Positions 1 through 37,096 of a DNA stretch of 37,096 nt are shown piece by piece (the stretch's first letter is position 1; every line of letters starts with the position of its first letter). A program made the position numbers and the translations under genes. Below the pieces are notes generated by a model that was not told the DNA's origin, searched no databases, and was given only the letters and a program-made list of their open reading frames with translations. The stretch comes from Nitrospirales bacterium (GTDB lineage Bacteria; Nitrospirota; Nitrospiria; Nitrospirales; UBA8639): assembly GCA_012270585.1 (NCBI GenBank), contig JAAXIB010000018.1:1-37096 (forward strand). The letters are read 5' to 3'.

Positions 1-3000
1 ACGCGCCGAGCGTGTCGGCGGCCTCGCTGACGAGTATCGGGGTGAGTTGGAGCGAACCGGCCAACACCGGACCGGCGATCGACGACTACGACGTGCAGTA
101 CCGGGAGGGCACGTCGGGGAGTTGGACGGCGCACGCGCACACCGGCACGGACCTCTCGACCACCATCGACGGTCTGACGGAGGACACGAGCTACCAGGTT
201 CAGATTAAGGCCAGGAATGACGAGGGTACGGGCGACTGGTCGGCCATCGGCACCGGATCGACGGGCGCGAACCAGGCGCCGGTGATCGACAACAAGACGC
301 CGAGCGGCCGCGAGGTGGCGGAGAACTCGGCGGTGGGCACGAACGTGGGCGCGGCGTTCACGGCCACGGATCCGGAAGGCGATTCGTTGACTTGGACTCT
401 GGAGGGCGCCGACGCGGCGTTGTTCAGCATCGATGCCGGGCAGATCAAGGTGGCGGGGACGCTGGACCACGAGGCGTCGGACACCCACAACGTCACGGTG
501 CGGGTGAGCGACGGGGCCGCCTCGGACACGGTGGCGGTGACGGTGACGGTGACCGACGTGGACGAGCCGCCGGTGATCGGCAACAAGACGCCGAGCGGCC
601 GCGAGGTGGCGGAGAACTCGGCGGTGGGCACAGACGTGGGCGCGGCGTTCACGGCCACGGATCCGGACGGCGACACGCTGACCTGGACGCTGGAGGGCGC
701 CGACGCGGCGCTGTTCAGCATCGACGCCGGGCAGATCAAGGTGGCGGGGACGCTGGACCACGAGGCGGCGTCGGGCACGCGCAACGTCACGGTGCGGGTG
801 AGCGGCGTGGCCGCTTCGGACACGGTGGCGGTGACGGTGACGGTGACCGACGTGGACGAGCCGCCGTCGGCGCCGGACGCGCCGAGCGTGTCGGCGGCCT
901 CGAGGACGAGTCTCGGGGTGAGTTGGAGCGCACCGGCCAACACCGGTCCGCCGATCACCGAGTACGACGTGCAGTACCGGGAGGGCACGTCGGGGGATTG
1001 GACAGATGCCGGGCACACCGGCGCGGGCACTTCGACCACCATCGGCGACCTGGCGACGGACACGAGCTATCAGGTTCAGGTGCGTGCGACCAACGACGAG
1101 GGCGAGAGCGGCTGGTCGGCGAGCGGAACGGGATCGACGCGCGCGAGGCAGGCGCCGGTAAATCGCGCTCCAGTGATCGGCAACAAGACCCCGAGCGGCC
1201 GCGAGGTGGCGGAGAATTCAGCGGCGGGCACGAACGTGGGCGCGGCATTCACGGTCACGGATGCGAACGGCGATTCTCTGACCTGGACGCTGGAGGGCGC
1301 CGATGCGGCGCTGTTTTCGATTGACGGGGGGCAGATCAAGGTGGCGGGCACGCTGGATCACGAGGCGGCGGCCACGCACAGCGTCACGGTGCGGGTGAGC
1401 GACGGGGCCGCCTCGGACACGGTGGCGGTGGCGGTGACGGTGACCGACGTGAACGAGCCGCCGGTGATCGGCAACAAGACCCCGAGCGACCGCGAGGTCG
1501 CGGAGAACTCGGCGGTGGGCACGGACGTGGGCGCGGCGTTCACGGCGACGGATCCGGACGGCGACACGCTGACCTGGACGCTGGAGGGCGCCGACGCGTC
1601 GCTGTTTTCGATTGACGGGGGGCAGATCAAGGTGGCGGGCACGCTGGATCACGAGGCGGCCGGCACGCGCAGCGTGACGGTGTCGGCGAGCAACGGGTCG
1701 GCCTCGGACACGGTGGCCGTGACGATAACGGTGACGGACATGGACGAGCCGCCTGGCACGCCGTCGGCGCCGAGCGTGGCGGCGGCGAAGACGAGTTTGA
1801 GTGTGACTTGGAGTGCGCCGTCGAACACGGGTCCGGCGATCAACGATTACGACGTGCAGTACCGAGAGGGCACGTCGGGGAGTTGGACAGATGCCGGGCA
1901 CACCGGCACAGACACCACCGCGACCCTCACGGGGCTTGCGGAGGACACAAGCTACCAGGTTCAGATCAAGGCCAGGAACGACGAGGGCGAGAGCGCCTGG
2001 TCGGCGAGCGGCTCGGGTTCGACGGGGTCGAACCGAGCGCCGGTGATCGGCAACAAGACGCCGAGTGGCCGCTCGGTAGCGGAGAACTCGGCGACGGGCA
2101 CGAACGTAGGCGCGGCGTTCACGGCCTCGGACGTGAACGGCGACAGCCTGACGTGGACGCTGGAGGGCGCCGACGCGGCCCTGTTCAGCATTGACGGTGG
2201 GCAGATCAAGGTCAAGGGGGCGCTGGATCACGAGGCCGCCGGCACGCGTCGCGTGACGATGACGGTGAGCGACGGGGTGGCCTCGGACACGGTGGCCGTG
2301 ACGATAACGGTGACGGACGTGGACGAGGCGTCGGGCGCGAGGATGCTCTACCCCAAGATCAGCGACGCAATCCTGCCGCGGGCCGCGCGGTCGATATTGG
2401 AGGGTGCGATCGAGTCGGTGGCGGAGCGCGTCGCGACGCTGGGCGCGACGCGAGATGCAGCATCCGATTCCCTCGTACCTACCCCAGGCTACCAGCCGGT
2501 CGCGAAGCGAGACATCGCGCCGCGGGATGCAGCATCCAATCCCCTCCTGCTCACCCTGGGCTACCAGCCGGTCGCGACGCAGGACGTCGCGACGCGGGAT
2601 GCAGCATCCGATCCCCTCCTGCTCACCCTGGGCTACCAGCCGGTCGCGACGCAGGACGTCGTGCTGCCAACGGCTCCCGTTTCCGCCACTATCGGTTCCG
2701 GAGGAGGAATCGCCGGATTGTTCGCCTCCGGGGCCCCGTCCCGGCCGGGCAGTCCGTGGGCGGCTGAGTCGGGGAACGGCGCGTACGATCCCGTCCCAAA
2801 CCGAACGATGAATGCGAGGGATTTTATCAGTCAGACCGCGTTTTCGATGCAGGCTGGCGACACGGGCCTGCTGAACAGCACGACGGTCTGGGGAGCCGGC
2901 AGCTACCGCAATCTGGCGGGCAGGAACGATGGGCTCCTCTGGGACGGCGAACTCTACGGGATGCGGCTCGGCGTCGATATCCCCCAGCACAAGCAATGGC

Positions 3001-4031
3001 TGACGGGACTGTTGGTGAACTGGTCGGAGGGCAACTTCAACTGGCGCAGTTCGGAACCAGTTACGGGCGCGCTCCGGACCGGGGACTACGACCTGAAGAT
3101 GGGCGGGGTCTGGCCCTATGTCGGCTGGGTCTCGCCGGACCGTGCATGGCGGGTGTGGGGTCTTGCCGGCTATGGCAGGGGCCGGATCATGTTGACCGAG
3201 GACGGACCAGACGGGGTTACGGAGAAGAGCGACACCTCGATGGGCGCGGCGTCGGTCGGGGCGAGCCGCGAGTTGTGGCATAGCAAAGACCTCATCGAGG
3301 GCGGCGAGACCTTCTTACGCGTAAGGGGAAAAGCCTCGGCGCTGCAGGCCGAGCTCATTGGGAATGCCCCCGACGGCGGGCTGCTCGACTCGCTGACGGT
3401 GGCGACGCAAGGGCTGCGCCTCGGCCTGGAGGCCAGTCATGACCGGGAGTTGGCGCAGCACCGGCGGTTGCAGCTCTCCCTGGACCTGAGTGGGCGGGGC
3501 GATTTCGGCGATGGGGTCGGCCCAAAGAACCGCGCCGCCGCCATGGAGCTCGGCCTCGGCCTCCGGTATCTCGATCCCGAAACGGGGCTCCTGCTTGGGG
3601 CAACCGGCCATGTGCTGGCGGCGGCTGGCGGCGGCGTGCAAGAGCGGGGCGCGAACATTGTGGTGGGGTACGATCCCGGCACGAAGGGCCGCGGGTTGTC
3701 CTTCGACCTGTCGTCGGGCTACGGGGCGACACGGAACGGCCCCGGACGGTTGTGGGAGCAGGAGGCGGCGACGGGTCTGCCTGGGGGGGCATCCGCGCCA
3801 ATGACGCGACTGGACGCCAAGTTGGGCTACGGGTTCTCGATCCTGGAGAACCGCTGGCTGTTTACCCCCTATGGCGGCTACCAACTGTCCGGGGCCGAGA
3901 ACCGAAGCACCCGGCTCGGCGTGCGCTGGGATCTCGTCACTGGCACCCGGCTGACCTTGGAAGGCGAGCAGCGCCAGAATGTTGGCCGCGAGGAACATCG
4001 CATCTCCCTGACCGGGCAGATGAAGTTCTGA
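1..4031 (+). CDS. Autotransporter adhesin with fibronectin III and cadherin-like repeats (5' partial)
   Basis: This is a surface adhesin whose passenger is carried out by a C-terminal outer-membrane barrel. The reading frame is open to the window edge, and the first codons match an internal Fn3 repeat, so the true start lies upstream. Residues here are counted from a GTG at 12. The order is Fn3 (1-84), cadherin-like (90-183), cadherin-like (187-281), Fn3 (286-380), cadherin-like (387-480), cadherin-like (483-578), Fn3 (580-672) and cadherin-like (676-770). Cadherin-like units carry calcium-type acidic motifs such as DPDGD and end in VTVTDVDEPP. A linker with three 24-residue repeats (812-883) precedes an autotransporter barrel (about 930-1339) that ends in Phe, as outer-membrane proteins do. 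The gene is clearly richer in GC than the rest of the window, which suggests transfer or biased repeat expansion. Family-level function is firm; the ligand is unknown. Confidence 0.93.
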   Translation, partial: APSVSAASLTSIGVSWSEPANTGPAIDDYDVQYREGTSGSWTAHAHTGTDLSTTIDGLTEDTSYQVQIKARNDEGTGDWSAIGTGSTGANQAPVIDNKTPSGREVAENSAVGTNVGAAFTATDPEGDSLTWTLEGADAALFSIDAGQIKVAGTLDHEASDTHNVTVRVSDGAASDTVAVTVTVTDVDEPPVIGNKTPSGREVAENSAVGTDVGAAFTATDPDGDTLTWTLEGADAALFSIDAGQIKVAGTLDHEAASGTRNVTVRVSGVAASDTVAVTVTVTDVDEPPSAPDAPSVSAASRTSLGVSWSAPANTGPPITEYDVQYREGTSGDWTDAGHTGAGTSTTIGDLATDTSYQVQVRATNDEGESGWSASGTGSTRARQAPVNRAPVIGNKTPSGREVAENSAAGTNVGAAFTVTDANGDSLTWTLEGADAALFSIDGGQIKVAGTLDHEAAATHSVTVRVSDGAASDTVAVAVTVTDVNEPPVIGNKTPSDREVAENSAVGTDVGAAFTATDPDGDTLTWTLEGADASLFSIDGGQIKVAGTLDHEAAGTRSVTVSASNGSASDTVAVTITVTDMDEPPGTPSAPSVAAAKTSLSVTWSAPSNTGPAINDYDVQYREGTSGSWTDAGHTGTDTTATLTGLAEDTSYQVQIKARNDEGESAWSASGSGSTGSNRAPVIGNKTPSGRSVAENSATGTNVGAAFTASDVNGDSLTWTLEGADAALFSIDGGQIKVKGALDHEAAGTRRVTMTVSDGVASDTVAVTITVTDVDEASGARMLYPKISDAILPRAARSILEGAIESVAERVATLGATRDAASDSLVPTPGYQPVAKRDIAPRDAASNPLLLTLGYQPVATQDVATRDAASDPLLLTLGYQPVATQDVVLPTAPVSATIGSGGGIAGLFASGAPSRPGSPWAAESGNGAYDPVPNRTMNARDFISQTAFSMQAGDTGLLNSTTVWGAGSYRNLAGRNDGLLWDGELYGMRLGVDIPQHKQWLTGLLVNWSEGNFNWRSSEPVTGALRTGDYDLKMGGVWPYVGWVSPDRAWRVWGLAGYGRGRIMLTEDGPDGVTEKSDTSMGAASVGASRELWHSKDLIEGGETFLRVRGKASALQAELIGNAPDGGLLDSLTVATQGLRLGLEASHDRELAQHRRLQLSLDLSGRGDFGDGVGPKNRAAAMELGLGLRYLDPETGLLLGATGHVLAAAGGGVQERGANIVVGYDPGTKGRGLSFDLSSGYGATRNGPGRLWEQEAATGLPGGASAPMTRLDAKLGYGFSILENRWLFTPYGGYQLSGAENRSTRLGVRWDLVTGTRLTLEGEQRQNVGREEHRISLTGQMKF
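2445..2660 (+). repeat. Three tandem 72-bp repeats in the autotransporter linker
   Basis: Three in-frame 72-bp units (2445-2516, 2517-2588, 2589-2660) encode 24 residues each, with a core of RDAAS-D/N-PL and GYQPVA. Units two and three are nearly identical; the first differs at several codons. They sit between the last cadherin-like domain and the beta-barrel, so copy number would change the stalk next to the membrane. Confidence 0.9.
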
Positions 4032-4049
4032 AAAGATTTGTAGGGCCGC

Positions 4050-4071
4050 ATCCCGGGCTGCGACCCGGGAT
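4050..4071. other. Hairpin downstream of the autotransporter gene
   Basis: An 8-bp perfect stem (ATCCCGGG/CCCGGGAT, 6-nt loop) lies 19 bases after the autotransporter stop. A run of seven T's (4084-4090) follows at some distance, so this could be a weak terminator, but the T run is not directly next to the stem. Confidence 0.4.
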
Positions 4072-4112
4072 CCCGCAGCTCATGTTTTTTTGGACAACAC
4101 GAGGAGGCGGGA

Positions 4113-4358
4113 GTGGTCAACGTACGCTGGTTGTGGGTTCCCCTGATCGGGGCGAGCGTGTTTCTGGCCTTGCCCGGCAACTCGACGCTTGAAGGGGTGC
4201 TGGGCGACGTGGTGGGCCATTTTTTTACGGCTGCCGTGGTGGCCGTGGTGCCGGTCGTCGGGTATCGCCTGATTTACAAAGACATCGGTGAAAAGGAAAT
4301 CACCTACATTTTTGCGGCGGCCTGGGCCTATCTCGTGATCTCGCAAATTTTCAAGTAG
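4113..4358 (+). CDS. Small membrane protein, unknown function
   Basis: An 81-residue protein starting at GTG, with a strong Shine-Dalgarno (AGGAGG at 4102-4107) at proper spacing. It has three hydrophobic stretches (about residues 6-22, 36-55 and 62-80), so it is probably an inner-membrane protein with two or three spans. A short charged loop (YKDIGEKE) separates the last two. I do not recognise the family. It follows the autotransporter on the same strand but is separated by a hairpin, and it is much less GC-rich, so a shared function is not implied. Confidence 0.7.
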   Translation: MVNVRWLWVPLIGASVFLALPGNSTLEGVLGDVVGHFFTAAVVAVVPVVGYRLIYKDIGEKEITYIFAAAWAYLVISQIFK

Positions 4359-4374
4359 GGCGGCATCTCACGTC

Positions 4375-4700
4375 GCCCGGAAAACCCTGGATCCCCGATC
4401 AGGTCGGGGATTGTAAATGTTCACTAATTCGTTGACAGATAAAGCCTCCCGATTGCTTTTTCTGTCATCCTTGCGAACGCGAGGATCCAGGGTCTTTCTC
4501 CTCGCCACCGCAGAAAAAACAACGACACTGGATCCTTTATAGATTGTCTGGATCCCCGATCGAGTCGGGGACAAGCGTCGAGGATGACAGAAGGAACCGG
4601 CGGAAATTGTCAACGAATTGCTGAACACATACAGGGATGACAGATGAGTAATGCCTGGCAGAAATTGTCAGCGAATTACTGAACATTTACATGAATCACG
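4375..4700. repeat. Interspersed repeat cluster A
   Basis: The region between the small membrane gene and the zinc-ribbon ORF is made largely of short modules: GTCATCC...GGATCCAG stem-loops in both orientations, plus a terminal motif. That motif occurs at 4417-4436 (identical, inverted, to 15944-15963), 4609-4643 and 4667-4692. The stretch 4417-4500 is matched in inverted orientation at 8791-8894. No gene is seen in 4359-4842. Confidence 0.85.
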
Positions 4701-4857
4701 GAAAGGAAATCAGGTCCGCGCTCGCTGTTTCCTACGGATTCTTTTTACATAGGTATTAAGCGAGGTTAACAGAACCGACACGCGAAGCCTGTAACGTTCC
4801 TTCCAGGCATGTGAACCCGAGCCGTCATGAGATGACGAAACCATGGTACTATCAAAT

Positions 4858-5148
4858 ATGAGCAGGTACAGGCCGTGTCCTCACTGCCCGGGCTTGATGG
4901 TCCTCGAAGATCAGGGCGACTTCCTCGAAACCCCTGACGTGATGAGCCTCTTCGAGTATCGGTGCCGAGCCTGTGGCCATCTCGAACGATTCGGGAAGGG
5001 GACTGTTCACATGGAGACGCAGGACCGATTGGGCGACCGGGGTACGGTCCCGCATCGTGGGCTGGAATGGGATCCCGGCTTTACGCGTACACCCGTCCAA
5101 AGCGATTCGAGAGAACCGCTGAGAGCGGAAACGTCTCTTGCTGAATGA
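4858..5148 (+). CDS. Small zinc-ribbon-like protein
   Basis: A 96-residue ORF with a CPHC pair near the N-terminus and a CRAC pair about 35 residues later, the spacing of a four-cysteine zinc ribbon. The rest is polar with no recognisable domain. I prefer the ATG at 4858, which puts the first Cys pair at residues 7 and 10; an ATG at 4843 would add five residues. Neither has a good ribosome-binding site. The 3' end overlaps the convergent lysine dehydrogenase-like gene by 68 bp, so the last 20 or so residues may not be constrained. Function unknown; it could also be a spurious or decaying ORF. Confidence 0.5.
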   Translation: MSRYRPCPHCPGLMVLEDQGDFLETPDVMSLFEYRCRACGHLERFGKGTVHMETQDRLGDRGTVPHRGLEWDPGFTRTPVQSDSREPLRAETSLAE

Positions 5149-6157
5149 ACCCCTGGTAGTGCGCCGGGTCGGCGAGGACCAGATCCACCACGCTGCACAC
5201 GCCCGCGGCCGTGGTCACCTGAATAGCCGACCACAGGCTGCCCGCAATGGTTTGCGGATAGATTTTCTTGACGTAATTTTCCTCCCTTAACGTTCCGCTT
5301 TTTCTCCCCACCACGGCCACGTAAATCAGGACGACGTCCTGATCGGTTTTGGGAACGGCGTTCTCGAGCAGGTGTTTGAGGGTTTCCCGTTGCTGGTTTA
5401 ATTTCAGGTCGTTCATCAGAAACTGAATTTTGTCGCAATGTCCGGGATACCGGAGCGTTTTGTAATTCATCGTCTGGACTTTTCCCGCATAGGTATCCGC
5501 CAGGGTCCCTAAGCCTCCAGAAGTATTGAAGGCCTCATAGAGCAAACCGTCGACTTCAATGGTCTCATACCCTTCGAGCGGTCTCAGCGCGGTCTTGACT
5601 CCGTTTTCAATGCCGTAACACACGTTGCCGTATTCGTTGATCAGGCCGTCCGTAGACCAGGTCAGGGAATACTTCAACGCGTTGCTGGGGTGGACCGGCA
5701 ACGCCCCGACCCGCATTTTGACGGTCTCCAACGTGTCGAACCGTTGCATGACTTCATTGGTCACGATGCTGATAAACCCCGGGGCCAACCCGCATTGGGG
5801 CACAAAGGCCTTCCGGCTTCGGCGACTGATGCGTTCAATGCGTTCGGTCACTTCGACGTCTTCCGTCAAGTCGAAATAATGGAGGCCGTGCTTTCTGGCG
5901 ACCGCGGCGACCGTGGGATTGGAGAAATAAGGGAGACTGGAAATGACGACTTCGGGTTGATGCAAGAGCACGTAATGTTCCAGGCCGCGAACGTCGTTGG
6001 CATCCAGGACCGCAGGCACGATCTCCGGCCGGTCTTGCGCAGTCGTGGCTTGAGGGTCGACATCGGCAAGATGCACCGTATAGTCGTTAGTCTCCGCCAG
6101 AAAGGTTGCAATGAGCGAACCGATTTTTCCGGCGCCTAACAGGAGGATTGTCGGCAT
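5081..6157 (-). CDS. Saccharopine dehydrogenase-family protein, probable lysine 6-dehydrogenase
   Basis: A 358-residue single-module enzyme with an N-terminal Rossmann fold (LLLGAGKIGS, residues 5-14; acidic LADVDP after the second strand). Its C-terminal part carries blocks seen in bacterial lysine 6-dehydrogenases: APGFIS, VGALPVHP, EAFNTSGG and KTLRYPGH. Those enzymes oxidise the epsilon-amino group of L-lysine with NAD(P)+ to give aminoadipate semialdehyde/piperideine-6-carboxylate. The start overlaps the end of the VOC gene by 22 bp, which suggests translational coupling. With the aldehyde dehydrogenase two genes upstream this makes a short route from lysine to 2-aminoadipate. The family is certain; the substrate is inferred from context and motif likeness. 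Carboxynorspermidine or saccharopine-type activity is the alternative. Confidence 0.85.
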   Translation of the reverse strand: MPTILLLGAGKIGSLIATFLAETNDYTVHLADVDPQATTAQDRPEIVPAVLDANDVRGLEHYVLLHQPEVVISSLPYFSNPTVAAVARKHGLHYFDLTEDVEVTERIERISRRSRKAFVPQCGLAPGFISIVTNEVMQRFDTLETVKMRVGALPVHPSNALKYSLTWSTDGLINEYGNVCYGIENGVKTALRPLEGYETIEVDGLLYEAFNTSGGLGTLADTYAGKVQTMNYKTLRYPGHCDKIQFLMNDLKLNQQRETLKHLLENAVPKTDQDVVLIYVAVVGRKSGTLREENYVKKIYPQTIAGSLWSAIQVTTAAGVCSVVDLVLADPAHYQGFIQQETFPLSAVLSNRFGRVYA

Positions 6158-6768
6158 AGGTTGCCCGCTGGTTCATGGTTCACCGTGGATTGCATCAGGG
6201 CGTCGGCCTGAGGCGGGGAGAAGCCCTGGTAGCCGGCATGCCGTTCAATTAATTCCAGCACGGAAAACGGAATCCCCCGGATCTGCTCGGGCACGCTGAA
6301 AATTTGTCGGAGGACCTCGCCTTTTTCGCCTAACACGGACCCGGCAAAGGTCACGCCGTTGCGCTGCAACCGGCCCATGGCCGTTTCAATGTCTTCCGCG
6401 AGTAATGCGATATGATGAAGGGTTTGGTCTCCGAATGCGTTCACCCAATCCGGGATGATGCTGGTCTTGCCCCGTTCATCATCGTAGGCTTGATCAACGA
6501 ACAAAGCCGGAAATCCCGGAGCCCGGTACACCTTGGCATACCAATCCCGGTACTCCAGCGTTTCGGAATAGACGTACCCGAGCCGGACGAATTCCAGGAC
6601 GCGCCGGTCGATGTTTCCGGTTCGGATGGTGATATGATCGACAACCGGTTTGAGCCCGATTCCCGCGGCATCCAGAACGTCCTTGGCAATCTGCGCCGCG
6701 CTGTTTTGTGCTACGTAGTCCTGAACGTAGCAATCGATCCCGCGTTCAAGTAGGGAGTTGTTCATCAT
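6136..6768 (-). CDS. VOC-fold metalloprotein (4-hydroxyphenylpyruvate dioxygenase-like)
   Basis: A 210-residue protein of the vicinal-oxygen-chelate/glyoxalase superfamily. Putative metal ligands are His45 (DHITIR), His118 or His119 (LHHIALL) and a Glu in VLELIER (172 or 175), the usual H-H-E arrangement. The segment after the last ligand (RHAGYQGF) recalls the C-terminus of 4-hydroxyphenylpyruvate dioxygenases, but the protein is about half their length. I start it at the ATG at 6768, preceded by GTGAGGTGC; the frame stays open upstream into the previous gene. It sits 28 bp after the aldehyde dehydrogenase and overlaps the dehydrogenase downstream, so it should act in the same pathway, perhaps on a keto acid or aldehyde intermediate. 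The exact reaction is unknown. Confidence 0.82.
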   Translation of the reverse strand: MMNNSLLERGIDCYVQDYVAQNSAAQIAKDVLDAAGIGLKPVVDHITIRTGNIDRRVLEFVRLGYVYSETLEYRDWYAKVYRAPGFPALFVDQAYDDERGKTSIIPDWVNAFGDQTLHHIALLAEDIETAMGRLQRNGVTFAGSVLGEKGEVLRQIFSVPEQIRGIPFSVLELIERHAGYQGFSPPQADALMQSTVNHEPAGNLCRQSSC

Positions 6769-6796
6769 GCACCTCACCCGTGGTTGACACCCGCCC

Positions 6797-8281
6797 TCAG
6801 GTGGTATCGATCTGGGCGCGTTGGAGCCGTCCGCTGTAATCGACGTAAATGGATTTCCATTCACTGAAGGTATCCAGGGCCGCCTGCCCGGCCTCACGGT
6901 GCCCATTGCCCGTGGCTTTGACGCCTCCGAACGGAAGGTGGACTTCACTGCCGATGGTCCCGGCGTTGATGTACACGATCCCCGAGCGGAGTTCCCTCAT
7001 GGCGTATTGGGCCCGGTTGACGTCTTGGGTATACAGGGCGCTCGACAACCCGTATTCCACCGCGTTGTTCAGGGCAATGGCTTCCTCCAGGCTTTGGACT
7101 TCCAGGACGGTCAGGACCGGCCCGAAGATCTCTTCGTTGGCAATTCGCATGGAAGGCGTGGCCTGGTCGAACAAAGTCGGCGCGAAAAAGGAACCGCCGG
7201 CATACTCGCCTTCAGTCAACGGATGTCCGCCCGCGAGCAGGCGCGCGCCTTCTTGTTGCCCGGCCTTGACGAACTCATGGACGCGGTCGAGTTGGAGTCG
7301 ATTGATCAAGGGCCCCACATCGGTATCGGGGTCGAGGCCGTTTCCCACGCGGAGCCTCTGCATTCGATCCAACAATAACGTCACCAGCCTGTCTTTCACC
7401 GCTCGATGGACAATCAGCCGGCTACAGGCGGTACAGCGTTGGCCACTGGTGCCGAAGGCGCTCCACACGATGCCTTCCACGGCCAACTCCAAGTCCGCAT
7501 CCTCCATGACGAGGATGGCGTTCTTTCCACCCATTTCCAGGGCGACCCTCTTGTGATGCGTCGCGGCATCCAAAGCGACTTTTGCGCCCGTGGCCGTTGA
7601 GCCGGTGAAGGAGATGAGCGCGACGTCGGGATGCTTCACCAGGGCTTCCCCTACGTGCGGGCTGCTCCCCAACACCAGGTTGACCACTCCGGGAGGAATA
7701 CCAGACTCTTCCAGGATTTTCATAAAAAGAGCCGCGGTGAATGGCGTATCGGGAGACGGTTTGAGCACCACCGCATTGCCCATGATGAGGGCCGGGAAAC
7801 TCTTCCAGGCGGGAATGGCCGTGGGAAAGTTCCAGGGGGTGATCAAGCCGACCACGCCGAGTGGCTCTCGTATCGACCAGGCGGACTTGTCGGGCAGCTC
7901 GGCCGGTGCAATGTGCCCGAACTGGCGGCGGCCTTCGCCTCCCATGTAGTAGGCCATGTCAATGGCCTCCTGGACGTCACCTCGCGCCTCGACGAGGACT
8001 TTGCCCATTTCACTCGTTAAGGTTCGGGCTAACGATTCTTTCTCATACCCCAACCGTTCGGCGACCCGGTATAACAATTCACCTCGTCGAGGCGCGGGCA
8101 GGCGGCGCCAGGATTCAAATGCTTCATGGGCAGCCGCGACGGCCTGCCGGACGTCTTCGACCCCGGAGTCGGCACAGCGGGCAATCACGTGACCGGTGGC
8201 CGGATTCCGGGTTTCAAAGGTCCGTCCGGATTGGGCGGGAACCCACTTTCCTCCAATGAAATTATTGGCTTGGTTCTCCAT
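6797..8281 (-). CDS. NAD(P)+-dependent aldehyde dehydrogenase, probable aminoadipate semialdehyde dehydrogenase
   Basis: A 494-residue ALDH of normal length. Seen motifs are [21 protein letters not shown], the glutamate block LEMGGKN (general base) and the cysteine block [12 protein letters not shown] (catalytic nucleophile), then EEIFGPV and a C-terminal [17 protein letters not shown]. The fold and chemistry (aldehyde plus NAD(P)+ to acid) are certain. The substrate is inferred from the operon: the downstream lysine dehydrogenase-like enzyme would make 2-aminoadipate 6-semialdehyde, which this enzyme would oxidise to 2-aminoadipate. It is the first gene of the minus-strand operon. The ATG at 8281 is preceded by GGGAGAG. 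A repeat cluster begins about 75 bp upstream of the start, so the promoter must lie within or before it. Confidence 0.92.
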
Positions 8282-8354
8282 GGCTCTCCCTCACAAGCTG
8301 TTGAACCCATGTCCTACTAACAAGGTACTCCCGGAGGGAGATGGGAACAAGGCG

Positions 8355-8925
8355 CCTCTCTTCAGTCTGTCATCCTCGATCCCCGATTAAGAACGTCGGG
8401 GACAGGCTTGCGGGAATGACAGCAAGGGGAATCGGGGATCCAGGCGGTTTTCTTTTTGTCTCCTTCTGTCATCCTCGACATTTTTAATCGAGGATCCAGA
8501 GTCTTTGTCTTTTCGTTCGTGGGGAGCAAGACACTGGATTCCCGATTACTAACGTCGGGAATGACAGATTAGAGGATCCAGAGTCGTTGTTTTTTGTCTT
8601 TGCCTTTTCTGTCATCCTCGACGCTTGTCCCCGACTCGATCGGGGATCCAGAGTCGTTGCTTTTTCCTGACGGCTGTGAAGAGAAAGACACTGGATTCCC
8701 GATTAGATCCTCGATTACAAACGTCGAGGACAGGCGTCGGGAATGACAGATTAGAGGATCCAGCGTCTTTGATTTTTCCTTCTCCGTGCAGAGAAAGACC
8801 CTGGATCCTCGCGTTCGCAAGGATGACAACAAGGGGGCAAGGATGACAGAAAAAGCAATCGGGAGGCTTTATCTGTCAACGAATTGCTGAACACACACAG
8901 GAATGACAGAAGAGGGCTATTTTCG
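8355..8925. repeat. Interspersed repeat cluster B
   Basis: About 570 bp built from at least five modules of the type CTGTCATCCTCGA...TCGAGGATCCAGAGTC and their inverted form (CACTGGATTCCCGA...TCGGGAATGACAG), each able to fold as a stem-loop. It ends with the terminal motif GTCAACGAATTGCTGAACA at 8875-8893. The last ~100 bp (8791-8894) are an inverted near-copy of 4417-4500 with an internal ~19-bp duplication. No gene is seen between 8282 and 9038; 8926-9038 holds nothing I recognise. Confidence 0.85.
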
Positions 8926-9038
8926 TATCAATGACAGAGTCGAGGGGTTGCCGGACGTTTTCATGCCATGAATGGCCACGAAAAGCGGAAGCGCGGGCGC
9001 TGAAGCGAAATCAGGGGCTTTGCAATAACACGCGATGG

Positions 9039-9908
9039 TCAGGATAACCGGCGCAGAGAACTGGTGAGTCTCACCAGGGAAAGGCTATAGATGAGCCATT
9101 TTGACGGGTCGAAATTGTACCACTTGGGGCCGTTCCGATAATCACTTTGATACATGTGATGATAGTTGTGGTATCCCTCGCCGAAGGTGATGAGCGAAAC
9201 CCACCAACTGTCCCGACTGGAATCGGAGGCTCCGTGCGGTTGGGCGCCCCACAAGTGGCAAATCGAATTGATGCAAAACGTGGAATTCAGGACGAAGAAG
9301 GTTCGCCCGACGCCGGCGAGCAAGAAACAGCCCAGTCCCTCGATCCAACCGCCGTACAACAAGCCCACCACGAAGGGCAGCGCCAAGCCGGAAAGGACAA
9401 TGGGGATATAGAAACGGTTTTGCCACGTCACCACCGGATCCTGTTTCAGCTTGGTGGCGTATTTGTCGTCTTTATGGGGATCCTTCCAGAACAGCCACCC
9501 GCAATGACTGTACCAGAATCCCAATTGAGCATTGTACGGATCCTCTTCCTGGTCGCACCGGGCGTGATGGCGGATGTGATCCGCTGCCCATTTGAGGCCT
9601 GAATTCTGGAGAGCCCATCCGCCTGCGATCAAAAAAGCGCCTTTCACCCAATCGGGGCACGTAAAACTTCGATGGGCGAGTAAACGATGATATCCCACCG
9701 TGATGCCGAGTCCCGTGATGACGTAGAGCACCACAAACATCGTCCACGCGAGCCACGAATAATCATAAAAATACGCGTAGGCCGGTAACCCGATGATTGC
9801 GCCGGCCGTGACCGCGCAAAACAACGTCAACGTCAAGTGATCAGGGGGGCGTGGCATGGAGACTGCTGTTTTTGAATCGGTCAGAGTCGTCATGGCGTTG
9901 TTATCCAT
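9039..9908 (-). CDS. Acyl-CoA/fatty acid desaturase (delta-9 type)
   Basis: A 289-residue integral membrane di-iron desaturase that puts a double bond into saturated acyl chains, so helping to set membrane fluidity. All three histidine boxes are present: HRLLAH (74-79), HIRHH (111-115) and HNYHH (247-251). The extra NSICHLWG motif near 214-221 is typical of stearoyl-CoA desaturase-like proteins. Hydrophobic segments lie at about 26-47, 51-72, 88-102 and 168-205. An ATG at 9908 gives MDNNAM; a second ATG at 9893 is possible, and neither has a clear ribosome-binding site. It is transcribed in the same direction as the RRM gene upstream; cold adaptation would link the two, but that is inference. 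Confidence 0.93.
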   Translation of the reverse strand: MDNNAMTTLTDSKTAVSMPRPPDHLTLTLFCAVTAGAIIGLPAYAYFYDYSWLAWTMFVVLYVITGLGITVGYHRLLAHRSFTCPDWVKGAFLIAGGWALQNSGLKWAADHIRHHARCDQEEDPYNAQLGFWYSHCGWLFWKDPHKDDKYATKLKQDPVVTWQNRFYIPIVLSGLALPFVVGLLYGGWIEGLGCFLLAGVGRTFFVLNSTFCINSICHLWGAQPHGASDSSRDSWWVSLITFGEGYHNYHHMYQSDYRNGPKWYNFDPSKWLIYSLSLVRLTSSLRRLS

Positions 9909-10099
9909 CGAGCGATGAGTCGTGTCTGAAAAAACCCGGCGTTCAAAAATTTGAATGATTGTTGAAACGGACGGTGCTGCCTTTCACCAGAAACTCGCGC
10001 CAGTCTCTTTTTCCCAATAGCTCATTCACCTTTTGGTGAAGCAGCACTGCAAAAGGCGAGCTTGCTAAGAATACCTTCCCGCGGATGGATTGTAAAGGC

Positions 10100-10234
10100 T
10101 TATCCCTGCTCTTCGTTGAAATAATTCGGCTCCATTGCGAAGAATCGCATGAGAAAACGTTGGGCCGTCTCTTTCGCGTGGGTGTTGAGGCGAACCCGCT
10201 TTTGGTGAGAGACTGCAAGGATAATGGGAGCCAT
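10100..10234 (-). CDS. Possible 44-residue protein
   Basis: A short ATG-started frame encoding a basic, Phe/Met-rich peptide (core ETAQRFLMRFFAMEPNYF) lies 11 bp after the RRM gene stop, in the same direction. It looks protein-like, but has no clear ribosome-binding site. A longer TTG-started frame (10218 to 9943) overlaps it and looks less convincing. The 337-bp gap between the RRM and desaturase genes holds nothing else I recognise. Confidence 0.22.
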   Translation of the reverse strand: MAPIILAVSHQKRVRLNTHAKETAQRFLMRFFAMEPNYFNEEQG

Positions 10235-10245
10235 ACCGTCAGGCG

Positions 10246-10518
10246 TTACCTGCGTGGGCGGAACGATTTTTCTTTAGGCCTCGCCTCATTTACGACGAGG
10301 TTTCTGCCTTGGAAGTCTGTTCCATTGAGCGCCTCAACGGCCTGCTGCGCTTCGTCCCCGCTCCCCATTTCCACAAAACCGAACCCTCTAGACCGTCCGG
10401 TGTATCGGTCCGTGACCACGTTGGCGGATTGGACGGTTCCATGTTGTGCAAACAGCTCCTGCAATTCCTGGTCGGTTGTGGCATAGGACAGGTTTCCCAC
10501 GTATAACTTTTGATTCAC
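10246..10518 (-). CDS. RRM-type RNA-binding protein
   Basis: A 90-residue single RNA-recognition-motif protein of the kind found in cyanobacteria and many environmental bacteria, thought to bind RNA, often in the cold. RNP2 is LYVGNLSY (residues 5-12) and RNP1 is RGFGFVEM (about 44-51); a short basic tail (KEKSFRPRR) follows. It starts at GTG (10518), preceded by GGAGG five bases upstream. An overlapping ATG slightly upstream is out of frame. It is followed in the same direction by the desaturase. The 315 bp upstream (10519-10833) show no gene and no convincing promoter. Confidence 0.92.
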   Translation of the reverse strand: MNQKLYVGNLSYATTDQELQELFAQHGTVQSANVVTDRYTGRSRGFGFVEMGSGDEAQQAVEALNGTDFQGRNLVVNEARPKEKSFRPRR

Positions 10519-10833
10519 TCATGCCTCCATCTTGTAAAAGTGTAACAAAACGAAGCTGGGCGGTATCAGGAAAAGGTCGGCTCGGGTGATGTCAGGAATT
10601 TCCTTTTGCAGGATACGGTGTGCGATTCTCTTTCGCCAACCTTCCTTGGCGGTCGGTGGACTTCGTGTCGCAAGCTGCCTCATAGCATCCCGTGTATGAT
10701 CCTGTCAAGAAGAACAAGGACACGAGAGACGTCCCACGTCGCGTTGCCGGCAGGGACGCGCACCGTTTTGCCGAACGCCTGAAGGCTCCCGTTCATTTTC
10801 CGGAAGCGTGGTGCCCGTGCGACACGGGGCGAC

Positions 10834-11166
10834 TCAGAGTTCCTGAGGTTTGGCGGCTTTGTGCGAATTGGGCTTTTCGCGAAACTTCTTGATTTCAGTC
10901 GCCACGGCCCTGAACACGGAGCGAATCGCTTCCTCGAAACTCCTGGCCTCTTTCCGTGCGGTCACGGTATGGCGTGGAGGAAGGTTCAGAACGATCAGCG
11001 CTTCCGCGTTATCGTCGCCCTTTTTATGATGTGGGTTTTTGGTAAGGGTGATACGGGCATGGGTGATGTTGTCGTACTCTGTTTGGAGCGTGGTAATCCG
11101 GTCCTGGATTTCCTGTTTCCATCTCGGCGTCATGCCGACATTCCGGCTGTCAATTTTCAAATCCAT
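10834..11166 (-). CDS. hpf: Ribosome hibernation promoting factor, RaiA/HPF short form
   Basis: A 110-residue protein of the sigma-54 modulation/S30EA family. These bind the decoding and mRNA channel of the 30S subunit and silence ribosomes in stationary phase or stress. Family features seen are the N-terminal strand LKIDSRNVGMT, a helix with EIQDRITTLQTEY, the strand ARITLTKN, the segment EALIVLNLPPRHTVTAR and the helix SFEEAIRSVFRAVATEIKKF. The length is that of short HPF/YfiA; the long C-terminal dimerisation domain is absent. ATG at 11166 has an excellent upstream GGGAGGAGG. It diverges from the CBS-domain gene, and the two share a 213-bp intergenic region. Confidence 0.92.
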   Translation of the reverse strand: MDLKIDSRNVGMTPRWKQEIQDRITTLQTEYDNITHARITLTKNPHHKKGDDNAEALIVLNLPPRHTVTARKEARSFEEAIRSVFRAVATEIKKFREKPNSHKAAKPQEL

Positions 11167-11379
11167 CGGCCTCCTCCCTGCTCGGGTCCGTCACGATCAC
11201 GAGTTTTTAGCGACACCACCTGCACAATATTATCTCATGAATGATCTCATCTTGTCATGAACGATTGTGCGCCGGACGGACGAAAACCTCGTAACCGCTT
11301 GAAAAATCACTCAATTGTAATCTTGTGTGACCCGAGCCGGCTGAGGTACCATCAGTTTTCACCGCTCTAAGGAGGCGTC

Positions 11380-12150
11380 ATGGATAAAACAAAAGGGTCT
11401 GTCAAAGAGAAAGGCGGCGCGCTCGATAAGAATATCGAGCGGTTTCGTCAACAAATCGCGAGTCTGAAGACGTTTATTATGGGAGGCTCGTCCACGTATT
11501 CATCAATAGAAGAATTTGACCTGGCCGCTGAAGAACTCATTGCCGAGGTGTTGGGAAGTTCATCGAGTATGTTGGAAGCCTATGAATATGCTCAGTTGGG
11601 AGAGGCAGGGGGGCTCGTCAATCTTTCGGATGAAGCTCCGGAAGGGGCGGGGCTGGATAATGAACGGGAAGCCCTTCGACAACGGCAACGGGTGTTGGAA
11701 AGTTGTGTCGCGGACCTGGAGGCTCGCCGGGCTCAGGCCAGCTTCAGCCGACACGCTCAGACAACGAGCGGCCCCACCGTCAGTGACTTCATGTCCGCGG
11801 TGATTCGGTCCGTGTCGCATGATGCGACCCTTCGGGAAGCCGGAGAATTATTACAGACGTGGAATATCGGCTCACTCCTGATCGAGGGTGGCGATGAATT
11901 CATCGGAAGTATCACGGAAACCGAATTGAGCCGGGAAGTGGTGGCCAACGGGGTCGATCCCGCTACCACGACGGTCAAAACCTGCATGCGAGAACCTCTT
12001 CTGACGATAGAAAATAGTGAACCAATCGTTGCAGCCGTGCAGCTCATGAAAGAAAAAGCGACTCGCCACGTGTGTGTGACCGAAAGCGGAAAAATCATTG
12101 GCCTGATTTCCGTATCGGACATTCTGCGCTATTATTCCGGGGTGAGGTAA
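11380..12150 (+). CDS. CBS-domain protein with N-terminal helical region
   Basis: A 256-residue cytoplasmic protein. Residues 133-190 and 198-255 form a tandem CBS pair (a Bateman module), which usually binds adenine nucleotides; TVSDFM, DATLREAGELL, CMREPLLTI and GLISVSDILRY are typical blocks. The N-terminal 120 residues are mostly helical and charged, with a likely coiled coil at about 93-118 (NEREALRQRQRVLESCVADLE). I do not recognise the N-terminal domain; its layout recalls DksA-like coiled coils but it lacks the zinc finger. The start is secure: AAGGAGG precedes the ATG. The gene diverges from hpf, which would suit a stress- or energy-sensing role, though that is inference. Confidence 0.88.
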   Translation: MDKTKGSVKEKGGALDKNIERFRQQIASLKTFIMGGSSTYSSIEEFDLAAEELIAEVLGSSSSMLEAYEYAQLGEAGGLVNLSDEAPEGAGLDNEREALRQRQRVLESCVADLEARRAQASFSRHAQTTSGPTVSDFMSAVIRSVSHDATLREAGELLQTWNIGSLLIEGGDEFIGSITETELSREVVANGVDPATTTVKTCMREPLLTIENSEPIVAAVQLMKEKATRHVCVTESGKIIGLISVSDILRYYSGVR

Positions 12151-12171
12151 CGTCAGTCCCGACACCGGAGG

Positions 12172-13749
12172 TTACTTCACCTCTTCGTGCTTTGCTGCGA
12201 GCCTTCCTGCCACCCCGGCAGGGTCAAAGGGGGCGCCTGCGTGAAGCATCACCGTCGCGGCTCGTTCGTCCGGTCCGAGAGGTTCTTGGACTTTCTCCTG
12301 TTGTTCGAGGACGGACAGGTCGGCTTCTGAGACGTTACCCGACTCGCCGGCTCTTGCCGTGACTCGCTGGCGAAGCGTGGTCGGCGTTGCCTGCATATCC
12401 AGTATCAGGAAAGGGACGTTCAGCGAGGCAGCCAGCGTTTTAAACGTATCCCGATGCTGCCGTTCCAAAAAGGTCGCATCCACGATGACCGGATATCCGA
12501 ACCGCAGGAGCTGCCGGGCAAGGACGTGCAGGTGGTCATACGTCTTGCGCGTCGTCTCCATTCCGTACACGGCGGGCTTGACTTCCCCGGGACTCTGAGC
12601 CAAAGGCCACAATCCGAACAGGCGTTTACGTTCGACGTCCGACCGAAGACGGATGGCGCCCATATGTTCCAACAACGTTTCCGAGACCGTCGATTTCCCG
12701 GTGCCGGATACCCCGTGCATGATGATGAGCCAGGGTGATTGGGATTTGGTAAAGGATTGCGCAGCCGAGAGATACCGAACGACATCGTCCACGTGGGATG
12801 AACTTTCAAGGTCCCGGCGGCGGGCTTGGCCGAACGCAAGGCCCGCGACTTTCACTCGGACAAGGGCCCGGTAGACTTCGTAAAACGGCAGAAGCTCCAG
12901 ACCTGCATAGTCCCCCGTGCATTCGAGGTATCGATTCAGGAATCGCCTGGCCAGCGCCGGCTGTCCCCTGGCCTGGAAATCCATCACCGTAAACGCCACG
13001 TCGTTGATGACGTCGATCCATCGCAGACGCTCACTGAACTCGATGCCGTCGAAGGCAACGAGCCGGTCGTGCAAGAACACGAGATTGGCGAGGTGAAGGT
13101 CACCATGGCATTCTCGAACGAAGCCCTTTGCTTTTCGTTTCTCGAAATCACCGGCATGGGTCGCGTGGAAGTGGGTGAGCCAGTGCCGAAGCTGATCCAG
13201 GGATGGGTGATGTTCGGAAAAGGGGCGATGCGAGGGGATCTGGTCAAAGACTTCTGCGATGACCCCGGCGATCAACCCGGGGGTTCCAAAGGACGTGTCC
13301 TGGTCTGCCTCCGGAACATTGCGGTGAAAGGCCGCAATATCCTGGGCCAATTGATCGACCTGTTCCGGTCGAACCTGAGACGACACTTGATCCAAGGTGG
13401 CATCAGCCGTGAACTGTCGCATCTTCACGGCGAATTCAAAGGGTTCCCCTTGTCCATCCAGCCGAGGGTGATCAGGCGTTCCGGAAATCGGAAGCACCTC
13501 CACGTAAATGTCCGGTGCCAACCGCCGGTTCAAGCGAATCTCTTCATGACAAAAAAACTGGCGTTCAGCCAGTGAAGAAAAGTCCGCGAACCCGACATTG
13601 ACGGGTTTTTTGATCTTGTAGGCAAAAGATCCGGTCAGGAGGATCCAAGAGATAGGCGTTTCCCGAAGGTCGAAATGGGTGACCGGATGGGGGTAAAGCC
13701 GGGGATGTTGCAGGGCTCGAAGAAGTGTGAGTGAATCGTCGGGTCTCAT
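12172..13749 (-). CDS. Bifunctional aminoglycoside phosphotransferase-like/P-loop kinase fusion
   Basis: A 525-residue two-domain protein. Residues 1-330 are an APH/choline-kinase-like fold with the catalytic loop HGDLHLANL (215-223) and a following metal-binding Asp in AFDGIEF (about 234). Residues 338-525 are a P-loop kinase domain with Walker A GVSGTGKST (346-354), related to gluconate/chloramphenicol kinase-like small-molecule kinases. The fusion is widespread and its substrate is not known; real aminoglycoside resistance is not implied. It is convergent with the CBS gene, with the two stops 21 bp apart. The ATG at 13749 is the first start in frame with the conserved N-terminus. Confidence 0.9.
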   Translation of the reverse strand: MRPDDSLTLLRALQHPRLYPHPVTHFDLRETPISWILLTGSFAYKIKKPVNVGFADFSSLAERQFFCHEEIRLNRRLAPDIYVEVLPISGTPDHPRLDGQGEPFEFAVKMRQFTADATLDQVSSQVRPEQVDQLAQDIAAFHRNVPEADQDTSFGTPGLIAGVIAEVFDQIPSHRPFSEHHPSLDQLRHWLTHFHATHAGDFEKRKAKGFVRECHGDLHLANLVFLHDRLVAFDGIEFSERLRWIDVINDVAFTVMDFQARGQPALARRFLNRYLECTGDYAGLELLPFYEVYRALVRVKVAGLAFGQARRRDLESSSHVDDVVRYLSAAQSFTKSQSPWLIIMHGVSGTGKSTVSETLLEHMGAIRLRSDVERKRLFGLWPLAQSPGEVKPAVYGMETTRKTYDHLHVLARQLLRFGYPVIVDATFLERQHRDTFKTLAASLNVPFLILDMQATPTTLRQRVTARAGESGNVSEADLSVLEQQEKVQEPLGPDERAATVMLHAGAPFDPAGVAGRLAAKHEEVK

Positions 13750-14160
13750 GGCTCAAAAAGAGATGACGAGGGTCAAATGATGATATGAGAGGTTACAACG
13801 TCGGATATGCATTGCGAACGATGCCTTTAGCAAAAATGAAGCCAAATGATCTTTCCCCAGAATCTGGGGATAACATGGTAAAAACTTTTTTAGAATGCCT
13901 ATTCCATGTCCGTATGATCGGACAGCAAGCAGATTGCACATTTTTTGTGCATTGTGGAAAATAATATTTTGCTACCAGATATAGTGGGTCTGAAATATCT
14001 ACGTGTATTTGGAGTTATATTTCAAGATGTTATGAAAATATCGCTGGAGCGGTAGAGTATTTTCCCATGACACATTCAGGCTGCCCAGGAGTATGATGCT
14101 TATCCACAATGGGTGTTGACAAATGAGCGAGTGAGCCGCAGCAGCCTAAGTCGGCACCGC

Positions 14161-14191
14161 ACAGCCGCCTTCGGGCAGCCGGGCTGTTTTT
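14161..14191 (+). promoter_or_regulatory. Leader hairpin followed by T run
   Basis: ACAGCC...GGCTGT stem with internal GC-rich pairing is directly followed by TTTTT. It looks like an intrinsic terminator but ends only a few bases before the ribosome-binding site of the next gene. It could end an upstream short transcript or act as a leader attenuator. The rest of 13750-14209 is AT-rich and shows no gene. Confidence 0.4.
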
Positions 14192-14209
14192 GGAGGAATC
14201 ACGTCGCGC

Positions 14210-14569
14210 ATGCAGGGAATCTCCACACTGGCCACCATCGTTTCAGTTTTCAGTTTTTCGTTGACGTGTGTTGTGGTGCTGTACCCTAACCTGTCGCGTT
14301 TCAAAAGTCGATGGAAAGGCGTCGCATTCTATGGAGGCATTTCAGCGGGCACGTTATTGGTGGCGGCGCTGTCCGCCCCTGATCCTGCTGTGTCCGAATG
14401 GTCCTGGGTTGATTGGACGGTGCTTGGTGTCGGTGCAGGATGCGGTCTTGCCCTGATGATGAAGCGTTTGGGGTGGTCTCGAAAGAAGCAGGTGGATGCT
14501 TCTGCGGTTCAGGCGGGGAAGTCCGTCGGCAAAAAGATCTCGGGTCGCGCAAAAAAGCCGTCACGATAA
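14210..14569 (+). CDS. Small membrane protein, unknown function
   Basis: A 119-residue protein with three hydrophobic segments (about 5-26, 40-55 and 65-84) and a basic, Lys/Arg-rich C-terminal tail (KKQVDASAVQAGKSVGKKISGRAKK), so a membrane protein with a probable cytoplasmic tail. A GGAGG lies 14 bases upstream of the ATG, somewhat far, and no nearer in-frame start exists. I do not recognise the family. It is convergent with the Gfo/Idh/MocA gene. Confidence 0.7.
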   Translation: MQGISTLATIVSVFSFSLTCVVVLYPNLSRFKSRWKGVAFYGGISAGTLLVAALSAPDPAVSEWSWVDWTVLGVGAGCGLALMMKRLGWSRKKQVDASAVQAGKSVGKKISGRAKKPSR

Positions 14570-14595
14570 CGAATTACCATCGGAAACACCATGTG

Positions 14596-15672
14596 TCAGT
14601 CAAATCCGGTCCTCAATTCCGTTTTTGCCGGCGCGACCAGATTATTCTGATCGTCGTGACTTCGTAGCGAATGCCTTGTTGAGATGATTCGTTCAAGCGG
14701 GGTCCAGTCGATAGGCGGGCAGTCGGATTGGAAGAGCTGGTTCAGGGTCAATTGCAGAAATCTTGGCAAAAAAGGGTCAAGGATGGTCGAGTCATGCAAC
14801 ACGTCACCACCGTCTTCGATCCGGAAGTGATTTTCGAAAGGCGGGCCGGTGAATCTCGTCTCGTCACGGGGTTCCAATTGCAACCTGAACCGGATCGTTC
14901 CGGCGTTGACCTCGATGTAACGATGGCAGATCAGTTGGTCGTAAGGCACGAAAGAGGCAAATTCGTAATTGCCCAGCATCGACGACCTGAGTTCGATCTT
15001 CGTGCCGGAAGGTAACGCGGTCTGTTCTTCAAGCTCGGAGACGAATTGAACGTGATCGAAGGTCGCCTGCAGTTCCGATGGCAGGTCCCGATACGTCGCC
15101 CAATCGTCTTGGCCGAAGAGTTGTTGAATGATCGTCAGGATATGCGACCATTCGTATCCAAGGACCCCGAAGTGCGAGTCAACGAATCGGCCCGCGTCAA
15201 TATCGGGACGGCGATCCTTACTGAACTCGATTCGAATCAAGTCGATGTGCTCAACGTCGTACCGCTTCAGGGCATTCACCATTTCCCTGACGGCGCGGGA
15301 ATCGGCGTACTGCCTGTTTAGCAGAACACGCGCCTCGCGGTATTTCCCAAGAAGAGCCTGGAAGGGATTGACTTCAAAACTCAGGCAAGCGGGTTTCTCA
15401 ACGATGACCCGCGCGCGTGGATGCCGCGACAGAATCGTCGCAAGGCTCTCGAAGTGGTTTTCCGTAGGCGTACAGATGCACCAGACTTGAACGCGATGGA
15501 AGAGGTCTTCGGGCACGTCACCCAACGTCGCGTAGGGTCGGGGTTCCCGGTCATCAGCCGCCCGCGGGTCGACAATGACGAAACGGTCGCACAACGGGTC
15601 GAAGACCTTGCGATAGATGCGGCCCATCTTGCCGCAACCGACGATTCCGATGAGTTCAAAGTCCTTGCTCAT
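14596..15672 (-). CDS. Gfo/Idh/MocA-type NAD(P)-dependent oxidoreductase
   Basis: A 358-residue protein. It opens with a Rossmann fold (FELIGIVGCGKMGRIYRKVF), followed by the family hallmark VWCICTPTENHF and an EKP motif (VIVEKPA) that places the catalytic lysine. A C-terminal alpha/beta substrate domain follows. Members reduce or oxidise sugars, inositols or related hydroxy-acids. I start it at the ATG at 15672, where GCGAGG precedes the start; a longer frame to 15711 has no support. A repeat cluster separates it from the enolase-superfamily gene upstream on the same strand, and the two may belong to one pathway for an unusual sugar or acid. The substrate cannot be read from sequence. Confidence 0.82.
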   Translation of the reverse strand: MSKDFELIGIVGCGKMGRIYRKVFDPLCDRFVIVDPRAADDREPRPYATLGDVPEDLFHRVQVWCICTPTENHFESLATILSRHPRARVIVEKPACLSFEVNPFQALLGKYREARVLLNRQYADSRAVREMVNALKRYDVEHIDLIRIEFSKDRRPDIDAGRFVDSHFGVLGYEWSHILTIIQQLFGQDDWATYRDLPSELQATFDHVQFVSELEEQTALPSGTKIELRSSMLGNYEFASFVPYDQLICHRYIEVNAGTIRFRLQLEPRDETRFTGPPFENHFRIEDGGDVLHDSTILDPFLPRFLQLTLNQLFQSDCPPIDWTPLERIISTRHSLRSHDDQNNLVAPAKTELRTGFD

Positions 15673-15742
15673 GGCAGCCTCGCGTCTTGGTATGAAAATA
15701 GCCAACGACACCCCGAATCTGTTATTCCCGACTTCTCCTCTC

Positions 15743-15963
15743 TGTCATTCCTGATCCCTGATGAAGAACGTCGGGGACAGGCTATTTTTAATCGGGAATC
15801 CAGTGTTGTTTCTTTTCCCTCCGTCTTTATCTGTCATCCTCGACATTAGTAATCGAGGATCCAGGGTCTTTTTCTTTTGCCTTTGTCTGCAAGGTGAAAG
15901 CAACATACAAATGACAGACATGGTGTGGTCAGCCTCATACTCCGTCAACGAATTAGTGAACAT
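15743..15963. repeat. Interspersed repeat cluster C
   Basis: Two stem-loop modules (GTCATTCCTGATCCC... and CTGTCATCCTCGA...TCGAGGATCCAGGGTC) are followed by the terminal motif at 15944-15963. That 20-bp motif is identical, in inverted orientation, to 4417-4436. It runs into the 3' end of the enolase-superfamily gene and supplies that gene's TAA stop and last two residues. Confidence 0.85.
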
Positions 15964-17338
15964 TGAAAGTCTTGGCAGGCTCCGGAAGTTGACGATCGAT
16001 CTCGTCAATCCTGTACCCGAACCCGGGCCCGCTGATCGTTCTGCGGTCGACGCTCCCCCCCACCCGTTGATACAACCCCGGATGCACCTTGGCTTCGTCT
16101 GCGGAAGCGTCGGGATAAAACTGCATGGAGTTGGTCTCGATGCCGATATCGGGAGAAGCGTGAGCCCCGAGTTGGACGTGTGATATTTGTGCAAGCATGG
16201 GGTTGCTCAGATCCTGGGTCAAAACTTCCATGCCGTGGCGCTTCGCCCAACTCATTGTCAACAGCGCTTCCGTCTGGGTTTTACACGTTTTCAACGCGAC
16301 CCCCGAGTAACCGAGTTCGCTCGCCTTCACAAGTACGCGCCAATCATGTGCGCTTTCATCCAGGACGCATGGCGCCCACTTCGCGACGGCGGATACGTCC
16401 GTACCGCGATCCAGCAGTTCCGGAGTGAACGGTTCTTCAATGTAGCAAAGAGCGTCCAGGACGTCGGGTCGGTCCCGGCGGATTCGCTCGAACAGGTGTT
16501 CCACGTACGTGAGGTCCGTCACCGTTCCGTTAAAGTCCACGCCCAACATCGTGACCCCGCGCGGCATCGAAACGTCAGCTACGTTGACAACCCGCATATG
16601 ATCCCACTCGAAATCGGTTCCGCTCAACTTGATTTTCAGTCGGCTCAATTGGTCTTTGCGTATCCACTCTTCCAGAGTCGTAGGAAATCCACTCCCCGGC
16701 TCCTCGGACGCCTTCGCATCTCCGGACAACGTATCCTTCCCGCCGACCGCATGCCACGCGGGGATCCTGCTTGCGCCATATGAAAAAAAGTCGCTCGGGT
16801 ACAGTCCTCCGAAGTCAGCTTCTCCCATGCAGGAGGTCAGATCGTCCGGCATGTCGAGAGAGGAGTAGCAGTCATAGATCGGCCGGCCCGCGGCGTGACC
16901 ATACGCATCGTGGAGCGCGATATCAAAGGGAGCGCAGCACATCAATGCTGCCAGATAGGGCAACCGACGTTCCACACTCAGTCGTGCGTTAAACGAAACC
17001 AGCAACCCCGGCAACGTTTCGCGGAGGAATGCATGCCCGAGCGTGAGCGGGTGTCCGCCGGTGTCGTATGCCGACCATGCATCAAGCACCTCACAACAGA
17101 ATTGTCGCAAAGCCGCCTCGCGTTCCGATAACGGAATGTCGCTTGGCCACGCCCATTGTGCGGATAGAGGCGACTCCCCCCACCCTTGAAAGGGACCGCG
17201 AGAGACCTCCTCCACTTCAAACATCACGCGGGCACACGTGACCCGCTCGAGCGTTTCCTTCCCGAATCGAAACGGCGCTTTTGCCCGGACATCAATGAAG
17301 TAGAGAGCCAATCTGCTCGGACGAATCGAAACCATCAC
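15953..17338 (-). CDS. Enolase-superfamily (mandelate racemase/muconate lactonizing-like) enzyme
   Basis: A 461-residue protein of the MR/MLE branch, which abstracts a proton alpha to a carboxylate using a Mg2+-stabilised enolate. Seen are a KxK-type motif (LKIKLSG), then metal-ligand positions at strand ends: LGVDFNGT (Asp), CYIEEPF (Glu) and VLDESAHD (Asp). It is longer than the common 350-400 residues, with an extended middle section before the KxK motif. The last residues and stop come from an interspersed repeat, so the native C-terminus may have been changed. The Gfo/Idh/MocA oxidoreductase lies downstream on the same strand. Racemase or dehydratase action on a sugar acid is the best guess. 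The 433 bp upstream (17339-17771) show no gene. Confidence 0.83.
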   Translation of the reverse strand: MMVSIRPSRLALYFIDVRAKAPFRFGKETLERVTCARVMFEVEEVSRGPFQGWGESPLSAQWAWPSDIPLSEREAALRQFCCEVLDAWSAYDTGGHPLTLGHAFLRETLPGLLVSFNARLSVERRLPYLAALMCCAPFDIALHDAYGHAAGRPIYDCYSSLDMPDDLTSCMGEADFGGLYPSDFFSYGASRIPAWHAVGGKDTLSGDAKASEEPGSGFPTTLEEWIRKDQLSRLKIKLSGTDFEWDHMRVVNVADVSMPRGVTMLGVDFNGTVTDLTYVEHLFERIRRDRPDVLDALCYIEEPFTPELLDRGTDVSAVAKWAPCVLDESAHDWRVLVKASELGYSGVALKTCKTQTEALLTMSWAKRHGMEVLTQDLSNPMLAQISHVQLGAHASPDIGIETNSMQFYPDASADEAKVHPGLYQRVGGSVDRRTISGPGFGYRIDEIDRQLPEPAKTFNVH

Positions 17339-17771
17339 TCTGTCCCATTGAACGTGTCATCACCCGGATGGGAAAGCGCAGAATTCATCTTGAGGACACA
17401 CCATGGTAACCGGTTGTCGGTTACGGGTCTGCCTTCAGGCCCATCCTCTCCTCCGGGTCGCACGCAGTCGTTAGGGATCGTGCCGAAGTTCCTCCACAAT
17501 CGGCATAAATCCGCGCATGGGTGATATACGCAAAGAACCCATCCAAGTCAATCTTGCGGTTTGACGTTTCTGTGCGCGGATGTTCGCGATGTGCTTTTCG
17601 CCACCGTGGGCTCAAGAAGGAGAAAAGTGCGACCGGGTATCCGTCCGGGCTGCTTTGACCCGTCAATCTTGCTTTGATACTTTTACGCGTCGTGCCTTGT
17701 CGCCGGGCGATGGCTGTGTCCCCATTCTCCTGAAGTCGCCTCGCGTTGTGACGCCCCGAAAGAGAAGCATC

Positions 17772-18383
17772 ATGCCTAACGTTGATAACTGGAACAGGCT
17801 GTACCGAACGCAGGGACATGACCTTCCCTGGTGCGTAGAGAAGATGCCGTCCTGGTTTACGGAAGTCGTGGATTCAGGTTGGATGCACGCCTGCAAGGCG
17901 TTGGACGTGGGGTGTGGGGTTGGCAATTATGCTTATCACCTTGCGGAACGAGGATACGACATTTTGTGTATGGATCATTCCGAGACGGCTATCGCTCTCG
18001 CGAGAGAAAAAAACAGCCATCCATCTTTACGCTTTGTGATAGAAAGCACGGAGAACCTGGGCGCCCTTGGTGAAACATTCGATTTAATCTATGACATTTC
18101 ATTACTCCATCATCTGAAACCTCACCTAAGGGATGATTACGCTTTTCAATTGTCGGCGCTTCTCAACGCCGGCGGAAAATTAATGGTTTGCGTGTTCAGT
18201 GACGATGAAGCGCGTTTTGGCAAGACAAACGAGTTCATGAATCCGGTGACCAGCACCATCACCTCCCTTTTGTCAAAAGAAGAAATCGTGAGCACGTTTG
18301 AACCGTATTTCACCTTTGACAAGCTGGAAAAAATTCCCTTCGACCACTACTTGCGCTATCTTTGTTTAATGAGGAAAAAATAG
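17772..18383 (+). CDS. Class I SAM-dependent methyltransferase
   Basis: A 203-residue Rossmann-fold methyltransferase. Motif I is ALDVGCGVGNYAYHLA (about 43-58), motif II has CMDHSETAIALA, and the post-motif region DLIYDISLLHHLKP fits the common Methyltransf_11/25 pattern. An N-terminal NWNRLYRTQGHDLPWC resembles thiopurine/tellurite-type methyltransferases, whose N-terminus reads W-x(n)-PW. The substrate is therefore perhaps a small molecule, but this is not certain. I start it at the ATG at 17772, where the conserved N-terminus begins; the frame is open for 190 bp upstream without protein-like content. Confidence 0.85.
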   Translation: MPNVDNWNRLYRTQGHDLPWCVEKMPSWFTEVVDSGWMHACKALDVGCGVGNYAYHLAERGYDILCMDHSETAIALAREKNSHPSLRFVIESTENLGALGETFDLIYDISLLHHLKPHLRDDYAFQLSALLNAGGKLMVCVFSDDEARFGKTNEFMNPVTSTITSLLSKEEIVSTFEPYFTFDKLEKIPFDHYLRYLCLMRKK

Positions 18384-18390
18384 GTTCACC

Positions 18391-18422
18391 TTGTAGGGAA
18401 CAACGATCGTTGTTCCCTACAA
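18391..18422. repeat. 32-bp perfect palindrome
   Basis: A perfect inverted repeat with half-site TTGTAGGGAACAACGA lies 8 bp after the methyltransferase stop. It shares the GTAGGG...CCCTAC frame with the repeats at 26319-26457, so it may be a solo member of that dispersed family. It could serve as a bidirectional terminator, although no long T run follows. Confidence 0.75.
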
Positions 18423-18520
18423 AAGATCAGGATGCCGGCTCGTTTTGCATCAAGGACAAGAAAATTTGCGTGCAGATGCAGTATACTTCTGGAGAGGACA
18501 CAAAAGAGATCAGCCCCAAA

Positions 18521-18560
18521 ATCCCCTCTCCCTTGACGGGAGAGGGCCAAGGTGAGGGTG
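18521..18560 (+). repeat. CCCTCTCCC/GGGAGAGGG interspersed hairpin
   Basis: A hairpin of the form CCCTCTCCC-TTGAC-GGGAGAGGG followed by CCAAGGTGAGGGTG. A related copy occurs at 20117-20158. The right end (AAGGTGAGG) sits exactly where the ribosome-binding site of the next gene should be. Confidence 0.75.
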
Positions 18561-19241
18561 ATGATTCAGAGTCTGACAATTTGGACAATGGTTGCGCTGT
18601 CGGGTCTGTCGATGGCGTCACGCGTCGCGGCTTCGGAAACGGCGCCTCCGAGCCAGTTTCTTCACCAATCGATTCCCGTGCTTGGGATGACCTTGGACAA
18701 GACCCGGCAACCCGTAGGAATCGTGACGTACGTGATGATTCACTTTCACCAACGCTCGGACCATGAGGGGCTCAAGGTCCACTTTCGAAAAATCCCCGGA
18801 CGGTTCGGTCCCATTGCGCGAAAAGCCGTGGCGACCGCTATCGACCGCGTGGCAAAATCCGCGAATCTTCAGGATGACTCATGGACCGTGGTCTTGACGT
18901 TTCCCTACTCGGGGTTGACGATGTATGGCGACAGCCTGTCGGCAATGGTGGCGTTAAGTGTCCTGGCTCTTGCCAAAAACGAGGCGATCGTGTACGGCCG
19001 AACGCTCACCGGAAGGATTACGGAGGATGGCCACATCGGGAAAGTCGCCGGTATCCCGTATAAAATTTATGCCGCCTATTCAGAACGCTTGGATCGAGTC
19101 CTTATTCCCGAAGAACATGATCCCACCGATGGCGAATGGCGAACCCCTTTCCTCATGCACGTCTCGTACGTGGGGACGCTGGAAAAAGCCTATCAGGGCT
19201 TGACCGGTCGTTCCCTGTTTCCTAAAAAATCGTTGAAATAA
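18561..19241 (+). CDS. Exported Lon-type (S16) Ser/Lys protease domain protein
   Basis: A 226-residue protein with an N-terminal signal peptide (hydrophobic residues 5-20, likely cleavage near VAA-SE), followed by a stand-alone Lon proteolytic domain without any ATPase. The catalytic Ser lies in YGDSLSAM (Ser125) and the Lys in AGIPYKIYAA (Lys168). They match the G-D-S and G-G-x-x-x-K positions of archaeal-type Lon; LTGRITEDGHIGKVAG and RVLIPEE are further family blocks. It should therefore act in the periplasm or outside. ATG at 18561 is chosen; GTG codons at 18552 and 18558 are also possible, and all fall at the edge of an interspersed repeat that supplies the GGTGAGG. The next gene encodes an apparently exported isoaspartyl methyltransferase. 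Confidence 0.83.
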   Translation: MIQSLTIWTMVALSGLSMASRVAASETAPPSQFLHQSIPVLGMTLDKTRQPVGIVTYVMIHFHQRSDHEGLKVHFRKIPGRFGPIARKAVATAIDRVAKSANLQDDSWTVVLTFPYSGLTMYGDSLSAMVALSVLALAKNEAIVYGRTLTGRITEDGHIGKVAGIPYKIYAAYSERLDRVLIPEEHDPTDGEWRTPFLMHVSYVGTLEKAYQGLTGRSLFPKKSLK

Positions 19242-19353
19242 GCTCCCGTTGGACCTCACGAGTCCGGGCGTCCGGGTTTTCAAAAAAGACCGAGCCGAAT
19301 CTGGAAACAAAAAACTCGTGCTCGATATCTTGGGTGAAAATGGAGGGTTTCTT

Positions 19354-20100
19354 GTGGCAATCTTGGCTTTGTTTCTCAGCACGCTGCTCGGGCTGCCGTT
19401 CGGGCTGCCGATGACCGGAATGAGTATGGAATTCGAGCCCCTGGTGCACCCCTATCCTCGACAAAGTGAGCGGGATCGCATGGTGAAGGAACAACTCCTC
19501 TCGCGCGGGATCAGCGACCAAGCCGTCATCCGAGCCATGCGAGAAGTGCCTCGTCATGAATTCGTGTTGGCCGAGGATGCAGCCGAAGCCTATGACGATC
19601 ATCCGCTGCCCATCGGATATGGCCAAACCATTTCACAACCCTACATCGTGGCCTATATGACCGAAGCGCTGCGTCTCAACGAACATGAACGTGTGTTGGA
19701 AATCGGGACGGGATCGGGGTATCAGGCCGCCGTGCTGGCAAAGGTGGGGGCACGGGTGTTCACCATTGAGATCATCGAAGAATTAGCCGAACGCGCACGC
19801 CAAACGTTTGACAGGTTGGGCATTCCCCATATCACCAGTCGGGCGGGGGACGGGTATCAGGGTTGGCCGGAGGGGGCCCCCTTTGACGCGATCATTCTCA
19901 CGGCGGCCCCGGAGCATATTCCCCAACCTTTACTGGATCAGCTTGCGCCGGGTGGGCGCATGATTTTGCCCCTGGGGAAGACGCTGCAAAAGCTGGTCAT
20001 CCTCAGCAACACGCCGGCAGGGATCCAGCGCAAAGAGTTGTTGCCGGTCGCGTTCGTGCCGATGACGGGAGAGGCACAAACGCGTCCGTCGAGCCAATAG
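19354..20100 (+). CDS. pcm: Protein-L-isoaspartate O-methyltransferase, probably exported
   Basis: A 248-residue enzyme that methylates abnormal L-isoaspartyl residues so they can revert to normal peptide bonds. Family features are PRHEF, the block GYGQTISQPYIVAYM, the SAM site VLEIGTGSGYQA (114-125) and IILTAAPEHIP. The start is decided by GGAGG at 19342-19346, seven bases before the GTG at 19354; the open frame to 19249 has no such signal. The GTG start gives an N-terminal hydrophobic stretch (residues 2-20) that looks like a signal peptide or membrane anchor. This is unusual because SAM is cytoplasmic, although exported Pcm forms are annotated in other bacteria. It follows the exported Lon-like protease by 112 bp. 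Confidence 0.92.
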   Translation: MAILALFLSTLLGLPFGLPMTGMSMEFEPLVHPYPRQSERDRMVKEQLLSRGISDQAVIRAMREVPRHEFVLAEDAAEAYDDHPLPIGYGQTISQPYIVAYMTEALRLNEHERVLEIGTGSGYQAAVLAKVGARVFTIEIIEELAERARQTFDRLGIPHITSRAGDGYQGWPEGAPFDAIILTAAPEHIPQPLLDQLAPGGRMILPLGKTLQKLVILSNTPAGIQRKELLPVAFVPMTGEAQTRPSSQ

Positions 20101-20116
20101 GGTTGCAGGACCTCCG

Positions 20117-20158
20117 GTCACCCTCTCCCCCCGTGGGAGAGGCTTGGGGTGAGGGGGA
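20117..20158. repeat. CACCCTCTCCC/GGGAGAGG hairpin repeat
   Basis: A second copy of the CCCTCTCCC...GGGAGAGGC-TTGGGGTGAGGG repeat, 17 bp downstream of pcm. It can form a strong stem-loop between pcm and the GlcG-like gene. Confidence 0.75.
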
Positions 20159-20202
20159 AGAGGGAGGTGCCCCATGCGGTCCAAACAAAAAGAGAAGGAA
20201 GC

Positions 20203-20739
20203 ATGCCAATGAATAAGAAAAGTGGGCACGTCTCGTGCCGAAAGACGGGTCTCAAGCTGCATCTGATAGGGGCCATGGTGTTAAGTGTGACGGCAGGGGG
20301 GCTTGCTCAAGCCGAACCGTTACCCAAAGAAGCGGTGCTGCCCTTGGCGTTGGCCCAAAAGGCCGCGGCAGCAGGCTTGGCCAAATGCGAAGAAGGCGGG
20401 TACAAAGTCAGTGTCGCCATCGCCGACCGAGGAGGGAATCTGAAGGTCCTGTTGCGCGGCGATGGTGCGGGACCGCACACCACGGACAGCAGCTTTCGGA
20501 AAGCCTATACCGCGGCAAGCTTGCGACGGTCCACGCTGCATCTGGCCGAACTCATCACCAAGGTTCCCGGTATTCAGGCCTTGCGGGAGATGAACGACAG
20601 GATTCTGATCCTTGGCGGAGGTCTGCCGATTGAACTCGAAGGCGAAGTCGTGGGAGGGATCGGCGTCGGTGGCGCCCCGGGAGGGCATCTGGATGAAGCC
20701 TGCGCCGCGGCGGGACTCGCCAGTCTTGGGAACCCCTAG
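20203..20739 (+). CDS. GlcG/HbpS family protein with signal peptide
   Basis: A 178-residue protein of the haem-degrading/haem-binding HbpS-GlcG family. The domain (about 45-176) shows ALAQKAAAAGLAKCEE, VSVAIADRGGNLKVLLRGDGAG, a run of FRKAYTAAS, and the glycine-rich GGLPIELEGEVVGGIGVGGAPG. A basic N-terminus followed by a hydrophobic segment and AQA marks a cleavable signal peptide, so it acts in the periplasm. GGAAG precedes the ATG at 20203; a second ATG follows two codons later. It is the third consecutive gene for an exported protein. Whether it binds haem, cobalamin or a small acid cannot be told from sequence. Confidence 0.88.
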   Translation: MPMNKKSGHVSCRKTGLKLHLIGAMVLSVTAGGLAQAEPLPKEAVLPLALAQKAAAAGLAKCEEGGYKVSVAIADRGGNLKVLLRGDGAGPHTTDSSFRKAYTAASLRRSTLHLAELITKVPGIQALREMNDRILILGGGLPIELEGEVVGGIGVGGAPGGHLDEACAAAGLASLGNP

Positions 20740-20861
20740 TCCCACAGCCCGGCCCCCGGGAGTGGGAACGGCTTCAGGTGAGGGTGCCAGGTACCGGCAT
20801 TCGGCATGGACGGTGCAGCTACCGTCTTGACGATAACGGCCGCGCGTAGTAGCCTAGTCGC

Positions 20862-21146
20862 ATGAGTACACTGGTATTCGACACCCACAAAGCGTTCAAA
20901 ACTCTCCAGGAAGCCGGAGCCAATGAGCGCTTGGCCGAAGCCGTGGTGGCGACCGTCGGCGACGCCATGGGCGAGAACATGGCCACGAAAGCCGATCTTG
21001 CCGCTCTCCGGTCTGATCTTGCCGCCCTCCGATCCGATCTACAATCCGATATCGCTGCATTGGAGGCTCGCTTGTACCGTCACCTTTGGATCATGGCCAT
21101 CGGCATTGTCAGTCTGACGGTGGCGTTAGTAAAGGTGCTCTCGTGA
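20862..21146 (+). CDS. Coiled-coil membrane-anchored protein (DUF1640/CCDC90-like)
   Basis: A 94-residue protein with an N-terminal LVFDTHKAFKTLQEAG and ERLAEAVVATVGDA region typical of DUF1640 proteins. A heptad coiled coil built of repeated LAALRSD units (about 47-68) and one C-terminal transmembrane segment (about 72-90) follow. The related mitochondrial family regulates ion uptake; the bacterial role is unknown. The short repeat of the coil (two copies at nucleotide level) suggests recent duplication. No clear ribosome-binding site precedes the ATG. Confidence 0.8.
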   Translation: MSTLVFDTHKAFKTLQEAGANERLAEAVVATVGDAMGENMATKADLAALRSDLAALRSDLQSDIAALEARLYRHLWIMAIGIVSLTVALVKVLS

Positions 21147-21326
21147 GGGTTCACGCGAGACGGCTCAGGGGTGTCCCCTGCATTCCTGTCCACTATTCGT
21201 GGCTTTCCGGTTCCTCTCTCTCCTTTGCTTAGGTCCTTCGCTTCGATCGAGACAGGCCAAAGGAGGGGAACTGGCGGCCTATGAGACCGCGCTACGGACC
21301 TCTTCGGTTATGACGGGGTTTGCACC

Positions 21327-21572
21327 ATGAAGGAAATTGCGCTATCGGAAGTCAAAAATGACCTGTCGAAATACTTGCGACTTGCTGAAAAAGAGAAAAT
21401 CGTGATCACAAGGCATGGAAAACCAGCCGGTGTGTTGATCGGGTTTGAATCGGAAGATGAATGGTTCGATTATCGACTGGAACACGATCCCCGCTTTCTG
21501 CAACGCGTTGAGAAAGCCAGACGAAGCCTGCGAGCCGGCCGTGGTGTCACACTTGAAGATAGTGAGAAGTAA
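21327..21572 (+). CDS. Phd/YefM-family antitoxin, apparently orphan
   Basis: An 81-residue protein that opens like type II antitoxins of the Phd/YefM family: ALSEVKNDLSKYLRLAEKEKIVITRHGKPAGVLIGFE. This region dimerises and binds DNA. The C-terminal tail (RRSLRAGRGVTLEDSEK) would normally wrap the toxin. No RelE/ParE- or Doc-like toxin frame follows; the next gene on the other strand is an alcohol dehydrogenase ending 53 bp away. It may be an orphan antitoxin or a transcriptional regulator; the toxin may have been lost. Confidence 0.88.
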   Translation: MKEIALSEVKNDLSKYLRLAEKEKIVITRHGKPAGVLIGFESEDEWFDYRLEHDPRFLQRVEKARRSLRAGRGVTLEDSEK

Positions 21573-21625
21573 CCCAACCTTTGATTTATTGCAATCGGGT
21601 GTACTGCGGTGTTGCCCCGTCACCG

Positions 21626-22627
21626 TCACCCGATGGTCAGGATCCCCGCTCCGTTGATCGTTCCGGCTTTGAGGGCTTGAAGGGCTTGGTTCGCGTTCTC
21701 CAGCCTGAAGGGCTGAGTGTGCGTGCGAATAGGAATTTCCGCCGCGACGCGGAACAGGTCCAATCCATCCTGTCTCGTATTGGCCGTGACACTTTGGAGC
21801 GTCCGCTCCTGAAACAAATCGCGGTCGTACACCAGCGACGGCACGTCAGACGAATAAATGCCGGCCATGGCGACCGTGCCGCCCCGTTCAAGGGCTTGAA
21901 GCGCATGAGGCACGAGATGCCCGACCGGCGCAAACACGATCGAGGCATGGAGTTTTTCCGGTGGTGATTCGGTCGAATGGCCCACCCACGTTGCCCCCAG
22001 TTGTTCGGCGAGACGTTGATGGGATTCCCGGCGTGAAAAGACGTACACCGGGCAGCCCCAATGCCGCGCGATCTGAATCGTGACGTGCGCGGATGCGCCG
22101 CACCCGTACAGGCCCAATCGCTGCCCGGGCTTGAGTTGACTCCGGCGCAACGCCCGGTACCCGATGATCCCCGCGCACAGGAGCGGCGCGGCTTCCGCGT
22201 CGGAAAATATCGACGGGATGGGGTACGCAAAGCGTGCGGGTACCAGGGCGTATTCCGCAAACCCGCCGTGTACGTGATAGCCGGAAAACGTCGCGTGCTC
22301 GCACAGGTTTTCGCGGCCCGTCGTACAAAACTCACAGGTCCGGCACGTATCCTGTAACCAGGCGATGCCCACGCGGTCGCCGGGTTTGAGGGTGGTCACG
22401 CCTGCTCCGAGTCGATCGACGCCCCCGACCGTTTGATGGCCGGGAATGATCGGCCTCGTGGCAGGCGGCAGCTCGGCTTCCACCACGTGCAAATCCGTCC
22501 GGCACACGCCGCACGCGCGCACTTTTACTCGCACGTGACCGGGTCCGGGTTCCGGCACGGGCACCTCCCGAAGTTGCAAGGGAGCCGTGCTGATGTCGCC
22601 ATCATGCTCAAGGATCATCGCTTTCAT
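21626..22627 (-). CDS. Zinc-dependent alcohol dehydrogenase family protein
   Basis: A 333-residue medium-chain dehydrogenase. The N-terminal catalytic domain has CGVCRTDLH (catalytic-zinc Cys42), GHQ (His64; the common Glu after it is Gln here) and the four structural-zinc cysteines 95, 98, 101 and 109 (CRTCEFC then C). A further Cys in LLCAGIIGYRAL is the likely third catalytic ligand. The NAD(P) domain has LYGCGASAHVTIQIA in place of a perfect GxGxxG, as in AdhA-like proteins. It interconverts alcohols and aldehydes; the substrate is unknown. I start it at the ATG at 22627; a GTG three codons upstream is possible. It is convergent with the antitoxin gene. Confidence 0.92.
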   Translation of the reverse strand: MKAMILEHDGDISTAPLQLREVPVPEPGPGHVRVKVRACGVCRTDLHVVEAELPPATRPIIPGHQTVGGVDRLGAGVTTLKPGDRVGIAWLQDTCRTCEFCTTGRENLCEHATFSGYHVHGGFAEYALVPARFAYPIPSIFSDAEAAPLLCAGIIGYRALRRSQLKPGQRLGLYGCGASAHVTIQIARHWGCPVYVFSRRESHQRLAEQLGATWVGHSTESPPEKLHASIVFAPVGHLVPHALQALERGGTVAMAGIYSSDVPSLVYDRDLFQERTLQSVTANTRQDGLDLFRVAAEIPIRTHTQPFRLENANQALQALKAGTINGAGILTIG

Positions 22628-23018
22628 AAGAATCACTCAAAATATACCACTGAAAGAGTTTTGCTCTTCAAATTTCTATTGACTCTTTAGCGGAAGAGGC
22701 ATAAGATTTTTTCCTGAAATTATTGATCCAAACAAGAGGGGTCAACCATGAATGACCTCAGCCCACCGAAAGCGTAAGGCCCGTAGCGAGCGAGGGTTAC
22801 ACCTTCTTCGGAATACGGGCTCACATGGTTGCCGAGAGGCCATGCTTCCGGACAGTGCCTGGAAGCACACGGTTGGAACGACCAAAGAACAGCCGGAATA
22901 AGCAGAATCCCGGAAAGGATTCTCCCTCAGGCACCAGTTCATCCGCAAGAAGACAGGCCACGCCACTAGCGGGTCAATAACAGCAAAAAAAAAGAAAGCG
23001 CACCACGCGCACGACTCA

Positions 23019-23052
23019 CACGGGCCTGCTTTCCCAAGAAAGCAGGCCCGTG
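23019..23052. other. 15-bp perfect hairpin in an otherwise empty gap
   Basis: A perfect 15-bp stem (CACGGGCCTGCTTTC and its complement, 4-nt loop CCAA) lies about 50 bp before the ribosome-binding site of the membrane protein gene. The rest of 22628-23100 contains no gene I can support. Several shorter palindromic stretches suggest remains of a mobile or structured element. Confidence 0.7.
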
Positions 23053-23111
23053 GTCGTATAAAACGAAGTTGGCAGATTGCTCCACGGTTTTTTGCAGAAA
23101 AGGAGATCGTG

Positions 23112-23831
23112 ATGTCAGATCCAATCAGTGGAGGGGATGCCGGTGTTAACGGGGCTTTGATACGGATTGGCGCCATGTGTGGAATCATTGGCTCGGTTCT
23201 GTTCATGGTTGCCAATATCGTTCATCCACGCTCGCCCAATATCCAGATAACGGTGCACCAGATTGAAACGGTGGCCCGGAGTAACATTTGGATCACGGAC
23301 CACTTGCTCTTACTCCTTGGAGGCGTGCTTCTTCTTCCTGCCCTGCTCGCCCTTCAGCGTTCCATCCCCACGGGGCCCGGTGCAACGTGGGCATACCTTG
23401 GCTCTGTCCTTGCCGTGGTGAGTACGAGTCTCTGGGTTGTTCTTATGGCTTTGGACGGGATCACTTCCAAGGTCGTTCATGTCGCGTGGGCCGGCGCACC
23501 TGAAGCAGAAAAGACGATCGCCTTACGCGTAGCCGAAGCCATGGAGGAGATCGACGTTGGTCTTTTTAGCGTGTACATCATCGTCTTCTTCGGACTGACC
23601 TTTAGTCTGTTCGGACTGGCGGTAGCCAGGAGTGACGGCTTTCCTCAATGGTTGGGATGGGTGGCGGTGGTTTTGGGTATCGCCTCGTTCATCGATGGCA
23701 CCGTGCAAGCCTATACGGGCCTTTCCGTCTTAGTGACCAATGTGTTATTCGCAAGTTTCTCAAGTCTCCTGACCGTGTGGATTTTTATCATGGGAGTGTT
23801 AATGTGGCGAAAACAACGCCCCGCGTCGTGA
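23112..23831 (+). CDS. Multi-pass membrane protein (DUF4386-like)
   Basis: A 239-residue inner-membrane protein with about six hydrophobic segments (roughly 15-35, 60-77, 92-113, 147-169, 178-197 and 205-228). A loop with a charged stretch (APEAEKTIALRVAEAMEEID) lies between the third and fourth. AGGAG lies six bases before the ATG; a GTG directly before the ATG is the alternative. The organisation resembles DUF4386 proteins, whose function is unknown. It stands alone between a gene-free gap and the DapF-like gene. Confidence 0.75.
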   Translation: MSDPISGGDAGVNGALIRIGAMCGIIGSVLFMVANIVHPRSPNIQITVHQIETVARSNIWITDHLLLLLGGVLLLPALLALQRSIPTGPGATWAYLGSVLAVVSTSLWVVLMALDGITSKVVHVAWAGAPEAEKTIALRVAEAMEEIDVGLFSVYIIVFFGLTFSLFGLAVARSDGFPQWLGWVAVVLGIASFIDGTVQAYTGLSVLVTNVLFASFSSLLTVWIFIMGVLMWRKQRPAS

Positions 23832-24113
23832 CGGCGAGAACAGCGTGAAGGCACGTTGGATTTTTAAGATGAAGCCCCGATACGTTATGCCTCTCTTGGG
23901 TCCCCGACCCCCTTTCAGCGTGCTCGTATTGTGCGGACTCCATCACTCTCCAGCCTGCCTTCCGGTGCTTTCACGTAAGACCGCTCCGTAATAAGCCGCA
24001 ATGATCCGGAGAAGGATGGAGGCGGCGGGAAACGGTTCCGTAAACGCACTTCCCTTTGACCGCGTGACGGAATCGCGTGTACATTTGTGTCAAGAACCAT
24101 ACCGTAACGGACG

Positions 24114-24983
24114 ATGACCAATTCCTTTTTTAAAGGCCACGGGTTGGGCAATGATTATATTGCCCTTGATCCCCGACTGTTGACGTTTAAACTCACCGCC
24201 AAAACGATTCGAGCGATTTGTGATCGAAATTGGGGGGTGGGAAGTGATGGGATCCTGGCGCTGGTGCCCTCAAAAAAAGCCGACTTCGGGTTGCGGATTT
24301 TCAACCCGGATGGGAGTGAAGCGGAAAAATCCGGAAACGGCTTGCGCATTTTCGGCTGTTTTCTCTATGCCACGAAAAAGACAAAGCGCCGGTCTTTCTC
24401 GGTTGAAACCAAGGGCGGGCTGGTTCACGTGGAATTGACACTGGACCGGAACGGGCAGGTGAACGGCGCGACCGTGGAGATGGGGCGGGCCTCGTTCAGG
24501 CCGAGGGATTTGCCCTGTACCATTAAGGCCCCGGAGTTGGTCATGCAACCGATCAAAGCCGTCGGGCAGTCCCTGCGCTTCACGGGGGTGAGTGTCGGCA
24601 ACCCGCATTGTGTGGTGTTCAGGGACCGGGGCGGACCGTGGACTCGTGAGGATTTACTGCGCATGGGACCCGAATTGGAAACCCATTCCACCTTTCCCAA
24701 GTGCACGAACGTTCAACTGGCTTTTCCCACGGGCCCTCACGCCGTGTCCATTCTGATCTGGGAGCGGGGAGCCGGAGAGACGCAGGCATCCGGTTCCTCC
24801 GCCTGCGCCGCGGCCAGTGCAGGGGTGCGCTTGGGGTTGGTGAAAAGCCCGGTCAAGGTGCTGGCTCCCGGCGGCAGACTGGACATCACGGTGGATGACC
24901 GGTACAGCCTGACCCTGAAAGGTCCCGTCACCGAAGTGTATCAAGGACAGTTCAGCGGAGCATTTTTGCCCGGCGTCCGGTAA
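24114..24983 (+). CDS. dapF: DapF-like epimerase with both catalytic cysteines replaced by serine
   Basis: A 289-residue protein with the two-lobed diaminopimelate epimerase fold. Blocks seen are FFKGHGLGNDYI, GVGSDGIL, FNPDGSEAEKSGNGLR, VSVGNPHCVVF and ERGAGETQASGSSACA. Canonical DapF isomerises LL- to meso-diaminopimelate using two cysteines (Cys73 and Cys217 in the Haemophilus enzyme) as acid and base. Here both are serines: Ser73 (codon TCC) and Ser226 (codon TCC). All other signature residues are kept, which points to a distinct subfamily, either with another amino-acid substrate or with altered chemistry, rather than decay. A simple DapF annotation should be treated with care. It stands alone with no lysine-biosynthesis neighbours. 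An upstream ribosome-binding site is not obvious. Confidence 0.88.
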   Translation: MTNSFFKGHGLGNDYIALDPRLLTFKLTAKTIRAICDRNWGVGSDGILALVPSKKADFGLRIFNPDGSEAEKSGNGLRIFGCFLYATKKTKRRSFSVETKGGLVHVELTLDRNGQVNGATVEMGRASFRPRDLPCTIKAPELVMQPIKAVGQSLRFTGVSVGNPHCVVFRDRGGPWTREDLLRMGPELETHSTFPKCTNVQLAFPTGPHAVSILIWERGAGETQASGSSACAAASAGVRLGLVKSPVKVLAPGGRLDITVDDRYSLTLKGPVTEVYQGQFSGAFLPGVR

Positions 24984-25004
24984 GCCGTCGTCAGGACGCG
25001 TCTC

Positions 25005-26141
25005 TTACCGGGGGAATTGGGTTGGCGGCGTGACGGTCCAGCCCTCCCCGTTCAGTGATTCCATAAACTCGACCAGGTCCTGCTTTTCCTGCTCCGTTAA
25101 CTTCAGGGGCTTGATCACGGGATCGAGTCGGGGATTCGGGATTCCGCCCTGATCGTAGAAATCCACCACCTCGCGCAAGGTCGCCAGGCTGCCGTCGTGC
25201 ATGTAGGGTGCGGTGTTGGCGATTTCACGAAGGGTCGGCGTCTTGAACGCGCCTGTGTCCTCGGGTTTGTTCGTCACTGCCTGGCGGCCCACGTCGGCAA
25301 ACGATTTCGACTCCTGGTCCCACCCCGCGCCGAGATTGTGATATTGTTCGTCGGAAAAATTGAATCCGAAATGACAGCGCAGACATTGTCCCTTCCCGAC
25401 GAACACGCGAAGCCCGTTTTGGGCATTGGCGGATAAGGCCTGCTCCTCGTTCCCCATGGTAAAGCGGTCGTAGGCGCTGTTTCCGGAGAGGAGGGTGCGT
25501 TGAAAACTGGCAATGGCTTTGCCGATCAGGTCCGTCGTGATGGCCGGCGACCCGAAGGCCCATTCAAATAGAGGGCCATAGCCGGCAATGCTCTTGACCT
25601 TGGCCACCAGTTCGTCGTGATCCTTGAACCCGTGCTCGATGGGGTTCGCGAATGGACCCACGGATTGCTCCTCGAGCGTGGCCGCCCGCCCGTCCCAAAA
25701 TTGGGCTGAACTGAAGACCCGGTTGATGGCCGTCGGAGCGCTTCGCCCGCCTTTTTGCCCATGAATGCCCGCGGAGACCGGCTGCCCGTCCGTAAAGGCC
25801 AGGGACGGCATGTGACAGCTTGCGCAGGCGATTGTCTCGTTCGCCGACAATCGCTTATCAAAGAACAACAGCTTTCCGAGTTCCACTCTTTCCTTGGTCA
25901 AAGGATTATCCTTGGGGATCACGAGGCTGTCTTTCTCCAAGCCCAACGGGAGGGTCAGTTCAAAGGAAGCCTGTCCTGAGCTTGCCGAAGGAGCCTTCTT
26001 TGAGCCTGTCGAAGGGTCTGCCTGGATCATGCCGCTCTGAAAGGCGACGAAGAACAGTAGGCATCCAGCGATGAGAGCCCATCGAGGTTGATGATCTTTG
26101 ATGACGTTGAAAACCCCCTTCTGTCCTTCGTTGCCGGTCAT
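25005..26141 (-). CDS. Di-haem cytochrome c peroxidase (CcpA/MauG family)
   Basis: A 378-residue periplasmic protein that reduces hydrogen peroxide with electrons from cytochromes. Two haem-binding motifs are present: CASCH (106-110) and CLRCH (253-257). APYMHDG carries the likely Met ligand of the high-potential haem. A hydrophobic segment (about 21-41) is the signal peptide or anchor. AGGAGGT precedes the ATG at 26141 at ideal spacing. Residues 43-59 (DPSTGSKKAPSASSGQA) are encoded by two copies of a dispersed repeat and form a low-complexity linker just after the signal region. The gene is convergent with the DapF-like gene and has no partner genes beside it. Confidence 0.93.
   Translation of the reverse strand: MTGNEGQKGVFNVIKDHQPRWALIAGCLLFFVAFQSGMIQADPSTGSKKAPSASSGQASFELTLPLGLEKDSLVIPKDNPLTKERVELGKLLFFDKRLSANETIACASCHMPSLAFTDGQPVSAGIHGQKGGRSAPTAINRVFSSAQFWDGRAATLEEQSVGPFANPIEHGFKDHDELVAKVKSIAGYGPLFEWAFGSPAITTDLIGKAIASFQRTLLSGNSAYDRFTMGNEEQALSANAQNGLRVFVGKGQCLRCHFGFNFSDEQYHNLGAGWDQESKSFADVGRQAVTNKPEDTGAFKTPTLREIANTAPYMHDGSLATLREVVDFYDQGGIPNPRLDPVIKPLKLTEQEKQDLVEFMESLNGEGWTVTPPTQFPR
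25969..26017. repeat. CTTCGACAGGCTCA-type repeat inside the peroxidase gene
   Basis: Two tandem units of the short repeat CCTTCG-A/G-CA-G/A-GCTCA (read on the minus strand) lie in frame within the peroxidase coding sequence. This repeat type usually lies between genes. Here it encodes about 17 residues of linker after the signal peptide. Confidence 0.8.
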
Positions 26142-26318
26142 TTCGTACCTCCTGTTTTGTGAATCATAAGCCCGCTCTCGATTTATTCTCGCAAGTTCGA
26201 GGGATGTTCTCTTTCATCAGACAATTCGTTGTTCCGAACGAGACGTTCCTTTCAGCAGGACGTGAGTCATCCGGTATTTTCGTTAGAACCGAGTATTTAG
26301 TCAAAGTGATGTTTGCGA

Positions 26319-26457
26319 TTTCCGGGACGGCACGGGGGCCGTCCCCTACAAAGACGATCATTCGGGTTCCCTCCGTTCTGTAGGGACAATCCCCTGTGGT
26401 TGTCCGTCGGGGAGGGCACGCGGATTATTCGGGACGGCACGGGGGCCGTCCCCTACA
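26319..26457. repeat. Two direct copies of a GGGACGGC...GCCGTCCC palindrome
   Basis: A 28-bp element containing GGGACGGCACGGGGGCCGTCCC and ending CCCTACA occurs at 26322-26349 and 26430-26457, with a diverged third form (GTAGGGACAATCCCCTGTGGTTGTCC) between. The second copy ends right at the stop codon of the gamma-glutamylcyclotransferase-like gene and could act as its terminator. No gene is seen in 26142-26457. Confidence 0.8.
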
Positions 26458-26904
26458 TCAACCCTCGGGCTGGAGCAGAGGACGTCCCGACACGTCACGG
26501 TGGAAGATCTTGCAGGCTTCGAGGTACCGGACGAGGTGCCTGGTCATGAATTCATCGGGTTTCCAAGGGGTGGACGTGAGGCACTCTCGATCTTGTGGAG
26601 GAATAAGGTAGGCATAAGCTTGCAGGAAACGGTCTTCCGCAACTTCCACTTCAATGCGTTTCCGAATATACACCTCGTCTTCAAAGGCATCCAGGATGTC
26701 GAGGGTTCTCTGGTCAATATGGTAGTAGATTCTGCCCGAACAAATGGCTCCCTGGACGGCGGTCATGCCCGGGTAAATCCGGCCTTTGAGCAAGAATTTG
26801 GCGTATCCCTTTGCCCGAGCTTCGGCGGATGCCCATGCTCTGCCCGTGACCGCCTCCATTACTTCAGGGATTTCCAGCGTCCCGTAGGTAAAGACGTGTG
26901 CCAT
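26458..26904 (-). CDS. Gamma-glutamylcyclotransferase (AIG2)-like protein
   Basis: A 148-residue protein of the GGCT/AIG2 fold. The substrate-binding loop YGTL is at residues 7-10, and an acidic residue in DAFEDEVYIRKRIEV matches the usual catalytic Glu. Family members release 5-oxoproline from gamma-glutamyl amines or peptides; others have unknown substrates. AYAYLIPP near residue 95 is the typical last strand. It lies 17 bp downstream of the 2OG oxygenase gene on the same strand, so they are likely co-transcribed. The gene ends directly at a palindromic repeat that may terminate transcription. Confidence 0.87.
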   Translation of the reverse strand: MAHVFTYGTLEIPEVMEAVTGRAWASAEARAKGYAKFLLKGRIYPGMTAVQGAICSGRIYYHIDQRTLDILDAFEDEVYIRKRIEVEVAEDRFLQAYAYLIPPQDRECLTSTPWKPDEFMTRHLVRYLEACKIFHRDVSGRPLLQPEG

Positions 26905-26921
26905 GATTCCTCGTTCAGCCG

Positions 26922-27644
26922 CTATGTTGCCTCATGGAAAATAACGCCCAGCGCGTAGCGACGACCGGTCTTGAGCGGGCTGACCCCGTGTCGCATCGAA
27001 GCCCGGATGTATCCGTGCTTCCCCTGGACGGGCCGCTCATGAACGGGAAAGATGAGCAGGTCTCCCAAATCAGGATTGAACGCGACCGCTCTGGCCTGTT
27101 GCCGCGGCCGGTTTTCAACGAGTACGAACTCACCGCCCTCGAACTCCTGCCCTTTCCGGCTGAGCATGACCATGCCTTGCAGGAGAAAATGCGTCGGGCC
27201 ATAGAGGTCCCGATGCAAACAATTGAAATCTCCGCTGTGATACCGAAGCAGCAAGGGGGTGGGTTGGGTTTGTCCCTGCCGGTGACATTCTTTGTGAAAG
27301 GCTGCCAGGGTCGAGGGGTACCGCTGGACGCGGTTCAGCCGGTCCATCATGCGGTTGGCAATGGGTGCCAGATGCGTATACAAGTGGGTGCGCAAATGAG
27401 CAACCAGCGTGGGCAAGGGGTACGCAAAATACGAGTACTCTCCTTGTCCGAAGTTGTAGCGTGCCATGACGACCCTGGATCGAAAGTAACGATCGTGGTC
27501 GTAGAGTGTTCGCAAGGACCGGCAGGCGGAGGCTTGCACAAGCTGCGGCACATGGGCATACCCATTCGTGAGGATCGAGTGTTCGACGGCAACCCAATCC
27601 AAGGCGTGAAGATCCGGGAGGCCTGACGAGGGTTTTCCACCCAT
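26922..27644 (-). CDS. 2-oxoglutarate/Fe(II)-dependent oxygenase
   Basis: A 240-residue double-stranded beta-helix oxygenase. The iron site is His144-x-Asp146 (CLHRDLYGP) with the distal His219 (RHGVSPLKTGRRYALG); an Arg after it (about 228-229) would bind 2-oxoglutarate. LLLRYHSGDFN before the HxD and GGEFVLVEN after it are typical of hydroxylases in this family. These hydroxylate proteins, amino acids or small molecules; the target is unknown. I start at the ATG at 27644, whose CCATGG is shared with the start of the divergent ydbH gene. The open frame to 27740 has no better start. It is followed by the GGCT-like gene. Confidence 0.87.
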   Translation of the reverse strand: MGGKPSSGLPDLHALDWVAVEHSILTNGYAHVPQLVQASACRSLRTLYDHDRYFRSRVVMARYNFGQGEYSYFAYPLPTLVAHLRTHLYTHLAPIANRMMDRLNRVQRYPSTLAAFHKECHRQGQTQPTPLLLRYHSGDFNCLHRDLYGPTHFLLQGMVMLSRKGQEFEGGEFVLVENRPRQQARAVAFNPDLGDLLIFPVHERPVQGKHGYIRASMRHGVSPLKTGRRYALGVIFHEAT

Positions 27645-30600
27645 GGCAGTCAAACGGTCAATGCCCTTCCGGGGCAAGGCGGTCTGGTGGTTGGGGGTCT
27701 TAGCGTCGTTCGTCCTCGCGCTTTTTATGCTCCTTCCCAAGGTCGTCTCCTTTTTTGTGGAACGTCAATTTGAAGCCTTCGGCTGCAAGCATGTCAACGT
27801 GGTGGTGGACTCCCCCGGTTTACAACGAACCGTCATCCCACTGATGTCTTTGCAAAAGGACCTGGGAGCGGAGACGGCTCACCTGACGCTCAGGGGGGTG
27901 ACCCTCGACTATCGGCTTCCTCAATTATTCGAGGGATTTGTCAATGAGGTGCGCGTCGAGGAATTACATCTGGATCTGACTAAAGCGCAGACCGACCGGG
28001 CTCCGCAGCTCCCTCACGAAACGTCGATCGCCGCGGTTGCCGTGGCCTTCGAGACCCTATCGGAATTCCTGCACAACCCACGGGTCGGACGACTCGCTTT
28101 GACCAACGCGATCATCTTTCGAGAGCAGGCGACCGGCCCGTTCCAGCAATTACAGGTCTTCGGAACACTTCGCAGTGAAAACGGAGCACTGACCGGCGCG
28201 GTCACGTTTCAGGGGATGAAAGGAAAGCCGTATGCCCTGCAACTGACGATGAATCCCCGTGGCAGGATGAAGGCGCTGCTGCGCTTCGGCAAAGACCCTG
28301 CCGAATTCCTGCTCAAGATGGAGTCTGAGGTACAGGTCTCCAATCAGGCAGGCCTTCACTGGCATGGATCCTTGCGTGCGAATCTGAAGCGAGCGGCTCC
28401 CTTTTTGGCCTTGCTGCTGCCGATCGGGTCTGATCTCGAACGAGTCGATGGGGTCGTGGAATTTCAAGGCGAAGGATCCACGAAGCAGATCGGTTCGTTT
28501 CACCGTCTGCTCCGGGACGCCTCAACCCGCCTGCATGGCCAGTTTCAAGCCTCCGTGGAACTCCCGGCTTGGGGACAAACCGTCAAAGAGATAGCCACGA
28601 CGCTTTCCGGGGAAATGGACGCGGATGTGACCGGCGTCGCAGTGACGCTCTTTCCTTCCTCTTCCGTGAAAAGCCTGGTTCGTCCCCCTGCGCAGCTTTT
28701 GCAGGGGATTCCCTTCCCGAGCCAAGAGCGAGAGCCGGTTCATCTGCAATTGCAGGATGCCGTCAACGCTCGGATAGCCTGGGACGCTACTCCACAATGG
28801 AATCTGGATGGCCCCATTCGGGTTCAATACGGCGTGGAGCGTTCACCAATCGGGTTCGATGCCGTCGTGAGCAACGCCTCCGGCCTGCTCCGTGACCCGT
28901 TATCCGCGAAAGCCGACGTACACGGTCGTCTCTGGGGGGCTTTGCCCGTTCTTGAGTTCCGGCCGATCCAGGCAAAGGATCTCCGATGGAACGTGACCAG
29001 CAAACTGGTGCTGCGAAAACAATCCATCCACGTGGAGGTGGAAAAAGGTTCTTGGGTCAAGACCGGACCTCTTCAATTTGAACAAGGCATGGCGCATCTT
29101 GCGGAATTGCACATCGGCCACACCTTCCCGGTTTCTTTGGAAATGCCATCGAAAAAGTGGAAGGTAGGCCCAACCGCGATACACGTCACGCGGCCCCGGC
29201 TTCACTGGGGAGACCAAACCGTCAGCATGGAGCAAGTGGGGCTGCATCTTCAAGAAGCGAGCGGGAAAGGCAACGAATGGCAAGCCAACGGCTCGGCGCA
29301 CGTCACACTGCCCCGGCTTGACTGGGGAAACCGCACCGTCACCATGGAGGGCGTCAGATTGCGCTTTGACGAAGCGAGTGGGAAAAGTCCCCAATGGCAA
29401 ACCAAAGGTACGGCGCTCATGACGCTCCCCCGGCTTCGGTGGGGAGGGCGAACCGTCACCATCAAGAGAGTGGGATTGCGCTTTGACGAAGCGAGAGGGG
29501 AAGGAAACAAGTGGCAAACCAAAGGCACGGCGCACGTGTCGGGGCTGACTTCGGTCCTGGCTGACTTCGTTTTTCCGAGCACCAATCTCGCAATCGGATT
29601 CGATGCCACACCCGCCATCGTCAAGGCCGGCCTCGTGGCGGAAACGGCTGATCAGTCCATGAAGGTGACAGGGCGGGTGACTCACGATTTCACGACGAAG
29701 CACGGGGCACTTCGAGCGTCGCTGGCGCCCAGGCCTTTTTCTCCGTCAGGAACGACCTTGAGTCATTTGATTATCCCCTGGGAGTATCCGTTTGACGTCA
29801 CCGCAGGCCGGCTGGACCTATCCGCGACGGTGAACTGGGGAGCCTGTCCCCGAAGCTCGTCATCGAAGATTGCAGGTGAGCGGAATCCAGGATGCGTCGC
29901 CGTCAAAGGGGGCGAGGTCGCCATCACGGCCAAGGACCTGGACGGGTACTACGAAGACGTACGGGTGGAAGACGTGACGACCACCATGACCGTTCGCGCC
30001 ACGGGCCTCAACCATCTGACCATGGTGGGTCCGGCTCACGTGCGCATAGGTCGAATCGATTCCGGGATCGAACTCGACAATATCGCGTTTGCCCTTCGAC
30101 TCGAACGTCTCGGATTCGGCATGGGATTCCCCGCCATGAAACTGAAAGACGTCTCGGCACACACGTTGGGCGGGCGCGTCTCGAGTTCACGGATTGACGT
30201 TGATCCGGCTCGACCGCCGAGCCGGTTTACATTGACCCTTGAGGGCCTTCAGCTTGATCGCCTGTTACAGTTGGAACAGCAACAGGGGTTGGCAGGGACC
30301 GGCGTACTTGACGGCAGCGTCCCGGTGACGTTGAATGGCACAACCATCACGATTCAGGACGGTCGGGTGGCGGTCCGGCCTCCGGGAGGCGTGATTCGTG
30401 TTGCGCCGCGAGAAGAAACCAGGCGGATGCTGGTTGCGGCGAAACCCGAAATGGAGCTTGTTTTGCGAGCCCTGGAGAATTTTCGTTATGATGCGTTACG
30501 GGCCGTGGTGAACTATCAGGAGGATGGGACGCTTTCGCTGGAAACCCGGCTGGAAGGCAAAAACCCGGACATGAAAGAATCGCCGCCCATTCATTTCAAT

Positions 30601-30696
30601 CTGAACGTGGAAGAAAATATTCCCGCGTTGCTTCAAAGCGTGCAGGTGGTGAGACATATTGAACGGCAATTGGAAAAGGCGTTCGCGCAGCCATGA
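27643..30696 (+). CDS. ydbH: YdbH-family inter-membrane phospholipid transport protein (AsmA-like)
   Basis: A 1017-residue AsmA-like protein: one N-terminal membrane anchor (about 15-37), then a long beta-rich periplasmic body. The C-terminal block (LENFRYDALRAVVNYQEDG, then NLNVEENIPALLQSV) matches YdbH, which with TamB and YhdP carries phospholipids from the inner to the outer membrane. Identity is backed by the next two genes, which encode YnbE and YdbL homologues in the same order as in E. coli. Residues 514-630 are three tandem 39-residue repeats, so this protein is longer than E. coli YdbH (about 880). GAGGG lies ten bases upstream of the ATG at 27643; an ATG at 27661 is the alternative. 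It starts divergently from the 2OG oxygenase. Confidence 0.9.
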   Translation: MAVKRSMPFRGKAVWWLGVLASFVLALFMLLPKVVSFFVERQFEAFGCKHVNVVVDSPGLQRTVIPLMSLQKDLGAETAHLTLRGVTLDYRLPQLFEGFVNEVRVEELHLDLTKAQTDRAPQLPHETSIAAVAVAFETLSEFLHNPRVGRLALTNAIIFREQATGPFQQLQVFGTLRSENGALTGAVTFQGMKGKPYALQLTMNPRGRMKALLRFGKDPAEFLLKMESEVQVSNQAGLHWHGSLRANLKRAAPFLALLLPIGSDLERVDGVVEFQGEGSTKQIGSFHRLLRDASTRLHGQFQASVELPAWGQTVKEIATTLSGEMDADVTGVAVTLFPSSSVKSLVRPPAQLLQGIPFPSQEREPVHLQLQDAVNARIAWDATPQWNLDGPIRVQYGVERSPIGFDAVVSNASGLLRDPLSAKADVHGRLWGALPVLEFRPIQAKDLRWNVTSKLVLRKQSIHVEVEKGSWVKTGPLQFEQGMAHLAELHIGHTFPVSLEMPSKKWKVGPTAIHVTRPRLHWGDQTVSMEQVGLHLQEASGKGNEWQANGSAHVTLPRLDWGNRTVTMEGVRLRFDEASGKSPQWQTKGTALMTLPRLRWGGRTVTIKRVGLRFDEARGEGNKWQTKGTAHVSGLTSVLADFVFPSTNLAIGFDATPAIVKAGLVAETADQSMKVTGRVTHDFTTKHGALRASLAPRPFSPSGTTLSHLIIPWEYPFDVTAGRLDLSATVNWGACPRSSSSKIAGERNPGCVAVKGGEVAITAKDLDGYYEDVRVEDVTTTMTVRATGLNHLTMVGPAHVRIGRIDSGIELDNIAFALRLERLGFGMGFPAMKLKDVSAHTLGGRVSSSRIDVDPARPPSRFTLTLEGLQLDRLLQLEQQQGLAGTGVLDGSVPVTLNGTTITIQDGRVAVRPPGGVIRVAPREETRRMLVAAKPEMELVLRALENFRYDALRAVVNYQEDGTLSLETRLEGKNPDMKESPPIHFNLNVEENIPALLQSVQVVRHIERQLEKAFAQP
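29182..29532 (+). repeat. Three tandem 117-bp repeats within ydbH
   Basis: Units at 29182-29298, 29299-29415 and 29416-29532 are exactly 117 bp each and encode 39-residue modules (core LPRLxWGxxTVTMExVxLRFDEASGK). Their high nucleotide similarity points to recent duplication inside the periplasmic lipid-channel region. Confidence 0.9.
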
Positions 30697-30810
30697 TTCT
30701 GAGAAAGAACCGGGCCGCCGGCGCGTTCGTGCCGCGCCACGCGGGGCTTGTCAACGACCCGTGACCGAAGCGCATGATCTCACAGATACGACGAAAAGGA
30801 TAAGACGAGG

Positions 30811-31014
30811 ATGAGCCGTTATCAGATTCTTGGGACAGGGTTGCTCTTGGGCCTCGGGTGCCTGCTGTCGAGTTGTACGACGCATACCGTTCAGGTGGAA
30901 GCCCCGGACAAACCCATCACCATCAATTTAAACGTCAAGATCGACCACGAAATACAGGTGAAGGTGGAAAAGGATCTTAACAAAATCTTTTCCGAAGACA
31001 GCGAGTTGTTTTGA
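30811..31014 (+). CDS. ynbE: YnbE-family outer-membrane lipoprotein
   Basis: A 67-residue lipoprotein. The signal peptide ends in a lipobox LSSC, with Cys22 as the lipidated residue. The mature part (VQVEAPDKPITINLNVKIDHEIQVKVEKDL) is the conserved YnbE strand pattern. In E. coli YnbE sits at the outer membrane and is thought to complete the YdbH bridge by beta-strand pairing. It lies 114 bp after ydbH and 19 bp before the ydbL start, on the same strand, so they form one operon. Confidence 0.9.
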   Translation: MSRYQILGTGLLLGLGCLLSSCTTHTVQVEAPDKPITINLNVKIDHEIQVKVEKDLNKIFSEDSELF

Positions 31015-31033
31015 ACATGAGGGAGTGCCGGTT

Positions 31034-31387
31034 ATGCAGATGAACATCCTACCCACACGATGTCTCGCGTTCATGATCCTGCTGGCGGTGCTTGTCGGCG
31101 GGCCGACCAGTCTTTGGGCATTAACCTTGGGGGAAGCCAAGGCCAAGGGGTTGGTCGGAGAAACTCTCACGGGCTACCTGGGAATCGTTTCGGGCAAAGG
31201 GTCACGGGAAGTCCGAGCCTTGACGAAGGATGTGAACCAGAAACGCAAACAGAAATATCAGGGCATTGCCAAACGTAACGGTACCAGTCTTCAAACTGTG
31301 GAAGTCCTGGCAGGGAAGACCGCCATCAAAAAAACCCGACCAGGGCACTACATCCAGCTTCCCTCCGGAAAATGGACCAAAAAATAA
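31034..31387 (+). CDS. ydbL: YdbL-family (DUF1318) periplasmic protein
   Basis: A 117-residue protein with a clear signal peptide (cleavage near SLWA-LTLGEA). The conserved DUF1318 domain follows, with LGEAKAKGLVGETLTGYLGIV and NQKRKQKYQGIAKRNGTSLQTVEVLAGKTAIKKT. YdbL is the third member of the ydbH-ynbE-ydbL set and is reported to be a periplasmic partner that keeps YdbH-YnbE assembly in check. GAGGGAG lies before the ATG at 31034; a GTG at 31025 is in frame but overlaps the ribosome-binding site. The operon ends here and the accessory region begins. Confidence 0.9.
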   Translation: MQMNILPTRCLAFMILLAVLVGGPTSLWALTLGEAKAKGLVGETLTGYLGIVSGKGSREVRALTKDVNQKRKQKYQGIAKRNGTSLQTVEVLAGKTAIKKTRPGHYIQLPSGKWTKK

Positions 31388-31459
31388 CGCACGGTCGGCA
31401 GTGCTTCCCATCTCCTCAGTCATAAAAGGCGAACGATGATGGATCTCGGCAAACCGTGA

Positions 31460-31506
31460 GGCTTGTGTGTTCGCGGGCAACCCAATCCAAGGCGTGAAGA
31501 TTCCGA
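31460..31506 (-). pseudogene. Decayed fragment similar to the 2OG oxygenase gene start
   Basis: On the minus strand this stretch can be read as LHALDWVAREHTSLT, close to LHALDWVAVEHSILT at the N-terminus of the oxygenase (near 27570-27613). A 26-bp core is identical at the nucleotide level and the flanks are partly similar. No longer open frame continues, so this is a remnant of a paralogue or a small duplication. The rest of 31388-31710 has no gene. Confidence 0.65.
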
Positions 31507-31651
31507 AGACGTTGTTTGTTTCGGGGGGTACGGGGCTGTCAGCGTACTCAAATGTGGGTTCAACTCCAAAATTGGCTAAAAGCTCTGTAAATTATATGAT
31601 ATAATTGTAAAGTTAATGTTGACTTTTAAGAATAAAAATGACAATTTATTG

Positions 31652-31657
31652 TATAAT
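31652..31657 (+). promoter_or_regulatory. Candidate -10 box in an AT-rich leader
   Basis: A perfect TATAAT lies 54 bp upstream of the small-protein start, inside a very AT-rich stretch (about 31560-31710). No -35 element sits at the standard 17-bp distance (a TTGACT at 31619-31624 is 27 bp away), so this is a weak call. Confidence 0.3.
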
Positions 31658-31710
31658 TTATAAAATATAAATATAGATATATTAGAAAAATTTCAGAAAA
31701 AATTCAAATA

Positions 31711-31959
31711 ATGTTGAAGAAAAATTCAGAAGACAAACGTGATTTGAAGCGAGAAAAATTCGTAATTTTTGCAGAAAAGCGGACAATCAATGCGATTAAG
31801 GCCATCCGAGTGATCAGCAAGCTTGGGAACCATAATGCCTATGTCTACAACGATGAGGATGTAAGGAAGATCGTTAAGGCGCTCACGAATGAAATCGAAG
31901 CCCTAAAAGTGCGAATGAAGGAAAGCAAACACTCAGGCGGTATCGATTTCAGGCTTTAA
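31711..31959 (+). CDS. Small charged protein next to the GHKL ATPase
   Basis: An 82-residue, Lys-rich, probably all-helical protein. Its middle, KRTINAIKAIRVISKLGNHNAYVYNDEDVRKIVKALTNEIEALK, reads as two helices around a conserved-looking N-x-x-Y-x-Y-N-D-E-D-V turn. I do not recognise a named domain. The region upstream and the first codons are AT-rich and no ribosome-binding site is seen. The ATPase gene starts about 12-15 bp after the stop on the same strand, so the two should be co-expressed. It may be a DNA-binding or adaptor subunit of the same system. Confidence 0.72.
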   Translation: MLKKNSEDKRDLKREKFVIFAEKRTINAIKAIRVISKLGNHNAYVYNDEDVRKIVKALTNEIEALKVRMKESKHSGGIDFRL

Positions 31960-31973
31960 CTTGGGCGTATGTG

Positions 31974-34514
31974 ATGGGAATGGATAACCACAAGAGACTG
32001 TGTCTCGAGTTGCTGTCTGCTGACAGCGAAACGGATGTTATTTCTCTGCTCCGAAATGAGGGATATTGGGATAGGCCGGAGCTATGGCGCCATTATGGCG
32101 ATGTAGAGAACAACTGGGGCACAAGCGGCAATCAACAAAGCTTTGCCGAAGCCGCCTTGGCCGAGAAAATTGTTAACTCCGTTGACGCTCACCTCATCAA
32201 TGAATGTCTTATGCACGGGATCGATCCAGCTAGCCCCGAGGCTCCACAGTCGATCCGCGCAGCAGTCGCACAGTTTTTCGAAAGCGGCACTGGCGGCAAG
32301 ATCGCTACTGGGGGTCTGATCGAAGATTGGGGTGATGCCAAAACTCGGGAGATTGCCAACGAGATTACTTTTTGCGCAACGGGTGTTCGGCCTGAACAAC
32401 TCAATATCACGATTGCCGACAGCGGCGAAGGTCAGACTCCCGACCGTCTGCCCGAGACGATCTTGTCACTTGCCAAGAGCAACAAGATGTACATCCCTTT
32501 CGTCCAGGGACAGTTCAATCAAGGCGGGACCGGGGCCCTCCGCTTTTGCGGAAAGCACAGCCTTCAACTTGTGGTTAGTAAGCGCAATCCCAGGCTTCTG
32601 AATGGTGATGGGACGATCAGAGATCGCGAGTGGGGTTTTACCATTGTACGGCGGGAGTACCCGTCCGGTGGACGGAAAAACTCCATATACACGTACCTTG
32701 CACCGGTAGGCGCCGACACAGAGGACAATTACCGACATGGTAGAGTTTTGTCATTTGTGGCCACGAACTTTCCCCTGTTCCCTAACGATGACGGCCCTTA
32801 TGCACGTGAAGTGACTTATGGAACTGCGGTCAAGATGTTTGAATACCAGTACCTAGGCGAAAGATCGAACATTCTACGCGGCAATAGTCTACTCAGCCGT
32901 CTCGATCTGCTGTTACCCGAAATTGCATTGCCTGTCCGGTTCTATGAGTACAGGAGGGACAAGCGCGGCAAACTGCTTGATGTCGGGAGTCGCCGAACGA
33001 CTGTTTCGGGATTGCGCCGCCGGCTAAAGGACAACCCGAATGTGCAGAGCGCTTTTCCGATTGCCATCCCGCTTCGTCCTAAAGGTGAGAAGCTGATAGC
33101 GCGCATCTATGCCTTCAAATCGGAGGGAACAACCAAAGACCAAGACGAGAAAGACAAGGGTGGAAAGCCTAGAAAGCTCGGCGGCCTGCGCGGTTATCGT
33201 AAGCGTGAAGGTGTTGTGTTTGTGCGCAATGGACAAACTCAGGGCAAACTACCAAAAGATTTCTTCCGGCGCGATGCCGTTAAAATGAAGCCTCTGGCCG
33301 ATGACCTTCTAGTCTTTGTCGAATGTGATGAACTTAACGACGTCGTTCGTGAGGATCTTTTCATGCCAGACCGTGAACGCTTTACTCAGAATGACTTCAA
33401 CCGATCTTTGGTTGATGTTCTGGAAAAGGCCATTCGTGATTGTCAGGAATTGAAGGACCTCCGAAATCAAAGACAGGAAGAGCGGATGAGCGAGCGTCTT
33501 AAGGACGAGCAGCCCCTCGCGGATGTTTTGCAATCTTTGATCAAAAACTCACCGAACCTCACGACGCTTCTTCAGTTGGGTCAGCGTATCGCAACGCCGT
33601 TTAATACCAAATTGACTGGTTCTGACCCGAAGGAAGATTTCAAGGGAGAAGTTTATCCCAGCTATTTTAAGACAAAGGGCGTTGAATATGGAACCGCCTT
33701 AGAGCGCCCCTGCGCCATCAATCAACGTATGCGGCTCACTTTCGAGACCGACGCACGTGACGATTATTTTACGCGTTCTGCGGAGCGTGGTTCTTTCGAT
33801 TTAAATTGGATTGGCAAAGACGGTAGGGAGTGCCAAGCCACTTCGGTCGGCCCGACCCTAAAGAACGGCATTGCGATTGTCATGCTGGACTTGCCAGATA
33901 ATGCCGTCGTTGGTGATAAGACTGAGTTCATTGCCCGGGTAAGCGATACGTTCAAGGCATTCGAAAACACGATCGTCGTGACTGTGAAGCCCGAGGCTAA
34001 GAAGAGCCCCGGCGGTGGTGGGCGTCGGCATCCGCCTAGTTCCAACGAAGGCCCACAGCGCGAATGTCCATCAGAAGTTGCTCCGCCCATGATCAAACGT
34101 GTTTATCGCAATCAGTGGGAAGCCGAAGGCTTCGATGAATTCACCGCAATGAAAGTAGAATTTATCAGTTACTCTGATGATGAGAGGGCAGAATTTTATG
34201 AGTTCAAGGTAAACATGGACAACACGCCCCTCACAAATGAAAGCAAACAAAAGCGCTTGGATAATAGTCAACACAAGCTACTAAGTGAGCAGTTTCTTTA
34301 TGCAAATGTCCTGATTGGTCTCTCGCTTTTGCTTGATAAAAAGCGGAACGGTCTACAGATAGAGCGAGAGGGAGAAGTTCCTCAGGAGACTGTAGAGGAT
34401 CGCATCGGCCGGACATGCCGCGCGCTGGCCCCATTCTTGCCCGCTCTCATTTCTCTGGGGTCGGGAGATCTTGAGGTCGATGACCAGATCGAAGGGCTGG
34501 AGGAAACCGGATAG
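31974..34514 (+). CDS. Large GHKL-type (HSP90/MutL/MORC-like) ATPase, probable defence protein
   Basis: An 846-residue cytoplasmic protein. The N-terminal third is a Bergerat-fold ATPase: N-box E64-x3-Asn68-x2-Asp71 (EKIVNSVDAH), G1 box D149-S-G-E-G153 (ITIADSGEGQTP) and a G2-like loop NQGGTGALRFCG (about 182-193). A segment like the MutL/MORC transducer domain (about 200-470) follows. I cannot identify the C-terminal region; it includes a glycine/proline-rich linker (SPGGGGRRHPPSSN) near 682-695. No nuclease motif is obvious. GTG (31971) or ATG (31974 or 31980) may start it. It is downstream of the small charged protein and convergent with a DNA methyltransferase; their stops are 2 bp apart. 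MORC-like ATPases beside DNA methylases are known from restriction-type systems. Confidence 0.85.
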   Translation: MGMDNHKRLCLELLSADSETDVISLLRNEGYWDRPELWRHYGDVENNWGTSGNQQSFAEAALAEKIVNSVDAHLINECLMHGIDPASPEAPQSIRAAVAQFFESGTGGKIATGGLIEDWGDAKTREIANEITFCATGVRPEQLNITIADSGEGQTPDRLPETILSLAKSNKMYIPFVQGQFNQGGTGALRFCGKHSLQLVVSKRNPRLLNGDGTIRDREWGFTIVRREYPSGGRKNSIYTYLAPVGADTEDNYRHGRVLSFVATNFPLFPNDDGPYAREVTYGTAVKMFEYQYLGERSNILRGNSLLSRLDLLLPEIALPVRFYEYRRDKRGKLLDVGSRRTTVSGLRRRLKDNPNVQSAFPIAIPLRPKGEKLIARIYAFKSEGTTKDQDEKDKGGKPRKLGGLRGYRKREGVVFVRNGQTQGKLPKDFFRRDAVKMKPLADDLLVFVECDELNDVVREDLFMPDRERFTQNDFNRSLVDVLEKAIRDCQELKDLRNQRQEERMSERLKDEQPLADVLQSLIKNSPNLTTLLQLGQRIATPFNTKLTGSDPKEDFKGEVYPSYFKTKGVEYGTALERPCAINQRMRLTFETDARDDYFTRSAERGSFDLNWIGKDGRECQATSVGPTLKNGIAIVMLDLPDNAVVGDKTEFIARVSDTFKAFENTIVVTVKPEAKKSPGGGGRRHPPSSNEGPQRECPSEVAPPMIKRVYRNQWEAEGFDEFTAMKVEFISYSDDERAEFYEFKVNMDNTPLTNESKQKRLDNSQHKLLSEQFLYANVLIGLSLLLDKKRNGLQIEREGEVPQETVEDRIGRTCRALAPFLPALISLGSGDLEVDDQIEGLEETG

Positions 34515-34516
34515 TT

Positions 34517-35722
34517 TCATTTAATCCGATGCACAAGGACCACCTCTTTTGCGCCAGGCGAACGTGATTTTTGCTGCGCATGCCATTTACGATTGGGTAC
34601 GTCGCGCCAAAGACGACCATCGCCTGTGTTGATGTTCCAAGGCAATTCTTCCCGCAATCCGCAGCTTTCCATAACCTCAAGGTATTGTGGAAGCTGCCAT
34701 TCGACCTCGGAGAACGCAATCATCTGTACAATGGTTGTCTCTGGCCCGGCCATCCGCGCGATAGACTGAAAGGATGCTTTCAAGCTCTCAAAATACGTCC
34801 TTAACTTTGGATAATGGCGATCTCCCATCGTGTAGTAGGAAGATCCGGCTCCATCGAGCTTCCCTGTAATCCAGAACGGTGCAGGTGCTTCACGCCGGCC
34901 GTCTACTTGCCAGCGGTGATAGAGGACGTGGATACCAGGATATGGGGGCGACGTGATGATGAGCTTCGGAGGACAGACCTCTCTCACAAGGTCTTCAGTT
35001 TCCGCCTCGGCAGTATCTCTATTTAAAAATGCTACCTTTGGTTGCGGGATATTCCTCGATCCCTCGATTTGCCCACGAAGCACCAAAGCGGCTTCCAACA
35101 TCGATTCGGCTAACCACCGCAGCTCCATCCGAAAGCGCGGAATCGAGGGACGGACTTTTCGGGCGTCAAGCGCCCATTGTGCTGTGCGCAGCACAACGCA
35201 ACGGGCTAGGGTTTGAGCCCCTTTGCAACGAAGTCGCTGCACGGAGGCCATGCATTGCTCAATTGCCTTTCGGAATCGCCAGAACGCGTATCCTTCCAGA
35301 TTCCGATAATAACCTGCCTTGGCATAGCTCTCAAAACGAAAGGTCGGGGCACGCATGTTCACGGTACTTGGCAGAAGAACCATCCACCGCTGGAACGCAC
35401 CGATGTCCCGATCGGACAAGACAAGCGTTTTTGCCTCGCATATAAACGCGGCCAGTGAACTGATATCTATACCGAGTGCGTTGCGCCCAGAAGCTAGAGC
35501 TTCGACCAGCGTGGTGCCGCCGCCAGCGAAGGGATCGACAACCCAATCTCCTCGCTTTGAGAATGCTTCAATCGCAGCCCTTACGAAGACGGGTGAGAAC
35601 CTAGCAGGGTAGCGATAGAAACCGTGGGTTAGGCCAGAGACAGGTTTCCCGCATTGAGCCGCTAGAACGATCTCTTCCACACTTGCCTGTATTGGTCCTG
35701 ATCCGAAGTTGAATTCGTTCAT
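34517..35722 (-). CDS. DNA methyltransferase (N4-cytosine/N6-adenine amino-methyltransferase type)
   Basis: A 401-residue SAM-dependent DNA amino-methyltransferase. The SAM motif I is D63-PFAGGGTT (63-71) and the catalytic motif IV is TSPPY (257-261). Motif I comes first, and the ~185 residues between the two could hold a target-recognition domain. The N-terminal HGFYRYPARFSPVFV is common in this branch. SPPY is seen in both m4C and m6A enzymes, so the modified base is open. It faces the GHKL ATPase gene tail to tail and has its own promoter-like signal. No restriction endonuclease is seen nearby, so the ATPase or an unseen domain in it would have to be the effector. Confidence 0.9.
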   Translation of the reverse strand: MNEFNFGSGPIQASVEEIVLAAQCGKPVSGLTHGFYRYPARFSPVFVRAAIEAFSKRGDWVVDPFAGGGTTLVEALASGRNALGIDISSLAAFICEAKTLVLSDRDIGAFQRWMVLLPSTVNMRAPTFRFESYAKAGYYRNLEGYAFWRFRKAIEQCMASVQRLRCKGAQTLARCVVLRTAQWALDARKVRPSIPRFRMELRWLAESMLEAALVLRGQIEGSRNIPQPKVAFLNRDTAEAETEDLVREVCPPKLIITSPPYPGIHVLYHRWQVDGRREAPAPFWITGKLDGAGSSYYTMGDRHYPKLRTYFESLKASFQSIARMAGPETTIVQMIAFSEVEWQLPQYLEVMESCGLREELPWNINTGDGRLWRDVPNRKWHAQQKSRSPGAKEVVLVHRIK

Positions 35723-35764
35723 TTTTTTCTAATCGACCCTGTTCCCGACTGAAAAAGTGTAAGT

Positions 35765-35793
35765 GTATAAATGACATACAAGAATCATGACAA
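35765..35793 (-). promoter_or_regulatory. Sigma-70-like promoter of the DNA methyltransferase gene
   Basis: On the minus strand TTGTCA (35793-35788) and TTATAC (35770-35765) are spaced by exactly 17 bp and lie 43 bp upstream of the methyltransferase ATG. Five of six and four of six positions match the consensus. This would give the methyltransferase expression separate from the ATPase. Confidence 0.55.
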
Positions 35794-36045
35794 GCAGACT
35801 TTGTAAGTCTTTGGTCTGATCTGATTATTACTGGCGAGGCAGAAACTGCGAGCGGTTCCTCTAGTCCTCGGAGGCTTTAATTCTGCAACTCGAAAGCTCC
35901 CAGCCCCCAGGGCCTTTCCTCTTGCATTCCCGTAGCAGGTACCTTATAGGGACCTAGAGAGCGAAATCAAGGCTTTATCGGGGTGCGAAGGTCGCACCGT
36001 TAGAAGATGTGTGTACAGAACTGTGCTGAAGATCATAAGGGGTAG

Positions 36046-36555
36046 GCCGTAATAGATTTCGGCAAACATGTTGCTGAGGTGTGGCAGACGGGTGTACTCG
36101 GAGTCAGCCTGGGTCAAGTCGTGACGGCGATTTTCGTACTGTTGGCCTTTCTGAGCCTGCGCCGGGTCATCTTCCGATTCGTGGTGTCTTCGCTCCGGAC
36201 CGTGACCAGGAAGACCAAATCGAAACTGGATGACTTGGTGCGCCACGCCGTGGAAAAATCCTTGGAATTCGGGTTTGTGGTCGTGGGGTTTTACCTTGCC
36301 GGACAGATCTTTCCCATGTCCGCGGCCGCCAGTGACACGTTCGACACATTCATTCGCTCCCTGATTTCGCTGACGTTGTTCTGGGTGCTGTTCCGGTCAA
36401 TCGATCCCCTTTCTTTACTCATGGACCGTGGGATCGCCATGCTGGGCAGCTCGAGCATGCGCGATACCATGAAGGGCTTCTTCGTGAAACTCGCCAAGTT
36501 CGTCGTAATCTGCCCGGGGACCGCGGCCGTGTTTCTCCGTGCGCGAACTCACTAG
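36046..36555 (+). pseudogene. MscS-type mechanosensitive channel fragment
   Basis: The frame encodes three or four hydrophobic segments of the transmembrane part of a MscS-family channel (from about AEVWQTGVLGVSLGQV to KLAKFVVICPGTAAV). Intact members go on into a conserved pore helix and a beta-rich cytoplasmic domain. Here the similarity stops abruptly after GTAAV and the frame ends nine codons later. The 5' end also looks internal: the only start is a GTG at 36079 with no ribosome-binding site, and no signal peptide or N-terminal domain precedes it. It therefore seems broken at both ends. The gap 35723-36045 holds only the methyltransferase promoter. 36556-36727 holds nothing I can assign. 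Confidence 0.7.
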
Positions 36556-36767
36556 GCAGCATGTCGTTTCGTTTAGAACCCGAACTAGGTTCCTCCATTC
36601 TTCTTCCGAGAGCATGATCGCGAGTAGCTCGCTACAAGTCGGTGCGCTTGAGCACCAGCATGCGTTTGAGTCAGACACCGTCTCTTGACCACTTGTAGGC
36701 CAGCGCTTACCGAATAATGAGTAGTAAGGGGCTGTCCTAGATAATGAGATTTATCTAAGATGGCAGG

Positions 36768-37094
36768 ATGAGGAAAAGCCGGTTAAGTTGGCACAAACAG
36801 CGGCGGCTTATTGAATTGTTCGTTGCGGGTGCTACCGCGAGAACCGCCGCGTCACTCGTGGGGGTGAATAAGGCCACCGCGAGCTACTATTTTCATCGGT
36901 TACGCCAGTTGATTGCGACCCAGAGTGAGGCCGCGGGGTGGCTAGCCGGTGAAATAGAGATGGATGAGAGTTATTTTGGAGGGACCCGCAAAGGAAAGCG
37001 GGGCCGCGGCGCAGCAGGGAAGGTGCCGGTCTTTGGGCTGTTAAAGCGAGAAGGCAAGGTGTATGCGGTCGTCATCCCTGTATGTGTTCAGTAA
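36768..37094 (+). pseudogene. IS1595-family (ISXO2-like) transposase, truncated
   Basis: The 108-residue frame has the N-terminal helix-turn-helix region (AGATARTAASLVGVNKATASYYFHRLR) and the start of the catalytic domain with its first acidic residue in EIEMDESYFGG. The sequence KVPVFGLLKREGKVYAVVIP is the usual next strand, but then the frame runs into an interspersed repeat and stops (VCVQ). Full-length transposases of this group are about twice as long, so the later catalytic residues are missing and the protein should be inactive. Confidence 0.85.
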
Positions 37095-37096
37095 TT
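37071..37096. repeat. Interspersed repeat end truncating the transposase
   Basis: These 26 bp match, in inverted orientation, 4616-4641 with a single mismatch. The window ends within the repeat, so more modules probably follow. Confidence 0.85.

Follow-up and report, generated by a model that had tools for sequence, protein, structure and literature searches.

A conserved DapF homologue with serine at both catalytic cysteine positions, the candidate diaminopimelate epimerase of a Nitrospirales lineage

The dapF locus and its product

The window, the whole stretch of 37,096 nucleotides analyzed here, is one contig of a 2.5-Mb Nitrospirales genome with a completeness score of 100%. Its forward strand carries dapF at positions 24114–24983, an open reading frame with an ATG start that encodes a 289-residue homologue of diaminopimelate (DAP) epimerase, as identified from the open reading frame list, the profiles TIGR00652 and PF01678, and an AlphaFold2 model. 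On the same strand, the N-terminal signature SEAEKSGNGLR (residues 68–78) lies at 24315–24347 and the C-terminal signature GETQASGSSACA (residues 221–232) at 24774–24809; both blocks read as given in the original prediction. Within them, TCC codons at 24330–24332 (+) and 24789–24791 (+) encode Ser73 and Ser226, which align with the two catalytic cysteines (EQCGNG and QACGTG) of DapF enzymes of solved structure, in agreement with the earlier claim that both cysteines had become serine.

In profile searches, the protein scored as a full-length DapF, with 220.4 bits against TIGR00652 (cut-off 114.65). PF01678, the sole Pfam family in the protein, was matched in both of its halves with 159.8 bits (cut-off 34.7). 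The profile for the bifunctional DapF/glutamate racemase (NF038284) gave 54.3 bits against a cut-off of 350, and the sequence does not place the protein in the proline racemase superfamily, whose members appear as fold matches at only 12–16% identity. Because the catalytic pair that marks the family, Cys73/Cys217, is replaced by Ser73/Ser226 in all Nitrospirales members read, we classify the protein as a DapF variant and not as a standard member.

The gene stands alone, flanked on one side by a hypothetical protein that matches no Pfam family and on the other by a di-haem cytochrome c peroxidase, and synteny of this neighborhood is kept across the genus. The nearest named relatives of the protein come from Nitrospira or Nitrospirales metagenome-assembled genomes, at 83–94% identity. 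Short interspersed repeats are also present in the window at 20121–20159 and 26323–26457, with many copies over contigs of related genomes; one repeat unit, of 28 nucleotides, is present twice, 107 bases apart.

Predicted structure and active site

The AlphaFold2 model shows a two-domain DapF-like fold with a pLDDT of 91.6, obtained from an input alignment that included distant rows; an alignment of close relatives only gave a pLDDT of 43. Its best match in the PDB is 9mro, a closed, ligand-bound DapF (Z score 36.3, RMSD 2.0 Å over 270 residues). Helices are predicted at residues 74–86 and 227–239, so that both serines, like the cysteines of known DapFs, lie at helix N-termini.

The DAP contacts N13, N64, G74–N75, N163, N199, E217, R218, G227, and S228 do not vary among the Ser/Ser proteins of Nitrospirales, and the same contacts have been described for the Anabaena and Haemophilus influenzae enzymes (PMC12039745). 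In particular, Asn11, Asn64, Asn157, Asn190, Glu208, and Arg209 of the H. influenzae numbering are all present, as N13, N64, N163, N199, E217, and R218. The earlier statement that everything other than the two cysteines is strictly retained thus applies to the DAP-contacting residues, but not to other positions near the active site, which have shifted throughout the clade: C79 to I, G229 to S, M/F/Q72 to K, and L/M224 to Q. Position 79 is Ile in the Nitrospirales Ser/Ser proteins and Cys in all 50 Cys/Cys proteins. Position 72 is Lys in all aligned Nitrospirales Ser/Ser rows (66 of 66) and Met, Phe, Gln, or Thr in the Cys/Cys proteins; in distant Ser/Ser proteins it is Gln, Arg, or Met. Since Lys72 is lost in these distant members, the chemistry cannot be put down to one compensating residue, and among K72, I79, Q224, and S229 the only clade-specific change that the distant proteins have in common is the loss of Cys79. 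Protection from oxidation is a possible reason for the replacement of the catalytic cysteines, although not as part of a general avoidance of thiols, because the other cysteines, at positions 36, 135, 166, and 231, are kept.

Conservation of the Ser/Ser pair in Nitrospirales

All 67 sequences read, taken from 66 genomes of Nitrospirales, have serine at positions 73 and 226. Of the 197 genomes of the class, about 130 contain a full-length copy with at least 65% identity. The serines of the Nitrospirales proteins are encoded by TCN codons at both sites. TCC and TCT lie a single base change from a cysteine codon, yet cysteine was never seen at either position; close homologues with cysteine at both, which would have pointed to a local event, were sought and none was found. 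Sequencing error, local mutation, and chance are therefore ruled out by the presence of both serines in 67 sequences from 66 genomes. Within the genus, pairwise dN/dS is 0.06–0.13, indicating purifying selection, and this value of about 0.1 together with the open frame rules out a pseudogene, as had been argued from the start.

The source genome contains one PF01678 protein, the Ser/Ser DapF, and a second, Cys/Cys homologue, which the original prediction had proposed to look for, is absent from it. Among the Ser/Ser genomes of the phylum sample, a single one (G236, Nitrospiraceae) has PF01678 matches that indicate a second full copy; it carries two tandem dapF copies, both Ser/Ser (G236:C22:829000-833000). 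Three genomes of the genus appeared to lack dapF or to contain just its end. In two of them, G012 and G007, a contig ends within the locus, and true absence was ruled out in favor of an assembly gap; in the third, G013, the locus spans a contig break.

Phylogeny and other DapF lineages

The tree answers the question of whether the Ser/Ser proteins form a clade: they constitute a single group with a bootstrap value of 100 and an SH-aLRT value of 99, while Ser/Cys and Cys/Ser proteins fall into separate clades among the Cys/Cys proteins. Some long branches meet in this part of the tree, and the deep joins are less certain than the Nitrospirales Ser/Ser group. In families f2 and f4 of the order, as in the remainder of the phylum sample, the genomes read have Cys/Cys DapFs.

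Several genera of family f3 carry an unrelated DapF, observed in eight Nitrospiraceae genomes (loci L053, L112–L114, L116, L117, L119, and L120). Like the protein studied here, it has a natural serine at position 73; unlike it, it belongs to a separate lineage at about 32% identity, uses an AGC codon for this serine, and keeps both Cys226 and Cys79. Within the same order, the first cysteine has here been lost a second time, separately. No genome read carries both the Ser/Ser and the Ser/Cys lineage, a distribution that would be expected if the two proteins performed the same essential job.

Beyond the phylum, the analysis covered plasmid and viral-contig records, and the Ser/Ser pair was seen in both. 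Homologues are encoded on a Streptomyces plasmid (NZ_CP108679.1, L162, 9995–10939) and on an Agrobacterium vitis plasmid (NZ_AP023281.1, L163, 5956–6852), in the order iron-containing redox enzyme, 2OG-Fe dioxygenase, DapF, molybdopterin oxidoreductase, and aldo/keto reductase. This shared gene set resembles a biosynthetic cluster. The pocket of the plasmid proteins is changed (N163 to V/T, E222 to S/L), unlike that of the Nitrospirales proteins. An IMG/VR contig (L165, 980–1825) encodes a DapF-like protein of the Ser/Ser clade that is 39% identical to the query and retains N163, and three others (L166, L167, and L168) encode the reverse pair, Cys73 and Ser226. A scan of viral contigs with a degenerate DNA pattern returned chance matches only.

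The DAP pathway of the source genome

The LL-DAP aminotransferase DapL, whose presence the original prediction had suggested checking, is found in the source genome with 614 bits, above the strict cut-off, and scores above the cut-off in 104 of 118 Nitrospirales genomes. LysA (527 bits) lies far above its cut-off, and MurE (521 bits) is likewise above cut-off and contains the DNPR motif. The DAP dehydrogenase domain PF16654 has no match in the source genome, and a DAP-dehydrogenase-like gene is absent both from it and from each of the 14 genus members that were searched. Such a gene, of a type II-like kind, is patchy in other Nitrospirales; its product matches solved DAP dehydrogenases at 3e-57 and scores 129 bits, below the NCBIfam cut-off of 180.6. 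One copy lies on L181 at 1105–2013, and stops or frameshifts break the copies of G448, G306, and probably G174. A dehydrogenase bypass is accordingly ruled out for the genus members searched.

With DapL, LysA, and MurE present and no detectable DAP dehydrogenase, the pathway yields LL-DAP and an epimerase is still needed, for which the Ser/Ser DapF is the sole recognizable candidate in the genome. The original prediction had reasoned that, were this the only homologue, meso-DAP synthesis would have to run another way. It is indeed the only homologue, but no other route was found, and the data do not support that conclusion.

Proposed function and mechanism

The Ser/Ser protein is probably the working housekeeping DAP epimerase of the source bacterium. 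The proposal of a subfamily with a different chemistry or substrate stands in part: the proteins form one Ser/Ser clade and serine chemistry is a live possibility, but another substrate is unlikely, because all known DAP-contacting side chains are conserved. In the proposed pathway, DapL would make LL-DAP, the Ser/Ser DapF would invert one of its α-carbons, and the resulting meso-DAP would feed MurE for peptidoglycan and LysA for lysine.

The enzyme would combine the DapF fold and its two-domain cleft with the residues that bind DAP, and its putative acid/base catalysts would be Ser73 and Ser226, positioned at the N-terminal ends of central helices. Proton transfer would then be a two-base process like the thiol/thiolate mechanism, but with hydroxyl/alkoxide groups. 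That the serines themselves act as the bases is a further step, which we infer, and on balance we lean towards a natural cofactor-independent epimerase with a Ser–Ser acid/base pair serving as the sole housekeeping DAP epimerase of the Ser/Ser Nitrospirales lineage. A free hydroxyl has a pKa of about 16, which counts against serine as a base; helix dipoles, backbone amides, and possibly the clade-specific Lys72, Ser229, and Ile79 may lower it.

A natural Ser/Ser epimerase would be surprising, because the DapF-fold enzymes tested lose almost all activity when cysteine is changed to serine. The C101S and C233S variants of PddB have less than 0.1% of wild-type activity (PMC8225329), a paper that also cites similar results for M. 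tuberculosis DapF, and the activity of HisR is greatly reduced by C67S and C209S (PMC11602996). The same kind of change also serves as a crystallization trick (PMC12039745). In the wider fold, catalytic serine has precedents in a Ser/Cys 4-hydroxyproline epimerase and a Ser/Thr 3-hydroxyproline dehydratase (PMC4113996).

These mutants lend weight to an alternative that we nevertheless regard as unlikely, in which the Ser/Ser protein does not epimerize DAP efficiently and has another role, while MurE adds, and LysA decarboxylates, LL-DAP. The pathway certainly reaches LL-DAP, judging by DapL homology. LL-DAP peptidoglycan, moreover, is found in some actinobacteria. Such a cell wall is hard to reconcile with a DAP pocket kept strictly, including the contacts to the distal L-center, with purifying selection on the gene, or with a LysA so far above its cut-off, given that known LysA enzymes act on the D-center of meso-DAP. 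Nitrospiraceae genomes without the Ser/Ser gene also have another DapF in its place.

It is similarly improbable that meso-DAP arises from a non-homologous epimerase or dehydrogenase and that the Ser/Ser DapF is a paralogue-like protein acting on another amino acid. The biosynthetic-looking plasmid clusters indicate that the clade includes other roles, and a DAP-dehydrogenase-like gene is scattered among other Nitrospirales; however, no DAP dehydrogenase exists in the source genome or genus, the pocket substitutions of the plasmid relatives are not found in the Nitrospirales proteins, and the gene is single-copy, stand-alone, and conserved clade-wide. Least probable is an epimerase of the same function in which Lys72 or a neighbor-activated water moves the proton, since Lys72, although adjacent to Ser73 and invariant in Nitrospirales, is replaced in more distant Ser/Ser proteins, and the two serines are, besides the loss of Cys79, the sole near-active-site changes common to all members.

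Implications and comparison with known systems

Our search, which covered an open-access library, returned no report of a natural Ser/Ser DapF. The protein is a real, conserved variant of a known enzyme, with a chemistry that we infer. In DapF-like racemases, the thiol/thiolate pair is regarded as indispensable, and Cys-to-Ser mutants are used to disable these enzymes. If the favored epimerase reading is true, a lineage living on Ser/Ser would show that far weaker bases are sufficient, and active-site pKa tuning would become directly testable. The enzyme would further resist thiol oxidation and thiol- or cysteine-directed DapF inhibitors, and would escape a disulfide switch of the type described in Corynebacterium glutamicum DapF (PMC5296763). 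Automatic DapF annotation would then hide a mechanistic split. Were the protein inactive, Nitrospira would need either LL-DAP in its cell wall or an epimerase not yet known, and this too would be novel.

Canonical DapF (EC 5.1.1.7; Pseudomonas aeruginosa 8qzy, H. influenzae 1gqz, Anabaena 9mro) has the same fold, length, and two symmetric domains as the query, and shares with it the DAP-contacting residues, the TIGR00652 equivalog score, and the pathway position after DapL. The query differs in having serine for both catalytic cysteines and Ile for the third conserved cysteine, Cys79; its Gly46 replaces Gln44 of H. influenzae, as does the glycine of the Anabaena and Arabidopsis enzymes. The engineered H. 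influenzae variants C73S and C217S (2q9h and 2q9j) likewise carry serine at one catalytic position and retain an unaltered fold, but these are laboratory single mutants, whereas the query lineage has natural serine at both positions throughout. A natural serine acid/base catalyst in a DapF-like fold is also found in 4-hydroxyproline epimerase (Ser93/Cys236) and trans-3-hydroxyproline dehydratase (Ser90/Thr256), which differ from the query in their low identity (12–16%), their other substrates, and their second catalytic residue, Cys or Thr.
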